Under the pieces are notes generated by a model that was given only the letters and a program-made list of their open reading frames with translations, did no database searches and was not told where the DNA came from. Positions 1 through 64,000 of a stretch of 64,000 bases of DNA are shown in pieces (position 1 is the first letter of the stretch; each line of letters begins with the position of its first letter). The stretch is from Flavobacteriales bacterium. GTDB taxonomy: Bacteria; Bacteroidota; Bacteroidia; Flavobacteriales_E; Vicingaceae. The position numbers and the translations under genes are program-made. The DNA lies in assembly GCA_020853105.1 (NCBI GenBank), contig JADYZM010000030.1:62001-126000 (forward strand), written 5' to 3'.

Positions 1-1467
1 TCGATTCATATTTTATCCGATTTCCAGAAAACCACATCAGATATTGAAAAAATTAATTCTGATACTTCTATTCAAACTTATTTTTTTCTGATACAATCCG
101 AGGCAAGGAATAATCTATATGTTGATTCCTGTTGGTTTGAAAACCCTACACACCTCTTTTTACAGCAAGAAAACTTATTTGTCCGTATTAAAAATAACTC
201 TAACCAAGATTTAGAAAATATTCCTGTTAAGCTTTTTATAAACGATAAATTAGTGGCTCCTTCTAATTTTTCAGTAAAAGCAAACGACCATGTAGAAATT
301 ACAATTCATTACAAAAATCAAGAAAAAGGAATTCAAAACGGTAAAATCGAATTACAAGATTCACCGGTAACTTTAGATGATATTTTTTATTTTTCCTATT
401 CAATAACAGGATATCTCAAGGTTTTAGAAATTACTGAAAAGGACACATTTCCGCAGATTAGAGCAATTTACAACACCGACAGTATTTTTCAATTCAGTAC
501 CTCTTTGGTTGATCAGATTGACTATTCCAGTTTATCCAATTATAATTTGATTGTCCTAAATCAACTCAAACAAATCTCATCTGGTTTGGCTTCAACATTA
601 AAAAATTTTATTGAAAATGGTGGAACTCTCACCATAATACCCGCTTATGAAGTTGACTTTGTTTCGTATAACAGTTTTTTTTCTCAATTGTCAATGTGTC
701 AATTCACAGGAATTGACACCAACAAAATAAAAATTAGCGAAATCAATTACAAACACCCCTTATATTCGTCTGTGTTTGAGGGTAAGCCCAAAGAAGATAT
801 TAATTTACCTACTATTAACACATATTACACCTCATCAAACAGCATATCAACATATAAAAATCCGGTACTTTCTTTAAAAAACAGTAATTCCATTTTAACA
901 GATTACAAAATCAAAAATGGAACTGTATATGTATTGAGCACCAGTCTTGATGAAAAAGCCGGAAACTTTACCAAACACGCCCTCTTTGTTCCTACATTTT
1001 TCAATATGGCATTGTTAAGCCAAACTATCAATCCCCTGTTTTACACAATTGGCAAACAAGAGGTTTTATCATTAAAATCAGTGGGAAACGATGGAACCAT
1101 TAAAATTACCAAACCCAACTTTGAGTTCATTCCTCAAACCAAAAAAGATTTAGATAAAACTATTGTTTTTGTTACTCAAGGTATTACTCTAGCTGGAAAT
1201 TATATATTATCTGAAAACACAATACAATCAGGATTGTCCTATAATTATAATCGTTTGGAGTCTGATTTAACAGTATTTTCTAACGAAGAACTAAGTGATT
1301 TAGCAAAAAACTCAGGCTTTAATGCACATTTAGTTGAATCGCACGAAAATTCAATTAACCATGCTCTTGAAGAACTAAAAAATGGAAAAAGGTTTTGGAA
1401 AATATGTATTATTTTAGCTTTGTTTTTTCTGGCAGTAGAAATTGCTCTTATTAAACATTTTAAATAA
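1..1467 (+). CDS. BatA/VWA-like membrane protein, C-terminal part (5' end outside window)
   Basis: The reading frame is open from base 1, so the gene begins upstream and only its last 488 residues are visible. The visible part looks periplasmic: beta-rich segments, a Rossmann-like stretch with a GGT(L)TIIP strand, and one C-terminal membrane helix (about the last 25 residues, FWKICIILALFFLAVEIALI) ending KHFK. This resembles the large BatA-domain proteins of Bacteroidota, which have two N-terminal membrane helices, a von Willebrand-like domain and a final helix, and which commonly sit just before a dihydroorotase gene. The neighbour agrees: the next gene starts 7 bases after this stop. The family name is inferred from overall look and context; no diagnostic BatA motif lies in the visible part. 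Confidence 0.6.
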   Translation, partial: SIHILSDFQKTTSDIEKINSDTSIQTYFFLIQSEARNNLYVDSCWFENPTHLFLQQENLFVRIKNNSNQDLENIPVKLFINDKLVAPSNFSVKANDHVEITIHYKNQEKGIQNGKIELQDSPVTLDDIFYFSYSITGYLKVLEITEKDTFPQIRAIYNTDSIFQFSTSLVDQIDYSSLSNYNLIVLNQLKQISSGLASTLKNFIENGGTLTIIPAYEVDFVSYNSFFSQLSMCQFTGIDTNKIKISEINYKHPLYSSVFEGKPKEDINLPTINTYYTSSNSISTYKNPVLSLKNSNSILTDYKIKNGTVYVLSTSLDEKAGNFTKHALFVPTFFNMALLSQTINPLFYTIGKQEVLSLKSVGNDGTIKITKPNFEFIPQTKKDLDKTIVFVTQGITLAGNYILSENTIQSGLSYNYNRLESDLTVFSNEELSDLAKNSGFNAHLVESHENSINHALEELKNGKRFWKICIILALFFLAVEIALIKHFK

Positions 1468-1474
1468 AAAAATT

Positions 1475-2743
1475 ATGAATGTACTAATTAAATCTGCAAC
1501 AATAGTTGATGAAAACTCAGTGTTTAACGGAAAAAAGGTTGATATTTTAATTGAAAGAGGAATCATAAAAAAAATTGCCCCTTCAATAAAAAACACAGCA
1601 AAAACTACAGAAATTAAAACCTCTGATTTACATGTTTCCATTGGTTGGTTTGATTTAAGGGCAAATTTTTGTGATCCTGGTTTTGAATACAAAGAAGATT
1701 TAAAATCCGGTTTAAAGGCTGCCTCTAAAGGAGGATTTACCGGTGTTTTGGTGATGCCTACAACCCACCCTACAATTGACTCCAAATCTGGGGTTGAATA
1801 TATCCTAAATAAAACCAAAAACAATATTGTTTCTGCATATCCAGCTGGTGCACTTACAGTTAAATGTGAAGGAAACGACATGTCAGAAATGTATGATATG
1901 CACTTAGCAGGAGCTGTTGCATTTACCGACAACAAAAAATCAATTAAAAACCCAGGCATATTAACCAGAGCCATGTTGTACAACCAAAGTTTTAACGGGC
2001 TGGTTATGAATTTTCCGAACGACGATTATTTGTATAACAACGGTCAAATTAATGAAGGTGTAATGAGCACTCGTTTAGGATTAAAAGGAATTCCTGCAAT
2101 TGCTGAGGAGTTGATGGTTATTCGAGACCTGTTTCTTGCTGAATATTGCAATTCAAAAATTCACTTAACAAATATTTCTACAAAAAAATCGGTACAACTC
2201 ATCAAAGAGGCAAAAGCAAAAGGAATTAAAGTAACAGCAGATACAAATTCATATCATTTATTGTTAGACGAAACCCTATTGGAAAACTTTGACAGCAATT
2301 TAAAGTTGCTTCCTCCATTGCGTACAAAAGAAGACATAAAAGCATTAATTAAAGGACTCAAAGAAGGTACAATTGATGCTGTTTGTTCTGACCATACACC
2401 ACAAGATATTGAGAGTAAACAGTGCGAGTTTGACCATGCAAAATTTGGTATGATAAACCTCCAAAGTTCATTTTCGGTTTTAAATACAGCTTTGAAAAGT
2501 AAACTCAGCCTCAATGAAATAATCACTCTAATATCTAGTAAACCAAGGGATATATTGAATTTGGAAACTCCAAAAATTGAAGTTGGAACACAAGCCAATT
2601 TAACTTTGTTTTGCCCGAATACATCAATAGTATATGAAACAAAAGATTTAGATTCAAAATCTAAAAACTCGGCAATACTTGGAAAAAAACTTATCGGAAA
2701 AGTTATTGGAATAATAAATCAAAACAAATTAGAATTAAACTAA
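1475..2743 (+). CDS. dihydroorotase-like protein, probably non-catalytic
   Basis: A 422-residue amidohydrolase-fold protein of the dihydroorotase family (GFTGVLVMPTTHPT at about 87-100, AVCSDHTPQD at 302-311). Active enzymes bind two metals through HxH after the first strand, two later histidines and an aspartate. Here the GxxDxHxH site reads GWFDLRAN (57-64), so both histidines are lost. The 'HxED' site reads NFPND (179-183) and the 'HVST' site reads NIST (233-236). Only Asp306 of SDHTP is kept. By family knowledge such a protein should not hydrolyse dihydroorotate. Non-catalytic dihydroorotase homologues in other bacteria serve as structural partners of aspartate transcarbamoylase. ATG 1475 is preferred over the in-frame TTG at 1442, which lies inside the upstream gene. 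The 3' end converges on the exonuclease gene with a 6-base gap. Confidence 0.85.
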   Translation: MNVLIKSATIVDENSVFNGKKVDILIERGIIKKIAPSIKNTAKTTEIKTSDLHVSIGWFDLRANFCDPGFEYKEDLKSGLKAASKGGFTGVLVMPTTHPTIDSKSGVEYILNKTKNNIVSAYPAGALTVKCEGNDMSEMYDMHLAGAVAFTDNKKSIKNPGILTRAMLYNQSFNGLVMNFPNDDYLYNNGQINEGVMSTRLGLKGIPAIAEELMVIRDLFLAEYCNSKIHLTNISTKKSVQLIKEAKAKGIKVTADTNSYHLLLDETLLENFDSNLKLLPPLRTKEDIKALIKGLKEGTIDAVCSDHTPQDIESKQCEFDHAKFGMINLQSSFSVLNTALKSKLSLNEIITLISSKPRDILNLETPKIEVGTQANLTLFCPNTSIVYETKDLDSKSKNSAILGKKLIGKVIGIINQNKLELN

Positions 2744-2749
2744 TCTGCT

Positions 2750-3301
2750 TTACAACAATTTAATTTGATTCGTATCAACTTTGGGGCGTGGAATTAATCT
2801 GCCCGTTTTATCAGTTCTCATAAGTATTTCAAATAATTTTACTGTTGCTAACGCATCACCAGAAGCCCTATGTCTTGTTTCGATATCGATTCCGATTTCT
2901 GAACATAAATTTCCTAAGCTATAAGACTCCTTATTCGGCAACAACTCTCTACTTAATTTAACTGTACAGAGTTTATTTCGTTTGTATTCAAACCCGAGCG
3001 AGCGAAACTCAGCTTGAATAAACCCATAATCAAAATCAACATTATGGGCTACAAAAATACAGCCTCTGGTAATATTGACTATACGTTTGGCTACTTCAAA
3101 GAATTTAGGAGCAGTAGCTACCATTTCATCATCAATGCCGGTAAGCTTTTTAACATACCAGTCAATTTTAATTTCGGGATTTATTAAAGTTAAAAATTCA
3201 TCAACAATTTTATTTCCGTCGTGTCGATAAATCGCAATTTCAGTAATTTTTCCGGAATTGTAATTTCCTCCTGTAGTTTCTATATCAATTATGGCATACA
3301 C
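2750..3301 (-). CDS. DnaQ-family 3'-5' exonuclease
   Basis: A 183-residue DEDD exonuclease domain. ExoI is DIETTGG with Asp6 and Glu8, ExoII is AHNVDFDYGF with Asp91, and ExoIII is HRASGDA with His144 and Asp149, so all four acidic metal ligands and the catalytic histidine of the DEDDh class are present. It should degrade DNA or RNA 3' ends, either in proofreading or repair. Most close relatives in Bacteroidota that I know carry a GIY-YIG (UvrC-like) nuclease domain after this one and are about 450 residues long. Here the protein ends about 35 residues after ExoIII, so this is the exonuclease domain alone. A TAGTTTTG promoter element ends 5 bases before the ATG, which suggests a leaderless mRNA. 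Confidence 0.85.
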   Translation of the reverse strand: MYAIIDIETTGGNYNSGKITEIAIYRHDGNKIVDEFLTLINPEIKIDWYVKKLTGIDDEMVATAPKFFEVAKRIVNITRGCIFVAHNVDFDYGFIQAEFRSLGFEYKRNKLCTVKLSRELLPNKESYSLGNLCSEIGIDIETRHRASGDALATVKLFEILMRTDKTGRLIPRPKVDTNQIKLL

Positions 3302-3306
3302 TGTGG

Positions 3307-3314
3307 CAAAACTA
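3307..3314 (-). promoter_or_regulatory. -7 promoter element (TAGTTTTG) of the exonuclease gene
   Basis: Exact match to the Bacteroidota -7 consensus TAnnTTTG on the minus strand. Only 5 bases separate it from the ATG at 3301, so transcription should begin at or next to the start codon. Confidence 0.55.
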
Positions 3315-3432
3315 ATTATTTATTTTTTTTATACCCGTAAACGTTAATGGTAAAAGCTTTGGACTATTTATTAAGAATTTAAGAATGGGAAAATTTGTTG
3401 ACCAATTAGAAAACTAATTTCTGGAGAATTTT

Positions 3433-3831
3433 TCAAAGAAAACGATTGTGAAATTTATTTTTTAGACGAATATCGCACAATTTGGAAACCTTGATTCTGT
3501 GGCGATTCTTAGCAACAACATCATATACAATATCGCGAATGGGAAGTGGAATAAATTTTAATAACCATGAAATTTTCCATAGTCCGGGCAATTGTTGTAA
3601 AATCTCTATGATTGCCGAGGATTTAACAAAACAACTATTTTTTTTTAGAAGTACAATCGAATCGAAAGTTTCTTTCAAAAAATTAGATGATAAAAGTTGA
3701 TTTGCCGCTTCAGATTGAAGTGATGAAAATAAAAACACCCCAGACTTATCTCTTTTTATGATAAACCATACCCAAAAATTGCAAAAGCCACAATCTCCAT
3801 CAAAGAAAAGTATTTGTTTATTAGAATTCAT
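3433..3831 (-). CDS. DCC-family (DUF393) thiol-disulfide oxidoreductase-like protein
   Basis: A 132-residue protein with the family-defining N-terminal motif [10 protein letters not shown]: Asp13-Cys14 and Cys17 form DCxxC. This family has a predicted thioredoxin-like fold and is thought to carry out thiol-disulfide exchange, but its substrates are unknown. The rest contains the usual hydrophobic helices ([25 protein letters not shown]) and the late Asn-Arg-His cluster near residues 109-111. It has no signal peptide, so it probably acts in the cytoplasm. It is transcribed divergently from hemB; the two start codons are 93 bases apart. Confidence 0.85.
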
Positions 3832-3899
3832 CCCTCAAAATTCAGCACAATTTTTAATATTTCATTACCAAACCAAGTGAAAAACCTAACGAACAAACG

Positions 3900-3907
3900 T
3901 ATATTTG
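3900..3907 (+). promoter_or_regulatory. -7 promoter element (TATATTTG) of the hem operon
   Basis: Exact TAnnTTTG match 17 bases before the hemB ATG at 3925. It lies downstream of the alternative ORF start at 3814, which supports the shorter HemB start. Confidence 0.6.
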
Positions 3908-3924
3908 CAAACAAAAAAAATCAC

Positions 3925-4896
3925 ATGGAGGAAGGCTTAAGAGCATATAGGAAAACCGAAGAAATCAGAAAAAAAAACAGAGAAACTACGCTCAAAACCT
4001 CAGATTTTATTTATCCCATTTTTATTGAAGAAGGAAATAATATCAAAAAAGAAATAGTCTCAATGCCCGGCATATACAGGTTTTCACTCGATCAAGTTGA
4101 TGCAGAATTAAAAGAAGTCGTAGAATTAGAAATTCCCTCAATAATTCTTTTTGGAATACCGAAACACAAAGATGAGGAAGGTTCCGAAAGTTGGAATGAA
4201 AATGGTATTATTCAACGGTCCATTAAACATATCAAAAAGAACTTTCCTACACTAAAAGTTATTGCAGATGTTTGTTTTTGTGAATATACAAATCATGGAC
4301 ATTGTGGAGTTTTAAAAAACAATGATGTTGACAATACACTCACTTTAATAAACCTAAGAAAACAGGTTTTAGCACAAGCAAAAGCAGGGGTTGATATGGT
4401 TGCCCCTTCGGGTATGATGGATTTTGCTGTTAGAGAAATACGGGAAGAATTAGATAAAAATGGGTTTCAACACATTCCAATAATGGGATATTCTGTTAAA
4501 TATGCCTCTGCATATTACGGTCCATTTAGAGATGCCGCAGACTCAACACCAAGTTTCGGAGATAGAAAAACCTATCAAATGGATACTGCGAACAGAATGG
4601 AAGCCATTAAAGAATCTCAAGCTGATTTAAATGAAGGTGCTGCAATTTTAATGGTAAAACCGGCTCTATCCTATCTCGATATTATTCGGGATTTAAAAAA
4701 TAAATTTTCTGTTCCAATAGCTGCTTATAACGTTAGCGGCGAATATGCAATGATTAAAGCTGCCGGAAAAAACGGTTGGATAGATGAATCCAAAGTAATG
4801 ATGGAAACACTCCTTTCAATCAAAAGAGCAGGTGCAGATTTTATCTTAACCTATTTTGCCAAAGAAGCAGCCAAACAACTAAGAAATAATCAGTAA
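3925..4896 (+). CDS. hemB: porphobilinogen synthase (delta-aminolevulinic acid dehydratase)
   Basis: A 323-residue enzyme of normal family length that condenses two 5-aminolevulinate molecules to porphobilinogen, the second common step of tetrapyrrole synthesis. The zinc cysteines are Cys117, Cys119 and Cys127 ([14 protein letters not shown]), so this is the zinc-cysteine rather than the Asp/Mg type. The two Schiff-base lysines are Lys192 ([16 protein letters not shown]) and Lys245 ([10 protein letters not shown]). The in-frame ATG at 3814 would add 37 residues absent from the family and lies upstream of the promoter element, so ATG 3925 is chosen. It is the first gene of a hemB-hemL-hemE run; hemL begins 15 bases downstream. 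Confidence 0.97.
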
Positions 4897-4911
4897 AAAA
4901 TTGTAAAATCA

Positions 4912-6201
4912 ATGAAAAGTTATAACAAATCACAAGAATTATATTCAAAGGGGCTCACTCACATGGTGGGGTCGGTAAATTCACCGGTTAGAGCATTCAA
5001 ATCGGTTGGAGGCAATCCACTTTTTATCAAAAACGCAAAAGGCTCTAAAATTTATGACGTTGATGGTAATGAATATATTGATTTGGTACTTTCTTATGGA
5101 CCGATGATACTTGGTCATGGCAATGATAAAGTAATCGAAGCCGTTACAAAACAAGTATATCAAGGATTTAGCTTTGGAGCGAGCACTGAAAATGAAATTA
5201 TTTTATCCGAATTGATTTGTAGTGTTTTCAATGGAATGGATAAAATTCGTTTTGTAAATTCCGGGACTGAGGCTACCATGAGTGCAATACGTTTAGCCAG
5301 AGCCTTTACCGGAAAAAACAAAATAATTAAGTTTTCGGGCTGCTATCACGGACATGGCGATTCATTATTGGTAGCAGCAGGGTCAGGAATGGTAACATAT
5401 AGTTTGCCCGGAAGTGCAGGAGTTCCAGAAAATGCTGTAAAAGATACACTCATTGCTGAATATAACAACATTGAGAGTGTTAAAACCCATTTGTCAAAAC
5501 ATGATGATATTGCTGCTGTATTTATTGAGCCTGTAGCCGGAAATATGGGAGTTGTGATTCCTTCAGATACTTTTATTAAGGAACTTAGAAAAATAACCCA
5601 TGAAGCCGGAGTTTTATTGGTTGTTGATGAAGTAATGACAGGATTTCGTTCAAAATTCGGAGGTGCACAAGACATACTTGGAATTCAGGCGGATATTACC
5701 TGTTTGGGAAAAGTAATTGGCGGCGGGTTTCCTGTTGGAGCTTATGGTGCAAGAAGTGAAATAATGAATCTTGTTTCTCCATTGGGAAATATGTATCAAG
5801 CAGGTACTTTATCCGGAAATCCTGTTGCAATGGCTGCAGGAATAGCCACTTTAACAGAACTCTGCGAACAAAACCCATATCAGAAATTCAACACTCAAGC
5901 AGAACAACTTGAAAAAATAATGCTTGATTCGGCAAGAGAAAACAATATAGAAATAACGGTGAATCGTTTTGGCTCGATGATAAATCCGTTTTTTAGCAAA
6001 AAAACAGTTACCAACTTTTCAGATGCTCAAGAATGCGACACCTCACAATTTACTTCTTTTTTTTGGAGCCTTCTTGAAAACGGAATTTACATTCCGCCTT
6101 CTCAATTTGAAGCTTGGTTTTTATCAACTACCATTTCTGATGACGACATGAATATATTGGAAAATGGAATCAGAAAAGCAATGAAATCTATCCGAAAATA
6201 A
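4912..6201 (+). CDS. hemL: glutamate-1-semialdehyde 2,1-aminomutase
   Basis: A 429-residue class III aminotransferase-fold enzyme that converts glutamate-1-semialdehyde to 5-aminolevulinate in the C5 pathway. The PLP lysine is Lys267 in CLGKVIGGGFPVGAYG. Other family marks are SVNSPVRAF (21-29), FVNSGTEATMSAIRLAR (114-130), CYHGHGD (144-150) and VVDEVMTGFR (237-246). The SVNSPVR and GAYGA segments separate it from ornithine and acetylornithine aminotransferases. It sits between hemB and hemE with gaps of 15 and 13 bases, as one operon. Its presence shows the organism makes 5-aminolevulinate from glutamyl-tRNA rather than from glycine. Confidence 0.97.
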   Translation: MKSYNKSQELYSKGLTHMVGSVNSPVRAFKSVGGNPLFIKNAKGSKIYDVDGNEYIDLVLSYGPMILGHGNDKVIEAVTKQVYQGFSFGASTENEIILSELICSVFNGMDKIRFVNSGTEATMSAIRLARAFTGKNKIIKFSGCYHGHGDSLLVAAGSGMVTYSLPGSAGVPENAVKDTLIAEYNNIESVKTHLSKHDDIAAVFIEPVAGNMGVVIPSDTFIKELRKITHEAGVLLVVDEVMTGFRSKFGGAQDILGIQADITCLGKVIGGGFPVGAYGARSEIMNLVSPLGNMYQAGTLSGNPVAMAAGIATLTELCEQNPYQKFNTQAEQLEKIMLDSARENNIEITVNRFGSMINPFFSKKTVTNFSDAQECDTSQFTSFFWSLLENGIYIPPSQFEAWFLSTTISDDDMNILENGIRKAMKSIRK

Positions 6202-6214
6202 TTATAAAAAAACA

Positions 6215-7252
6215 ATGAAACAGTTCAACGACAACTTTTTGAAAGCATGTAGAAGAGAAAAAACTCCATATACTCCGCTTTGGCTAGCCCGCCAAGCCGG
6301 AAGATATCAAAAAGAATACATGAAAATAAAGGAAAAATATAGCATCATTGAAATTAGTACCATTCCTGAAGTTAGTGCAGAAGTAACTCTACTTCCAATC
6401 AATCAATTTGAACTGGATTCAGCAATTATTTTCTCAGATATACTAATTCCTCTTGGTCCTATGGGAATTAGCTTTGAATACAAAAAAGGCTACGGACCTC
6501 ATATCCACAACCCAATTAAAACAGTTGCTGATGTTGAAAAACTAAAAATTATTGACCCTGCAACAGATATGTGGTACACAGGTAAAGCTCTGTCTATCCT
6601 TAAAAAGGAATTAACAGTTCCATGTATTGGTTTTGTTGGTGCTCCATTTACATTAGCCAGTTATATGATTGAAGGTGGTCCTTCTAAAAATTACGAAAAA
6701 ATGAAAGCCTTTATGTATAATCAACCCCGCTCATGGCATTTGCTTATGGATAAACTGGCAACAGTTATGGCAAATTATTTAAATTTTCAGATTGAAAGCG
6801 GTGCAATGGCAGTTCAAATTTTCGACAGTTGGGTTGGAGTTTTGGATATTGATGATTACAATAAATACGTATATCATCATGTTGAAAAAATGATTCAAAT
6901 TGTGAAATCAAAATATCCAAAAGTACCTGTTATTTCAATGGGAGTGAATTCTGCACATCTTATACCAAGTCTAAGAAAAGCAAACCCTGATGTTATAGCA
7001 CTAGACTGGCGAACAGATATGGCAAAAACATGGAAAGACCTCAACTATGAAGTAGCTATTCAAGGAAATTTAGACCCAACAGCTTTATTTGCAGATTGGA
7101 GTATCATTGAAGCCAAAACAAAAAAAATTCTGGATTCATTAAAAGGAACACCTGGACATATTTTTAATTTGGGGCATGGAATATTACCAGGAACTCCGGT
7201 AGAAAATGTTAAACAACTTTGCAAGTTTGTTCATGATTACACTAGAATTTAA
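6215..7252 (+). CDS. hemE: uroporphyrinogen decarboxylase
   Basis: A 345-residue enzyme that removes four carboxyl groups from uroporphyrinogen III to give coproporphyrinogen III. The substrate-binding N-terminal motif PLWLARQAGRY (21-31) contains Arg26 and Arg30, and IIFSDILIPL (71-80) contains the catalytic Asp75. GFVGAPFTLASYMIEGG and HGILPGTPVENV near the C terminus are also typical. It follows hemL by 13 bases and is the last haem gene in the operon. hemC, hemD and the later steps are not in the window. Confidence 0.97.
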   Translation: MKQFNDNFLKACRREKTPYTPLWLARQAGRYQKEYMKIKEKYSIIEISTIPEVSAEVTLLPINQFELDSAIIFSDILIPLGPMGISFEYKKGYGPHIHNPIKTVADVEKLKIIDPATDMWYTGKALSILKKELTVPCIGFVGAPFTLASYMIEGGPSKNYEKMKAFMYNQPRSWHLLMDKLATVMANYLNFQIESGAMAVQIFDSWVGVLDIDDYNKYVYHHVEKMIQIVKSKYPKVPVISMGVNSAHLIPSLRKANPDVIALDWRTDMAKTWKDLNYEVAIQGNLDPTALFADWSIIEAKTKKILDSLKGTPGHIFNLGHGILPGTPVENVKQLCKFVHDYTRI

Positions 7253-7292
7253 CAATCAATAAATAATTTTCTTCCTCAACATCTATTTTTTA

Positions 7293-7300
7293 TATTTTTG
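7293..7300 (+). promoter_or_regulatory. -7 promoter element (TATTTTTG) before the ChaN-like gene
   Basis: Exact TAnnTTTG match in the 71-base gap after hemE, 23 bases before the ATG at 7324. The gene can therefore be transcribed separately from the hem operon. Confidence 0.55.
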
Positions 7301-7323
7301 TAACCGAACTATATTAATTCCAA

Positions 7324-8184
7324 ATGAAATTCAAAACATTATTCTTGACCGTATTTGCCCTCATTTTACTCTCTTTTTGTCCCGATAAAAAAGCGTATCA
7401 AATATTTGACGAAAAAGGAAAAAAATCAGATTTTAAAGATCTTTTGAAACAAGCTGAGAAAGCGGAAATAATTTTATTTGGCGAACTTCATAATAACCCA
7501 ATTATTCATTGGCTACAACTTGAATTCACAAAAGATGTTTTTTTCAATATAAACGATAATTTGGTTTTAGGCGCAGAAATGTTTGAGTCTGATAATCAAC
7601 TGATTATAAATGAGTATTTGGGTGGTCATTATAACTACGAAATCTTCAAGAAAGAAGCTAAAGTTTGGCCCAACAATACCACAGATTATTTACCACTGCT
7701 TGATTTTGCCCTAGCCAATCAACTGCCGTTTATAGCAACAAACATTCCCAGACGCTATGCCAATATGGTTTATAAAAACGGGTTTACAGCGTTTAATAAT
7801 ATTTCAGACGAAGCAAAAAGATTTATTGCTCCATTACCAATAGCTTATGATGAGAAATTACCCGGATACGTAAGTATTAAACAAACTGCCGGTGGGCATG
7901 GTGGTGATAATTTACCAAAATCACAAGCTACAAAAGATGCCACAATGGCTCATTTTATTATCAAAAATTGGAAACAAGGAGCTACATTTATTCACTACAA
8001 TGGCACCTATCATTCCAAAAATTTTGAAGGAATAGTTTGGTATTTAAAAAGGTTAAACCCTGAACTAAAAGTTATGACTATCAATTGTGTTGAGCAAGAT
8101 AAAATTGAGGAACTGGATAAAGAGCACGAAGGGTCTGCACATTTCATAGTAGCAACTCCGCAAACTATGACTAAAACTCACTAA
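7324..8184 (+). CDS. ChaN-like haem-binding protein (Cofac_haem_bdg family)
   Basis: A 286-residue exported protein. The first 18 residues form a hydrophobic signal; Cys19 follows LLSF, which resembles a lipobox but has Phe at -1, so lipidation is uncertain. The mature part begins the ChaN fold with IILFGELHNNPIIHWLQLEF, where relatives carry GE.H.N, followed by GAEMFESDNQ, PFIATNIPRRYANMV and a His-Gly-Gly segment. ChaN-family proteins bind stacked haems in the periplasm or outer membrane and are linked to iron supply. Its place directly after three haem-synthesis genes supports a haem-related role. The 3' end converges on the ABC-F gene with a 7-base gap. Confidence 0.82.
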   Translation: MKFKTLFLTVFALILLSFCPDKKAYQIFDEKGKKSDFKDLLKQAEKAEIILFGELHNNPIIHWLQLEFTKDVFFNINDNLVLGAEMFESDNQLIINEYLGGHYNYEIFKKEAKVWPNNTTDYLPLLDFALANQLPFIATNIPRRYANMVYKNGFTAFNNISDEAKRFIAPLPIAYDEKLPGYVSIKQTAGGHGGDNLPKSQATKDATMAHFIIKNWKQGATFIHYNGTYHSKNFEGIVWYLKRLNPELKVMTINCVEQDKIEELDKEHEGSAHFIVATPQTMTKTH

Positions 8185-8191
8185 TCTGAAT

Positions 8192-10120
8192 TTATAGTTT
8201 GGTTTTTAAACTTTCTTCTAAAAGTTGTTGCTCTTCCCAAGTTTTCATTGAGTTTTCTAGCTTTTCTTTAGCTAAATTATATTGTTTTAAAAGTTCATCG
8301 CTGTATGTTGATGGATTCATCAACTTTTCATTAAGCTGTTGAATTTCAGTTTCTACAGTTTCTATCTCTCTTTCAAGATTATTTATTTTATTTTGAACTC
8401 TTTTTAAATCTTTTTCCAAAAGCTTTTTTTCTTCAAAGTTGATTTTGTTTTCAGAAACAGTTTCTTTGGGTTTTTCTACTGATTTAATTTGTTGTTCAAA
8501 CTCTCTAATACTTTCAACTTTTTTGGATTTTAAGAATTCATAAACCCCGCCTAAAAATTCTTTTACTTTTCCATCTTTGAATTCATACATTTCTTCAACT
8601 AAACCGTCGAGAAAATCTCTATCGTGTGAAATAACCAGTAAAGTTCCATCGTATTTTTTAAGTGCATCTTTCAGCACTTCTTTTGAGCGAATATCAAGGT
8701 GATTTGTTGGTTCATCTAAAACCAATAAATTGATTGGTTCAAGCATTAATTTACACAATGCAACCCTAGCCCTCTCTCCTCCGGATAATACTTTAATTTT
8801 TTTATCGGCATCATCACCACCAAACATAAAAGCTCCCAGCAAATTTCGAACTTGTTTTCTGATTTCCCCATGAGCTGCTTTATCAATTGTTTCAAATACA
8901 GTAAGTTCTTTATCCAATTCTTCAGCCTGATTTTGGGCAAAATAAGCCATATTTACATTGTGTCCAATTTTTAACTCCCCTTCATGTTCCAACTCGCCAA
9001 CAATAATTTTTGTCATTGTGGTTTTTCCTTCTCCGTTTTTCCCGACAAAGGCAATCTTCTTTCCTCTCTCAATATAAAAATTAGCATCAGAAAACACTTT
9101 TTTATCCCCATACGCTTTGCTTACATGGTGTGCTTCAACAACTACTTTACCCGAACGAGGCGCAGGAGGAAAATAAAATCGCATGGATGTTGTGTCTTCT
9201 TCATCAATTTCTATGCGGTCAATTTTATCCAGTTGTTTAATTCTACTTTGAACTTGAATTGCTTTTGATGCCTTCGACCGGAATCGTTCAATGAATTTTT
9301 CTGTATCGGCTATTTGCTTTTGTTGATTGTTGAATGCAGCCATTTGTTGTTCTTTTCGCTCTTTTCGTTGCTCCAAATAGCGAGAATAGTACGTTTTGTA
9401 GTCGTAAATTTTTCCGAGCGAAATTTCAACGGTTCGATTGGTTACGTTATCTAAAAATGCTTTATCATGCGAAATCAAAACAACTGCTCCGTTATATACT
9501 TTTAAAAAATCTTCTAGCCATTGAATAGATTCAATATCTAAGTGATTGGTTGGCTCATCAAGCAGTAGCAAATCGGATTTTGTCAATAAAATTTTTGCTA
9601 GTTCAATTCTCATTCTCCACCCACCGCTAAACTCGTCAGTTAACCTGTTAAAATCCTTTGCTGTAAATCCAAGTCCTTTCAAAATGGTTTCAGAATCTGC
9701 ATCAACGGTAAAACCTCCAATCAATGATAATCTTTCATTAAAATCATTCAACTGATTCAACAATTCCATGTACCCGTCTGATTCATAATCGGTTCGTGTT
9801 TCTAACTGATGATTGATTTCGTCAATTTTTGTATTTATCCGAATAACCTCTTTGAATATAGATTTGGTTTCTTCCATAACAGTTTTTCCATGTGAAAAAT
9901 CCATATCCTGTGGTAAATATCCAACAGTAAAATCCGAAGGAAAAGAAACATTTCCTTCATCGGGCTTATAAACTCCGGCAATAATTTTTAGCAAAGTTGA
10001 CTTCCCTGCTCCATTTTTTCCAACTAAACCAATTCTATCTTGTTTATTAATTAAAAAAGAAATTCGATTGAAGAGATAACGCTCCCCGAAATTTACCGTT
10101 AATTCATTAATTCCAACCAT
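8192..10120 (-). CDS. ABC-F family ATPase (ribosome-associated)
   Basis: A 642-residue soluble protein with two ABC nucleotide-binding domains and no membrane segment, the ABC-F layout. Domain 1 has Walker A GKNGAGKS (34-41), signature FSGGW (164-168) and Walker B LLLLDEPTNHLD (184-195). A charged interdomain linker covers about 240-310. Domain 2 has Walker A GKNGEGKT (360-367), signature LSGGER (445-450) and DEPTNHLD (469-476). Residues about 570-640 form a Glu/Lys-rich coiled coil as in Uup/EttA relatives. These proteins bind the ribosomal E site and alter translation; some give antibiotic resistance. Both catalytic glutamates are present. Resistance cannot be inferred from sequence here. 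It is transcribed divergently from the DUF983 gene. Confidence 0.92.
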   Translation of the reverse strand: MVGINELTVNFGERYLFNRISFLINKQDRIGLVGKNGAGKSTLLKIIAGVYKPDEGNVSFPSDFTVGYLPQDMDFSHGKTVMEETKSIFKEVIRINTKIDEINHQLETRTDYESDGYMELLNQLNDFNERLSLIGGFTVDADSETILKGLGFTAKDFNRLTDEFSGGWRMRIELAKILLTKSDLLLLDEPTNHLDIESIQWLEDFLKVYNGAVVLISHDKAFLDNVTNRTVEISLGKIYDYKTYYSRYLEQRKERKEQQMAAFNNQQKQIADTEKFIERFRSKASKAIQVQSRIKQLDKIDRIEIDEEDTTSMRFYFPPAPRSGKVVVEAHHVSKAYGDKKVFSDANFYIERGKKIAFVGKNGEGKTTMTKIIVGELEHEGELKIGHNVNMAYFAQNQAEELDKELTVFETIDKAAHGEIRKQVRNLLGAFMFGGDDADKKIKVLSGGERARVALCKLMLEPINLLVLDEPTNHLDIRSKEVLKDALKKYDGTLLVISHDRDFLDGLVEEMYEFKDGKVKEFLGGVYEFLKSKKVESIREFEQQIKSVEKPKETVSENKINFEEKKLLEKDLKRVQNKINNLEREIETVETEIQQLNEKLMNPSTYSDELLKQYNLAKEKLENSMKTWEEQQLLEESLKTKL

Positions 10121-10124
10121 GCCG

Positions 10125-10132
10125 CGAAATTA
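10125..10132 (-). promoter_or_regulatory. -7-like element (TAATTTCG) of the ABC-F gene
   Basis: Differs from TAnnTTTG by one base (TTCG for TTTG). It ends 4 bases before the ATG at 10120, a spacing that would give a leaderless mRNA. Confidence 0.35.
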
Positions 10133-10179
10133 GTGAAAAACTTATAGGAAATTTTAACTATTTCACCTTTGATATTACT

Positions 10180-10187
10180 TAATTTTG
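10180..10187 (+). promoter_or_regulatory. -7 promoter element (TAATTTTG) of the DUF983-esterase pair
   Basis: Exact TAnnTTTG match 27 bases before the GTG start at 10215. Confidence 0.5.
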
Positions 10188-10214
10188 GAATAAATTCAAT
10201 ACCCCTCAATAGTT

Positions 10215-10595
10215 GTGAAGAAGTTGGCAGAGAAAAATCTAATTGTTAGCGTCCTGAACTTAAAGTGTCCTAAATGTAGAAAAGGCGATTTGTTTTGCAA
10301 TAAAAACAGTTACCAATTCAAAGGATTTTTTAACATGTATAATAATTGTGCGGTTTGTGGACAAGATTTACAAATTGAAGTCGGTTTTTATTACGGTGCT
10401 ATGTATGTAAGTTATGCATTAACAATAGCAATTATAGTTTCATTACTCACAGCACTTTATGTTTTTGATATTTTTGCTATCGAGCTTTTTTTGATTACTG
10501 ATGTGTTGGTATTAATCGCCACCCTCCCTTATGTTTTTAAAGTTTCACGAGCAATTTGGATTGCAATAATGATAAAATATGACCCAAAGGCATAG
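10215..10595 (+). CDS. DUF983 zinc-ribbon membrane protein
   Basis: A 126-residue protein with a zinc-ribbon N terminus (CPKCRKGDLF, later CAVCG) followed by the DUF983 hallmark VGFYYGAMYVSYALTIA and two membrane helices (about residues 62-84 and 87-108). The function is unknown. The four cysteines as two CxxC pairs suggest a structural metal facing the cytoplasm. The start is GTG; a TTG three codons later is equally possible and no in-frame ATG occurs before residue 39. Its end overlaps the following esterase gene by 17 bases, so the two are probably translated in a coupled way. Confidence 0.85.
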   Translation: MKKLAEKNLIVSVLNLKCPKCRKGDLFCNKNSYQFKGFFNMYNNCAVCGQDLQIEVGFYYGAMYVSYALTIAIIVSLLTALYVFDIFAIELFLITDVLVLIATLPYVFKVSRAIWIAIMIKYDPKA

Positions 10596-11229
10596 TATAA
10601 TTATACCAAAAACTGCCGCTTATTATACAATCGGCAGTCTTAGTACAGCAAAAACCATTTGGATAGTTTTGCATGGTTATGGTTATTTGGCTGAAAATTT
10701 CATTAAAAAATTTGAAAGCATTATTCATCTTGAATCATGTGTAGTAGCACCCGAAGCTCTTTCGAGATTTTATTTGAAAGGCTTTAATGGTAAAATTGGT
10801 GCGACATGGATGACTAAACACCAACGCGAAGATGAAATAAAAGATTATGTGAACTATTTAGACTCTCTTTACCAAGTTATTCTGGCAGAAAACCAAAATT
10901 GTTGTACAAAAATTAATATTGTCGGATTTTCACAAGGGGGTGCGGTTGCATGCAGGTGGTTTACACAAAAAAAACCAAGTTGCACCAATTTAATTTTATG
11001 GGCAAGTGTTTTGCCTGAAGACACTATTCTTGATTTAAAAAATTCTTCAACTATGGTAACATTTGTTTATGGAAATAATGACGAATTTTTGACTACCGAT
11101 AGAATTAATCAATTTAAAGCTACACTAGAAACAGCTACGACAAAATATAAAACTATTGAATTTGCCGGAAATCATGATATTCCAGAAACTGTTTTAAGAA
11201 CAGAAAGCAACAGAAACAACTGGCTCTAA
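10579..11229 (+). CDS. alpha/beta hydrolase (carboxylesterase/phospholipase family)
   Basis: A 216-residue serine hydrolase with the triad Ser118 (GFSQGG), Asp168 (YGNNDEF) and His199 (AGNHDIP). The oxyanion segment VLHGYGYLAENF (30-41) matches the small cytosolic carboxylesterase/phospholipase group. There is no signal peptide. The substrate cannot be told from sequence. It overlaps DUF983 by 17 bases upstream and overlaps the stop of the convergent glycosyltransferase gene by 4 bases. Confidence 0.85.
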   Translation: MTQRHSIIIPKTAAYYTIGSLSTAKTIWIVLHGYGYLAENFIKKFESIIHLESCVVAPEALSRFYLKGFNGKIGATWMTKHQREDEIKDYVNYLDSLYQVILAENQNCCTKINIVGFSQGGAVACRWFTQKKPSCTNLILWASVLPEDTILDLKNSSTMVTFVYGNNDEFLTTDRINQFKATLETATTKYKTIEFAGNHDIPETVLRTESNRNNWL

Positions 11230-12230
11230 TCTTTGAAAAATTTTACAACAGCATCAACAATATCTTGATTGTTTAAATCATTCATGCATTTAAAATGTTT
11301 CTTGGGGCATTTATCGTACCCTATTTTTGAGCAAGGACGACATGCCAACAATTTATTTTCAATACACGAGAATTTTTCCGGTTGATTTGGAAAATAGGGA
11401 TACATTCCAAACTCAGGAATAGTGTTTCCCCAAACAGAAACTACGTTAACTCTTAGAGCAGCTCCAATGTGCATCAAACCGGTATCATGCGTTAGTAAAA
11501 CTTTGCTTTGTTCGACCAGTGAAGCCGACTGATTTAAGCTTAATTTCCCGCAAGTGTTTATCACCAAATCCCCTACACTATTTTTTAATTTTTCACCGGT
11601 TTCAAAATCTTCTTTTCCGCCCAATAAAACTATAGGTAAATTGAGGTGTTTAATTATCTGAATCAATTTTTCAGAGGGTAGTCGTTTTGTGAAATGTTGG
11701 GCTCCAATTGCAAAACTAACATATCCATTTTGGTGGATTTCAGAAAGATTTTTCAAATCAAAAACCTCCGTTTTGGGAATATAAAACTCTAATCCATTAT
11801 TATCATTTTCCACACCCAATGATTTAACGGCTCCAAAATATCTATCAACGATATGCACATTGGGCAACTTATTGATTTTTAATGCAGTCATCAACCATTT
11901 TTCAACATTTAATTTGTCATAAGAAAATGATAAAACTTTGAGTTTACCAATAACTCGCTTTGATCGCAAATTCTTATGTAAATCAATAATATAATCGTAA
12001 CCCTCGCTTTTTAAAACATCAATAATTTCATTGGTTGATTTTTCAATTCCAAAAACCTTCGAAATATTCGGATTCGATACTAAAATAGATTTGTATTGGT
12101 TTTTAGTTAAAAAATGAAGTTCTGCATCGCCTTCAAGTTGATTTTTAAGGCACCTGATTATTGGAGAAGTTAATACAATATCTCCAATAGAACTAAAGCG
12201 AATAATCAATATTTTAACTCGATTTTCCAA
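11226..12230 (-). CDS. glycosyltransferase family 9 (heptosyltransferase-like)
   Basis: A GT-B protein of the ADP-heptose:LPS heptosyltransferase family. The N terminus is KILIIRFSSIGDIVLTSPII, and the C-terminal half has VLLTHDTGLMHIGAALRV and VSVWGNTIPEFGMYPY, the nucleotide-sugar site. A four-cysteine patch follows (CIENK, CRPC, CPKKHFKC), common in Bacteroidota members. It probably adds a sugar to lipopolysaccharide core on the cytoplasmic side. I chose TTG 12230 (334 residues) because a TATATTTG promoter element lies at 12239-12246, inside the coding sequence implied by ATG 12251 or GTG 12275. The longer starts cannot be excluded. Confidence 0.87.
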   Translation of the reverse strand: MENRVKILIIRFSSIGDIVLTSPIIRCLKNQLEGDAELHFLTKNQYKSILVSNPNISKVFGIEKSTNEIIDVLKSEGYDYIIDLHKNLRSKRVIGKLKVLSFSYDKLNVEKWLMTALKINKLPNVHIVDRYFGAVKSLGVENDNNGLEFYIPKTEVFDLKNLSEIHQNGYVSFAIGAQHFTKRLPSEKLIQIIKHLNLPIVLLGGKEDFETGEKLKNSVGDLVINTCGKLSLNQSASLVEQSKVLLTHDTGLMHIGAALRVNVVSVWGNTIPEFGMYPYFPNQPEKFSCIENKLLACRPCSKIGYDKCPKKHFKCMNDLNNQDIVDAVVKFFKD

Positions 12231-12238
12231 TTTCAAAG

Positions 12239-12246
12239 CAAATATA
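12239..12246 (-). promoter_or_regulatory. -7 promoter element (TATATTTG) of the glycosyltransferase gene
   Basis: Exact TAnnTTTG match on the minus strand, 8 bases before TTG 12230. If real, the mRNA would begin near 12234 and exclude the ATG at 12251. Confidence 0.45.
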
Positions 12247-12260
12247 GTCATATAAACCAA

Positions 12261-12291
12261 TTGGCTATTCCACACCTTTTTATTACTTTTG
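12261..12291 (+). promoter_or_regulatory. promoter of pgi/pmi-lipB (TTG, 20-base spacer, TACTTTTG)
   Basis: A TTG at 12261-12263 and an exact -7 match at 12284-12291 separated by 20 bases, as expected for the Bacteroidota -33/-7 promoter. It lies 29 bases before the ATG at 12321 and supports that start over the TTG at 12261. Confidence 0.6.
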
Positions 12292-12320
12292 TGTTCTTAA
12301 TTTTTTTGACTAAAAAAACA

Positions 12321-13304
12321 ATGAAAGCTTTAATTGAAGATTTTACCAAGCATTTAGCCGAATCTATTGATATATGTAACAAAACTTCACTGAAACCATG
12401 CTCCAAAGAAATCCGCTCTGTTCTGATTTGTGGTCTTGGAGGTTCCGGTATTGGTGGCACCATTGTTTCTCAGATCGTTGCATCCGATGCAAAGGCTCCT
12501 ATTGTCATCAATAAAGATTATAAAATTCCCGAATTTGTTGACCAAAATACTTTGGTAATATGCAGTTCCTATTCAGGAGATACCGAAGAAACCATTGAAA
12601 TGTTAGCTTCTGCCGAAAAAAAAGGTGCTGAAATAGCTTGTGTAACTTCCGGTGGAAAATTGAAAGATATTTCCAATGCAAGAGGTTACAATTTTATACT
12701 AATTCCTGGTGGAAATCCACCAAGAGCAGCATTTGGATTATCATTTCCTACTTTATTTGCCTTTTTGTTTCACTATAAAGTAATTAAAACCAATTACTTT
12801 GACCAGTTCCATTCTTCCATTTTATTACTGAATACAGAGGAAAAAAGTATCATTAAAGAAGCCCATGAAATAACCGAAAAACTATATGGCAAGATTCCGG
12901 TTATATACTCAGAAGCATGGTTTGAAGGTGTTTGTGTTCGATTCAGGCAACAAATTAATGAAAATTCAAAAATGCTTTGTTGGCACCACGTAATTCCGGA
13001 AATGAATCACAACGAATTAGTTGGTTGGACTAAAAAAAATGATGATTTGGCAGTAATTCTTTTCAAAAATAAAGACGATTATTTCCGCAATCAAAAACGT
13101 ATGGAGATTAACCGTACTATTATTGAAAAATACACCTCAACTTTTATTGAAATTCAATCCAAAGGAAATAGTCGTTTGGAACAGTCGTTATATTTGATTC
13201 ATCTTGGCGATTGGGTATCACTATTTCTAGGAGAAAAAAATGGAATTGACGTTACCGAGGTAAAAGTGATTACACACCTGAAAAACGAACTATCAAAATT
13301 CTAA
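12321..13304 (+). CDS. bifunctional phosphoglucose/phosphomannose isomerase
   Basis: A 327-residue protein with two SIS sugar-isomerase domains. The first carries the Gly-rich loop CGLGGSGIGG (37-46) and the phosphate-binding CSSYSGDTEET (81-91), both typical of the PGI/PMI family first described in archaea. The later segment HVIPEMNHNELVGW carries the His/Glu pair that takes part in isomerisation. It interconverts glucose-6-P or mannose-6-P with fructose-6-P. Its stop overlaps the lipB start by 1 base (TAATG), which points to one operon. Confidence 0.9.
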   Translation: MKALIEDFTKHLAESIDICNKTSLKPCSKEIRSVLICGLGGSGIGGTIVSQIVASDAKAPIVINKDYKIPEFVDQNTLVICSSYSGDTEETIEMLASAEKKGAEIACVTSGGKLKDISNARGYNFILIPGGNPPRAAFGLSFPTLFAFLFHYKVIKTNYFDQFHSSILLLNTEEKSIIKEAHEITEKLYGKIPVIYSEAWFEGVCVRFRQQINENSKMLCWHHVIPEMNHNELVGWTKKNDDLAVILFKNKDDYFRNQKRMEINRTIIEKYTSTFIEIQSKGNSRLEQSLYLIHLGDWVSLFLGEKNGIDVTEVKVITHLKNELSKF

Positions 13305-14002
13305 TGCCCGAAGTACTTTTAAAAGATCTGGGGTTAATTGACTATAAAGAAGCTTGGGACTTTCAAGAAAAACTTTTCAAGGAAACCATTGATGCCAAAA
13401 TTGAAAACAGAAAAGCAGAAAGACCGATTTTTCAAACAAAAAATCATTTTTTATTCTGTGAACACCCCCATGTATATACATTAGGAAAAAGCGGGGACGA
13501 ATCTCACCTTTTGCTGACAGAAGCCATGTTAAAACAAAAAGGTGCAACCTATTACAAAATTAACAGAGGTGGAGATATTACCTATCATGGTCCGGGTCAA
13601 ATTGTTGGATATCCGATTTTAGATTTAGATTATTTTTTTACAGATATTCACAAGTATCTAAGATTACTAGAAGAAACAATTATTAGAACATTATCTGAAT
13701 ACAACATTACTGCCAGTAGATATGAAGGATATACAGGCGTATGGCTTGATGCAGATAACCCACTGAAAGCAAGAAAAATATGTGCAATGGGTGTTAGATG
13801 CAGTCGATGGGTTACCATGCATGGCTTTGCATTTAACATCAATGTTGATTTGGAGTATTTCAACAATATCATACCTTGTGGAATTACAGATAAACAGGTA
13901 ACTTCACTTCAGAAAGAATTGGGGAAAAAAGTAGATATAAACGAAGTCAAAAGTAAAATTATTCGGCATTTCAGCGAACTATTTAATTGTGAAATTCGTT
14001 AA
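13304..14002 (+). CDS. lipB: lipoyl(octanoyl) transferase
   Basis: A 232-residue enzyme that moves octanoyl groups from acyl-carrier protein to lipoyl domains. Motifs are RGGDITYHGPGQIVGYPI (88-105), Lys158 in ARKICAMGV and the acyl-thioester Cys192 in IIPCGI. Both catalytic residues are present. The insertion KAERPIFQTKNHFLFCEHPHVYTLGK (near 37-62) is the usual N-terminal region. It overlaps the isomerase gene by 1 base. There is no functional link between the two; the shared transcript is the only evidence for pairing. Confidence 0.96.
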   Translation: MPEVLLKDLGLIDYKEAWDFQEKLFKETIDAKIENRKAERPIFQTKNHFLFCEHPHVYTLGKSGDESHLLLTEAMLKQKGATYYKINRGGDITYHGPGQIVGYPILDLDYFFTDIHKYLRLLEETIIRTLSEYNITASRYEGYTGVWLDADNPLKARKICAMGVRCSRWVTMHGFAFNINVDLEYFNNIIPCGITDKQVTSLQKELGKKVDINEVKSKIIRHFSELFNCEIR

Positions 14003-14058
14003 AGTGTTAATCGACTTTTGTATTTTTATTCAATATTCTGAAATTCAACATTGTTCCT

Positions 14059-15207
14059 ATGAAAAAATTAAAAAAAATTGGTGTTGGTTTTATAATTTTT
14101 CTAGCACTCACCTCGACAATTCTATTTCTCACAGGAAACAAACACATATTCAAAGCTATTGCTACTACTTATCTTGTCGGAAAAACAGGACCAAGCATTG
14201 ATGAGTATGATATTTTTGAAAATAGAACTGTTAAAACCGGTGTTGCCCAACCTTGGAAAATAAGTGATAATTACAATAAAAAACGAAACGATTCACTACA
14301 TAAAGAAATTGAATCTCTTGACCCTGCAGCATTTTTAGTAGTTAAAAATGATTCATTGGTTTATGAAGAGTACTGGGATAATTATAGCGACAGCTCTCTC
14401 ACCAACTCTTTTTCAATGGCTAAAAGTTATGTTGGAATGTTAATTGGAATTGCCCTTGATGAAGGTAAAATTAATAGTGTTGATGACCCTGTGATGAATT
14501 ACTTGCCTCAATATTCAACTCATCCGGAATTAACCATTAAACATTTATTAACGATGAGTTCGGGGATTAATTTTGATGAAAGCTACGAAAATCCATTTGG
14601 ACACATGGCAAAAGCATACTACGGAAGATATATTGAAAAACTAAATGAAAATTATACAGTTACAGAAACACCCGGAGAAATATTCAGATACTTAGGTGGA
14701 AATACAATTATATTATCATTTATTCTGGAAAAAGTAACTGGTCAAAATCTTTCCGACTACATGAGTGAAAAGGTGTGGCAAAGAATTGGTGCTGTGCAAC
14801 CTGCTTTGTGGAACCTAGACCATAAAGATGGAAAAGAAAAAGCATATTGCTGTTTTTACTCAAATGCCAGAGATTTTGCTAAAATTGGTCAACTATACCT
14901 AAACAATGGGTTGTGGAACAACGAAAGAATTTTATCCGAACAATACATCAAAGAAAGCACAACACCTGCCTACTATCTAAAGGACACAAAAGATGCTCCT
15001 GTGGATTATTACGGATATCAAATTTGGACAACTTTTTACAAAGGCTTGAGCATTTACTTTTTTAGAGGAATCAAAGGTCAATATACAATCATGATTCCTG
15101 AAAAAAATATTGTAGTTGTCAGATTAGGACATAAACGTTCAAAAACATTCTTAAACAATAACCCTGCAGAGCTTTATACCTGCATTGATTTTGCTTTGGA
15201 ACAATAA
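14059..15207 (+). CDS. membrane-anchored serine hydrolase (beta-lactamase/transpeptidase fold)
   Basis: A 382-residue protein with an N-terminal membrane helix (about residues 7-25) and a penicillin-binding-like hydrolase domain. The nucleophile motif is SMAK with Ser119 and Lys122, and the second motif is Tyr211 in FRYLGGNT. This arrangement is closest to the 6-aminohexanoate-dimer hydrolase and esterase group rather than to true class C beta-lactamases. LTIKHLLTMSSGI (158-170) is the usual helix after the active site. It probably works in the periplasm on esters or amides of unknown identity. Its 3' end converges on obg with a 2-base gap. Confidence 0.85.
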   Translation: MKKLKKIGVGFIIFLALTSTILFLTGNKHIFKAIATTYLVGKTGPSIDEYDIFENRTVKTGVAQPWKISDNYNKKRNDSLHKEIESLDPAAFLVVKNDSLVYEEYWDNYSDSSLTNSFSMAKSYVGMLIGIALDEGKINSVDDPVMNYLPQYSTHPELTIKHLLTMSSGINFDESYENPFGHMAKAYYGRYIEKLNENYTVTETPGEIFRYLGGNTIILSFILEKVTGQNLSDYMSEKVWQRIGAVQPALWNLDHKDGKEKAYCCFYSNARDFAKIGQLYLNNGLWNNERILSEQYIKESTTPAYYLKDTKDAPVDYYGYQIWTTFYKGLSIYFFRGIKGQYTIMIPEKNIVVVRLGHKRSKTFLNNNPAELYTCIDFALEQ

Positions 15208-15209
15208 TT

Positions 15210-16202
15210 TTATGAGTTTATTTGCTCCCATAGCAAATCTTTTAGTTCAGTAAGCCCCTTTTGAGCAACAGACGAAACAAAAACACAGGAAATACCTTTA
15301 GGTAATTCTTTTTTCATTTCTTTCATTAACTCGTCGTCCAACAAGTCAGACTTTGATATGCAAAGAATTCTTTTTTTATCTAATAACTCCGGATTGAATT
15401 GTTTTATCTCGTTTAACAAGGTTTTGAATTCTTTTCGAATATCAATGCTATCGGCTGCAATCATAAACAATAAAACAGAATTCCTTTCAATATGACGAAG
15501 AAAACGTATTCCTAAGCCTTTTCCTTCATGTGCACCTTCAATTATTCCTGGAATATCGGCCATCACAAATGAACGATAATCTCTGTAAGATACTATTCCA
15601 AGATTTGGAACGAGTGTTGTAAATGGATAATCAGCTATTTCAGGCTTTGCAGCTGTTAAAACGGATAATAATGTTGATTTTCCTGCATTTGGATAGCCTA
15701 CCAAACCAACATCAGCTAAAACTTTTAACTCTAAAACTCTCCAACCCTCTTTTCCTTCTTCACCGGGTTGAGCATAGCGGGGAGCTTGATTGGTAGGCGA
15801 TTTAAAATGGTCGTTACCTCTACCCCCTCTACCGCCTGACATCAACACATGTTCTTCGTCGTGTTCTGTAACCTCAAATAATATCTCATCAGTTTCAGGA
15901 TCTTTAGCTATTGTACCAAGAGGCACTTCTATATACACATCTTCACCGGATGCTCCTGTACTTCTTGATTCGCCACCAGACTCACCATGACCGGCTTTTA
16001 TGTGTCGTTTGTATTTTAAATGCAACAAAGTCCAAAGATTACTATTTCCTTTAACAATTACATGACCGCCTCTGCCACCATCACCGCCGTCGGGTCCTCC
16101 TTTAGCTTCGTATTTTTCTCTTCTAAAATGGCGAGAGCCTGCCCCTCCTTTTCCGGAACGACAATGAATTTTTACATAATCAATAAAATTTGATGTTGCC
16201 AT
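15210..16202 (-). CDS. obg: GTPase Obg/CgtA
   Basis: A 330-residue ribosome-assembly GTPase. Residues 1-160 form the glycine-rich Obg domain ([25 protein letters not shown]). The G domain follows with G1 GYPNAGKS (169-176), G3 DIPG (216-219) and a G4 reading SKSD (283-286) in place of the usual NKxD. There is no long C-terminal extension. Obg binds the 50S subunit and links GTP or ppGpp levels to growth. It is the last gene of hpt-adk-obg, 18 bases after adk. Confidence 0.97.
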
Positions 16203-16220
16203 TTCAAATAATCAAAATTA

Positions 16221-16805
16221 TTAAGCCGTTTGATAGTGTTTTTCAATTGCAGAACACAACCTGCTGAAAATTAAATCAATACCTCCAATTCCATTTATTT
16301 TTTCAAACTTACCTTCAGAAGCATAGAAATCGGCTACCACAGCAGTTTGTTCATTATATACTTTTATTCGATTTGCTATTACACTTTTATCTTTGTCGTC
16401 TTCTCTTCCACTAGCTTCTCCTCTTAACAACAATCGTTTCACCAATTCGTCTTCATTTACATCTAAAGCTAGCATTACAGAAATTGATGTTCCTTTTGAA
16501 CTTAAAAAAGTAGAAAGTGCCTTTGCTTGTGCAGTTGTTCGTGGAAATCCATCAAAAATAAAACCTAAAGCTTGTTTATTTTTATCTACTTCTGTTTCCA
16601 GCATTGAAATAGTTACAGAATCAGGTACTAATTCTCCTTTATCCATATAACTTTTAGCTAACTTCCCTAGTTCAGTTTCTCCTTTAATGTTGGCTCTAAA
16701 AATATCACCCGTAGAAAGATGACATAAATTATACTTAGAAATTAATTTCTCTGCTTGAGTTCCTTTTCCTGCCCCTGGAGGTCCAAATAAAACAATGTTT
16801 AACAT
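16221..16805 (-). CDS. adk: adenylate kinase
   Basis: A 194-residue short-LID adenylate kinase (ATP + AMP = 2 ADP). The P-loop is GPPGAGKGT (8-16), the AMP site includes HLSTGDIFR (34-42) and FDGFPRT (84-90). The LID is the short form without zinc cysteines. The gene lies 7 bases after hpt, so purine salvage and nucleotide balancing share a transcript with obg. Confidence 0.97.
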   Translation of the reverse strand: MLNIVLFGPPGAGKGTQAEKLISKYNLCHLSTGDIFRANIKGETELGKLAKSYMDKGELVPDSVTISMLETEVDKNKQALGFIFDGFPRTTAQAKALSTFLSSKGTSISVMLALDVNEDELVKRLLLRGEASGREDDKDKSVIANRIKVYNEQTAVVADFYASEGKFEKINGIGGIDLIFSRLCSAIEKHYQTA

Positions 16806-16812
16806 AAATAAT

Positions 16813-17349
16813 TTATTGATTTAATACATATATTGAAGATAAATTTCTTCCCAATCCATCATAGTCCAACCCATATCCGACTACAAATTTATTGGGGATT
16901 TCTTTTGCAACATAATCTATTTTGTGGCTTTTTTTATACTGTTCAGGCTTGAATAATAGTGTGGCAATTTTTATACTCTTGGGTTTTTTATCGTGTAAAA
17001 TTTGAAGTAGTTTTTCAAGGGTATTTCCTGTGTCCACAATGTCTTCAACAACAATTACTTCTTTGCCTTCAATATTTTCAGACAACCCAATCAGTTGATT
17101 TATATTTCCTGTGCTGTTAATTCCCTCGTAAGAAGCAAGTTTAACAAATGAAACTTCACATTCTATACTAACATGTTTCATTAAATCTCCCAAAAACATA
17201 AACGAACCGTTTAAAACTCCCAGAAAAAGTGGTTTTTTATCGGCAAAATCTGAGTTGATTTCTTCGGCAGTTTTTTTAATCAACTGTTGAAGCTCACTTT
17301 CAGAAATGAACGGTTTGAACTGTAAGTCTTTTAGCTGAATTATATCCAT
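16813..17349 (-). CDS. hpt: hypoxanthine phosphoribosyltransferase
   Basis: A 178-residue type I phosphoribosyltransferase for purine salvage. The PRPP-binding motif is VVEDIVDTGNT (100-110). VLNGSFMFLGDLM (45-57) and KIDYVAKEIPNKFVVGYGLDYD near the C terminus are family marks. It is the first gene of hpt-adk-obg, with a -7 element 16 bases before the ATG. purE lies divergently 102 bases away, so purine synthesis and salvage share this region. Confidence 0.95.
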   Translation of the reverse strand: MDIIQLKDLQFKPFISESELQQLIKKTAEEINSDFADKKPLFLGVLNGSFMFLGDLMKHVSIECEVSFVKLASYEGINSTGNINQLIGLSENIEGKEVIVVEDIVDTGNTLEKLLQILHDKKPKSIKIATLLFKPEQYKKSHKIDYVAKEIPNKFVVGYGLDYDGLGRNLSSIYVLNQ

Positions 17350-17365
17350 GATTCAAATGAGGCAA

Positions 17366-17373
17366 CAAATGTA
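17366..17373 (-). promoter_or_regulatory. -7 promoter element (TACATTTG) of hpt-adk-obg
   Basis: Exact TAnnTTTG match on the minus strand, 16 bases upstream of the hpt ATG. Confidence 0.55.
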
Positions 17374-17416
17374 GATATTTTAAACAGGATTTAGCAAAAA
17401 TCTATGAACTAAAAGG

Positions 17417-17424
17417 TAATTTTG
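17417..17424 (+). promoter_or_regulatory. -7 promoter element (TAATTTTG) of purE
   Basis: Exact TAnnTTTG match 27 bases before the purE ATG at 17452; it is divergent from the hpt element about 44 bases away. Confidence 0.5.
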
Positions 17425-17451
17425 AGGAACTTTAAAATTTGATATAAAATT

Positions 17452-17958
17452 ATGAAACCACTTGTAAGTATTATTATGGGAAGCACCAGTGACTGGAAGG
17501 TTATGCAGAAAGCTGCCGATTTTTTTGAAGAAATGGAAATCCCTTTTGAAGTAAATGCGTTGTCTGCCCATAGAACTCCTGACGAAGTTGAAAAATTTGC
17601 AAAAAATGCTAAATCCAACGGTATTAAAGTAATTATTGCTGCTGCAGGTATGGCAGCACATTTACCCGGTGTTATTTCTGCCCTAACTCCACTTCCTGTT
17701 ATTGGTGTTCCAATCAACGCTAGTTTAGACGGATTAGACGCCCTTTTGGCTATTGTTCAAATGCCTCCAGGAATCCCTGTTGCAACTGTTGCTGTTGATG
17801 GAGCTTTGAATGCTGCGATTTTAGCTACTCAAATGATTGGAACGGGTGATGAGGCTGTTTATAACAAAACAGTTACCTATAAAAACAATCTGAAATCAAA
17901 AATTGTTAAAGCAAACGAAGAGCTTGCCTCTTTTAAATATAAATTCAGGACCAATTAA
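17452..17958 (+). CDS. purE: 5-(carboxyamino)imidazole ribonucleotide mutase
   Basis: A 168-residue class I PurE that isomerises N5-CAIR to CAIR in purine synthesis. It has the substrate loop GSTSD (10-14), the catalytic SAHRTPD (38-44) with His40, and the AAAGMAAHLPGVISALT segment (about 64-80). The usual partner purK is not adjacent. The stop at 17958 is followed by the degraded region described below. Confidence 0.97.
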   Translation: MKPLVSIIMGSTSDWKVMQKAADFFEEMEIPFEVNALSAHRTPDEVEKFAKNAKSNGIKVIIAAAGMAAHLPGVISALTPLPVIGVPINASLDGLDALLAIVQMPPGIPVATVAVDGALNAAILATQMIGTGDEAVYNKTVTYKNNLKSKIVKANEELASFKYKFRTN

Positions 17959-18052
17959 AATAAATTATTCCCCTATAATAGTTTAGTTCCGTTGAATTCT
18001 TACATGATTTTTTAGGCGAGTGAACCCATTTGCTAGGTTGTGTTTTGCACCT

Positions 18053-18259
18053 CTACCTCAACACACTCATTGAACCCTTCAAACTTTCTTTTTCTCCTGA
18101 AACTTTAGTATATTCGATTACATAAAAATAAGTTCCTTCGGGGACTTTAGCACCCGAATTTGTGGTTCCGTTCCAGAGCGTGAGTTGTAGTGAATTTTTT
18201 GTAGTGGATAATTTTTGTACATCAAAATCAGCATGGTGCAGAGTGCCTGGCAAAAACAT
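18053..18259 (-). pseudogene. 3' remnant of a secreted-protein gene (T9SS/CHU_C-like C-terminal domain)
   Basis: Sixty-eight codons ending in a stop read as the end of a gliding-motility/T9SS-type C-terminal domain: LTLWNGTTNSG, then AKVPEGTYFYVIEYTKVSG, ending LKGSMSVLR. Intact domains have W(D/N)G..N.G..(L/V)P.GTYFY at this point. The frame has a TAG directly before the ATG, and no secreted-protein sequence lies upstream. Instead it runs into the transposase remnant in another frame. The similarity is by eye and covers only the last part of the domain. Confidence 0.6.
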
Positions 18260-18329
18260 CTATCCAACCAACAACTGTAAATGTTAAAAAATATGGACTT
18301 TCGGTATTTGCTTTTCGTTTTTCTGACAT
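18228..18329 (-). pseudogene. 5' remnant of a REP-associated (Y1/IS200-like) transposase gene
   Basis: From ATG 18329 the minus strand reads MSEKRKANTESPYFLTF, continues TVVGWIDVFARHSAPC and stops. The YFLTFTVVGWIDVF segment matches the first strand of Bacteroidota REP-associated tyrosine transposases, which usually begin MSxKYK...YFITFxVVGWVDVFTR. After VFAR the homology is lost and the DNA continues as the CHU_C-like remnant in another frame. The HUH motif and the catalytic tyrosine are absent, so it cannot be active. Confidence 0.6.
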
Positions 18330-18360
18330 AATGTGCTATCAAAAATAGCAAAAAAATAGT

Positions 18361-18388
18361 ACTCACTCGGCACAGCCGAGCGAGTGAG
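18361..18388. repeat. REP-like bulged hairpin
   Basis: CTCACT+CGGC, loop ACA, then GCCG, a 4-base bulge AGCG, and AGTGAG: ten paired bases with one bulge. It lies 32 bases upstream of the transposase remnant's ATG. REP elements recognised by these transposases are short, GC-richer, imperfect hairpins next to the gene, so position and shape fit. No second copy is recognised in this window. Confidence 0.4.
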
Positions 18389-18492
18389 GGGACTGTGAGG
18401 TAAAACTCAACAACCTCAAAGCAGGTATGTATTTTTATTCCGTTATGCAAAACAACCAAACCATTAAAACCGATAAATTGGTGGTGAGGTAA
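18388..18492 (+). pseudogene. 3' remnant of a T9SS cargo gene (type A sorting domain end)
   Basis: After an in-frame TGA at 18385 the plus strand reads 34 codons: ..VKLNNLKAGMYFYSVMQ.. then NNQTIKTDKLVVR and TAA. This is the typical end of a T9SS type A sorting domain (L.aGiY.y.....g....kKLvi.). The intact cargo gene at 54234-56282 ends LSAGFYIFKI..ISTNKLIKN, which aligns with it residue by residue at the key positions. A strong terminator follows 20 bases later. The rest of the gene is missing. Confidence 0.6.
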
Positions 18493-18512
18493 GAGCACGA
18501 TTAAAATTGAAT

Positions 18513-18542
18513 AAGGCTTCGGAAATTCCGAAGCCTTTTTTT
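18513..18542 (+). terminator. intrinsic terminator
   Basis: AAGGCTTCGGA, short loop, TCCGAAGCCTT followed by seven T on the plus strand. It would end transcripts from the left, once the lost T9SS cargo gene and now any purE read-through. The minus-strand direction has a poor T run. Confidence 0.8.
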
Positions 18543-19081
18543 CATCTAACACCTTGTTCCGGAAAGCGACCTTTTTTGGTTCGATAAAAATCTTTGATAA
18601 ATTTCATATCTTCCTCGATGTTTCCGGAAGGATACAAGTGAGGGCCGATACCTGCAGTTTTTGTTGAATAATCAACAAAACCTAATACGATAGGTACTTT
18701 AGCCCCCAACGCAATGTAATAAAATCCTTTTTTCCAATCGGGATTGTATTTTCTTGTTCCTTCAGGAGTAACTAACATCACTAAATTTTCTCGGCTATCG
18801 AATGATTTTATAATTTCTTCAGTTAATTTGGTGTTTTTACCTCTGTTTACGGGAATTGCACCCAACACTTTCAACAACAAGTTCATGGGGAAAAAAAACC
18901 ATTCTTTTTTAATAAAAAATTGAACCGGGATATTATATATAAAAAAATAGGCTCTGCCAATAATAAAATCCCAATTGCTGGTATGAGGAGCCCCAATAAT
19001 TACAAATTTTTTAAAGGGTGGAAGTTCACCAACAATTTTCCAACCTAAAATTTTCAATAATAAATATGAGATTTTTGACAC
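18542..19081 (-). CDS. PlsC-like acyltransferase
   Basis: A 179-residue short member of the 1-acyl-glycerol-3-phosphate acyltransferase family. The catalytic motif HxxxxD is PHTSNWDF (His33, Asp38). A later TPEGTRKYNPDWKKGF matches the phosphate-binding 'PEGTR' motif. It has no clear membrane span and probably associates with the inner membrane to acylate a lysophospholipid or ornithine lipid. The exact substrate is unknown. It is the last of three minus-strand genes spaced by 9-13 bases. Confidence 0.85.
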   Translation of the reverse strand: MSKISYLLLKILGWKIVGELPPFKKFVIIGAPHTSNWDFIIGRAYFFIYNIPVQFFIKKEWFFFPMNLLLKVLGAIPVNRGKNTKLTEEIIKSFDSRENLVMLVTPEGTRKYNPDWKKGFYYIALGAKVPIVLGFVDYSTKTAGIGPHLYPSGNIEEDMKFIKDFYRTKKGRFPEQGVR

Positions 19082-19090
19082 GAAACTAAT

Positions 19091-19474
19091 TTATTTTTTT
19101 CGTTCGATAACGTAGTGAGTTATGATTAATGATTCTCCTTTAAGTGAATACACTTCATGAAGAATAAATCCATTTGATTTGAGTTGATTGAGCATTTCAA
19201 CAATAAAATTCATGCCTTCAAATCCTTTTTGTAGCAACTCTGCACCTTGATTGTTTCCTGTAAATAGTGAAACTCTTGCCATGTTTGAGTTTCCACCTTC
19301 AATGGTTCTAAATTCATCTTCGTTATTCAAACGAACTTCCAAAATAGCGTAATCGCCTTTTTTGGTGAGACTTTTAAGTTTTCCAACAATATTTACATCT
19401 TCTTGAGCTAACAAGTTTGGAACTGTAAAAAAAGACAGACCACACAACACCAAAATTCGAATATATTTTTTCAT
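19091..19474 (-). CDS. secreted protein of unknown function
   Basis: A 127-residue protein with a clear signal peptide (MKKYIRILVLCGLSFFTVPNLLA, cleavage before QEDV). The mature part of about 103 residues is mixed alpha/beta with no motif I recognise and no cysteines. It lies between the SRPBCC/GyrI gene (13-base gap) and the acyltransferase (9-base gap) and probably belongs to the same transcript. Confidence 0.7.
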   Translation of the reverse strand: MKKYIRILVLCGLSFFTVPNLLAQEDVNIVGKLKSLTKKGDYAILEVRLNNEDEFRTIEGGNSNMARVSLFTGNNQGAELLQKGFEGMNFIVEMLNQLKSNGFILHEVYSLKGESLIITHYVIERKK

Positions 19475-19487
19475 GCTTCAAAATTAA

Positions 19488-20501
19488 TTATTTAATTGGA
19501 AAGTATATTTCTGTAACCCATTTCGAAGGATTTTGTTCAACTGAAGGGTCAACTTTATAAATTTCCCAGGGCGCTCCGGTAATTTCAACCTTATTTTTTC
19601 GTATCCATTCATTAATACTAAAATAGGTTTCGGGCATACGCTCATAAGCTCCATAATGTGTTGCTGTAATAACATTCCCTTTGGGAATATGGTTTAGTTT
19701 TACTCTTGAACTATTTGTAAATACAGAGTCTTTTATAAGTATTCCTACTTCTATGTCTATCATTGTATCTGACCAATAATGATAAACAACTATGGGATAT
19801 AAAACAACCACATTTGAATCGCTCTTAACATGCTGCTCTACTTCATTCAAAAGTTTTGTATGTATTGTGTTTATTTTTTTCCCCCGTACAGAATCTCTAA
19901 CAGAAATAAACCACTGCAATGTGTCGTTTGTTCGTTTTGATGCTAAACCGCTATTTATGATTGGGTATTCTTGAGCATAATTTTTGAGATTTTCAAGTCC
20001 GGATTCAATATCCGGCACAAAAGCATCTTCTAAAAACATACCACTCCACTTTGAAAACGGATTAAAACCTAGATTGACATTGATTCCCCAAGTTATTTCT
20101 ATTTGTTTTCCATAGGGTTGAATATTCCAATAACTCATAGCCTCAGTAAATCCAAAAAGCATTTCCAATTCAACAGTTTTGAAGGGAATAGATTTTGTAA
20201 TTTTTATTTTGCCTTTATCCAATTCGTCGTCATCACTTTTCCAACTAAATGTTGCTCCAACACCTTCTGATTTTGCTGAATAAGCAGAAAGATTACTAAA
20301 AATAGATGTATCTCTTAACGCCCATGTAGACCAATTTTTCCAATTTTTTAAATCATTAACCTGATTAAAAACTATTTCTTCAGATGCATCAGCTGTAATT
20401 TTTCTTTCAAATTTTACTGTTGAAGGTAAAAAAAATGAAATTGCCACAAAGAGAATTGAAATTATTAAAAATACAAACAAAAACCACTTGAAACCCTTCA
20501 T
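19488..20501 (-). CDS. membrane-anchored SRPBCC domain fused to GyrI-like effector-binding domain
   Basis: A 337-residue protein. Residues 5-25 form a membrane helix, about 28-175 an SRPBCC (START-like) ligand pocket beginning FERKITADASEEIVFNQVNDLKNWKNWSTW, and about 190-337 a GyrI-like/AraC effector-binding domain ending in GNVITATHYGAYERM..YFSINEWI and GAPWEIY(K)VDP, where such domains carry the conserved Tyr and Glu. Both domains bind small hydrophobic or cationic ligands. With the anchor they would face the periplasm. There is no DNA-binding domain, so it is not a classic regulator. It starts a three-gene operon. Confidence 0.8.
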   Translation of the reverse strand: MKGFKWFLFVFLIISILFVAISFFLPSTVKFERKITADASEEIVFNQVNDLKNWKNWSTWALRDTSIFSNLSAYSAKSEGVGATFSWKSDDDELDKGKIKITKSIPFKTVELEMLFGFTEAMSYWNIQPYGKQIEITWGINVNLGFNPFSKWSGMFLEDAFVPDIESGLENLKNYAQEYPIINSGLASKRTNDTLQWFISVRDSVRGKKINTIHTKLLNEVEQHVKSDSNVVVLYPIVVYHYWSDTMIDIEVGILIKDSVFTNSSRVKLNHIPKGNVITATHYGAYERMPETYFSINEWIRKNKVEITGAPWEIYKVDPSVEQNPSKWVTEIYFPIK

Positions 20502-20582
20502 TTATAATGTCATTAAATTGAAAAAAATAAAAGTAGATTTTAGAACCAATAATTCAAAACTTATCCAAATAATTAACAACAT

Positions 20583-20613
20583 TTTGTTTATAACTATTTT
20601 TTTTCTAAATTCG
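20583..20613 (+). promoter_or_regulatory. promoter of the M23 peptidase gene (TTTG, 19-base spacer, TAAATTCG)
   Basis: A -33 TTTG at 20583-20586 and a -7 element at 20606-20613 with one mismatch to TAnnTTTG, at the standard 19-base spacing; 27 bases before the ATG. Confidence 0.5.
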
Positions 20614-20640
20614 ATTCCTTTTTTTTGGTATAGATTTTAA

Positions 20641-21669
20641 ATGCAAGAATTATTAAAAAAAATACACCTCGTTTTTCTCCTCGTTTTTGCGGGTACGAAT
20701 ATTGTTTTTTGCAATACAGATAATGATGAAAAAGAGACTCTTAAAAAAGATACAGTAACAGCATTGGTTATTGATCCAACCAACCCTTTTTATAAAGATT
20801 TAACTAAGCTAAGCGGCGATGAAATAATTGATTTGATTGATTCATTATTAGATCAAAAACAAATTTCGAATACTTTGCTCAAAGAAATTAATGACTATGT
20901 CGAAAATCAAGTATTTGAACATGATTATTATGTTTCACTTACAAATTATTATGAGGGAGTACCTATTCCTTCAAGCTCCATGTATGGAAAATGGGATACG
21001 CAAAACATTTCTCCTTACGACGATAGCATTTCAGATAACGACACTTCATTATTCCTGAAACTCACAGATGTAGAGAACTTATGTACATTTGAAATGCCTA
21101 CCAAAAACACTGTGGTTACTTCGCATTACGGATACAGAGATGGTAGAAATCACAATGGAATTGATTTAGATTTGGAAGTATGGGATCCTGTTTATGCTTC
21201 TTTTGAAGGAATGGTCCGAATTGCCCTGAAGCACCCGGGCTATGGTAGGGTGGTTGTTATTAGGCATTATAATGGGCTTGAAACTTTATATGCACACTTA
21301 CACAGAATAAAAGTAAAACCGGGAGATATTGTTGAAGCTGGTCAGATTATCGGACTTGGTGGCAGCTCAGGTAATTCAACCGGAAGCCATTTGCATTATG
21401 AAGTTCGGTTTAAAGGCAAAGCAATTAACCCAAAACACATTATTTCGTTTAATGAAAATAAATTGATTAGCAATGTTGTTGAACTGAAAAAAAAGAAACA
21501 TTCCTATTTAGCAGTTCCTGATGGAGTTTGCTACCATACAATTGAGCGTGGCGATTATATGCAAAAAATTGCATCTCGTTATGGACTTTCTGTTGCAGAG
21601 CTATGCAATCTCAATGATATTTCCAGAAAATCGGTATTGAGAGTTGGAAAACAAATACGTATTAAATAA
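20641..21669 (+). CDS. M23 (LytM-type) peptidase with C-terminal LysM domain
   Basis: A 342-residue exported murein peptidase homologue. After a signal segment (about 1-25) comes a helical linker, then the M23 domain: HNGID with His171 and Asp175, AHLH with His219 and His221, and GSHLHYEVR with His250 and His252. All zinc ligands of an active LytM enzyme are present. Residues 298-341 form a LysM peptidoglycan-binding domain (YHTIERGDYMQKIASRYGLS). It probably cleaves peptidoglycan cross-links during growth or division. The next gene starts 4 bases after its stop. Confidence 0.93.
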   Translation: MQELLKKIHLVFLLVFAGTNIVFCNTDNDEKETLKKDTVTALVIDPTNPFYKDLTKLSGDEIIDLIDSLLDQKQISNTLLKEINDYVENQVFEHDYYVSLTNYYEGVPIPSSSMYGKWDTQNISPYDDSISDNDTSLFLKLTDVENLCTFEMPTKNTVVTSHYGYRDGRNHNGIDLDLEVWDPVYASFEGMVRIALKHPGYGRVVVIRHYNGLETLYAHLHRIKVKPGDIVEAGQIIGLGGSSGNSTGSHLHYEVRFKGKAINPKHIISFNENKLISNVVELKKKKHSYLAVPDGVCYHTIERGDYMQKIASRYGLSVAELCNLNDISRKSVLRVGKQIRIK

Positions 21670-21673
21670 TATC

Positions 21674-22015
21674 ATGATTAAACTACTTAATTATAACGAG
21701 CACCCTACCAGAAAAGCTTATACTGTTTTTCATTTTTTCACTAGCGAAAGGTCTGATTTATTTAAAAAAATGCTCGACGAAAACGACATTTGGTATGAAT
21801 TTGATGCAGAAAAAACACCTGAAAGAACAATTTATCTTTTTGGTATTAGAAACTCAGACTTTACAAAAGCTTTAGATATAAATCATTTGGTTATTGCCAA
21901 GTATAGAAAACCAACTATTCCCTATTTTTATCTTCGATTGGCTATATACTTAATTTCTGCTGCAATAATTATACTTGCAATTATCAGTTATTTTAAAAAC
22001 GGAAACCAAGTGTAA
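21674..22015 (+). CDS. small membrane protein of unknown function
   Basis: A 113-residue protein. Its N-terminal 80 residues look like a soluble alpha/beta domain (FHFFTSERSDLFKKMLDEN), followed by one membrane helix (about 87-107, LRLAIYLISAAIIILAIISYF). No known motif is seen. ATG 21674 is chosen; the longer TTG start at 21644 lies inside the peptidase gene. It is co-directional with that gene (4-base gap), and its 3' end overlaps the convergent OmpP1 gene by 23 bases. Confidence 0.7.
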   Translation: MIKLLNYNEHPTRKAYTVFHFFTSERSDLFKKMLDENDIWYEFDAEKTPERTIYLFGIRNSDFTKALDINHLVIAKYRKPTIPYFYLRLAIYLISAAIIILAIISYFKNGNQV

Positions 22016-23456
22016 AAGTAAAATAATTGTCTCTTAAGCTTGTAGCAGCAAAATCATTGTTTTCTTCAATCACTGTTGTATTTTCTGAAAATACTTTAAT
22101 GGAATGTGCAATATCAAAATAGTAGTTGTCTTGTTTAATTCCTAACCCAAACGAGTAGGTTGATGAACTTAAATCCGTATTCATCGCACCATTCAAAGGA
22201 TTTCCCTGATATCTATATCCGGCTCTAATTCTAAGCGGGTCTAGTCTCCATTCTGTTCCAATCCGAACATTGTGAGCGGTTGTAAAGCTGCTTCTAATGT
22301 TTTGATTTTCAATCATAAAATCATAATTATCACCCTCAGCATTAATATCATATCTCAGTCTTGCCATCGAATAATCAACAAACTCATAATCCGAACTGAT
22401 AACACCATGTTCGCCGATAACAAAAGCAGCACTTCCAACAAAACGATAGGGTGTTGTTAACATATAATTGTAAGTTCCAAAAGGAGACTCTAATTCATAA
22501 GTTGAACCATTTTTCATTTCAGATTTAATGGTTGTTTGGTAATTGTCTGTCATACCATATATTGTTGGTGTATGAAAAGCAGTTCCAATACGTACCCAGT
22601 CATTTATTTTATAAATCATTCCCAACTTAAAGTTCAATCCAACGCCGGTAGTTTTTACATAATCATAAACTGAAAAGGATTTAAAATCGGTAAGCGTGTC
22701 AAGCTCATCTGAAGTTTCTTTATAGTTTCGTTCATAAATATATCTCACCGTAGGGATTCCCATGGTTCCACCGATAAATAGTTTATCGTTATAGTTCCCT
22801 CCCATTGTAAAAAACACCTCACCGGTTCCGCCTTGTGTAAAATAATTTATATCTTGATTAATGTTTTTTGAATTCTGAAAAACATTGTCGTATTTCAAAG
22901 AATCAGCGAATGTTGGATTCACTAAATAATTTTGATACGCCAAATTTGAGCTAAATGGATATAAAGTCTCAATGTCTGCTTCATTTGTTCCATCTCCTGC
23001 ATTCAGCTCATTTGTAAATGTATTCAACATAGTTTTATCTGTTTTTCCTTTTGCTGAAATACTTGTATTAAAATTTGACGTTCTGTTATACCCCATTCCC
23101 ATGCTAAAACTTTTCCAACTGCCAAATCCATCTAATGTTCCAACAATACCAATGTTAGAAAAATGAAAATTTAATTTTCCGTCAATTACACTATTACCAT
23201 CGAGTTTTGAATTGGAATAATTATAGTGAAATGCAGGTGTAAACGAAAAGTCTGAACTTTTATAAACTCCAATACCACCGGGATTTACGCTTAATCCGGC
23301 CATATTTGCACCAAGGGCACCAAAAGCACCACCCATGGCGTTAAATCTGGCATCGCCAAAAAACTCAAGTCTTGAATATCGCAATGCATCACTTTCGTTT
23401 TGAGCATGTAAAGTAATGCCTGCAAGTAAAATGGTAAGGGTAAGTATTTTTTTCAT
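21993..23456 (-). CDS. OmpP1/FadL-family outer-membrane protein
   Basis: A 487-residue beta-barrel protein with a signal peptide (MKKILTLTILLAGITLHA) and the family's N-terminal plug region: ALRYSRLEFFGDARFNAMGGAFGALGANM then AGLSVNPGGIGVYKSSDFSF. It ends in alternating aromatic strands (YFTFTLGFRF), the C-terminal Phe signal for barrel assembly. The FadL group transports hydrophobic molecules; Bacteroidota members are often labelled haemin receptors without proof. It follows the Tyr/Trp/Gly-rich gene by 32 bases. Confidence 0.88.
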   Translation of the reverse strand: MKKILTLTILLAGITLHAQNESDALRYSRLEFFGDARFNAMGGAFGALGANMAGLSVNPGGIGVYKSSDFSFTPAFHYNYSNSKLDGNSVIDGKLNFHFSNIGIVGTLDGFGSWKSFSMGMGYNRTSNFNTSISAKGKTDKTMLNTFTNELNAGDGTNEADIETLYPFSSNLAYQNYLVNPTFADSLKYDNVFQNSKNINQDINYFTQGGTGEVFFTMGGNYNDKLFIGGTMGIPTVRYIYERNYKETSDELDTLTDFKSFSVYDYVKTTGVGLNFKLGMIYKINDWVRIGTAFHTPTIYGMTDNYQTTIKSEMKNGSTYELESPFGTYNYMLTTPYRFVGSAAFVIGEHGVISSDYEFVDYSMARLRYDINAEGDNYDFMIENQNIRSSFTTAHNVRIGTEWRLDPLRIRAGYRYQGNPLNGAMNTDLSSSTYSFGLGIKQDNYYFDIAHSIKVFSENTTVIEENNDFAATSLRDNYFTFTLGFRF

Positions 23457-23488
23457 GGGTGTTCGGTTTTATGAAACTAATTTCTTCT

Positions 23489-24928
23489 TTATCTTGGTCG
23501 TCGTGAACCTCCGCCTCCTCCACCGCCGTGTGATGGAGAGCCTCCACCTCCTCGATTAAAACTACCCCCTGAAGGTCGGCTATATGAGTTATTAGGTTGA
23601 CTATAGCTGGGTTGGTGCGGTTTATTATACGATGGCTGATTTGAAGGTTGAGAATAATTTCTTGGCGACCTGCCGTCGTTATATCCACCATTTGAACGGG
23701 GACGAGGCGATGAGTACGATGGTGGATTGCTTGGTGAAACATCATCATTTCTTTTGGGTTGTGGGAAAACAGGATTTCCGCCGCCTAGGTTTCCACCCGT
23801 TCTGGGTTTAGAGCCTCCATAATTTTGTTCAGGCATTGAATTGTTTTGAGCACCTGGGTTTACCTGAATTTGATCTGTTGTAGTTCTTGGATAAACAGGA
23901 CTAGAAATAGTCGAATTTGTAGAACGAGGTGAAGATGATCCATTGTTATAAGAGGGTGCATTACTTATTGTATTTGGATTTTTTACTCCGTTAGTATTTC
24001 CGTTTCCATAAACACCGTTTGGATTATTACCAATTGAAGTTGGATTTTTTGAACCGTTTGTTGGCACATTACCATTAATTGTTCGTGGTGAATGATTTAT
24101 AGAATTGGTGTTGTTTCTAACAGCAGACTCATATTTTTCTCCAAACGTTTTTGGAACCATAGAAACCGGATTTTTTGATGCTACTATTCCAGAGTTATTT
24201 GGACGAGAAGCTCTACCATAACCTCCCGAACTCGATCGCACAGAAGAACGATGTCCATAATAATAACTATTTCTGTCATAGCTGTTGTAGTAATTTCCGG
24301 CATAGTATCCATCCCAATACCCGTGATTGTAGCCACTCCAATATGAGCTACCATACCAACCCCATGGACTCCAGCCCCAACCAACTGTATTCCAACCCCA
24401 ACTCGTGTACCAACCACCCCAAGACCAACCTATGTTCCACCCCCAAGGGCGAGGATACCACCATCCATAGCTTGAATATACACTTACTCCGTAATTATAT
24501 GGATTGTAGTCATACCAATAGTAATTGGTATAACAATCATCGTAATAACTGTATCTACCATAAGGACGGTGGAATCTTTTTATACGTGAAGAATACTCGT
24601 AATCATAGTATTCATTATTATAGTCATAGTTATTACCGTTGTAATAATTATTAGTAATCCGAGTGTCTCCATTTTCATCGGTATAATAAGTTGTACTGTC
24701 GGTAATTCCCATTTGTTCGTTATACACTCTTTGTTTATCTGCTTGTTTTTGCTCGTAGTAATAATCAGTAGCTGTTGAATATTGATTGACATTAATTTTA
24801 TCTTCAACGGGTTGAACATTATTGCTGTTGTTTTTGGGTCTAGATGGATAAAAATCATCTTGTGCATTTGTTTGTATTCCTGCAATTATTGCAATGGAAA
24901 GAAATGCTATTTTTAAATTTGTTTTCAT
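23489..24928 (-). CDS. secreted Tyr/Trp/Gly/Asn-rich low-complexity protein
   Basis: A 479-residue protein with signal peptide MKTNLKIAFLSIAIIAGIQTNA. Residues about 90-210 are dominated by Tyr, Trp, Gly, Asn and Ser, with runs such as GWWYPRPWGWNIGWSWGGW; the last 200 residues are Ser/Asn/Pro/Gly-rich and end in Gly repeats with SRRPR. Similar proteins occur in many Bacteroidota, and their function is unknown. Aromatic and Gly repeats suggest an adhesive or matrix-forming cell-surface protein (inference). ATG 24928 is chosen over 24949 because a perfect AGGAGG sits 7 bases before it. It probably shares a transcript with OmpP1. Confidence 0.8.
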   Translation of the reverse strand: MKTNLKIAFLSIAIIAGIQTNAQDDFYPSRPKNNSNNVQPVEDKINVNQYSTATDYYYEQKQADKQRVYNEQMGITDSTTYYTDENGDTRITNNYYNGNNYDYNNEYYDYEYSSRIKRFHRPYGRYSYYDDCYTNYYWYDYNPYNYGVSVYSSYGWWYPRPWGWNIGWSWGGWYTSWGWNTVGWGWSPWGWYGSSYWSGYNHGYWDGYYAGNYYNSYDRNSYYYGHRSSVRSSSGGYGRASRPNNSGIVASKNPVSMVPKTFGEKYESAVRNNTNSINHSPRTINGNVPTNGSKNPTSIGNNPNGVYGNGNTNGVKNPNTISNAPSYNNGSSSPRSTNSTISSPVYPRTTTDQIQVNPGAQNNSMPEQNYGGSKPRTGGNLGGGNPVFPQPKRNDDVSPSNPPSYSSPRPRSNGGYNDGRSPRNYSQPSNQPSYNKPHQPSYSQPNNSYSRPSGGSFNRGGGGSPSHGGGGGGGSRRPR

Positions 24929-24935
24929 AATTAAT

Positions 24936-24941
24936 CCTCCT
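24936..24941 (-). promoter_or_regulatory. perfect Shine-Dalgarno AGGAGG
   Basis: On the minus strand AGGAGG lies 7 bases before the ATG at 24928. Almost no other gene here has such a site, as expected for Bacteroidota. It therefore both fixes the start and marks this gene as unusually initiated. Confidence 0.7.
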
Positions 24942-25084
24942 AAATTCATACTTAATGGGTTTGGAAATTGGTTTTACACTATCCGTGTACGCGAAAAAAT
25001 TCAAATATCATGCCAAAAAAATTCTTATAATAGTGTTCTATGATTTGTTTTAGCTTCTGTAAAATAAATAAAAATAAAAAAAAT

Positions 25085-25092
25085 TACCTTTG
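25085..25092 (+). promoter_or_regulatory. -7 promoter element (TACCTTTG) of proS
   Basis: Exact TAnnTTTG match 47 bases before the proS ATG. The rest of the 24950-25139 gap holds only AT-rich sequence and a weak TACAC/GTGTA inverted repeat. Confidence 0.5.
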
Positions 25093-25139
25093 ACCACTGA
25101 ATTCAGCAGAATTTGGAAAAAAAATAAATTTCAAAAAGA

Positions 25140-26612
25140 ATGGCAAAAGATTTTACATCAAGAAACGAAGATTATTCAAAGTGGTACAATGAACTGGTAG
25201 AACGAGCAGATTTAGCTGAACATTCAGCAGTTAGAGGTTGTATGGTAATTAAACCTTATGGTTATGCTATTTGGGAAAAAATTCAGGCAGAACTAGATAG
25301 AATGTTTAAGCAAACCGGTCATGTGAATGCCTATTTTCCACTGTTTATTCCAAAATCATATTTAAGTAAAGAAGCTTCGCATGTTGAAGGATTTGCAAAA
25401 GAATGTGCTGTGGTTACACATTATAGACTAAAAAATGCAGAAGATGGTAGTGGAGTAATTGTTGATCCTGAAGCAAAATTAGAAGAAGAACTCATTGTTA
25501 GACCTACTTCTGAAACAATCATTTGGAACACTTACAAAGGCTGGATTCAATCGTATAGAGATTTGCCAATTTTAATAAACCAATGGGCAAATGTAGTGAG
25601 ATGGGAAATGCGAACACGGCTTTTTTTAAGAACTGCTGAATTCCTCTGGCAAGAAGGACATACAGCCCACTCCACAAAGGAAGAAGCAATTGAAGAATCT
25701 GAAAAAATGCTTGATGTGTATGCTGATTTTGTACAAAACTTTATGGCAATTCCTGTTATTAAAGGTGTTAAAACACCAAACGAAAGATTTGCAGGTGCAT
25801 TAGAAACCTATTGTATTGAAGCACTGATGCAAGATGGAAAAGCTTTGCAAGCAGGAACTTCACACTTTTTAGGTCAAAATTTCGCAAAAGCATTTGATGT
25901 GAAATTTGCTACCAAAGAAGGTGGACAAGAATATGTTTGGGCAACTTCATGGGGAGTTTCAACCCGATTGATGGGAGCTCTAATTATGACTCATTCAGAT
26001 GATGAAGGACTTGTTTTACCTCCAAAACTAGCTCCAATTCAAGTAGTAATAGTACCTATCTATAAAGGTGAAGACCAATTACAACACATCTCTATTCATG
26101 CAAAAAAAATCATGTCAGATTTGGAGAAAAAAGGAATTTCTGTAAAATACGACGATAGAGACACCCACAAACCTGGCTTCAAATTTGCTGAATATGAATT
26201 TAAAGGCGTTCCGGTTCGAATAGCTATAGGTCCTCGTGATATCGAAAACGGAACAGTTGAAGTTGCTCGTCGTGACACAAAAGAAAAAGAAATTTTACAG
26301 CAACTTGATTTAGCCAATAAAATTGAACACTTACTCGAAAATATTCAGCAAAATCTTTTCCAAAAATCAATAGATTTTAGAACTAACAATACAAATAATG
26401 TTGACACATGGGAAGAATTTACACTTCAATTAGATAAAGGAGGGTTTGTTTCAGCCCACTGGGACGGAACACCTGAAACCGAAGATAAAATAAAAGAATT
26501 AACAAAAGCCACCATTCGGTGCATTCCTCTTGACATAAAACCTGAGCAGGGAAAATGCATATTAACCGGAAACCCATCTACTAAAAGAGTCTTGTTTGCC
26601 AGAGCGTATTAA
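25140..26612 (+). CDS. proS: prolyl-tRNA synthetase, archaeal/eukaryotic type
   Basis: A 490-residue class II synthetase of the short ProS type 3, without the bacterial editing insertion. Motif 2 region [23 protein letters not shown] and motif 3 are in place, along with [16 protein letters not shown] and [23 protein letters not shown]. The C terminus ends in the hydrophobic tail RVLFARAY typical of this type, where the last Tyr is conserved. It charges tRNA-Pro. The next gene starts 11 bases downstream. Confidence 0.97.
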
Positions 26613-26623
26613 TATCAATCATT

Positions 26624-27316
26624 ATGAAAACACCAACATCTAAACAACAAATTATTGATATCTTAAAAGAAAAATCATGTCTAAAACAAAGTATTTTCAG
26701 TAAAACAATTGATGTTTTCGATAAATTTAAGTCTGAAGCAGAAATATTGGTTAAAGAACTTAGCTTAGTAATAGCAAAACACGACAAAAAAGTGGTGGTT
26801 GAATATCAATTAAAAGGTGATTATGAATTTCATATCAAATTTGGTGGTGATATATTGGTGTTTTTTATGCATACCAATGTTTTTGATTTTCCAAAAAACC
26901 ATATCATTTGGCAAAACTCGTATGTAAAAGATAACCGTTGGAACGCATATTGCGGAATGATTAACGTGTATAATTTTTTGGCTGACTCTTTTAAATACAA
27001 CAGGGTGAACGACGTTGGATATTTAGTTGCTCGATGCTTTATCAATAACGATTTACATTATTTTGTTGAAGGAAAAAAAAGGCTTGGATTACTTTTTAAT
27101 GACTTTGCAAACGAAAAAATAGACAATGCCAATATTCGTTCAGTAATTGAATCCACCATATTGTATGCACTTGACTTTGATTTACTAACACCTCCATATT
27201 CTTCAATGTCAGAAGTTAGAGTGATTGACGTGATAGAAACAACAAATGCCATGAATTTAAAAACCGCTAAACGCTTAGGCTTTAAGTTTCAATCAGATAC
27301 AGACAATTTCAAATAA
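26624..27316 (+). CDS. conserved protein of unknown function downstream of proS
   Basis: A 230-residue soluble protein without signal peptide or membrane helix. It has an N-terminal helical region, then a beta-rich core (KVVVEYQLKGDYEFHIKFGGDILVFFMHTNVFDF), a central NRWNAYCGMINVYNFLADSF segment and a C-terminal helix pair. I do not recognise the family. It starts 11 bases after proS and is probably co-transcribed with it; that is the only hint to its role. It has the same AT-rich composition as its neighbours. Confidence 0.75.
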   Translation: MKTPTSKQQIIDILKEKSCLKQSIFSKTIDVFDKFKSEAEILVKELSLVIAKHDKKVVVEYQLKGDYEFHIKFGGDILVFFMHTNVFDFPKNHIIWQNSYVKDNRWNAYCGMINVYNFLADSFKYNRVNDVGYLVARCFINNDLHYFVEGKKRLGLLFNDFANEKIDNANIRSVIESTILYALDFDLLTPPYSSMSEVRVIDVIETTNAMNLKTAKRLGFKFQSDTDNFK

Positions 27317-27330
27317 ATTTAAAAAAATTA

Positions 27331-27362
27331 TTTGAAAGAAAAAGAAAAAAAAATTACATTTG
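27331..27362 (+). promoter_or_regulatory. promoter of tRNA-Glu (TTTG, 20-base spacer, TACATTTG)
   Basis: A -33 TTTG at 27331-27334 and an exact -7 at 27355-27362. The predicted start near 27366 leaves about a 25-base 5' leader to be processed from the tRNA. Confidence 0.65.
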
Positions 27363-27391
27363 CACTCCCAAAATTTTGAGGGAATACATTT

Positions 27392-27463
27392 GGCCCGTTC
27401 GTCTAGGGGTTAGGACGCCAGGTTTTCATCCTGGAAACAGGGGTTCGATTCCCCTACGGGCTG
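27392..27463 (+). tRNA. tRNA-Glu (anticodon TTC)
   Basis: A 72-base cloverleaf. The acceptor arms GGCCCGT/ACGGGCT pair with a G1-U72 wobble, as in other Bacteroidota tRNA-Glu. The anticodon arm is CCAGG-TTTTCAT-CCTGG with anticodon TTC. The T arm is AGGGG-TTCGATT-CCCCT. The discriminator is G and CCA is not encoded. A terminator hairpin follows at 27475. Confidence 0.95.
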
Positions 27464-27474
27464 CAAAACACACT

Positions 27475-27506
27475 AAAAAACCAACAGTTTCTATTGTTGG
27501 TTTTTT
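27475..27506 (+). terminator. intrinsic terminator after tRNA-Glu
   Basis: AAAAAACCAACA, 8-base loop, TGTTGGTTTTTT: a 12-bp stem with a T run built into its 3' arm, 11 bases after the tRNA. Confidence 0.85.
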
Positions 27507-27534
27507 AGTTTTAAAATTATTTCAACAAAAACAT

Positions 27535-27564
27535 TTTGAGGTTAGTAAAATTTTCATAAATTTG
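27535..27564 (+). promoter_or_regulatory. promoter of rpsT (TTTG, 18-base spacer, TAAATTTG)
   Basis: A -33 TTTG at 27535-27538 and an exact -7 at 27557-27564, 46 bases before the rpsT ATG. This leaves an mRNA leader of about 40 bases, possibly for autoregulation. Confidence 0.6.
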
Positions 27565-27610
27565 CAATCCTTAAAAAATTATTAAGAGTAATAAACAAGA
27601 ATTTAGAACT

Positions 27611-27862
27611 ATGGCTAATCACAAGTCGTCAATCAAAAGAATCAGACAAACTGTTGCTAAAACACTTCGCAACAAATACCAACATAAAACCACAAGAAAT
27701 GCTGTTAGAGATTTGAGAAAATCTTCAAACAAAAAAGAAGCTGCAGCTATGCTTCCTAAAGTTTCTTCAATGTTGGATAAACTTGTTAAAAAGAATATTA
27801 TTCATAAAAACAAAGCAGCAAACCTAAAATCTAGTTTAACAAAACACGTTGCTGCATTGTAG
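27611..27862 (+). CDS. rpsT: 30S ribosomal protein S20 (bS20)
   Basis: An 83-residue, highly basic helical protein of normal bS20 length: [22 protein letters not shown] at the start, then ARDLRK-like and [16 protein letters not shown] at the end. It binds 16S rRNA early in 30S assembly. It is a single-gene transcript bounded by its own promoter and a strong terminator. Confidence 0.97.
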
Positions 27863-27890
27863 TTATAAATCAAAATCGAAAATACTCAGA

Positions 27891-27920
27891 ACCCGATAGA
27901 AATTCTATCGGGTTTTTTTT
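27891..27920 (+). terminator. intrinsic terminator after rpsT
   Basis: ACCCGATAGAA, 1-base loop region, TTCTATCGGGT followed by a run of eight T; 28 bases after the rpsT stop. Confidence 0.88.
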
Positions 27921-27962
27921 TAAAATAATAGTTAAAAAGAAAATATGCTCTTTTCAATTTTC

Positions 27963-27970
27963 TAATTTTG
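27963..27970 (+). promoter_or_regulatory. -7 promoter element (TAATTTTG) of gapA
   Basis: Exact TAnnTTTG match 16 bases before the gapA ATG. Confidence 0.55.
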
Positions 27971-27986
27971 TTAAAAAAACACAAAC

Positions 27987-28976
27987 ATGATACGAGTAGC
28001 AATTAACGGTTTTGGAAGAATCGGCAGGTTTGTTGCCAGAGCTCTTCAAAGTCACCCAAACATTGAATTGGTAGCCATTAACGATTTAACCGACACCAAA
28101 ACAATTGCTCATTTATTAAAATACGATTCTGTTCATGGAATTTTTACAAAAGAAATTTTACACTTTCCTAACTCCATATCAATAAATGGAAGAAAAATCG
28201 ATATTTTTCAAGAAAAAGACCCAACTAACTTGCCTTGGAAAAAGCTTGAAATTGACTTTGTTATTGAATCAACAGGATTAAACTTGACACACGAATTGGC
28301 TCATAAGCATATTTCTGCTGGCGCTAAAAGAGTAATTATTTCCGCCCCTGCAAAAGGAGACAACGTAAAGACTGTTGTTTTGGGCATTAACGACGATATT
28401 ATAACCCCTGAAGACCTTATAATATCAAATGCTTCTTGCACAACAAATGCTGCAGCCCCATTAATTAAGGTATTGAATGATTTAGGTGATATTGAAAACG
28501 CGTTTATTTCTACAGTTCACTCATACACCAACGACCAGAAACTTCACGATGCTCCCCACAAAGATTTAAGAAGATCTAGAGCCGGAGCACTTTCAATTAT
28601 TCCTACAAGTACTGGGGCTGCTGATGCAATAACTAAAATTTTCCCAAAAATCATTGGTAGAATTGAAGGCTCAGCTTTCAGAGTTCCTGTTCCCGACGGT
28701 TCTTTAATTGACATAACTGCTTTTACAAATAAAATTTTAGATATCGAAACCATCAATACAGCATTTAAAACAGCATCAGAAACTTATCTCAAAGGAATTC
28801 TTGAATATACCGAAGATCCGATTGTTTCTATTGATATTGTTGGAAATACACACTCGTGTATTTTTGATTCTCAACTAACTGTAACCAAAGGTCAAATGGT
28901 AAAAATTATTGGGTGGTATGACAATGAAGCAGGTTACTCTAACAGATTAGTAGATTTAATCGAAAAATTATCCTAA
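27987..28976 (+). CDS. gapA: glyceraldehyde-3-phosphate dehydrogenase, type I
   Basis: A 329-residue glycolytic enzyme. The NAD loop is INGFGRIGR (6-14) and Asp33 in AINDLTD indicates NAD rather than NADP preference. The catalytic Cys151 lies in SNASCTTN and His178 in STVHSYTNDQ. WYDNEAGYSNR is the usual C-terminal motif. It stands alone between the rpsT terminator and marR. At 329 residues it is slightly shorter than the usual 331-335. Confidence 0.97.
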   Translation: MIRVAINGFGRIGRFVARALQSHPNIELVAINDLTDTKTIAHLLKYDSVHGIFTKEILHFPNSISINGRKIDIFQEKDPTNLPWKKLEIDFVIESTGLNLTHELAHKHISAGAKRVIISAPAKGDNVKTVVLGINDDIITPEDLIISNASCTTNAAAPLIKVLNDLGDIENAFISTVHSYTNDQKLHDAPHKDLRRSRAGALSIIPTSTGAADAITKIFPKIIGRIEGSAFRVPVPDGSLIDITAFTNKILDIETINTAFKTASETYLKGILEYTEDPIVSIDIVGNTHSCIFDSQLTVTKGQMVKIIGWYDNEAGYSNRLVDLIEKLS

Positions 28977-29022
28977 TAATTTTATCACTCAATTATTTCA
29001 AAAGTTAATTATATAAATAATA

Positions 29023-29045
29023 AATAGTTTACAATGTAAACTATT
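29023..29045. promoter_or_regulatory. palindromic operator before marR
   Basis: AATAGTTTACA-A-TGTAAACTATT: perfect 11-base arms around one base, 24 bases before the marR ATG and where the -33 element of its promoter would lie. MarR dimers bind palindromes of this size, so it is the likely autoregulatory site of the efflux operon. Confidence 0.75.
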
Positions 29046-29057
29046 AATATTTATAAC

Positions 29058-29065
29058 TATTTTTG
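29058..29065 (+). promoter_or_regulatory. -7 promoter element (TATTTTTG) of the marR-efflux operon
   Basis: Exact TAnnTTTG match that ends 4 bases before the ATG at 29070, so the mRNA is probably leaderless. No TTTG lies at the -33 position; the palindrome occupies it. Confidence 0.6.
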
Positions 29066-29069
29066 CAAA

Positions 29070-29552
29070 ATGAAATGCGAAAATCAAAAACTTTGTGAAC
29101 AGTCGTTTGGAAGAGCTTTAGCAGTAATTACAAAAAATTACTGGGGAGCATTGAGTAAAAAGCTTGAAAAGCATGGTTTAGACCGCTATTTTAGTGTTTT
29201 AATCGCCATTGATAAAGCCCAAACAAAATGCACGCAACAAAGTTTATGTAATCTTTTGAAAATTGATAAAGTGGGTATGGTTAGACAATTGGATTATCTT
29301 GTTTACAAAGGATTTATTGAACGCACAGTAAATCAAAATGATAGACGAGAACATTTGATTAACTTAACAAAAAAAGGGAAAGAATTTATGCCTTTCGTTC
29401 ATAAAGGTATAAATGAACTCAATTCAATAGTTTTTAATGGATTCAGTAAGCAAGAGCAAGATTCTTTTCGTTGTTCCATAGAAAAAATGATTTTAAATCT
29501 AGAACCCTTACCAATAAATGAAATAAATTTTAAGATAAAAAAATTGAAATAA
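29070..29552 (+). CDS. MarR-family transcriptional regulator
   Basis: A 160-residue winged-helix protein. The HTH lies around residues 50-80 (CTQQSLCNLLKIDKVGMVRQLDYLVYKGFIER), followed by the wing NQNDRREHLINLT with the conserved D-R-R. It has a Cys-rich N terminus (Cys3, Cys8), which might sense oxidants (inference). It heads an operon with RND efflux genes; its stop overlaps the adaptor's start by 1 base (TAATG). With the palindrome upstream it is likely the operon's ligand-released repressor. Confidence 0.92.
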   Translation: MKCENQKLCEQSFGRALAVITKNYWGALSKKLEKHGLDRYFSVLIAIDKAQTKCTQQSLCNLLKIDKVGMVRQLDYLVYKGFIERTVNQNDRREHLINLTKKGKEFMPFVHKGINELNSIVFNGFSKQEQDSFRCSIEKMILNLEPLPINEINFKIKKLK

Positions 29553-30616
29553 TGAAAATCAAAAATCTGGTAATTCTTATACTTGTTATAGCAATACTTC
29601 TTATACTAAAATTTATCTTTTTTCCTCCAGTAGAAGGCTCTACGCAACATGGAGGACAAAAGGGAGGAATGAAACAGCCTAGTATTGTTTCTGTTTATAT
29701 TACAAAAAACGAAACTATTGAAAACACAATATTTGCGACGGGTTCTGTATATGCAAATGAAGAAGTGGAACTTAAGCCCGAAATATCCGGTAAGGTTATA
29801 AAACTTAATATTAACGAAGGAAGTCAAGTAAACAAAGGAGATTTATTGGTAAAAATTAATGATGCCGAATTTCAAGCTCAATTAAAAAAAGCTCAACTCT
29901 CAAAAACTCTTGCTGAAACTCAGCTTTCTCGTGAGAAAGAATTGCTCAAAATAAATGGAATCAGTCAGCAAGAAGTTGACAATAGTCAAAACAAAGCAAA
30001 TTCATTGGCTGCCGACGTTGAATATTTCCACTCGCAAATAGCCAAAACAGAAATTAAAGCTCCATTTAACGGAACCATTGGTTTAAGAAACATTAGCGAA
30101 GGAGCATTTGTTACAAACTCAACTATAGTTGCTACCATTCAACAAGTTAATTTCTTAAAAATAGATTTTTTTGTTTCTGAGCGTTATGCCGGGCAACTTA
30201 AAAAAGGTAGCAAAATAGAAATTAGCAATGAATCCAGCAATCAAATTTTTAGTGGCACAATTGAAGCAGTTGAACCCAAAATAGACTTAGCAACCAGAAC
30301 CCTAAAAGTTAGAGCAATTTGTCAAAATCATCAAGGATTGCTATTTCCGGGAGCTTTTGTTAATGTAAAAATAGGACTTGGAAATATTGAAAATACTATA
30401 ATGATACCAACAGAATCTGTTATTCCTGTTTTAAAAGGAAAAACTGTATTTATCGTAAAAAATGGAATTGCCGAGAGCGTAATTGTCGAAACCGGCATTA
30501 GAACAGATAAAATGATTCAAATTACCAAAGGAATTTCTGCCGGAGACACTGTTATCAAAACAGGAATCATGCAAATAAAACCAGGTGCCCCTGTAAAAAT
30601 TAGTGGATTGAAATAA
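29552..30616 (+). CDS. RND efflux periplasmic adaptor (membrane fusion protein)
   Basis: A 354-residue HlyD/AcrA-type protein. An N-terminal membrane anchor (about 3-22) is followed by a barrel-sandwich (lipoyl) domain (SGKVIKLNINEGSQVNKGDLL), a helical hairpin (about 110-165) and the matching half KAPFNGTIGLRNISEGAFV, then a beta-barrel and membrane-proximal domain. It has no Cys lipobox. It bridges the pump to the TolC channel. It starts at the marR stop and is followed by the pump after 14 bases. Confidence 0.93.
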   Translation: MKIKNLVILILVIAILLILKFIFFPPVEGSTQHGGQKGGMKQPSIVSVYITKNETIENTIFATGSVYANEEVELKPEISGKVIKLNINEGSQVNKGDLLVKINDAEFQAQLKKAQLSKTLAETQLSREKELLKINGISQQEVDNSQNKANSLAADVEYFHSQIAKTEIKAPFNGTIGLRNISEGAFVTNSTIVATIQQVNFLKIDFFVSERYAGQLKKGSKIEISNESSNQIFSGTIEAVEPKIDLATRTLKVRAICQNHQGLLFPGAFVNVKIGLGNIENTIMIPTESVIPVLKGKTVFIVKNGIAESVIVETGIRTDKMIQITKGISAGDTVIKTGIMQIKPGAPVKISGLK

Positions 30617-30630
30617 AAAATATAACCTCT

Positions 30631-33600
30631 ATGAATATTTCGTCCTTAAGTATAAGCAGACCGGTACTGGCAACAGTAATGTCAATTATTATTGTATTAT
30701 TTGGTGCTATCGGATATAATTTTTTAGGTGTTAGAGAATATCCATCTATCGACCCTCCAATAATTACTGTGAGAACCAATTATGCAGGGGCAAACGCTGA
30801 TGTAATAGAATCGCAAATCACTGAACCACTTGAAAAGGCACTTAATGGAATTGAAGGAGTTAGAAGTATTTCATCTACCAGTGCACAAGGTTCAAGCACA
30901 ATAACAGTAGAATTTAATTTGGAGTCTAATTTAGAAGCAGCTGCCAACGATGTAAGGGATAAAGTATCACAAGTAGTTAGACAACTACCACAGGACATTG
31001 ATGGATTACCAACCGTTACTAAATCAGATGCAAATTCTGATGCAATTATTTCATTAACCGTTGAAAGTGATTCACGCAATCATTTAGAACTCAGTGCTTA
31101 TGCTGAAAATGTAATTGCAGAACGGCTACAAACCATTCCGGGTGTGAGCACAGTGCAAATTTGGGGATTAAAGAGATATGCCATGCGTATTTGGATTAAT
31201 CCGGATAAATTAGCTGCTTACGAGCTTACTCCACTTGACATAAAACAAGCTTTAGAAAAACAAAATATCGAATTGCCCTCCGGGAAAATAGCCGGAAACA
31301 CTACAGAACTTACTGTAAAGACAGTTGGAAAACTAATCACTGAAGACCAATTTAACGATATGATTATTCGTTCGGTTGGAGAAAAAATTATCCGTTTAAA
31401 AGATGTAGGCTACGCCTCTTTAGGTCCAGAGAACGAAGAAACTATTCTTCGTCAGTCTGGCGTGCCAATGATTGGAGTTGCAATTGTACCCCAACCGGGC
31501 TCAAATTATATTGATATTGCTGATGAATTTTACAAAAGAATAGAGCATATCAAAAAAGATTTACCTTCTGATTTAAAATTGGATATTGCTCTTGACAATA
31601 CAAAATTTGTAAAACGTTCAATAACTGAAGTAAAAGAAACATTAATCATAGCCATAATACTAGTAGTTTTAATCATATATCTCTTTTTTAGAGATTGGCT
31701 GGTGGCTTTCCGCCCATTAATAGATATACCTGTTTCTTTAATTGGGGCATTTTTTATAATGTATTTAATGGATTATTCTATAAATGTTTTAACTCTTTTA
31801 GCAATTGTGCTGGCTACAGGACTTGTGGTTGATGACGGAATTGTAGTAACTGAAAATATCTATAAAAAAATTGAGGGAGGAATGAATCCGGTTGAAGCAG
31901 CCCACAAAGGTTCTAAAGAAATATTTTTTGCTGTTGTATCAACTTCTATTACACTAGCTGCTGTTTTTATGCCTGTTGTTTTTATGCAAGGATTTGTTGG
32001 TCGGCTGTTCAGAGAATTTGGAATTGTTATAGCAGGTGCAGTTTTAATCTCTGCATTTGTATCACTCACTCTAACCCCAATGTTGAATGCATATATGGTT
32101 AGAAAAAATCATAAAAAAAGTAGATTTTATGAGATAACAGAGCCTTTCTTCTTGAATTTAGAAAACAGCTATCGAAAATCGCTTTCCGGATTTATGAAAA
32201 ACCGTTGGCTATCATTAGTAATTATTGCCATTTGTGGTTCATTAATATTTTTAATAGGAGGATCACTTCAATCCGAACTAGCCCCTCTTGAAGATAGAAG
32301 TTGGTTTCGAATCATGGTATCTGCACCAGAAGGCTCATCTTATGAATATACTGATGACTATGTTATGAAAGTAACTGATTTTATTAACGACTCAATTCCT
32401 GAAAAAAAGGTCTTACTCACTGTTACTGCTCCTGGATTTACAGGCTCTGGTGCTGTAAACACAGCATTTATGCGATTAGCATTTACCGAACCTAATGAAC
32501 GAGAACGTAATCAAAACGAAATAGCTAATTATGTTACAAAAAATTTGAGTGGTTTTACTGAAGCAAAAGCATTTGTAATTCCTGAACAAACCATCAGTTC
32601 CGGCTCCAGAGGAGGAATGCCTGTTCAATTTGTGTTGCAGGCTCCCAACTTTGATAAACTAAAGGAAAAATTGCCGCAGTTTTTAGAAGAAGCCGGTAAC
32701 AGCAAAGTGTTTCAAGGAATAGATGTAAACTTAAAATTCAACAAACCGGAGTTAAACGTAACCATTAATCGTGAAAAAGCAGCCAGCGTTGGAGTTGTGG
32801 TTAGCGACATTTCACAAACCCTACAATTGGCTTTGAGTGGTCAACGGTTTAGCTATTTCACAATGAATGGTAAACAATACCAAGTACTCGGACAACTCGA
32901 AAGAGCAAAAAGAGACGAGCCTCTTGATTTAAAAACCATTTACGTCAGAAATAATAAAAATGAAATGATTCAAATTGATAACTTGGTAACCATTACTGAA
33001 GAAAGCAGCCCGCCACAACTTTATCATTATAACAGATACCAATCTGCTACAGTTTCTGCCGGATTAGCACCTGGGAAAACTATCGGTGACGGAATCCAAG
33101 AAATGAATTCTATAGCATCAAAAGTTTTAGACGATTCTTTTTCTACTGAATTGACAGGATCTTCAAGAGATTTTGCTGAAAGTTCATCAAACGTAATGTT
33201 TGCATTTCTGTTGGCATTAATTCTCATTTTTTTGATATTGGCAGCTCAGTTTGAGAGCTTTATTGACCCATTCATTATCATGCTAACAGTGCCATTGGCT
33301 CTATGTGGAGCAGTGCTTTCGTTGTGGTATTTTAATCAGACCCTTAATATTTTCAGTCAAATTGGTGTCATTATGTTAATTGGTTTAGTAACCAAAAATG
33401 GAATTTTAATTGTAGAATTTGCCAATCAACTGCAAGAACAAGGAAAAACTAAACAAGAATCTATTCATGAGGCTTCTGTAGCCAGACTTCGACCAATTCT
33501 TATGACAAGTATGGCAACTGCACTCGGTGCAATGCCAATTGCACTTTCGTTGGGAGCAGGTTCTAGCAGCAGAATGGCTTTGGGGATTGTTATCGTTGGT

Positions 33601-33690
33601 GGAGTTATTTTCTCGCTAATATTAACACTGTACGTTATACCTGCGATTTATTCATATCTATCTAGAAAAAAGAAACATGAAACGAAATAA
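30631..33690 (+). CDS. RND multidrug efflux pump (AcrB/MdtB family)
   Basis: A 1019-residue inner-membrane pump with 12 predicted helices and two large periplasmic loops after TM1 and TM7. The N terminus SISRPVLATVMSIIIVLFGAIGY is TM1. TM4 has LVVDDGIVV with the proton-relay pair Asp401-Asp402. The repeat half has IGLVTKNGILIVEFANQL (TM10) with the conserved Lys. It belongs to the HAE-1 drug efflux group rather than the metal (CusA) group, which carries a methionine triad. It uses the proton gradient to expel hydrophobic toxins. It overlaps tolC by 14 bases. Confidence 0.95.
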   Translation: MNISSLSISRPVLATVMSIIIVLFGAIGYNFLGVREYPSIDPPIITVRTNYAGANADVIESQITEPLEKALNGIEGVRSISSTSAQGSSTITVEFNLESNLEAAANDVRDKVSQVVRQLPQDIDGLPTVTKSDANSDAIISLTVESDSRNHLELSAYAENVIAERLQTIPGVSTVQIWGLKRYAMRIWINPDKLAAYELTPLDIKQALEKQNIELPSGKIAGNTTELTVKTVGKLITEDQFNDMIIRSVGEKIIRLKDVGYASLGPENEETILRQSGVPMIGVAIVPQPGSNYIDIADEFYKRIEHIKKDLPSDLKLDIALDNTKFVKRSITEVKETLIIAIILVVLIIYLFFRDWLVAFRPLIDIPVSLIGAFFIMYLMDYSINVLTLLAIVLATGLVVDDGIVVTENIYKKIEGGMNPVEAAHKGSKEIFFAVVSTSITLAAVFMPVVFMQGFVGRLFREFGIVIAGAVLISAFVSLTLTPMLNAYMVRKNHKKSRFYEITEPFFLNLENSYRKSLSGFMKNRWLSLVIIAICGSLIFLIGGSLQSELAPLEDRSWFRIMVSAPEGSSYEYTDDYVMKVTDFINDSIPEKKVLLTVTAPGFTGSGAVNTAFMRLAFTEPNERERNQNEIANYVTKNLSGFTEAKAFVIPEQTISSGSRGGMPVQFVLQAPNFDKLKEKLPQFLEEAGNSKVFQGIDVNLKFNKPELNVTINREKAASVGVVVSDISQTLQLALSGQRFSYFTMNGKQYQVLGQLERAKRDEPLDLKTIYVRNNKNEMIQIDNLVTITEESSPPQLYHYNRYQSATVSAGLAPGKTIGDGIQEMNSIASKVLDDSFSTELTGSSRDFAESSSNVMFAFLLALILIFLILAAQFESFIDPFIIMLTVPLALCGAVLSLWYFNQTLNIFSQIGVIMLIGLVTKNGILIVEFANQLQEQGKTKQESIHEASVARLRPILMTSMATALGAMPIALSLGAGSSSRMALGIVIVGGVIFSLILTLYVIPAIYSYLSRKKKHETK

Positions 33691-34987
33691 ACTGATACTT
33701 TTTTTGCTTTGTTTTATTCTTGTGCAATCAATCGCTGCTCAAACCCAAACTTTGAGTATGGAACAAGCTATTGAATTAGCACTTAAAAACAATTTTGACA
33801 TTCAAATAGCCAAGAATAAGTCAGAGCAAGCAGCAAATAACAACACCCTTGGTAATGCTGGAATGTTACCAAAGTTAGAGTTGGGTGCAAGCGGTAATTT
33901 TGCAAACACTGACATGCGCCAAGAGTTTTTAAATGGTACTACCATTAACAAGAACAGTGTAGAATCACAAAACATTACAACAGGAGCTTATTTGACTTGG
34001 ACAATTTTTGACGGTTTGAAAATGTTTGCTTCTCAAAAAAAATTAGCAGAATTGGAGAAAATGGGTAAAACCAGTCTAAAAATTCAAATAGAAAACACGC
34101 TATCAAAAGTTATTGCATCATATTATGCAGTTGCTAGCCAAATTCAGCTTATTAATGGATTGAATGAAAATATTGCAGTTTCAGAAGAACGTTTAAAAAT
34201 TGCTTCAAAAAAGCTAGAAATTGGAACAGGGTCAAAATTTGATGTGATTCAAGCAAAAATTGACTTAAATGAGCTAAAAACTTCTATTATAAAACAAACA
34301 ACAATTCTCAATAATTCAAAAGCTGAGTTGAATCAAATTCTAAATCAAAAAATTGATTTCAACTATGAAATTTCAGACACTATACCAACCATAAATCCTT
34401 TAAAATACGATGAACTTCAAAAAACAATTCAATCCAATAATTCAGATTTAATTTATGCTAAGAAAAACATTGAGATTAACAAATTTACTCTTCGTGAAAC
34501 GCGTTCGAATATGATGCCAAAGGTTAATTTGAATGCCAATTATTTATTTAGTAGAGCAGAAAGTCAAGCCGGATTTTCGCTACTCAACCAAAATCTGGGA
34601 ATGAATTTTGGTTTTACAGCAACTTGGACAATTTTTAATGGTTTTACCAACCAAACTGCAACTAAAAATTTAAAGCTTTCTCTTCAAAACTCAATCCACG
34701 AATACGAAAGATTAAAAACACTTATTGAGCTTAACCTGTATAACTCATTTCAAAAATTTGAAAACGATTTAACCATTTTAAAACTTGAAGAAGAAAGCTT
34801 CCTCTTGGCAAAAGAAGGTTTAGCAATTGCTCTTGAGAGATATAAATTAGGGACAACAAATTCGGTTGAATTGAAGTTGAGCCAACAAAGCTATGAAAAT
34901 GCCGTAGCTGAACTTGCAAAGGCTAGATATACAGCTAAAGTTACTGAAACAGAAATATTGAAACTAAACGGAAATTTAATAAAATAA
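33677..34987 (+). CDS. TolC-family outer-membrane efflux protein
   Basis: A 436-residue OEP protein with signal peptide MKRNKLILFLLCFILVQSIAA and two repeats, each with long helices and two beta strands (LSMEQAIELALKNNFDIQIAKNK; the second repeat starts near residue 235, YDELQKTIQSNNSDL). ERYKLGTTNSVELKLSQQSYENA matches the conserved 'Y..G..s..ell.aq..l' motif. It forms the exit duct for the pump. It overlaps the pump gene by 14 bases. Confidence 0.94.
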   Translation: MKRNKLILFLLCFILVQSIAAQTQTLSMEQAIELALKNNFDIQIAKNKSEQAANNNTLGNAGMLPKLELGASGNFANTDMRQEFLNGTTINKNSVESQNITTGAYLTWTIFDGLKMFASQKKLAELEKMGKTSLKIQIENTLSKVIASYYAVASQIQLINGLNENIAVSEERLKIASKKLEIGTGSKFDVIQAKIDLNELKTSIIKQTTILNNSKAELNQILNQKIDFNYEISDTIPTINPLKYDELQKTIQSNNSDLIYAKKNIEINKFTLRETRSNMMPKVNLNANYLFSRAESQAGFSLLNQNLGMNFGFTATWTIFNGFTNQTATKNLKLSLQNSIHEYERLKTLIELNLYNSFQKFENDLTILKLEEESFLLAKEGLAIALERYKLGTTNSVELKLSQQSYENAVAELAKARYTAKVTETEILKLNGNLIK

Positions 34988-34993
34988 ACAATC

Positions 34994-35434
34994 ATGAGTC
35001 AACGAATAAAAATAAATTCTTTAGAACCGGCAGCCTATGAGGCAATGCTGAAGCTGGAAAGTTATGGTCAAACTTGCCAATTAACCCCAATTCAAAAAGA
35101 ACTGATTAAAATGAGGGCATCTCAAATTAATGGCTGTGCCTATTGTTTAGATATGCACACCGAAGATGCTCTAAAATATGGCGAAACACAAAGAAGAATA
35201 TTTGCTCTTCCCGTATGGTACGAATCGCATTTATTTTCTGAAGAAGAAAGAGCATTGCTTCAAATAACAGAAGAAGTTACCAATATCAGTGAAAAGGGAG
35301 TTACTGACGCGACCTACAAAAAAGCCATTGAATTGTTTGGTGAAAACAAAACCGCTCAAATCATTATGTTGATTATTACTATCAATTCATGGAACAGAAT
35401 TGCCGTTTCTACTCGACTCATTTATAAACCTTAA
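34994..35434 (+). CDS. carboxymuconolactone decarboxylase-family (AhpD-like) protein
   Basis: A 146-residue all-helical protein with the AhpD-type motif MRASQINGCAYCLDMH: Cys48, Cys51 and His55 form the CxxC...H active site. Such proteins reduce peroxides or disulfides by thiol exchange. It begins 6 bases after tolC and therefore belongs to the efflux operon; this suggests the pump responds to oxidative or electrophilic compounds, but that is inference. Confidence 0.9.
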   Translation: MSQRIKINSLEPAAYEAMLKLESYGQTCQLTPIQKELIKMRASQINGCAYCLDMHTEDALKYGETQRRIFALPVWYESHLFSEEERALLQITEEVTNISEKGVTDATYKKAIELFGENKTAQIIMLIITINSWNRIAVSTRLIYKP

Positions 35435-35445
35435 AATCAACTCAA

Positions 35446-35961
35446 TTGGACAATTCAATACTTTTTGAAGAAACTCAACGATTTAAACAATGGTGGTTGT
35501 GGCTTATTCTAATATTTATTCCGGGAACAAACCTAGTGATTGCAGTTAAACAAATTGGTTTCGGACAACCTGTAGGCAATAATCCTATGAGCAACACGGG
35601 TGTTCTTATTGGTTTTGTGGTGAGCCTACTTTTAATTCTTTTATTCATATTCATAAAACTTGAAACTAAAATTACCAATGAAGGAATTTCTGTTCGATTT
35701 TTTCCTTTTCACCTCAACTACAAATTTTACAAGTGGGAGGATATAAAATACTCTTACATTCGAAAGTATTCACCTTTGCTGGAGTATGGAGGCTGGGGTA
35801 TTCGACACAGCTTTACCAGAGGCAAAGCCTATAATATTTCCGGTAACATGGGTATCCAGATTGAGTTTAACAATGATAAAAAAATCTTAATCGGCACAAA
35901 TCAACCCGAAAAAGTAAAGATGGTGCTCAATTCGATTGATAAATACAAAGAAGTTTTATAG
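35446..35961 (+). CDS. two-helix membrane protein with PH-like domain, function unknown
   Basis: A 171-residue protein with two membrane helices (about 16-36 and 50-70) and a C-terminal beta domain (TKITNEGISVRFFPFHLNYKFYKW, later GWGIRHSF), resembling bacterial PH-like domains; it may belong to DUF6141. The start is TTG; no ATG precedes residue 47, and the TTG start gives the N terminus FEETQRFKQWWLW common to such proteins. It is the last gene of the marR operon and overlaps the convergent aroA by 6 bases. Confidence 0.7.
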   Translation: MDNSILFEETQRFKQWWLWLILIFIPGTNLVIAVKQIGFGQPVGNNPMSNTGVLIGFVVSLLLILLFIFIKLETKITNEGISVRFFPFHLNYKFYKWEDIKYSYIRKYSPLLEYGGWGIRHSFTRGKAYNISGNMGIQIEFNNDKKILIGTNQPEKVKMVLNSIDKYKEVL

Positions 35962-37221
35962 CTTTTCGCTAATTGAAAATCCAACTTGTTTCAAATCTTT
36001 CCAAAAATCAGGATAAGATTTTTCAACTACATCGATATCTTCAATAGTAATTGGAGAAATCAATCCTAGTGGAGCAAAAGCCATTGCCATGCGATGATCA
36101 TTATAGGTAGAAATTGAAACATTGCTCCAATCTTTTGGAAATTGAGATTTTGAAACATGATGAATAAATATATCATTGCCTTCAACATCAACTTCAAAAC
36201 CTAGTTTTGTTAATTCATTCCGAATGGCAGATACTCTGTCAGTTTCTTTAATTCGAAGTGTAGATAATCCGGTTAGTTTTGCAGGAACATTTAAAGCAGC
36301 ACAAGTAACAGCAACAGTTTGGGCTATATCAGGGCAACTTATGAAGTCAAAATTTAATATTCTTTCATTTATTTTTATCCCGTTGCTTTTTGTTAATCTA
36401 GCCCCCTCTGAAGTAAATTCGGTATGAACACCAAAATTAGAATAGAATTCAGAAACTATTGAATCTCCTTGAATACTGTCGCTTTTCAGCCCTTCCAACA
36501 AAATATTTGCACTTTCTGATAAAGCAACAACACTATACCAATATGATGCAGAACTCCAGTCGGATTCAATTTTAATTTTTTTAGGAAAATATCTATTTGA
36601 TTTAATTTTTATTCTGTTTATTTCCTGATAAATATTGTGCTCAAACTCAACTCTACAATCAAATTCTCGCATAATTTCTGCAGTCATTTTAATATAGGAA
36701 GTGGAAGTGGGCTTATTTTCAAAAGAAATTTCGAGTCCCTCTGCAAGTGTAGGTGCAATTAGCATTAAGGCGGAAATGTATTGGCTACTAACAGATTGGT
36801 CAATGCTGATTTTTCCTCCATTTAACTGTTTTCCAACAATTTTTAAAGGTGGGTATCCTTCTTTTTCTGTATATTCTATTTGAGCTCCCATTTTCTTTAA
36901 TGCTTCAACTAATATTTGAATCGGGCGATTTTTCATGCGGTTAGAGCCGGTTATATAAAAAATACCCTGCTGAGTTGCCAAAAATGCAGTCAAAAACCTC
37001 ATAACAGTTCCCGCATTTCCAACATCAAAATTTGATTGATTTGGCTTAAAAATAAATTCATCTAAAAGTTTAGTATCCAGAGCTTTTGAGAGGTTTTCTA
37101 TTTCAACATCTTTACCGACAATCCATTTTATCATTAGCACTCGGTTACTGATACTCTTTGAGGAAGGCAAACATATTGAACCTTGAATATTTTTGGAGGT
37201 ATATTTCAAACAAATATTCAT
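35956..37221 (-). CDS. aroA: 3-phosphoshikimate 1-carboxyvinyltransferase (EPSP synthase)
   Basis: A 421-residue enzyme of the shikimate pathway. The N-terminal site LPSSKSISNR (18-27) carries Lys22, Ser23 and Arg27 for shikimate-3-P and PEP. GNAGTVMRFLTAFLA matches the glyphosate-loop motif GNAGTxMR, and YNDHRMAMAF is the usual C-terminal motif. Its ATG overlaps the aroB stop by 4 bases (ATGA), so the two are coupled. Confidence 0.95.
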   Translation of the reverse strand: MNICLKYTSKNIQGSICLPSSKSISNRVLMIKWIVGKDVEIENLSKALDTKLLDEFIFKPNQSNFDVGNAGTVMRFLTAFLATQQGIFYITGSNRMKNRPIQILVEALKKMGAQIEYTEKEGYPPLKIVGKQLNGGKISIDQSVSSQYISALMLIAPTLAEGLEISFENKPTSTSYIKMTAEIMREFDCRVEFEHNIYQEINRIKIKSNRYFPKKIKIESDWSSASYWYSVVALSESANILLEGLKSDSIQGDSIVSEFYSNFGVHTEFTSEGARLTKSNGIKINERILNFDFISCPDIAQTVAVTCAALNVPAKLTGLSTLRIKETDRVSAIRNELTKLGFEVDVEGNDIFIHHVSKSQFPKDWSNVSISTYNDHRMAMAFAPLGLISPITIEDIDVVEKSYPDFWKDLKQVGFSISEKL

Positions 37222-38321
37222 TCAATCGGTTTTGTTATTTGGTTGTAAAAATTCAACGATTCAAAAATCATCTCATCTTCAATGGAATGATTATAAGTGG
37301 CTTCACCAATTGATTTTAGTAGTGAAAAATTAATCTTTGAATTTTGATTCTTCTTGTCGTTCTTCATCCAGTCTATCAATTTATGAAAATCTTCACTGTC
37401 AATGGTAGTTAGCTTATAAAATTGAGTGATGTATTGAACAATATTTTCCAAATCGATATCCGACAAGCCATTCATCTTGTTTGACAAATACGATTCACAT
37501 ATAATTCCAATAGCAACAGCCTCTCCGTGTAACAAAGGCAAGTAATCTTCAGCAAGGTAATAAGATTCAACGGCATGTCCGACAGTATGACCAAAATTGA
37601 GAAGCTTTCGTTCTCCATTTTCGAATGGGTCAGAGCAAACAATTTTATTTTTTATTTCAACAGATTTTGAAATGAGTTTATCCCAGCATAATGAATCTGC
37701 CAACATACTACCCTCTTGTAATTCTTTCCAATACTTTTCATCTTTTATTAATGCATGTTTTAAAGCTTCGGCATAGCCCGACAACATTTGCCGTTTATCA
37801 AGTGTTTTCAAAAAATTAGGATAAATGAAAACTACTCTCGGTTCATTAAAAACCCCAATTAAATTTTTATTCCCTTCAAAATCTATTCCTACTTTTCCGC
37901 CAACAGATGCATCGATTTGAGCAAGTAAAGTTGTTGGAATATTAATAAAATCGATACCTCTTTTAAAGGTTGAAGCAACAAACCCTCCTATATCAGTTAT
38001 CACTCCTCCGCCCAAATTAATCAACAACGATTTTCTATCTGCTTTAAAATCAGTTAATGTTTTCCATATTTTATAACAGATATCAATACTTTTACTTTCT
38101 TCTCCACTAGGTATTTCAATTATTTCTGCATTATTCAAATTTTCAACACTTGAAATTACTAGGGAAGAGCAATGGTTTAACGTATTTTCATCAACCAAAA
38201 CAAAAATTTGACCATTCAAATATGGACGCAGGTATTCATTCAGCAAAGCAAACACATCATTACCGATAAACACTTCAGAGTTTGTCGTTTTATATGATAT
38301 TGTTTTTTTATTCACCGCCAA
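37218..38321 (-). CDS. aroB: 3-dehydroquinate synthase
   Basis: A 367-residue enzyme that cyclises DAHP to 3-dehydroquinate. It has the NAD-binding GGGVITDIGGFVAST and the zinc/substrate segment INIPTTLLAQIDASVGGKVGID. Zinc ligands are Glu in GYAEALKHALI, His in FGHTVGHAVE and His in LLHGEAVAIG. The start is TTG 38321 or GTG 38315; no ATG is in frame near there. It forms a pair with aroA. Confidence 0.94.
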   Translation of the reverse strand: MAVNKKTISYKTTNSEVFIGNDVFALLNEYLRPYLNGQIFVLVDENTLNHCSSLVISSVENLNNAEIIEIPSGEESKSIDICYKIWKTLTDFKADRKSLLINLGGGVITDIGGFVASTFKRGIDFINIPTTLLAQIDASVGGKVGIDFEGNKNLIGVFNEPRVVFIYPNFLKTLDKRQMLSGYAEALKHALIKDEKYWKELQEGSMLADSLCWDKLISKSVEIKNKIVCSDPFENGERKLLNFGHTVGHAVESYYLAEDYLPLLHGEAVAIGIICESYLSNKMNGLSDIDLENIVQYITQFYKLTTIDSEDFHKLIDWMKNDKKNQNSKINFSLLKSIGEATYNHSIEDEMIFESLNFYNQITKPIE

Positions 38322-38404
38322 AAATTTATTGGTAAAAATAGCATTTTTAGAGCCAGAGATACAAAAAAATCGGGTATTTTAGCATTTTATTTTCATCATG
38401 ATTT

Positions 38405-39583
38405 ATGGTTAATTTTAACAACACCGAAGTAGCTTTTAACGGCAAAAACAATAAAGATTTAAAACGCAGTTATTGGTTATTTAAAATTATCAGTTGGAAT
38501 TGGTTAATTAAAATAGGTCCGGCAATGCTAAAGTTGTTTCTGCCGTTGGGATTTCCTATACCCATAATTAAATCAACTATTTACAAACAGTTTTGCGGAG
38601 GCGAAACAATTGATGAATGTGATACCACAATATATGAACTAGGCAAAAACAATGTTAAAACGATATTAGATTTCTCTGTTGAAGGTAAAGAAAGTGAAAC
38701 AGACTTTGACTCTAATGTTCTTGAAACAATTTCTACCATTAACAAAGCCAAAACAACTAAGCTAATCCCTTTTTCGGTATTCAAAACCACAGGATTCGCT
38801 CGTTTTTCATTGCTTGAGAAAATAAATACAGGCAAAGAGCTAAGTAATACTGAAAAAGAAGAATTCGCAAGAGTCAAAGCACGCATTGATAAAATGTGTG
38901 GAGCTGCTGCCGAATCCGGAATTCCAATATTTATTGACGCAGAAGAAACTTGGATACAAAACACAATTGACTTACTTGCTTTGGAAATGATGCAAAAATA
39001 CAACAAGCAAAAAGCAATAGTTTTCAATACTATTCAGCTTTACAGATGGGACAGATTGGATTATCTGAAAAAATTAAAAGAGCAATCTGACAGAGAAAAC
39101 TTTTTTATCGGCATGAAATTGGTTCGAGGAGCATATATCGAAAAAGAACGCGAAAGAGCAAAACAAATGAACTATCCGGACCCCATGCAAAAAACCAAAC
39201 AAGATACTGACAATGATTTTAATGCTGCACTGAAATATTGTGTTGAAAATATCAATAAAATAGCATTCTGCTGCGGTTCTCACAACGAAGAAAGCACTCA
39301 ATACTTGATAGATTTGATGAAAGAACATAAAATTGCTCTGGAAGACCAACGCGTCTATTTTGCTCAACTACTTGGTATGAGTGATCATATTAGCATGAAC
39401 TTAGCAAAAAATGGATATAATGTTACCAAATATGTTCCTTACGGACCAGTTAAAGATGTTATCCCATATCTAATCCGAAGAGCAGAAGAAAACACTTCAA
39501 TTGCCGGACAGACAGGAAGAGAATTATCTCTTATAGTAAAAGAACAAGAACGTAGAGACCGTTTCCCGGCACTAATCAAATAA
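38405..39583 (+). CDS. proline dehydrogenase
   Basis: A 392-residue FAD-dependent TIM-barrel enzyme that oxidises proline to pyrroline-5-carboxylate. The C-terminal part has KYVPYGPVKDVIPYLIRRAEENTS, where the RR pair binds substrate, and the central GMKLVRGAYIEKERERA carries the FAD-site Arg and the Lys. It lacks the P5C dehydrogenase half of PutA, so a separate enzyme must complete proline breakdown. It is divergent from aroB and is followed by lnt after 5 bases. Confidence 0.93.
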   Translation: MVNFNNTEVAFNGKNNKDLKRSYWLFKIISWNWLIKIGPAMLKLFLPLGFPIPIIKSTIYKQFCGGETIDECDTTIYELGKNNVKTILDFSVEGKESETDFDSNVLETISTINKAKTTKLIPFSVFKTTGFARFSLLEKINTGKELSNTEKEEFARVKARIDKMCGAAAESGIPIFIDAEETWIQNTIDLLALEMMQKYNKQKAIVFNTIQLYRWDRLDYLKKLKEQSDRENFFIGMKLVRGAYIEKERERAKQMNYPDPMQKTKQDTDNDFNAALKYCVENINKIAFCCGSHNEESTQYLIDLMKEHKIALEDQRVYFAQLLGMSDHISMNLAKNGYNVTKYVPYGPVKDVIPYLIRRAEENTSIAGQTGRELSLIVKEQERRDRFPALIK

Positions 39584-39588
39584 TATTT

Positions 39589-41193
39589 ATGCATAGACTC
39601 AATTATTTTGGACTGGCTATTCTTAGCGGATTAATGCTGGGAATTTCTTGGCCAGAAACAGGTAGCCTCGCCCCTCTTCTCTTCTTTTCATTTGTGCCGC
39701 TTCTATTTTTAGAAAACGAATTGAGCAAAAGAAACAACAATTCAAAAACTATTTTTGGATATGCCTATTTAACGTTCCTTATTTTTAACACTTTTTCCAC
39801 TTGGTGGATTTGGTATGCCTCTCCCGTAGGTATGATACTAGCTGAAGTATTAAACTCGTTGTTTATGTCAACCATTTTTCTTTGGTTTCATAATATCAAA
39901 AAACGGCTTGGAAGCAGTAGAGGATTTATTTCTTTAATCGTGTTGTGGATAGGTTTTGAATGGCTCCACTACAATTGGGATTTATCGCACCCTTGGTCAA
40001 CCATGGGAAATGCATTTGCCAACTATACAAAATTGATTCAATGGTATGAATTCACAGGGGCATTGGGCGGAAGCTTATGGATATTGGTTGTCAACATACT
40101 AGTATTTAAAGTACTTCAAAACATTATTCTGAATAAAGAAAAAATTACAAGTCAAAAATTCAGGCTACTATTTATTTTATTGATAATAGCAATTCCTTCG
40201 CTGATTTCATACCAAATCTATTCCGATTACAAAGAAACTGAAAACCCAATTGAAGTTGTAATTACACAACCAAATATAGACCCATACAAGGATAAGTTTG
40301 GCAGAATGACCGAAGAGCAACAAGTGGATAGAATTCTTTCATTAGCTAAACAAAAAACCACATCAACCACAAGTTATATAGTTGCTCCTGAAACTGCACT
40401 TCCAAGAGGTTGTGTAGAAAATGACCTCCACGAAAGTTATGGTATAATTCAAATAAAAAATCTTTTGGCTCAATTCCCAAAAGCAAAGTTTATTATTGGT
40501 GCAAACACCTATATTGACTACCCAAAAAGTGATAAAAAACCTACGGAAACTGCAAGACCAGACGAACAATCCGGGGGTTGGTACGATGTGTTTAACACCG
40601 GATTGCAAATTAACAGTTCTAATGAAATTCAAATTTATCACAAATCAAAATTGGTTTTAGGAGTTGAGAAATTACCATTTGCAAGTCTGTTATCGCCGTT
40701 AGAAAAGTATGCTATCAACTTAGGTGGAACCATGGGAAGCCTTGGTACAGAAGTTGAAGCTAAAAATTTTAGTAGCAATGACGGACAAATTGCTCCGGTT
40801 ATTTGCTACGAGTCCATTTATGGTGATTACGTAACTGACTACGTTAAAAAAGGTGCAAATGCAATATTTATAATAACCAATGATGGTTGGTGGGAAGACA
40901 CTCCGGGTTATAAACAACACTTAGATTACGGGCGTTTACGAGCTATAGAAACCAGAAGAAGTATTGCCAGAAGTGCAAATACAGGTATTTCTTGCTTCAT
41001 TAATCAAAGAGGAGATGTGCTTCAAGCAACTAAATGGTGGGAACAAGATGTTATTTCCGGAAAAATTAATCTTAACGATAAGATTACTGCTTACACTAAG
41101 TACGGCGATTATCTAGGTAGGCTTTCTGCTTTTATCGGAGTGCTCATTTTACTCTGGAATATCACCTTAAAGTATAAATCCAAAGTTGTTTAA
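39589..41193 (+). CDS. lnt: apolipoprotein N-acyltransferase
   Basis: A 534-residue inner-membrane enzyme that adds the third acyl chain to lipoproteins. Six or so helices cover the first 215 residues, then a nitrilase domain with triad Glu268 (APETAL), Lys352 (YHKSKLV) and Cys406 (VICYES). The last helix lies at the C terminus (LSAFIGVLILLWNIT). All catalytic residues are present. It converges on dsbD with no gap between the stop codons. Confidence 0.95.
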   Translation: MHRLNYFGLAILSGLMLGISWPETGSLAPLLFFSFVPLLFLENELSKRNNNSKTIFGYAYLTFLIFNTFSTWWIWYASPVGMILAEVLNSLFMSTIFLWFHNIKKRLGSSRGFISLIVLWIGFEWLHYNWDLSHPWSTMGNAFANYTKLIQWYEFTGALGGSLWILVVNILVFKVLQNIILNKEKITSQKFRLLFILLIIAIPSLISYQIYSDYKETENPIEVVITQPNIDPYKDKFGRMTEEQQVDRILSLAKQKTTSTTSYIVAPETALPRGCVENDLHESYGIIQIKNLLAQFPKAKFIIGANTYIDYPKSDKKPTETARPDEQSGGWYDVFNTGLQINSSNEIQIYHKSKLVLGVEKLPFASLLSPLEKYAINLGGTMGSLGTEVEAKNFSSNDGQIAPVICYESIYGDYVTDYVKKGANAIFIITNDGWWEDTPGYKQHLDYGRLRAIETRRSIARSANTGISCFINQRGDVLQATKWWEQDVISGKINLNDKITAYTKYGDYLGRLSAFIGVLILLWNITLKYKSKVV

Positions 41194-43212
41194 TTACAAA
41201 CTCACTTTGAAAGTAGGTGTATTTTCTTTTTTCTTATTCTCTTTAAAGGCATTCAAACCACAATCCAAAAAGTTTTTATAGGCTTCAACATCAGGTAAAT
41301 ATCCAACCGGATTTGCAAGCAGCTCTCCCTCGGGAGATAGCATTACATAAAAAGGTTGAGAATTATTATTAAAAACATGAGTCTGAAATGTCGCCCACTT
41401 ATTGCCAATGGTCTTAATTTTTTTTCTTTTGATAGTACCATTAGAATCAAATTCAAAAACACCTTGCTGATTTTCAGGAAGATCGACTTTGTCGTCAACG
41501 TAAAGTGACACCAAAATAAAATCATTTTTTAGTTTTTCTTTAATTGATTCAACAGTCCAGACACTCTCTTCCATTTTTCTACAGTTTACACAAGCCCATC
41601 CTGTAAAATCAACCAACAAAGGTTTTCCGGTTTTTTTTGATTCAGCCAATGCTAAGTCAAAGTCAGTAAACTCAGCATGAAAGGATTCGTTGTCGTACCA
41701 ACTGTAAAATGCTGGTGGAGGAAACCCACTCAACAAGTGATGATTCCAAGGGGAATTTTTTAAAACACCTGTTGATATATAAATAGTCAACCCAACAATG
41801 AGTGTCGTAAAAATTATTCTAAATCGAGAAAATTTACCGATGGGTGTGTCGTGTGGAAATTTAAGTAATCCTGTTAAATAAAGGATTAGCCCAATTCCTA
41901 AAATTGTCCAAATCAAGAAAAAAGTTTCTCGTTTAACCAGCCCCCATTGCTCAACTAAGTCAGCATTTGACAGAAATTTAAGTGCCAGAGCAAGTTCAAT
42001 AAAACCTAAAACTACTTTAACTGAATTAAGCCAACCACCCGATTGAGGCATTTTTTTCATTATACTTGGGAATGCGGCAAATAGAGCAAAAGGCAAACCA
42101 AGAGCTACTCCAAATCCACTCATAGCCGCGGTAATGGGCCATGGTCCATTTTTGAGAGAATTACCTAATACAGTACCTAATATTGGTCCTGTGCATGAGA
42201 AAGAAACCAAAGCCAGCGTTAACGCCATAAAAAATATTCCTATAATACCTCCTACTTCAGAGGCTGAATCAGCTTTATTGGTTAATCTACTAGGAAGAGT
42301 AATCTCAAAAAATCCAAAAAATGAGATTGCAAAAATCAAAAACACAGCGAAAAATATTACATTCAACCAAACACTGGTTGCTATTTCATTAAGTACTGCC
42401 GGGTCAGTATTAAAATGAAAAGGAATGCTTAATGCTGCATATATCAAGAAAATAAAAAATCCATACAATACTGCTTTTCCGAGTCCTTTTCTGCCTTCTT
42501 TTCCCCCTTTGGTAAAGAAACTAACGGTTAATGGAATCATTGGAAAAACACAAGGTGTCAATAAAGCTAAAAGTCCACCTAAAAAGCCAAAAACAAATAC
42601 CATCCAAGTTCCACTCACCTCTTCTTTTTCATCACCACATTGTCCAATTGGTGTATCTAATTTTAAATTGGGTAACTGAGGTACAACTGATGATAAATCG
42701 GTAGTTACAGCAACCGAATCAGAAGAATTGGACTGGGTTGCTCCATTGATATTGAATTCAAAATCAACAACTTCAGGAGGCAAACACATTTCAGCATTGC
42801 AAACCATAGACTCCACAGTTCCTTTGATTTTGAAAGGTTGCTTGTTTTTGATTGTAACAATTTGAGTAAAAATAGCAACGTTGTCATGGTAGTTCAAATC
42901 CATATTAAAATTTGGATCAAACTCGGTTTTGTACTTTCCCTCATTAGGTTTCCCCACAAGTTCATAGTCTTGTGAAGGGGCAAAAGTTATTGTGGTTGGC
43001 AAAGGACCGTCAGTATTGGGTAAATGCAACGCATAAATATGCCAATCTTTCTCTAAAGAAGCTTTTATTGTTAATTGAATTTCAGTGTCGCTATTTTTTT
43101 TTGTTTCAAAACTCCATGAAACAGGGTCATACACCTGAGCAATACTCGATGTCGCACTATAAATTAAAAGAAAAATAAAAGTGATGTATCGATTAAAAGA
43201 AGAAAAAATCAT
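41194..43212 (-). CDS. DsbD-type protein-disulfide reductase
   Basis: A 672-residue three-part protein. A signal peptide and periplasmic DsbD-alpha-like domain (about 25-200) are followed by an eight-helix CcdA-like domain containing LLTPCVFPMIPL and VSFSCTGPI, whose two cysteines shuttle electrons. The C-terminal thioredoxin domain has WACVNCRK with Cys541 and Cys544. It moves reducing power from cytoplasmic thioredoxin to periplasmic targets. A TAACTTTG element lies 19 bases before the ATG. Its 3' end touches lnt. Confidence 0.93.
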   Translation of the reverse strand: MIFSSFNRYITFIFLLIYSATSSIAQVYDPVSWSFETKKNSDTEIQLTIKASLEKDWHIYALHLPNTDGPLPTTITFAPSQDYELVGKPNEGKYKTEFDPNFNMDLNYHDNVAIFTQIVTIKNKQPFKIKGTVESMVCNAEMCLPPEVVDFEFNINGATQSNSSDSVAVTTDLSSVVPQLPNLKLDTPIGQCGDEKEEVSGTWMVFVFGFLGGLLALLTPCVFPMIPLTVSFFTKGGKEGRKGLGKAVLYGFFIFLIYAALSIPFHFNTDPAVLNEIATSVWLNVIFFAVFLIFAISFFGFFEITLPSRLTNKADSASEVGGIIGIFFMALTLALVSFSCTGPILGTVLGNSLKNGPWPITAAMSGFGVALGLPFALFAAFPSIMKKMPQSGGWLNSVKVVLGFIELALALKFLSNADLVEQWGLVKRETFFLIWTILGIGLILYLTGLLKFPHDTPIGKFSRFRIIFTTLIVGLTIYISTGVLKNSPWNHHLLSGFPPPAFYSWYDNESFHAEFTDFDLALAESKKTGKPLLVDFTGWACVNCRKMEESVWTVESIKEKLKNDFILVSLYVDDKVDLPENQQGVFEFDSNGTIKRKKIKTIGNKWATFQTHVFNNNSQPFYVMLSPEGELLANPVGYLPDVEAYKNFLDCGLNAFKENKKKENTPTFKVSL

Positions 43213-43231
43213 ACGGATAATTTTGATTGGT

Positions 43232-43239
43232 CAAAGTTA
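43232..43239 (-). promoter_or_regulatory. -7 promoter element (TAACTTTG) of dsbD
   Basis: Exact TAnnTTTG match on the minus strand, 19 bases upstream of the ATG. Confidence 0.55.
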
Positions 43240-43314
43240 ACATTTTAACATATATAATTTTATAAATATATTGTTAATAGAAGTTAAAATTGAAGCCATC
43301 TTCCAAACAAAAAA

Positions 43315-43336
43315 AAGCCTTGATTACTCAAGGCTT
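43315..43336 (-). terminator. intrinsic terminator
   Basis: AAGCCTTGA, loop, TCAAGGCTT followed by eight T on the minus strand, 27 bases after the stop of the 98-residue gene. Confidence 0.85.
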
Positions 43337-43362
43337 AATATGATGTTTGCAACAAAATATTG

Positions 43363-43659
43363 CTAAATTTTAATCTCAAGTATTCTACGAATCGGGATTA
43401 GAGTAGTTTGTTTGAGCAAAACATTCTTATCGGTAAATCCCCAAATAGTGGTTTCAACAGCCTTAACGCCGCAATCGTCTTCAAAAACAATTTTTACCTT
43501 ACCTTTATAATTATTACCCAGTTTCATTGCTCTTTCTATTGTAGCTTTAAGCTCTTTCTGTTCCTCAATAGTTTTCAATACATCTTCTTTTGGGAAATGT
43601 AATTTTGAAATTTCTTCTTTTTGTACAAGAGTCGGCTTTCCAGTTAATGGTGAGTTCAT
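43363..43659 (-). CDS. small conserved protein of unknown function
   Basis: A 98-residue soluble protein. The first half is charged and helical (EEISKLHFPKEDVLKTIEEQ) and the second half is beta-rich (GKVKIVFEDDCGVKAVETTIW, ending ILIRR-like LIPIRRILEIKI). The second half reads like a small Sm-like or TusA-sized barrel, but I recognise no motif. It is a single-gene transcript ended by the hairpin at 43315-43336, so it is likely real. Confidence 0.7.
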   Translation of the reverse strand: MNSPLTGKPTLVQKEEISKLHFPKEDVLKTIEEQKELKATIERAMKLGNNYKGKVKIVFEDDCGVKAVETTIWGFTDKNVLLKQTTLIPIRRILEIKI

Positions 43660-43735
43660 AGCTATTTTTTTAGAGGAATTAAAAGGTGTTTAAACGTAAG
43701 CAGAAAAAAAATTGTTTCGAGTGAAAATTGAAATT

Positions 43736-45190
43736 TTATGGTTTTTTAAAAATTCCCTCTTGTTGCATGAGGTTTTCAATATCTTCAATTTTTCGAGGGG
43801 CTTTTTCAGAAAGATTTATTGGAGTTTTTTCGGTGATTAAAATATCATCTTCTATGCGAACGCCAATATTCCACCACTTTGGGTCGCAATCTGAACCTTC
43901 CGGAATATAAATCCCCGGTTCAACAGTTAAAACGTTTCCTTTTTCCAAAAAACCAAACAACCCGGCATCATGCACATCAAGTCCTAAATAATGAGATGAT
44001 CCGTGCATAAAGTATTTCGTTACTTCTTCTCTTTTCTTTATAATTCCCAACTTCATTAAACCTGATGTAATAACAGCTGTTGCAGCATCATGCGGAGCCC
44101 AAAATTTGTTCCCCTCAACACACTTTTCAATACCGGCTTGTTGTGCTTCTAAAACAATATTGTAAATTATTTTTTGTTCGTTTGAAAATTTTCCATTTGC
44201 AGGCAATGTTCTGGTTACGTCAGCAGTATAACCGTGATATTCCGCTCCAATATCAGAAATTAACAAGTCATTTTTATCGAGTGGTTTTCTATTTGATGTA
44301 TAATGCAAAACACAAGTATTTTCACCGGAGCCCATTATTGAAGGGAAACCAGGATGTTCGGCACCACTATTTTTAAACATAAACTCAACGATAGCCTGTG
44401 TTTGATACTCTGTAAACATGGGAGTTAATGATTTCATAAGTTCAATTTGGGCTTCGCACGTAATTTCAATGGCTTTACTTAGCAAACTCAATTCCTCTTT
44501 TTCTTTGATTTGCCTTAGTTTTGGCAGAAAATTTCCTTCAAGAGTTGTTAAATCAATTTTCTTGTCTAGTCGAGAAAATTTATCATCAACAGATTTAATC
44601 AAATCGAATAAGTCAATTTTGGAATCGATATCAATTGCATCTTTAGGAATTTTTCCGACAAACACATTGTCAAACGATTCGAATTCAAAATTAAAAGATA
44701 AAAAATCAGCAACACTCATGGCTTTGTTAACACCAAGATAATTTATAGCACCATCAATTCCCAGTCGTTTTCCACTCCACACCTCATCGGGTTGTCCGCT
44801 AGGTTGTAAAAACAACAACTCATCAGTGGAAATTCCATTTGAAAATTCTTGCAACTCTTTAAAAATCAACACTACAGCGTCCGGCTCTCTCAATCCCGTT
44901 AAATAATAAAAATTAGGCGATTGATGAAAATAATAATCAACATCATTTGACCTATTTTTAACAGCTGAAGAAAATAAAATAGCTACAGAATTATCTGGCA
45001 TTAGTTTTCTTAGTTTTTTTCTATTGTTAGAAAAAAAAGATGCCGGCAACAAATCCTTGTCGTGATAAGGACTAATATTTTGTTCACTATGATTTTTAGG
45101 AAATTCATAATTCACTTCTTGAGCAATTAGAAGACTAATTGAAGAATATAATATCCCAACAAAAAGGAATGAAGCTAGTTTTATTTTCAT
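43736..45190 (-). CDS. secreted aminopeptidase P-family metallopeptidase
   Basis: A 484-residue M24 peptidase with a signal peptide (MKIKLASFLFVGILYSSISLLIA). An N-terminal creatinase-like domain (RRKLRKLMPDNSVAILFSS) precedes the pita-bread domain with dinuclear metal ligands in ISDIGAEYHGYTADVTRT (two Asp), HGSSHYLGLDVHDAG (His), LTVEPGIY (Glu) and GVRIEDD (Glu). It cuts Xaa-Pro bonds at N termini. Most AMPP enzymes are cytoplasmic; export here implies periplasmic peptide use. A terminator hairpin lies only 9 bases before its ATG. Confidence 0.92.
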   Translation of the reverse strand: MKIKLASFLFVGILYSSISLLIAQEVNYEFPKNHSEQNISPYHDKDLLPASFFSNNRKKLRKLMPDNSVAILFSSAVKNRSNDVDYYFHQSPNFYYLTGLREPDAVVLIFKELQEFSNGISTDELLFLQPSGQPDEVWSGKRLGIDGAINYLGVNKAMSVADFLSFNFEFESFDNVFVGKIPKDAIDIDSKIDLFDLIKSVDDKFSRLDKKIDLTTLEGNFLPKLRQIKEKEELSLLSKAIEITCEAQIELMKSLTPMFTEYQTQAIVEFMFKNSGAEHPGFPSIMGSGENTCVLHYTSNRKPLDKNDLLISDIGAEYHGYTADVTRTLPANGKFSNEQKIIYNIVLEAQQAGIEKCVEGNKFWAPHDAATAVITSGLMKLGIIKKREEVTKYFMHGSSHYLGLDVHDAGLFGFLEKGNVLTVEPGIYIPEGSDCDPKWWNIGVRIEDDILITEKTPINLSEKAPRKIEDIENLMQQEGIFKKP

Positions 45191-45199
45191 AAATAAAAA

Positions 45200-45221
45200 A
45201 GTCCCGAAAAAATTCGGGACT
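45200..45221 (-). terminator. intrinsic terminator between rpmB and the aminopeptidase gene
   Basis: AGTCCCGAA, loop, TTCGGGACT then TTTTTTAT on the minus strand, 43 bases after rpmB and 9 bases before the aminopeptidase ATG. Confidence 0.8.
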
Positions 45222-45264
45222 ATAAATGTACGTATGTTTTAGTCAATAAAAAAGTATATCCCAA

Positions 45265-45501
45265 CTAGGCGATAAACCCTTTTTCTCTAGCATCTTTTAA
45301 ACAAGCAGAAATTCCTTTTTTGTCGATATTTCTTATGCCTGCTGCAGAAACTTTCAAAGTAATCCAAGCATCTTCTTCAGGAATGTAGAATTTTTTTACA
45401 AATAGATTTGGATTGAACTTTCTTTTTGTTCTTCTTTTTGAGTGCGACACATTATTTCCTGTAATTACGCTCTTTCCTGTTATTTGGCAAACTTTTGACA
45501 T
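45265..45501 (-). CDS. rpmB: 50S ribosomal protein L28 (bL28)
   Basis: A 78-residue basic protein: SKVCQITGK at the start, [18 protein letters not shown] (16-33) and an [11 protein letters not shown] segment, as in bL28. It belongs to the large subunit near the E site. The Cys at residue 5 is single, so this is the form without a zinc ribbon. rpmG, often adjacent, is not here. Confidence 0.96.
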
Positions 45502-45656
45502 TTCTTTACTCTTTAATTTTTTAGGAATGCAAAATACGTAATTTTTATTTTAATATTCAAGAAATTTCTATTTAATAATTTTAAATCTTGTGTGATTTAT
45601 ATAAAAACTGAACAAAAAAATATAGAAAAATCTAAGGAAAAAAATGCATTTTTGAT

Positions 45657-45664
45657 TAGTTTCG
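45657..45664 (+). promoter_or_regulatory. -7-like element (TAGTTTCG) before icd
   Basis: One mismatch to TAnnTTTG, 67 bases before the ATG at 45732. The 45502-45731 gap holds no other feature that I recognise. Confidence 0.3.
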
Positions 45665-45671
45665 CAATTGA

Positions 45672-47975
<2,304 letters not shown>

Positions 47976-47995
47976 TTATTTATCAAGTATCTTAT

Positions 47996-48030
47996 TGCGG
48001 TTTTATTCGAATGAATAAAACCGCATTTTT
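47996..48030 (+). terminator. intrinsic terminator after icd
   Basis: TGCGGTTTTATTC, loop GAAT, GAATAAAACCGCA then TTTTT: a perfect 13-bp stem, ending 17 bases before the ATG of the next gene. Confidence 0.88.
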
Positions 48031-48047
48031 ATAAAAAGAAAACAACT

Positions 48048-48296
48048 ATGAAAACAACCGTCGAAATCAGCAACTACCCACTCCATGCAGATTATATTCC
48101 TCCAATCAAAGATTTTATTGACCGTCTTAATCAACACCCAACAATTTTAGTAAAAACCAATGCGACAAGCACCCACTTAGTAGGAGACTATGATGAAGTA
48201 ATGAATGTTCTCCACCACGAAATAAAAAATTCTTTTGAAAAATATGGTAAAATGATATTTGTACTAAAAGTGCTCAATGGTGCTTTAGATGTTTAA
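48048..48296 (+). CDS. thiamine-binding protein (YkoF/MTH1187 family)
   Basis: An 82-residue ferredoxin-fold protein: VEISNYPLHADYIPPIKDFIDRL at the start, then a VKTNATSTHLVGDYDEVMNVL segment, as in the MTH1187/YkoF superfamily that binds the thiamine HMP moiety. It starts 17 bases after the icd terminator. The next gene, pnuC, begins 2 bases after its stop, so the two are translated together. Confidence 0.82.
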   Translation: MKTTVEISNYPLHADYIPPIKDFIDRLNQHPTILVKTNATSTHLVGDYDEVMNVLHHEIKNSFEKYGKMIFVLKVLNGALDV

Positions 48297-48298
48297 AA

Positions 48299-48862
48299 AT
48301 GGCTATTCTAATCGAAATTATTGCTGTACTTTTTGGTGTTGTATATGTAGTGTTGGCAGCCAAAAACAATAATTTCTGTTGGATATTTGGAATAATAGGT
48401 TCTGCTATAAGCATCTATCTTTTTATTGTTTATGCCAAATTATATGCAGAGGCACTGCTGTATTTCTATTATGTTATAGCCGGAATCTACGGTTGGATAA
48501 TATGGAAAAAACAAAAAGTAAGCGACGAAGTATATCAACATAGCTTTTACAAACATATTGTTATTGTTACAATTGGCACTCTCCTTTCCTTTGCTCTGTA
48601 TAAAATGGTTACCTACTTCTTTGTCGATGCTCAACGACCTTTGATTGATTCATTTACCACGATTTTTAGTTTTATAGCCACCTATCTCACAGCAAAAAAA
48701 TGGATAGAAAATTGGTTGTATTGGGTTGTAATTGATTTGGTTTCAACGTTCTTGTATTTTAGTCGCGGACTTGAAATTTACGCCCTACTTATGGTAGCCA
48801 ATACTCTTATTGCACTTTATGGTTATTTTAGTTGGAAAAAATTAAAAGTAGTCAACAAGTAA
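48299..48862 (+). CDS. pnuC: PnuC-family vitamin transporter
   Basis: A 187-residue inner-membrane protein with about seven helices. The motif YGWIIWKKQ gives the WxxW that lines the substrate channel in PnuC proteins, and LIALYGYFSWKKL repeats it at the end. PnuC moves nicotinamide riboside; its close relative PnuT moves thiamine. The neighbours point both ways: a thiamine-binding protein before and a NadR-like kinase after. The substrate is therefore ambiguous. Confidence 0.9.
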   Translation: MAILIEIIAVLFGVVYVVLAAKNNNFCWIFGIIGSAISIYLFIVYAKLYAEALLYFYYVIAGIYGWIIWKKQKVSDEVYQHSFYKHIVIVTIGTLLSFALYKMVTYFFVDAQRPLIDSFTTIFSFIATYLTAKKWIENWLYWVVIDLVSTFLYFSRGLEIYALLMVANTLIALYGYFSWKKLKVVNK

Positions 48863-49410
48863 AAATTTTCGCTTTGTCAGATAATAAAAAAATAAAAACT
48901 TATGTTCTTACAGGCCCTGAATCTACAGGAAAATCAACTCTATCTGATATGCTTGCAAAACACTATTCTACAAATTATGTAAAAGAATATGCCAGAGAAT
49001 ATTTAGAAAAACTTTCTATTCCATACACCATTGCAGATGTTATCAAAATGGCTGAAATTCAACATCAAAATGAAAAAAAGGCTTCAAAAAATTTAGAAAA
49101 AATAATCTTCTTGGATACTGATTTAACTGTTTTCAAGGTATGGATTAAAGAAAAATACAATCAGGAAATTGATTGGATTAATAAAGAAATAGAGCAAGGA
49201 ATTGATAAAATTTATCTGTTGTGCAATATTGATTTACCTTGGATTTCAGACCCACTTCGCGAACACCCAAACATTAGCGACAGAAAACGTATATTTAAAC
49301 AATACGTAGAACTGATGAATGAATATCATTTGAATTATCATATCATTTCGGGAGATATGGATACTCGAATCAATCAATGCTTGGATATCATTGATAAAGT
49401 CAACTCTTAA
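48832..49410 (+). CDS. NadR-like P-loop kinase/ATPase (nicotinamide riboside kinase type)
   Basis: A 192-residue AAA/P-loop kinase with Walker A TGPESTGKST (27-36), the Walker B-like IIFLDTDLTVFKVW and LPWISDPLREHP, a hallmark of the NadR kinase domain. It would phosphorylate nicotinamide riboside to NMN and trap it in the cell. The adenylyltransferase and HTH domains of full NadR are absent. TTG 48832 overlaps pnuC by 31 bases; TTG 48874, 12 bases after pnuC, gives a more compact start and may be correct. Confidence 0.82.
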   Translation: MEKIKSSQQVKIFALSDNKKIKTYVLTGPESTGKSTLSDMLAKHYSTNYVKEYAREYLEKLSIPYTIADVIKMAEIQHQNEKKASKNLEKIIFLDTDLTVFKVWIKEKYNQEIDWINKEIEQGIDKIYLLCNIDLPWISDPLREHPNISDRKRIFKQYVELMNEYHLNYHIISGDMDTRINQCLDIIDKVNS

Positions 49411-49421
49411 AAAAGAAATAT

Positions 49422-49856
49422 TTAATCGTAGTCGTATTGTCCTTTTTCTAACGATTTATTCACCTTCTTCCGAAGCCATTTTGGTAATTCATAAGTTTCA
49501 GAATAATGAACCAACACTTTATACAGCTTTTTTTTTCGATATTTTATCAAAATTACAGTACCGTTAACAAAAATAGGCAAACTAACCAACGACAAGCTTA
49601 CACTGATAAAAGGAGACAATGGATATATTGCGGCAGTCAACGGAAAAATTGACATTTGTCCCATTGCACTGTTCGAACTTTTATCAAAAAAAATATTGAT
49701 TACTGTTGTTGATGTATCATTAATCGAATATTTCGCAATAAATTCAGCATAGTCTATTTTAGAAATTTTAATCTCAGTTGAATCTGAATTTGCAAAAAAT
49801 AACCGGGGTATCAAAAAAAATAAAAAGACGGAGAATAAAAGATTTTTCAAATACAA
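49422..49856 (-). CDS. membrane protein of unknown function
   Basis: A 144-residue protein with an N-terminal signal (LKNLLFSVFLFFLIPRLFFA), a short periplasmic part (SDSTEIKISKIDYAEFIAKY) and one or two membrane helices (about 68-103), ending in a basic cytoplasmic tail with charged residues. No family is recognised. The start is TTG; only TTG or ATA are available upstream of residue 65. Its 3' end lies 11 bases from the convergent kinase gene. Confidence 0.6.
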   Translation of the reverse strand: MYLKNLLFSVFLFFLIPRLFFANSDSTEIKISKIDYAEFIAKYSINDTSTTVINIFFDKSSNSAMGQMSIFPLTAAIYPLSPFISVSLSLVSLPIFVNGTVILIKYRKKKLYKVLVHYSETYELPKWLRKKVNKSLEKGQYDYD

Positions 49857-49929
49857 TATTTTTTGCTAAGATACTTCTTGTTTACCAATTATTTAACGAT
49901 AAAAATTAATAAAATCCAGTTTGGAATCG

Positions 49930-49937
49930 TATTTTTG
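49930..49937 (+). promoter_or_regulatory. -7 promoter element (TATTTTTG) of the SGNH hydrolase gene
   Basis: Exact TAnnTTTG match 32 bases before the ATG at 49970. Confidence 0.5.
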
Positions 49938-49969
49938 AATCAAAGCGAACCATTTATAATTAAAAACAG

Positions 49970-50668
49970 ATGAAACTAAAAACACTGATTATTCTTTTAT
50001 TCCTTGGGACTATTTGTGTCTATCCTGCTTATTTGATATATAGAAACTACAAAACACAAAAAGTTATTAACGAATATTATGCCCTGCCATACTATCAATA
50101 CCGAATAGACCAGTTTAAATCGACAAATTTTGCCGACTCGTCTGTAGTTTTTATTGGTAACAGCATTACTGAAGAATTTAAATTGAGTGTTTTTCAATCA
50201 TCAAGAATATACAATTTCGGTATTTCAGGTGATTTTTCTCAAGGATTACTAAAGAGAGTTGACTTAGTTACCAGTCTGAAACCTTCTCAAATTTTTATAA
50301 TGATTGGAATTAATGATATTGTGGAAAAAGTTCCTTTGAAAGAAATCCAAAAAAACTATTCCGAAATAATTCAACAAATAAAAAAAGAATCTCCTCAAAC
50401 CCAAATTTTTGTTCAAAGTGTACTGCCAATTCGAGGATTTAACAGTTTTATGACCAGCAACTCAGAGCTTATAGAAAAGATTAAAGAAATGAATATCTTT
50501 CTAAAGACATCATCTGCAGAGTGGCGTGTACAATACGTTGATTTATTTCCACTTTTAATTGATGAAAAAAATCAATTAAAAGCCTCTTTTACTTATGATG
50601 GGGTACATTTAACCGATGAAGGCTATAAAATTTGGATAAAAGAAATAGAACATCTGGTTCAAAAATAA
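49970..50668 (+). CDS. SGNH/GDSL-family hydrolase
   Basis: A 232-residue esterase/acyltransferase-fold protein. A membrane anchor or uncleaved signal covers about 5-23. Block I is FIGNSITEEF with Ser65, block II has Gly84 in FGISGD, block III is GIND with Asn115, and block V is YDGVHLTDEG with Asp210 and His213. All SGNH residues are present. It probably acts outside the inner membrane on acyl groups of glycans or lipids; the substrate is unknown. Confidence 0.88.
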   Translation: MKLKTLIILLFLGTICVYPAYLIYRNYKTQKVINEYYALPYYQYRIDQFKSTNFADSSVVFIGNSITEEFKLSVFQSSRIYNFGISGDFSQGLLKRVDLVTSLKPSQIFIMIGINDIVEKVPLKEIQKNYSEIIQQIKKESPQTQIFVQSVLPIRGFNSFMTSNSELIEKIKEMNIFLKTSSAEWRVQYVDLFPLLIDEKNQLKASFTYDGVHLTDEGYKIWIKEIEHLVQK

Positions 50669-50713
50669 AGTCTAACTCATTTCTGAATTTATACTACAAA
50701 AGCAAGGAAATAG

Positions 50714-50721
50714 TAACTTTG
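50714..50721 (+). promoter_or_regulatory. -7 promoter element (TAACTTTG) of mfd
   Basis: Exact TAnnTTTG match 57 bases before the mfd ATG. Confidence 0.5.
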
Positions 50722-50778
50722 CATCCATCACAGAACAAACTCTTTGTTTTTCTGATTTTTACAGACAAAACCAATTGA

Positions 50779-53700
50779 ATGAATATTCCTGAATTGAAAG
50801 CAAAATTTGCAAATTCCGAGCAATCTGGATTGCTTGTTGAATTTTTGCAAAAAAATCAATCGGGGTCTATTTATTTAAAAGGAGTAATTGGCTCATCAAT
50901 ATCTTTCATTTCAAATGCAGTTTTCCAATCTCAAGCATCTAACATGCTGTTTATTGCAAATGATAAAGAAGAGGCAGCCTACTTGCTAAACGATTTAGAA
51001 AGTGTTGTCGGAGAAGAAAATATTTTGTTTTTTCCGGCATCTTATAAAAAAGCATATCATGTTGAAGACACTGAGAACTCAAATATTTTAATGCGTTCTG
51101 ACGTACTGAACATATTATCAACTTCCTCAGCACCAAAAATTATTGTTACTTACGCAGATGCCCTGGCTGAAAAAGTAGTAAACAAAAGTGTCTTAAAAAA
51201 GAATACACTGGAAATTGCTGTTAAAGAAGAATATTCACTCGAATTTATTAATGAAGTACTGTATGAATATGGATTTGAAAGAGAAGACTTTGTAATTGAA
51301 CCTGGACAATTCTCTATACGCGGAGGAATAATTGATATTTTTTCTTTTTCAAACAATCAACCTTACAGAATTGAATTTTTTGGTGATGAAATAGAATCCA
51401 TCAGAACTTTTGACCCGGTAACCCAACTGAGCACAAAAAATTTTCAAAAAATTACAATAATCCCCAATCTACAAACCGGAATGGTTGTCGAATCAAGAGA
51501 ATCATTGATTGATTTTATGCCAAATTCAACCGTATTATGGTGTAGCGACATTGAACTTACTTCCAATTTGCTCGATAATATTTACTCCAAAGCAACTACC
51601 GAATATAAAAAAACAGAAAATTCACCTATCAAACGTTTTGAACCACAATTCTTATACCTCACAAAAGATGAATTCATTAATCAAATAAAAAATCGGAATA
51701 CTGTTGAGTTTGGAATTCAACATTTTTTTTCTGACTCAATACCAATTAACTTTCGGCAAAAACCCCAACCTGAGTTCAACAAAAATTTTAGTTTACTGTA
51801 TGAAAATTTTTTAGAAAACAATAAAACAGATTACACAAACATACTATTAACAGAAAACAGCAAGCAAGCCGAAAGACTTCACACAATTTTTGATGATATT
51901 GGTAAGGAAATTCATGTTTTCTCATTGCTTTTACCCATTCACCAAGGCTTTATCGACTCAGATTTGCAAATTTGCTGTTATACCGACCATCAAATTTTTA
52001 ATCGCTACCAACGGTTTAAACTTAAAAATACTATAGCTTCAAAAGGTGAATCACTTACCCTTAAAGAAATTCACGGACTTGCTCCGGGTGATTTTATCAC
52101 TCATATTGACCATGGAGTTGGTAGATTTTCCGGCTTAGAAAAAATTGATGTAAACGGAAAAACCCAAGAAGCAATCCGAATCATTTATTCAAACAACGAC
52201 TTGCTTTATGTAAATATTCATTCTTTACATAAAATTTCAAAATATGTCGGCAAAGACGGAACTCCCCCAAAAATTAACAGATTAGGCTCCACCCAATGGC
52301 AAATAACCAAACAAAAAACCAAAGCAAGAATCAAAGAAGTTGCTTTTGACTTGATAAAACTTTATGCACAACGCAAATCCACCAAAGGATTTCAGTTTAT
52401 GCCAGACACATACCTTCAAACTGAACTGGAAGCTTCATTTATTTATGAAGATACCCCCGACCAACTCAAAGCTACCTTAGATGTTAAAAAAGACATGGAA
52501 GCTGAATATCCAATGGATAGGCTCATTTGTGGAGATGTAGGTTTTGGAAAAACTGAAATAGCAATTCGAGCAGCATTTAAAGCAGTTGCTGACAGCAAAC
52601 AAGTGGCAGTATTGGTTCCTACCACAATTTTGGCACTTCAGCACTATAAAACTTTCAAAGCCAGACTAAAAAATTTTCCATGTAACGTTGATTACATCAA
52701 TCGATTCAAAAGCCCAGCACAACAAAAAAACACCCTTGAAAGGCTGGCAAAAGGTGAGGTTGATATAATTATTGGAACACACAGAATTGTTGGTAAAGAC
52801 GTGAATTTTAAAGATTTAGGACTGCTAATTATTGACGAAGAGCAAAAATTCGGAGTTTCAGTCAAAGACAAGTTAAAAACCATTAAAGCAAATGTGGATA
52901 CACTAACATTAACAGCAACACCAATTCCGAGAACGCTCCAATTTTCTTTAATGGCTGCACGCGACCTTTCAAACATAACCACACCGCCGCCAAACAGACA
53001 ACCTGTTGAAACAAAGCTGAATGTGTTTAACGAAGAAATTATACGCGATGCTGTTTCTTTTGAAGTATCAAGAGGTGGTCAAGTATTTTTTGTAAACAAC
53101 CGAGTTGAAAACATCAAAGAAGTTGCCGGCATGATTCAACGACTTTGCCCTGATGTGAGCGTTTTAACCGCTCACGGGCAAATGAATGGCGATGAATTGG
53201 AACAAAAAATGATGGCTTTTGTTGACGGCGAATTCGATGTTTTAGTAGCAACTACAATTATAGAATCAGGTTTAGATATCCCAAATGCTAACACCATAAT
53301 AATCAACAATGCCAATCATTTTGGATTGAGCGATTTACACCAAATGAGAGGAAGAGTTGGGCGATCCAACAAAAAAGCATTTTGCTATCTTCTTGCACCA
53401 CCTATGCACGAACTCACTCCAGAGGCTCGAAAAAGACTTATAGCCATTGAACAATATGCCGATTTAGGCAGTGGTTTTCAAATAGCCATGCGAGACTTAG
53501 ACATTCGTGGAGCAGGAAACTTGCTTGGAGCCGAGCAAAGCGGTTTTATTTCTGAAATCGGGTTTGATATGTATCAGAAAATCCTTCATGAAGCCATCGA
53601 AGAACTCAAAGAAAGTGATTTCTCAGAATTATATGCCGAAGAACTAAAATCTAAAAATTACAGCAAAGACTGCCAACTCGAAACCGATTTGGAATTATTA

Positions 53701-54138
53701 ATCCCAGATTCCTATATTTCAAACATTGCCGAAAGATTAACTATTTATAGGGATATTGATGAATTGGAAAACGAAAGTCAAATTGAAAAATATAAAGAAA
53801 CATTGAAAGACCGTTTTGGTGATATTCCAAACTCTGTTAATGAACTGTTTGAAGCCCTTCTCATCAGAAAAATTGCCGCTCAAATTGGTTTTGAGAAATT
53901 AGTTTTAAAACAACAAAAACTCATCGGCTATTTTATTGTAAACCAAGATTCTGATTACTATAAAACAGAACAGTTTACTCATGTTTTAAAATATGTCCAA
54001 ACTCAGCCGTTAAACTGCAAATTGAAAGAAAAAAACGAACGGTTATCGTTGGTTTTTGAGAATATACAATCAGTACACCAAGCAAAAGAGATACTATTAC
54101 CATTGCTTTTTAGTGAAAAAATAATCACAAATTCATAG
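50779..54138 (+). CDS. mfd: transcription-repair coupling factor
   Basis: A 1119-residue ATP-dependent translocase that removes stalled RNA polymerase and recruits UvrA. The N-terminal UvrB-like region (1-340) has GGIIDIFSFS and YRIEFFGDEIESIR. The CarD-like RNA-polymerase-interacting domain (about 430-510) has GDFITHIDHGVGRFSG. The helicase part has Walker A GDVGFGKT (585-592) and DEEQ (686-689), then LTLTATPIPRTLQFSL and the TRG segment ALIRDLDIRGAGNLLG-like RDLDIRGAGNLLGAEQSG. It is of normal family length. Confidence 0.97.
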   Translation: MNIPELKAKFANSEQSGLLVEFLQKNQSGSIYLKGVIGSSISFISNAVFQSQASNMLFIANDKEEAAYLLNDLESVVGEENILFFPASYKKAYHVEDTENSNILMRSDVLNILSTSSAPKIIVTYADALAEKVVNKSVLKKNTLEIAVKEEYSLEFINEVLYEYGFEREDFVIEPGQFSIRGGIIDIFSFSNNQPYRIEFFGDEIESIRTFDPVTQLSTKNFQKITIIPNLQTGMVVESRESLIDFMPNSTVLWCSDIELTSNLLDNIYSKATTEYKKTENSPIKRFEPQFLYLTKDEFINQIKNRNTVEFGIQHFFSDSIPINFRQKPQPEFNKNFSLLYENFLENNKTDYTNILLTENSKQAERLHTIFDDIGKEIHVFSLLLPIHQGFIDSDLQICCYTDHQIFNRYQRFKLKNTIASKGESLTLKEIHGLAPGDFITHIDHGVGRFSGLEKIDVNGKTQEAIRIIYSNNDLLYVNIHSLHKISKYVGKDGTPPKINRLGSTQWQITKQKTKARIKEVAFDLIKLYAQRKSTKGFQFMPDTYLQTELEASFIYEDTPDQLKATLDVKKDMEAEYPMDRLICGDVGFGKTEIAIRAAFKAVADSKQVAVLVPTTILALQHYKTFKARLKNFPCNVDYINRFKSPAQQKNTLERLAKGEVDIIIGTHRIVGKDVNFKDLGLLIIDEEQKFGVSVKDKLKTIKANVDTLTLTATPIPRTLQFSLMAARDLSNITTPPPNRQPVETKLNVFNEEIIRDAVSFEVSRGGQVFFVNNRVENIKEVAGMIQRLCPDVSVLTAHGQMNGDELEQKMMAFVDGEFDVLVATTIIESGLDIPNANTIIINNANHFGLSDLHQMRGRVGRSNKKAFCYLLAPPMHELTPEARKRLIAIEQYADLGSGFQIAMRDLDIRGAGNLLGAEQSGFISEIGFDMYQKILHEAIEELKESDFSELYAEELKSKNYSKDCQLETDLELLIPDSYISNIAERLTIYRDIDELENESQIEKYKETLKDRFGDIPNSVNELFEALLIRKIAAQIGFEKLVLKQQKLIGYFIVNQDSDYYKTEQFTHVLKYVQTQPLNCKLKEKNERLSLVFENIQSVHQAKEILLPLLFSEKIITNS

Positions 54139-54194
54139 TTAATAGCCCAACCCATTATTTGATTTAGGTCAAAACATTCCCAACTGAACCGGAT

Positions 54195-54202
54195 TAACTT
54201 TG
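54195..54202 (+). promoter_or_regulatory. -7 promoter element (TAACTTTG) of the Gly-rich cargo gene
   Basis: Exact TAnnTTTG match 31 bases before the ATG at 54234. Confidence 0.5.
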
Positions 54203-54233
54203 TTAGGAAACTTGTTCTAACATTTTGTTAATT

Positions 54234-56282
54234 ATGAAACATATATACCATTTTTTACTTTTGATTGTGGGTTTATTTTTGAGTTCAATACTTTGGTCTC
54301 AAACCGCAACATTTAATACCGTTGGAACTTTTGTCTGGACTTGTCCTGCAGGTGTTACTTGCGTTCGAGTTGATGCTTGGGGAGCAGGTGGTGGTGGTTC
54401 CGGATCAGACAACTCTAACTCCAGCGGTGGTGGTGGTGGTGGTGCTTTTGCTACTGCATCAATAGCAGTTACACCTGGATCAAATTATACTATAGTAGTG
54501 GGAGCAGGCGGTGTTGGAGGAAATGCAGGTGCATTTAATCCAGGCACAAACGGTGGAAATTCAACTTTTACAGATCCGGCAGCTGTTGTAAGAGTTTTAG
54601 CAAAAGGTGGAGACGGATCAACAGGAAATACAGGTGCTTTAGGTGCTGTAGTAGCAAACAATATTCCAGCAGGTTCTGGTTTTAATGGTGGCAACGGCAG
54701 TAATGGTAGGGGTTCAGGAACAGGTGGTGGAAGTGGTGGAGGTGGAGGTGGATCATCTGCCGCTGGAGGAAATGCTGCTGGAGGTACAGGTGGTACAGGT
54801 GGTGCAACTGGTGGCGGTAATGGAGGTAATGGGCCAAATTCCAGTGCAACAGGAACTAATGGAGTTAATTATGGTGGTGCAGGGAGTGGAGTTAGAAGAA
54901 GCAACAAAGGAGGAAATGGAGCACAAGGGCAAGTTATTTTAACTTGGCCTGGGTCATGTCCTGTTGATTTAATAGCCATCAATTCAGTTACTACTAATCC
55001 CACACCGGTATGTAAAGATAGTTCTTATCAAGTTATTGTAAATGTAAAAAACAACACCGGTGCAAACATACCGTTAGGTAGTACAACCTATCGAATCGAT
55101 TATAGTTGGGATAATTCAACATGGACTAACAATGTTGTATATGTTGATAACATTAACAATGGAGCTTCTGCAAATTATTCTTTTACTTTACCGGGAACAA
55201 CTGTTCCAACTGTTGGTAGTAAAATTATCTATATACGAGTTAGAAATAACGTTCCTACACTAATTAGTAATAGTACAGGCTCAATAGTTGTTGATTATTG
55301 CCCCAAAGGCTCTGATGTATGTGCAACAGCCACATTAATTAATACAACCGGGACCTATTACGGAAATACAGCAGATTATACAGCTGACAGCCCAAGTTGG
55401 CTTGAAAGTGTAGGCTTTGGAGCTGCAACAATTGAAAACAATGTATGGTATAAATTTGTCGCAAGTGCAACTAGCATACAATACACTATTTGCACAGGCT
55501 CATGTGTAGGTATGTTTTGGGGATTACAATTTGAATTCTTTTCAATTCCGAGTGGAGTTTGTGGAAGTGGAGGTATAATTTCAGAAACGTTTGTTAATCA
55601 AACCAGTGATAATGGTTGTATCACAACTACTGCTTCAGGGCTAACAGTTGGAACCACATATTATATAGTAATTGATGGGTATGAGGGCGAAGATTGTCCT
55701 TACACATTACAATTTACAAGTGGAATAAATTTACCAATTAAATTACTCACTTTTTCAGGGAGAGCACAAAAAGCAGGTAACGAGTTGACATGGATTACTG
55801 AAACTGAAATTAATAACGATTACTTTGAATTAGAAAGTTCAACAGACGCCATACACTTTAAAAAAATTACTGAACAAAAAGCAGCCGGAAATTCTAACAT
55901 AAAAATTACTTATAAAGATTACGATACCAAACCATTAGCTCCAACTACATATTATCGTTTAAAACAAGTAGATTACGACGGAAGTTCAACCTATTCAAAT
56001 ATTATTTCCATAACCAACAAGTCTTTGAAAGATGTTTCAATATCTCCAAACCCGGTAAACGATATATTGAATGTAAGTATTTCAGTTTTAACCGAGGGAA
56101 CATATACATTTTCATTTGTTTCGGTTACCGGAGCAATAATCGAAAAAAGCTATTTCTTGAACGAAGGAGAAAACCAAGTTAAAATAGACTTAAATACCGA
56201 GCTGAGTGCTGGTTTTTATATCTTCAAAATAGCCGATAGTTTAGGTGAAATTATCAGTACCAATAAACTGATTAAAAATTAA
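54234..56282 (+). CDS. glycine-rich T9SS-exported surface protein
   Basis: A 682-residue exported protein. A signal peptide (about 1-22, ending SSILWSQ) is followed by a Gly-rich domain (about 48-237; Gly runs separated by Ser, Thr, Asn and Ala, ending GAQGQVILTWPG), a CARDB-like adhesion domain (about 240-360), a Cys-containing beta domain (about 365-500) and a T9SS type A sorting domain in the last 75 residues (VSISPNPVNDILNVSI, ending LSAGFYIFKI and ISTNKLIKN). The sorting domain predicts export across the outer membrane and anchoring. The start is ATG 54234; TTG 54225 is less likely. Confidence 0.9.
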   Translation: MKHIYHFLLLIVGLFLSSILWSQTATFNTVGTFVWTCPAGVTCVRVDAWGAGGGGSGSDNSNSSGGGGGGAFATASIAVTPGSNYTIVVGAGGVGGNAGAFNPGTNGGNSTFTDPAAVVRVLAKGGDGSTGNTGALGAVVANNIPAGSGFNGGNGSNGRGSGTGGGSGGGGGGSSAAGGNAAGGTGGTGGATGGGNGGNGPNSSATGTNGVNYGGAGSGVRRSNKGGNGAQGQVILTWPGSCPVDLIAINSVTTNPTPVCKDSSYQVIVNVKNNTGANIPLGSTTYRIDYSWDNSTWTNNVVYVDNINNGASANYSFTLPGTTVPTVGSKIIYIRVRNNVPTLISNSTGSIVVDYCPKGSDVCATATLINTTGTYYGNTADYTADSPSWLESVGFGAATIENNVWYKFVASATSIQYTICTGSCVGMFWGLQFEFFSIPSGVCGSGGIISETFVNQTSDNGCITTTASGLTVGTTYYIVIDGYEGEDCPYTLQFTSGINLPIKLLTFSGRAQKAGNELTWITETEINNDYFELESSTDAIHFKKITEQKAAGNSNIKITYKDYDTKPLAPTTYYRLKQVDYDGSSTYSNIISITNKSLKDVSISPNPVNDILNVSISVLTEGTYTFSFVSVTGAIIEKSYFLNEGENQVKIDLNTELSAGFYIFKIADSLGEIISTNKLIKN

Positions 56283-56308
56283 ATTATTTTTCTGTTATCA
56301 TTATCATC

Positions 56309-56338
56309 AAAAAAGCTCTGAATATTCAGGGCTTTTTT
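56309..56338 (+). terminator. intrinsic terminator after the Gly-rich cargo gene
   Basis: AAAAAGCTCTGAAT paired with ATTCAGGGCTTTTT (one G-U pair), T run in the 3' arm; about 26 bases after the stop. Confidence 0.8.
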
Positions 56339-56423
56339 GTTTGATACGGAAAACCTTACTTTCCAAAGAGCAAAAAGAAAAAGAATTTTATTTAATCCTT
56401 CTTCACAATCCAAAAAAACATTC

Positions 56424-56431
56424 TACTTTTG
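56424..56431 (+). promoter_or_regulatory. -7 promoter element (TACTTTTG) of the PP2C phosphatase gene
   Basis: Exact TAnnTTTG match ending 5 bases before the ATG at 56437, which predicts a leaderless mRNA. Confidence 0.6.
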
Positions 56432-56436
56432 GTTAG

Positions 56437-58746
56437 ATGAAGACCTCAACCACCATATTTGCATTTCTGTTTTATATCCAATTTTCGTATAGTCAAGCCA
56501 TCAAATCTTATAGTTTGCATTTTGGCGACACAGTAAACGTTATAGACGAATTCGGTTTAAAACAAGGCAGATGGGTTTATTTAGGACAAGATAAAAAAGA
56601 AGCTTGGTTTAAGGATTACCAACCCAATCAAATTGTTGAAGATGGAAAATACAAAGACGGAAAAAGGACGGGCAATTGGAGTCGGTATCACACCACAGGA
56701 AAAATACAACGGGAAACCAAATACTCCAACGACACCATTGATGGAATGACCAAATACTATAACAAATCCGGTCTATTGATATCAGAAGGTTATCAAAAAG
56801 GAAGTGATTTTATTGATGATTACTTTATATATGATTCTTCAGGAAAACGATTCAAAAAAGAAGCTTCTCGAAAAAATCAATATGCAATGTTGCAATTTAG
56901 TGGAAAAGTCGAGAAAATAGGTAAAGGACTTGCAAATGTAAAAATCAGAGTTAAACGAGAAGATTTGTTACTCTACACAACAGATTCAGACGCTAAAGGA
57001 AATTTTGCATTGAATTTAGAATTGGGCTTTGAATATGTTATTTCATTCAAAAAAGAAGGGTTTAACGACCAGTCTGTTCTAATTAACACAAATGTAGGAG
57101 ATATTTCAGACACAACTGTTTATAAGTTACCTGACTGGACTGTTAGTATGAGTGATAATATGGCAAATTCACTAAGTACTGACTTTATGAGTTTTTTGCT
57201 GAACAAACCGGCAGATAAAATTTATTTTAATTCTAAGAAAAAAGTTTTTACTGCTGATGGAGTTTATGTTAACCTTTTTAAACGCCAATTAAAGGGTATA
57301 AAAAAATCAACTCAAATTTTATTGGCACAGGCTGCAGAAGACAAAAAACAGTTGGAAATTGAGAATCTGAAAATGGAAGCCGCTCAAAAAATGAACGAAA
57401 TATATTTACTCAAACAGTCGCAAGATTTAATTGAAGCTGAAATAACCAAAAAAGAAGCAGAACTAACAACACAACGACTCGAAAAAGAAAAAAATAAACA
57501 AGCCCTAGAACTAGCCGACCAAGAAAAAAAAATAAAAGAACTTAAATATACACAGCAACAAGCATTGTTAGCCAAAAAGCAAATAGAGGCAGAAAAAAAT
57601 GCCAAAGAAGTAGAGCATTTGGCTATTTTAAAAAAAATGCAGGATTTGGAGCTTAGAGACAAACAAAAGAAACTAAACGAAACCAATGAAAGTTTAAACC
57701 TATCCGTAGCAGAAAACAAAAAAAGACAAGCCGAGCTTGATTTAACCAAACGTGAAAAACAAATTCAGGAAAATGAGATGAAACAAAAAATGTTTTATTT
57801 CTATATTTTAATTCTGGGATTTGTCTTGATTTTTGCTTTTGCAATAGTGGTTTATAGAAATCTACAAGCCAAGAAAAAAGCAAATATAAAATTGGCACAA
57901 CAATCACAAGAAATTTATAACCAAAAACAAGAAATAGAGCAAAAGAGCTTATTGTTGGAACAAAAAAACACAGAAACAGAGCAAAGTATCCAATATGCAA
58001 AACGAATTCAAACAGCCATTTTACCACCACACAACATCATAGGTAAATATTTGAATGATTATTTCATCTTATACAAATCTAAAGACATCGTAAGTGGAGA
58101 TTTTTATTTTTTCTCCGACAAACACGCTAAAGATGGATTCGTACATATTGCTTCTGTAGATTGTACAGGACATGGTGTGCCTGGTGCTTTCATGAGTGTT
58201 ATCGGGCACGAAAAACTTACAGGAGCCGTTCACTCAGAGAAAGAACCTTCAAAAATTTTATCCGACTTAAACAGAGGTATTAAAACTGCACTCCGCCAAT
58301 CGAGTGACGGCTCTGCCTCACGAGATGGTATGGATTTATCGCTTTGCTCTATTCCAATTAAAAACTCTTCTGATTCTTATACAATTGCTTATTCAGGTGC
58401 TAATCGCCCACTTTGGATTGCAAGAAAAGATTCCAATCAAATTGAAGAGATAAAAGCTACGAAGTTTGCTATTGGCGGCTTTACTGATGACAATCAACAA
58501 TTTGAACAACACCAAATACAATTGAAAAAGGGAGACACCATTTATTTATTCAGCGATGGCTTTGCTGACCAGTTTGGAGGGGTTAAAAAGAAAAAATTAA
58601 TGACAGGAAAGTTTAAAGACATCATTCTAGGGATTCAATCGCTTGGATTACAAGATCAAAAAGATTATCTGGATAATTTTATTACAAGTTGGATGGACGG
58701 AATTGAACAAATAGACGATATTTTAGTTATTGGAATAAAACTTTAA
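56437..58746 (+). CDS. PP2C/SpoIIE-type serine phosphatase with periplasmic MORN-like repeats
   Basis: A 769-residue membrane signalling protein. After a signal peptide (MKTSTTIFAFLFYIQFSYS) come MORN/YwqK-like repeats (about 38-130: KQGRWVYLG, GKYKDGKRTGNW, YYNKSGLLISEGY), a carboxypeptidase-regulatory-like beta domain (about 148-232), a long coiled coil (290-447), one membrane helix (about 449-471), a short coiled coil and a PP2C/SpoIIE phosphatase domain (about 520-769) with SGDFYFFSD, DCTGHGVPGAFMS and LFSDGFADQFGG containing the metal Asp residues. It would sense an extracytoplasmic cue and dephosphorylate cytoplasmic Ser/Thr sites. Confidence 0.9.
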   Translation: MKTSTTIFAFLFYIQFSYSQAIKSYSLHFGDTVNVIDEFGLKQGRWVYLGQDKKEAWFKDYQPNQIVEDGKYKDGKRTGNWSRYHTTGKIQRETKYSNDTIDGMTKYYNKSGLLISEGYQKGSDFIDDYFIYDSSGKRFKKEASRKNQYAMLQFSGKVEKIGKGLANVKIRVKREDLLLYTTDSDAKGNFALNLELGFEYVISFKKEGFNDQSVLINTNVGDISDTTVYKLPDWTVSMSDNMANSLSTDFMSFLLNKPADKIYFNSKKKVFTADGVYVNLFKRQLKGIKKSTQILLAQAAEDKKQLEIENLKMEAAQKMNEIYLLKQSQDLIEAEITKKEAELTTQRLEKEKNKQALELADQEKKIKELKYTQQQALLAKKQIEAEKNAKEVEHLAILKKMQDLELRDKQKKLNETNESLNLSVAENKKRQAELDLTKREKQIQENEMKQKMFYFYILILGFVLIFAFAIVVYRNLQAKKKANIKLAQQSQEIYNQKQEIEQKSLLLEQKNTETEQSIQYAKRIQTAILPPHNIIGKYLNDYFILYKSKDIVSGDFYFFSDKHAKDGFVHIASVDCTGHGVPGAFMSVIGHEKLTGAVHSEKEPSKILSDLNRGIKTALRQSSDGSASRDGMDLSLCSIPIKNSSDSYTIAYSGANRPLWIARKDSNQIEEIKATKFAIGGFTDDNQQFEQHQIQLKKGDTIYLFSDGFADQFGGVKKKKLMTGKFKDIILGIQSLGLQDQKDYLDNFITSWMDGIEQIDDILVIGIKL

Positions 58747-58749
58747 TTT

Positions 58750-59382
58750 TTATTTCTTCACTCGCACATAAGCAACCACCTTTGTTTCAAAAAAATCTTC
58801 AGTAAAAAAATCACTCAATGGGAAAATATCAACTTTTTTTCCGCTTTCCTCTATCTCATCAGTTAAATCACCTCCTTTCAAAAACAAAATACCATTTTTA
58901 AGGGTATTTCCGCTATCCGCTGATAGTTTTCCTTTCACCCACGGTATTATTTTGGAAATTCGTGCAACTGCACGAGTTACCACAAAATCAAATTGTTCGT
59001 TTATTTCTTCAGCTCTCGCATGAACAGCTTTTACATTTGTTAAGCCTAATTCTTTGATTATTTCATTTGCAACTTTTATTTTTTTTCCGATAGAATCTAC
59101 CAATAAAAAAGAACATTCAGGGAATAAAATTGCCAAAGGAATTCCGGGAAAACCGCCACCGGTTCCAACATCTAAAATTTTTGTTGATTTGGTGAACCCT
59201 ATAATCTTTGCAATTCCAAGTGAATGAAGAACATGTTTTAAATACAATTCGTCAATATCTTGTCTGGAAATTACATTGATTTGAGAGTTCCAATACGAAT
59301 AAAGCTCTCCCAGTTTTTCAAACTGTGATTCTTGTTCTTCAGTTAAATTTTGGAAATATTTCTTTATCAAATCAACACCCAT
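58750..59382 (-). CDS. rsmG: 16S rRNA (guanine527-N7)-methyltransferase
   Basis: A 210-residue SAM-dependent rRNA methyltransferase. The SAM loop is ILDVGTGGGFPGIPL, followed by LLVDSIGKKIKVANEI; VVTRAVARI is the usual later motif. ATG 59382 gives the family's normal N terminus (MGVDLIKKYFQNLTEEQESQF). The longer start at 59424 would overlap the sigma-factor gene by 23 bases and is not supported. Loss of RsmG gives low-level streptomycin resistance in other bacteria. It is third in the GT2-sigma-rsmG operon. Confidence 0.93.
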   Translation of the reverse strand: MGVDLIKKYFQNLTEEQESQFEKLGELYSYWNSQINVISRQDIDELYLKHVLHSLGIAKIIGFTKSTKILDVGTGGGFPGIPLAILFPECSFLLVDSIGKKIKVANEIIKELGLTNVKAVHARAEEINEQFDFVVTRAVARISKIIPWVKGKLSADSGNTLKNGILFLKGGDLTDEIEESGKKVDIFPLSDFFTEDFFETKVVAYVRVKK

Positions 59383-59401
59383 ACAATCAATTTTCGAAAA
59401 A

Positions 59402-60013
59402 TCAAAAGTTGTCTTTTTTTCCAAGCATTAAAGCATACAACTGTTCTCTAGCTCTAAAAAGTTGAGTTTTAACGGTGCCTATCGGAAGATTGGTTTCTTC
59501 AGCAATTTCTTCGTAAGAATACTCTCTGAAATAGCGTAAAACAACCAAATTTTTATATCTGGGTTTGAGTTGGTCAACAATTTCCCTTAATAATCTAATT
59601 TTTTGTTTTCTAATAAAACGTTCTTCCGGATTTAACAGTTCATCTTTAATTTCAATGGTTAACTCGCCATCACCTGTGTCAAACTCTTTATCCAGTGAAA
59701 GTGTATTCATTTTTTTTCTACGAATAAAATCGATACAATTGTTGGTAGCAATTCTAAACAACCAGGTGCTGAATGCATAGTTTGGTGTATATTGGTGCAA
59801 TCTGTTGAATGCCTTGCCAAAAGCCTCAATAGTCAAATCATCAGCATCATCAGTGTTTTTAACCATTTTCATCATCATAAAGAAAATAGAATCACGATAT
59901 TTTGCCAATAATTCAGCATAGGCTTTTTCGTCCTGAAAATCTCTAGCCCTAACGACTAATTCAAAATCAACCTGAGCCTTTGGGGATAACCCTGAATTTG
60001 AGTCTAATTCCAT
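59402..60013 (-). CDS. ECF-type RNA polymerase sigma factor
   Basis: A 203-residue sigma-70 family protein with regions 2 and 4 only. Region 2 has DDADDLTIEAFGKAFNRLHQY and FSTWLFRIATNNCIDFIRRKK; region 4 has YSYEEIAEETNLPIGTVKTQLFRAREQL, the HTH. No anti-sigma factor gene is adjacent. It overlaps the glycosyltransferase gene by 10 bases at its start, and rsmG begins 19 bases after its stop. The operon link to rsmG and a GT2 enzyme gives no clear target regulon. Confidence 0.92.
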   Translation of the reverse strand: MELDSNSGLSPKAQVDFELVVRARDFQDEKAYAELLAKYRDSIFFMMMKMVKNTDDADDLTIEAFGKAFNRLHQYTPNYAFSTWLFRIATNNCIDFIRRKKMNTLSLDKEFDTGDGELTIEIKDELLNPEERFIRKQKIRLLREIVDQLKPRYKNLVVLRYFREYSYEEIAEETNLPIGTVKTQLFRAREQLYALMLGKKDNF

Positions 60014-61155
60014 CTATTGTTTCGTTTTACAGCGTTTGAAATTAATAAAATTGGTTGAAAAAACAGGAAAAACACCTCAAAAAATGGTATCCAACCCATC
60101 AAGTCTTTTTCTCCCAGCTTATTGATAGATTTTTTAAATATAATCAGTTGAAAAAGTATTCGTATAAAAATTGCACTCAAAACAGGAATAACAAGGGTTT
60201 TGGTAATCAACAATATTGTCAACGACACAATAAAAATAAGATACGATATTGGAAAAAGACTCAAAAAAAGCTTGTGTTTAAACTTGTAGAATTTGCCTGT
60301 ACTCAGATGTCTTTTCTTTTGCCTTACCCATGATTTAAAGCTTGTTTTTGGGATAGAAATTGTATGAGCAGTGCTATCAACAACTATTTGAGTATTGTAC
60401 TTATCAGCAACTTCGTTCACAAACAAATCGTCATCACCGGATAAAATATGTTGATGTGAAGAAAATCCTCTGTTTTTAAAAAAAATCTCTTTTTGATAGG
60501 CTAAATTTCTTCCAACTCCCATATATGGCATTTTACATAATGCAAAAGAAAAATACTGAATGGCAGTAAAAACTGTTTCAAATCGAATAAGTTTATTGAG
60601 TAATCCGGATTCTTTTTGATAGGCTCCATATCCTAAAATTATTGATTTGTGCTCGGAATAATTGCTCATCTGTTTGAGCCATTGATTTGATGCAGGCTTG
60701 CAGTCTGCATCTGTTAACAATAAATTATCATACTTGGCTCCCTTAATTCCTAGTGTTAAAGCAAATTTTTTACTTCCATAAAATCGGTCATTATCCGGTA
60801 CATTCACAACTTTTAAATTTGGATATTGAAAAGAATAGGCTTTTAAAACATCATCAGAGTCATCAACTGAGTTGTCGTTTACTACAACAATCTCAAATGT
60901 CGGGTAATCTTGAGATAAAAATTCCGGAAGCAGATGAAGAAGATTTTCTCGTTCATTTTTTGCACAAATCACCACAGAAACAGGCTCAAATGAAGAAACT
61001 GTTTTCTCTTTTGATTTATAAAAAGCAAAACGTGAAAAAATTCCAATAAAATAAATCATCTGAACAACAAATGCCGCAAAAAAAACAACCACTACGAAAT
61101 CCAACCAATGCGTAAATTCCGAAAAAACATACGAGTTGGAAAAAAAATTATTCAT
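60004..61155 (-). CDS. membrane-bound glycosyltransferase family 2
   Basis: A 383-residue processive-type GT2 protein. One N-terminal helix (about 17-38), a GT-A domain with VSVVICAKNERENL, VVNDNSVDDS, LLLTDADCKPAS (the DxD) and SGDDDLF, a later WVRQKKRH (QxxRW-like), then two or three C-terminal helices (about 300-375). It uses a nucleotide sugar on the cytoplasmic side, probably for polysaccharide or lipid glycosylation. It is the first gene of the GT2-sigma-rsmG transcript and is divergent from tgt. Confidence 0.9.
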   Translation of the reverse strand: MNNFFSNSYVFSEFTHWLDFVVVVFFAAFVVQMIYFIGIFSRFAFYKSKEKTVSSFEPVSVVICAKNERENLLHLLPEFLSQDYPTFEIVVVNDNSVDDSDDVLKAYSFQYPNLKVVNVPDNDRFYGSKKFALTLGIKGAKYDNLLLTDADCKPASNQWLKQMSNYSEHKSIILGYGAYQKESGLLNKLIRFETVFTAIQYFSFALCKMPYMGVGRNLAYQKEIFFKNRGFSSHQHILSGDDDLFVNEVADKYNTQIVVDSTAHTISIPKTSFKSWVRQKKRHLSTGKFYKFKHKLFLSLFPISYLIFIVSLTILLITKTLVIPVLSAIFIRILFQLIIFKKSINKLGEKDLMGWIPFFEVFFLFFQPILLISNAVKRNNRWN

Positions 61156-61181
61156 TAATTCTAAAAAAACAGATTCAAACT

Positions 61182-61189
61182 CAAATGTA
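61182..61189 (-). promoter_or_regulatory. -7 promoter element (TACATTTG) of the GT2-sigma-rsmG operon
   Basis: Exact TAnnTTTG match on the minus strand, 26 bases before the ATG at 61155; it is divergent from the tgt element 24 bases away. Confidence 0.55.
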
Positions 61190-61213
61190 CAATCTAACTT
61201 CTGCCTAAATAAT

Positions 61214-61221
61214 TATCTTTG
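61214..61221 (+). promoter_or_regulatory. -7 promoter element (TATCTTTG) of tgt
   Basis: Exact TAnnTTTG match 44 bases before the tgt ATG. Confidence 0.55.
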
Positions 61222-61265
61222 ACCAAGTTTTAAACACTAGTAGTTGATAACCATTTGGCAGTAAA

Positions 61266-62396
61266 ATGAAATTTATTTTAGAAAAAAAAGACACAAAATC
61301 TAAAGCCAGAGCAGGCAAAATACTTACTGACCATGGTGAAATTAGTACTCCGATATTTATGCCCGTCGGAACTGCCGGAACAGTAAAGGGCGTTCACCAA
61401 CATGAATTGGAAAATGATATTAAAGCTCAAATTATTTTGGGAAATACCTATCATTTATACCTAAGACCAAAACTTGATATTCTGCATCAGGCAGGAGGAT
61501 TGCATAAATACATTAATTGGTCAAAACCTATTCTTACCGACAGTGGAGGTTATCAAGTTTATTCATTATCTGACAGGCGAAAAATTAAAGAGGAAGGAGC
61601 AACATTTTCCTCTCATATTGATGGGTCGAAACACTTATTTACTCCTGAAAATGTTATGGATATCCAACGAATTATCGGAGCTGATATTGTTATGGCTTTT
61701 GACGAATGTACCCCCTACCCGTGTGATTATCAGTATGCAAAAAAATCTATGCAAATGACTCATCGCTGGTTAGAGAGGTGCTGCGACCGATTTGATTCAA
61801 CTGAACCGCTATATGGATACTCTCAAACTCTGTTTCCAATTGTGCAAGGAAGTACCTATAAAGATTTAAGAACACAAAGCGCAGAAAAAATAGCTTCTTT
61901 TGATAGAGAAGGCAATGCTATTGGCGGTTTATCTGTTGGTGAACCCGACGAAGAAATGTATGAAATGTGCGATTTGGTTACAGGAATTTTACCCTCGGAC
62001 AAACCCAGGTATTTGATGGGAGTCGGCACACCTGTTAATATTCTAGAGAATATTGCACTGGGAATTGATATGTTTGACTGTGTAATGCCTACTCGAAATG
62101 CACGAAACGGTATGCTATTTACTTCTAACGGAATCATAAACATAAAAAACAAAAAATGGGAAAATGATTTTTCTCCGATAGATACAGAAGGAACTAGTTT
62201 TGTAGATACTTTTTATTCTAAAGCCTATTTAAGACATTTGATTACTTCAAAAGAAATTTTAGGAGCACAAATTGCCACCCTACACAATTTAGCTTTTTAT
62301 TTGTGGTTAGTAAATGAAGCTCGAAAACAGATTTTAGCTGAAACTTTCAGCAGTTGGAAATCAATTATGGTTAAAAAATTAGCACAACGATTATAA
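61266..62396 (+). CDS. tgt: queuine tRNA-ribosyltransferase lacking zinc cysteines
   Basis: A 376-residue TIM-barrel enzyme that swaps G34 of tRNAs for preQ1. The catalytic residues are Asp92 (LTDSGGYQVYSL) and the nucleophile Asp271 (DMFDCVMPTRNARNG). The structural zinc site is normally Cys-x-Cys-x2-Cys plus His; here the segment reads TEGTSFVDTFYSKAY, so the expected cysteines are Gly309, Ser311 and Asp314, while His340 is kept. Otherwise the protein is normal in length and motifs. lptF/G follows 15 bases later. Confidence 0.95.
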   Translation: MKFILEKKDTKSKARAGKILTDHGEISTPIFMPVGTAGTVKGVHQHELENDIKAQIILGNTYHLYLRPKLDILHQAGGLHKYINWSKPILTDSGGYQVYSLSDRRKIKEEGATFSSHIDGSKHLFTPENVMDIQRIIGADIVMAFDECTPYPCDYQYAKKSMQMTHRWLERCCDRFDSTEPLYGYSQTLFPIVQGSTYKDLRTQSAEKIASFDREGNAIGGLSVGEPDEEMYEMCDLVTGILPSDKPRYLMGVGTPVNILENIALGIDMFDCVMPTRNARNGMLFTSNGIINIKNKKWENDFSPIDTEGTSFVDTFYSKAYLRHLITSKEILGAQIATLHNLAFYLWLVNEARKQILAETFSSWKSIMVKKLAQRL

Positions 62397-62411
62397 ACAC
62401 AACTCACTTTA

Positions 62412-63488
62412 GTGAAAATAATTGACCTATATATTATCCGTAAATTCCTAGGAACTTTTTTCTTTTCCTTATTGATGATTATTCCGGTTGTTGTGGTTTT
62501 CGACTTGTCAGAAAAGATGAGAGATTTTATTGAGCGAAAAGCACCGATAAAAGCGATAGTTTTTGACTATTATTTCAACTTTATACCCTATTTGGTAAAC
62601 CAATTTAGTCCATTATTTGTTTTTATTGCCGTCATATTTTTCACTTCCAAAATGGCTAGTAACTCCGAAATTGTGGCTATCCTTTCAGGAGGTGTGAGTT
62701 TTAAAAGATTACTAAGACCTTATTTAATTTCAGCCGTAATTTTAGCTTTACTTTCGTATTACTTGAATAATTTCCTAATTCCTGATGCAAATAAAGAACG
62801 TCTTGCTTTTGAAGAAATCTATTACAGAAACAAGTTTCGAAATGAATCGCATCATATTCATCGACAAATAAATCCTTCCACCTATATTTATATGACCAAC
62901 TACAATGTTGACATGAATATGGGTATTTATTTTTCAGTTGAAACCTTTGAAGATGGTGAACTGAAATACAAACTAATCAGCGATAACATTCGTTGGGACA
63001 GTATTAAAAATACTTGGGAAATTTCAAATTATGTTGAACGTTTTTTTGAAGGCAGCAATGAAACTATAGTTACCGGCGGAAAAAAAGATACAATAATGAA
63101 TTTTACTCCCGATGAGTTTAAACGCAGGTCAAGCTTCATCGAAACCAAAAACTTTTTTGAATTAAACGATTTAATTGAAGAAGAAAAATTCAAAGGCTCA
63201 AGCTTTGTTGTTGATTGTGAAATTGAAAAACAAAAACGTGCTGCTTATCCTTTTGCAACATTTGTTCTAACAATTATTGGAGTTTCACTTTCAAGCAGAA
63301 AAGTGAGAGGCGGTATTGGGCTGCATATTGGAATGGGATTACTAATCAGCTTTTCGTATATACTATTTATGCAGGTGTCATCTACATTTGCAAAAAATTC
63401 AGGAGTCCCTGCTATGGTTGCAGTTTGGATACCCAATGTTTTATACAGTATTTTGGCATTGTACTTATTAAAGAAAGCTCCTAAATAA
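62412..63488 (+). CDS. LptF/LptG-family lipopolysaccharide export permease
   Basis: A 358-residue YjgP/YjgQ protein: six membrane helices, three near the N terminus (about 9-35, 52-76, 96-118) and three at the C terminus (about 275-357), flanking a periplasmic beta-jellyroll (about 120-270). The N terminus IIDLYIIRKFLGTFFFSL and KRAAYPFATFVLTIIGVSLSSRK are typical. It extracts LPS from the inner membrane with LptB and its partner. Start is GTG. Which of LptF and LptG it is cannot be told. It follows tgt by 15 bases. Confidence 0.92.
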   Translation: MKIIDLYIIRKFLGTFFFSLLMIIPVVVVFDLSEKMRDFIERKAPIKAIVFDYYFNFIPYLVNQFSPLFVFIAVIFFTSKMASNSEIVAILSGGVSFKRLLRPYLISAVILALLSYYLNNFLIPDANKERLAFEEIYYRNKFRNESHHIHRQINPSTYIYMTNYNVDMNMGIYFSVETFEDGELKYKLISDNIRWDSIKNTWEISNYVERFFEGSNETIVTGGKKDTIMNFTPDEFKRRSSFIETKNFFELNDLIEEEKFKGSSFVVDCEIEKQKRAAYPFATFVLTIIGVSLSSRKVRGGIGLHIGMGLLISFSYILFMQVSSTFAKNSGVPAMVAVWIPNVLYSILALYLLKKAPK

Positions 63489-63489
63489 G

Positions 63490-64000
63490 TTACTTTTTAA
63501 AAATTCCAAAAACTGCAGAACCACTTCCTGTCATAGATGCATAAAGTGCTCCTTCTGAATAGAACTTTTCTTTTACTGATTTTATTTGTGGGTGATTTGG
63601 AAAGATGGAATCTTCAAAGTCGTTTTTTAGTACATTTCTCCACTCTGAAATTGGTAAATGAATAGCTTCTTTTACACTCGTTACCGATTGTTTCGGAGTT
63701 ACTCCAGCATAAGCTTCAGCCGTTCCAATATGTATGTTTGGGTATTCAATTTTAATGTCGTAATTGCTTAAATCTAATGCCACTGACTCAAATTCATCTC
63801 CTTTTTCGAAGGCATAAACAGGGCTGTTCTTAATAAAAAAAGCACAATCACTACCTAATTTACGGGCATATTCAATCAACTCGGAATCAGACAACTTCAA
63901 CTCAAAAATTTTGTTCAATAACTTTAAAGTAAAAGCTGCATCTGATGAGCCGCCACCTAATCCGGCACCAATGGGAATACTTTTGTGCAAATGAATGGAA
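63490..64000 (-). CDS. ispE: 4-(cytidine 5'-diphospho)-2-C-methyl-D-erythritol kinase, C-terminal part
   Basis: The frame is open to the window edge, so the gene begins beyond 64000. The visible 169 residues have the GHMP kinase ATP loop PIGAGLGGGSSDAAF, LGSDCAFFIK and the C-terminal GHMP motif MTGSGSAVFGIF. It phosphorylates CDP-ME in the MEP isoprenoid pathway. The stop lies 1 base from the convergent permease stop. Confidence 0.93.
   Translation of the reverse strand, partial: SIHLHKSIPIGAGLGGGSSDAAFTLKLLNKIFELKLSDSELIEYARKLGSDCAFFIKNSPVYAFEKGDEFESVALDLSNYDIKIEYPNIHIGTAEAYAGVTPKQSVTSVKEAIHLPISEWRNVLKNDFEDSIFPNHPQIKSVKEKFYSEGALYASMTGSGSAVFGIFKK

Follow-up and report, generated by a model that had tools for sequence, protein, structure and literature searches.

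The 583 bases between purE and a neighbouring acyltransferase gene (positions 17959-18541 of the window, the 64,000-nucleotide stretch of Flavobacteriales DNA analysed here) very probably represent the collapsed remains of a module that consists of two divergent T9SS cargo genes and occurs at dispersed sites; this copy was broken by a RAYT element and is now a patchwork of other copies of the module. All four pieces noted in this interval by the first-pass annotation are present where it placed them (Table 1). On the minus strand a RAYT start codon at 18329 opens 28 codons (MSEKRKANTESPYFLTFTVVGWIDVFAR) that reach approximately 18244, where the tail of a CHU_C gene takes over in a different frame, as had been described. 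The REP-like hairpin proposed to lie between the two T9SS tails is also there, its minus strand folding as DNA at -10.9 kcal/mol (z -5.0). The plus-strand tail of a type A gene and its terminator were recovered as well, the tail comprising 31 codons and not the 34 originally counted. That these pieces are real gene remnants is borne out by the rest of the genome, in which each piece has copies of 90-97% identity (E 1e-51 to 1e-93).

Table 1. Features of the purE-acyltransferase interval and its flanks in the window. Contigs of the window's own genome (G000) are given by number (C19 and so on); G001 and G002 are other species of the genus.
Feature	Position	Strand	Basis and closest relatives
purE	17452..17958	+	Left neighbour; ORF; 86% identical at empty site in G001, 82% in G002
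Unmatched DNA, 94 bp	17959..18052		Between purE stop and CHU_C stop; outside all BLAST matches
T9SS type B (CHU_C) gene, last 63 codons	18053..18243	-	93-97% identical to C28, C76
RAYT gene, first 28 codons	18244..18329	-	Translation; 95-97% identical to C59, C19
REP-like bulged hairpin, end GAGTGAGGGG	18358..18391		DNA fold; four more genomic copies
T9SS type A gene, last 31 codons	18392..18492	+	90-95% identical to C35, C60
Terminator of type A gene	18493..18541	+	100% identical to C35 terminator, 96% to C60
Acyltransferase gene	18542..19081	-	Right neighbour; ORF; 82% identical at empty site in G001, 78% in G002

Against TIGR04183 (T9SS type A C-terminal domain, TIGR04183/PF18962) the type A tail of the window scores 24.5 bits (cutoff 23) and an intact type A gene of G001 scores 51.6 bits; against TIGR04131/PF13585 the truncated CHU_C fragment reaches 19.1 bits (cutoff 35) and its near-identical copy at C76 reaches 50.7. 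On the left the module ends at the CHU_C stop codon (18055-18053), and on the right its coding part ends at the type A stop codon (18490-18492), beyond which the terminator hairpin (18513-18536) now sits between two convergent genes; the remnant probably does nothing besides supplying this terminator. No copy of the DNA at 17959-18052 was found by BLAST, and it is missing from the empty sites of G001 and G002.

When the genome to which the window belongs was searched, an 89% identical copy of the whole composite came up at C19 (E 1e-168). Two of its modules are collapsed, the one at C19 and the one in the window. The CHU_C/RAYT junction (CATGGTGCAGAG abutting TGCCTGGCAAAAACATC) is the same in both, save for one upstream base in C19, which implies that a single deletion made the junction and that it was copied afterwards. 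The genome is a draft without reads, and both composites lie inside long contigs. Two further modules were assembled there from paired contigs, the pairing being based on synteny and on 127-bp ends common to C35, C59 and C76: one (C35 and C76) looks intact, with a type A gene of 1337 codons, an XRE regulator and a CHU_C gene, and in the other (C59 and C28) the type A gene is reduced to approximately 40 codons and the CHU_C gene carries a stop codon. On contig C60 (G000:C60:1-5331) there are a type A module gene in truncated form, a RAYT interrupted by an IS982 transposase, and an HmuY-family gene. Its ends overlap by 127 bp, but we rejected a small plasmid, since the same 127-mer also begins C78 and a repeat knot is equally likely.

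In G001, three intact modules of 6-6.5 kb (G001:C1, G001:C12 and G001:C23) each comprise two divergent cargo genes with their 3' ends outside, the type A gene having 1254-1274 codons and the CHU_C gene 680-691; in two of the three a small XRE-type regulator lies between the cargo genes. Such a regulator was seen in some modules only (L046:9511-9864, L048:6923-7270, L013:13858-14220 and L124:608-961). Both tails in the window correspond exactly to the outer edges of such a module, which spans approximately 6.3 kb and encodes proteins of approximately 1270 (type A) and 690 (CHU_C) residues. The first-pass annotation had supposed that deletions joined unrelated gene ends; the two T9SS tails are instead the opposite edges of one divergent pair that is intact elsewhere, and purely unrelated ends are ruled out by the common junction together with the intact modules.

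We compared six intergenic sites (A to F) among four species of the genus (G000, G001, G002 and G003), all represented by draft assemblies, mostly from metagenomes. Site A, between purE and the acyltransferase gene, is collapsed in the window's genome and empty in G001 and G002. Site B, between an endonuclease and a histidine kinase gene, holds a collapsed module in the window's genome (C19) and an intact one in G001 (G001:C23), and is empty in G002 and G003. Sites C (ORF151/ribonucleotide reductase) and D (MurF/acyl-CoA dehydrogenase) are empty in G001, G002 and G003, the window's genome having an intact module at the former and a half-broken one (C59 and C28) at the latter. Site E (RluD/OmpA-like) is intact in G001 and empty in the other three species, and site F, upstream of ruvB, is intact in G001 and empty in G003. 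The intact cargo genes that, according to the first-pass annotation, would support its reading if relatives had them at site A are not there, purE and the acyltransferase gene being 41-43 bp apart in G001 and G002; either the lineage of the window therefore acquired the module or those of G001 and G002 lost it. At site B, on the other hand, G001:C23 and C19 lie between the same two genes, and C19 is thus an ancestral module that collapsed.

Several other arrangements were set aside. Site F of G002 (G002:C100, L103:2483-8564; 6.6 kb between the flanks) carries CusA-like efflux genes and is not a module; this intergenic site took two unrelated inserts, the module in G001 and the efflux cluster in G002. 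In G008 and G016 the CHU_C-family genes are single or tandem and have no type A partner, and the repeated T9SS genes of G012 show a different, tandem arrangement. The locus G016:C5 (L110:3524-9344), from another genus, has three tandem, frameshifted copies of a CHU_C-family gene. A scan of 84,980 species genomes detected the family in further Flavobacteriales assemblies; in three of these (L121, L124 and L128) the divergent type A partner could be seen as well. In Vicingaceae KA17 a frameshift or stop, or else an assembly error, breaks that partner (L121:2-3682) after approximately 100 codons. Inspection of module junctions and empty sites by eye revealed neither terminal inverted repeats nor target duplications, and we rejected a conventional DNA transposon for want of these and of any transposase or integrase in a module made up of two T9SS cargoes and an XRE regulator. 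Entry into an empty site could have occurred by illegitimate joining of taken-up DNA or through some recombinase.

The first-pass annotation had proposed that a RAYT/REP element inserted into a surface-protein cluster and that deletions followed, a course supported by the intermediate at C59. The order there is type A tail, REP, RAYT, REP and CHU_C gene: the REP-RAYT-REP element stands where the type A gene would have lain together with its promoter region and any regulator, the rest of that gene is gone, and the CHU_C start codon lies 33 bp beyond the second hairpin. At sites A and B everything between RAYT codon 28 and the last 63 codons of CHU_C is missing. What is left of the type A gene at sites D, A and B (approximately 40, 31 and 26 codons, respectively) abuts the same hairpin end, GAGTGAGGGG. 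The three points at which the type A tails are cut, each flush with this end, are at L010:9889-9914, L014:8290-8318 and window 18388-18392. Cut points of this kind suggest deletions anchored at the hairpin, which could stem from transposase cleavage or from hairpin slippage. We infer that a RAYT element entered one module and that the greater part of its type A gene disappeared, site D representing this first step; a second deletion would then have taken most of the RAYT and CHU_C genes, as at sites A and B, and the broken version would have been copied between sites via recombination through the common tails.

The RAYT protein at C59 scores 88.5 bits against NF047646 (cutoff 80); it has the motifs NHIH and YIHNN, and its gene has a stop codon at codon 13 and is flanked by hairpins on both sides. 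This gene (L010:9946-10476) is the sole near-complete RAYT found in the genome, and hence no intact RAYT of this family is left in the window's genome, the C60 gene being broken by IS982 and the window and C19 retaining the head only. The genome search for hairpin copies proposed by the first-pass annotation yielded four besides that of the window, that is, five in 2.87 Mb (allowing up to 2 mismatches), and did not reveal a REP-type high copy number. REP repeats have been described as two super-families, with a GTAG or a CGTC foot (PMC3733652); inspection of the aligned sites revealed neither foot beside the hairpin. The element resembles RAYT/TnpA-REP of the Bacteroidetes subclass 2.6 (PMC6006769) in its NHIH and WQ motifs, in YIHNN near the catalytic tyrosine and in a gene flanked by hairpins with copies elsewhere, but differs in having five hairpin copies only and no intact RAYT, and in an L after YIHNN where subclass 2.6 has a P (PMC6006769).

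That the remnant is a patchwork may be judged from its closest copies. In the CHU_C tail the outer part is nearest to C19 (98.6%, 71 bp) and the inner part to C76 (100%); the RAYT head is nearest to C19 and C59 (96.6 and 95.4%), the hairpin to C59 (100%), the type A tail to C60 (95.7%) and the terminator to C35 (100%), these being segments of 50-94 bp for which each closest-copy assignment is weak singly. Intact modules show such a pattern more strongly. Over the outer 812 codons of the type A gene, dS is 0.15-0.23 within G001 and 1.5-1.6 relative to the window's genome, whereas in the inner part G001:C12 differs from G001:C1 and G001:C23 at dS 1.6-1.7; the CHU_C gene has the same gradient from outer to inner. 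The N-terminal region of G001:C12 is 74% identical to that of KA17a and 36% to that of G001:C23, while KA17a and KA17b have 95% of CHU_C residues in common and 43% in the N-terminal region. Among regulators, those of G001:C23 and HGW-Bacteroidetes-12 are identical at 97 of 115 residues, whereas the regulators of two G001 modules agree at 40 of 115; regulators of a given class apparently move together with the inner halves.

Inner (N-terminal) halves thus form classes that cross species, and C-terminal regions group by genome. With N-terminal data the AU test rejected a G001 clade (p 2e-28) and a KA17 clade (p 0.002), and with C-terminal data it rejected the N-terminal classes (p 0.03 and 1e-54), the groups having been picked after the identities were seen and one N-terminal row being partial. 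These sequence patterns are best explained by homologous recombination or gene conversion, in which segments pass between modules by way of the resemblance of their outer ends, a broken interior having reached a second module by this route. In intact modules, inner halves have probably been swapped as classes and outer ends kept alike by gene conversion. More tentatively, divergent T9SS pairs might constitute a recombination system as a whole, in which inner halves and regulator are exchanged across species, the outer ends provide the homology, modules enter empty sites, and collapsed copies are dead cassettes that still exchange.

It is possible, if not the course we would favour, that the outer ends are alike from recent multiplication of the modules, which afterwards gained inner halves from other species, and not from gene conversion. 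Module positions differ among congeners, and G001:C1 and G001:C23 have the same type A inner class at dS 0.13, like their outer parts, as would be seen after recent duplication. Yet G000 and G001 each have a module at site B, and there the outer ends of G001:C23 resemble those of G001:C1 and G001:C12 and not those of G000, so that homogenisation or replacement is needed at this old site.

Exchange between modules also has to be weighed against movement of the broken composite itself, as a MITE-like piece of approximately 440-580 bp that inserted into an empty purE-acyltransferase site after collapse elsewhere. This we consider unlikely. It would agree with the empty site in G001 and G002, with the internal junction common to the window and C19, and with the agreement of the two sequences as far as the stop codon of CHU_C, the outermost 71 bp being 98.6% identical. 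However, the window has a longer type A tail than C19, together with a C35/C60 terminator that is absent from C19, and C19 is therefore not its direct source; moreover, target duplications and inverted repeats are lacking, and no transposase is known to act on such ends. REPINs and other miniature elements (PMC3116915) are likewise short non-coding repeats with a REP-like hairpin; the composite differs from them in having two copies only, in ends that are T9SS gene tails and not paired REPs, and in showing no sign of transposition as a unit.

Decay in place of two separate paralogous T9SS genes, alike through common CTD sequences, is very improbable: these CTDs are a widespread repeated domain, with at least 41 CHU_C-like places in the genome at the protein level, but at the DNA level only module copies match the window, the tails face outward as they do in every intact module, and the RAYT junction common to two sites contradicts this reading.

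Intact modules probably make two T9SS-exported surface proteins, export and surface display being predicted from the C-terminal signal domains. The T9SS has two sorting classes of signal, type A and type B (PMC9143113). The N-terminal domain of the CHU_C protein gave a good all-beta model (pLDDT 87), which matched nothing in the PDB above TM 0.30; the model of the type A N-terminal part was poor (pLDDT 55), and a PDB sequence search gave no match. A close parallel is the adhesin-domain rearrangement and allelic exchange of gingipains and HagA in Porphyromonas gingivalis (PMC5266723), where strains exchange variants of modular, T9SS-exported Bacteroidota surface proteins whose C-terminal signal is conserved. 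Unlike that system, the unit here is a divergent gene pair, found at intergenic sites that may be filled in one species and empty in another, and the variation lies in the N-terminal halves, which face each other. We found nothing direct in the open literature on concerted evolution of T9SS genes or on a divergent variable cassette in Bacteroidetes.

In the modules, then, variable inner halves lie between constant outer ends. A few pathogens are known to combine variable surface proteins with constant secretion signals, and the same logic would apply here in uncultured environmental Flavobacteriales, in the form of two paired genes whose variable halves lie in the centre and whose constant ends lie outside. 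The window would provide an example of how such modules die, with their remains still recombining. If the exchange is true, it offers a natural explanation both for the assembly breaks within these genes and for diversification of the T9SS cargo repertoire.
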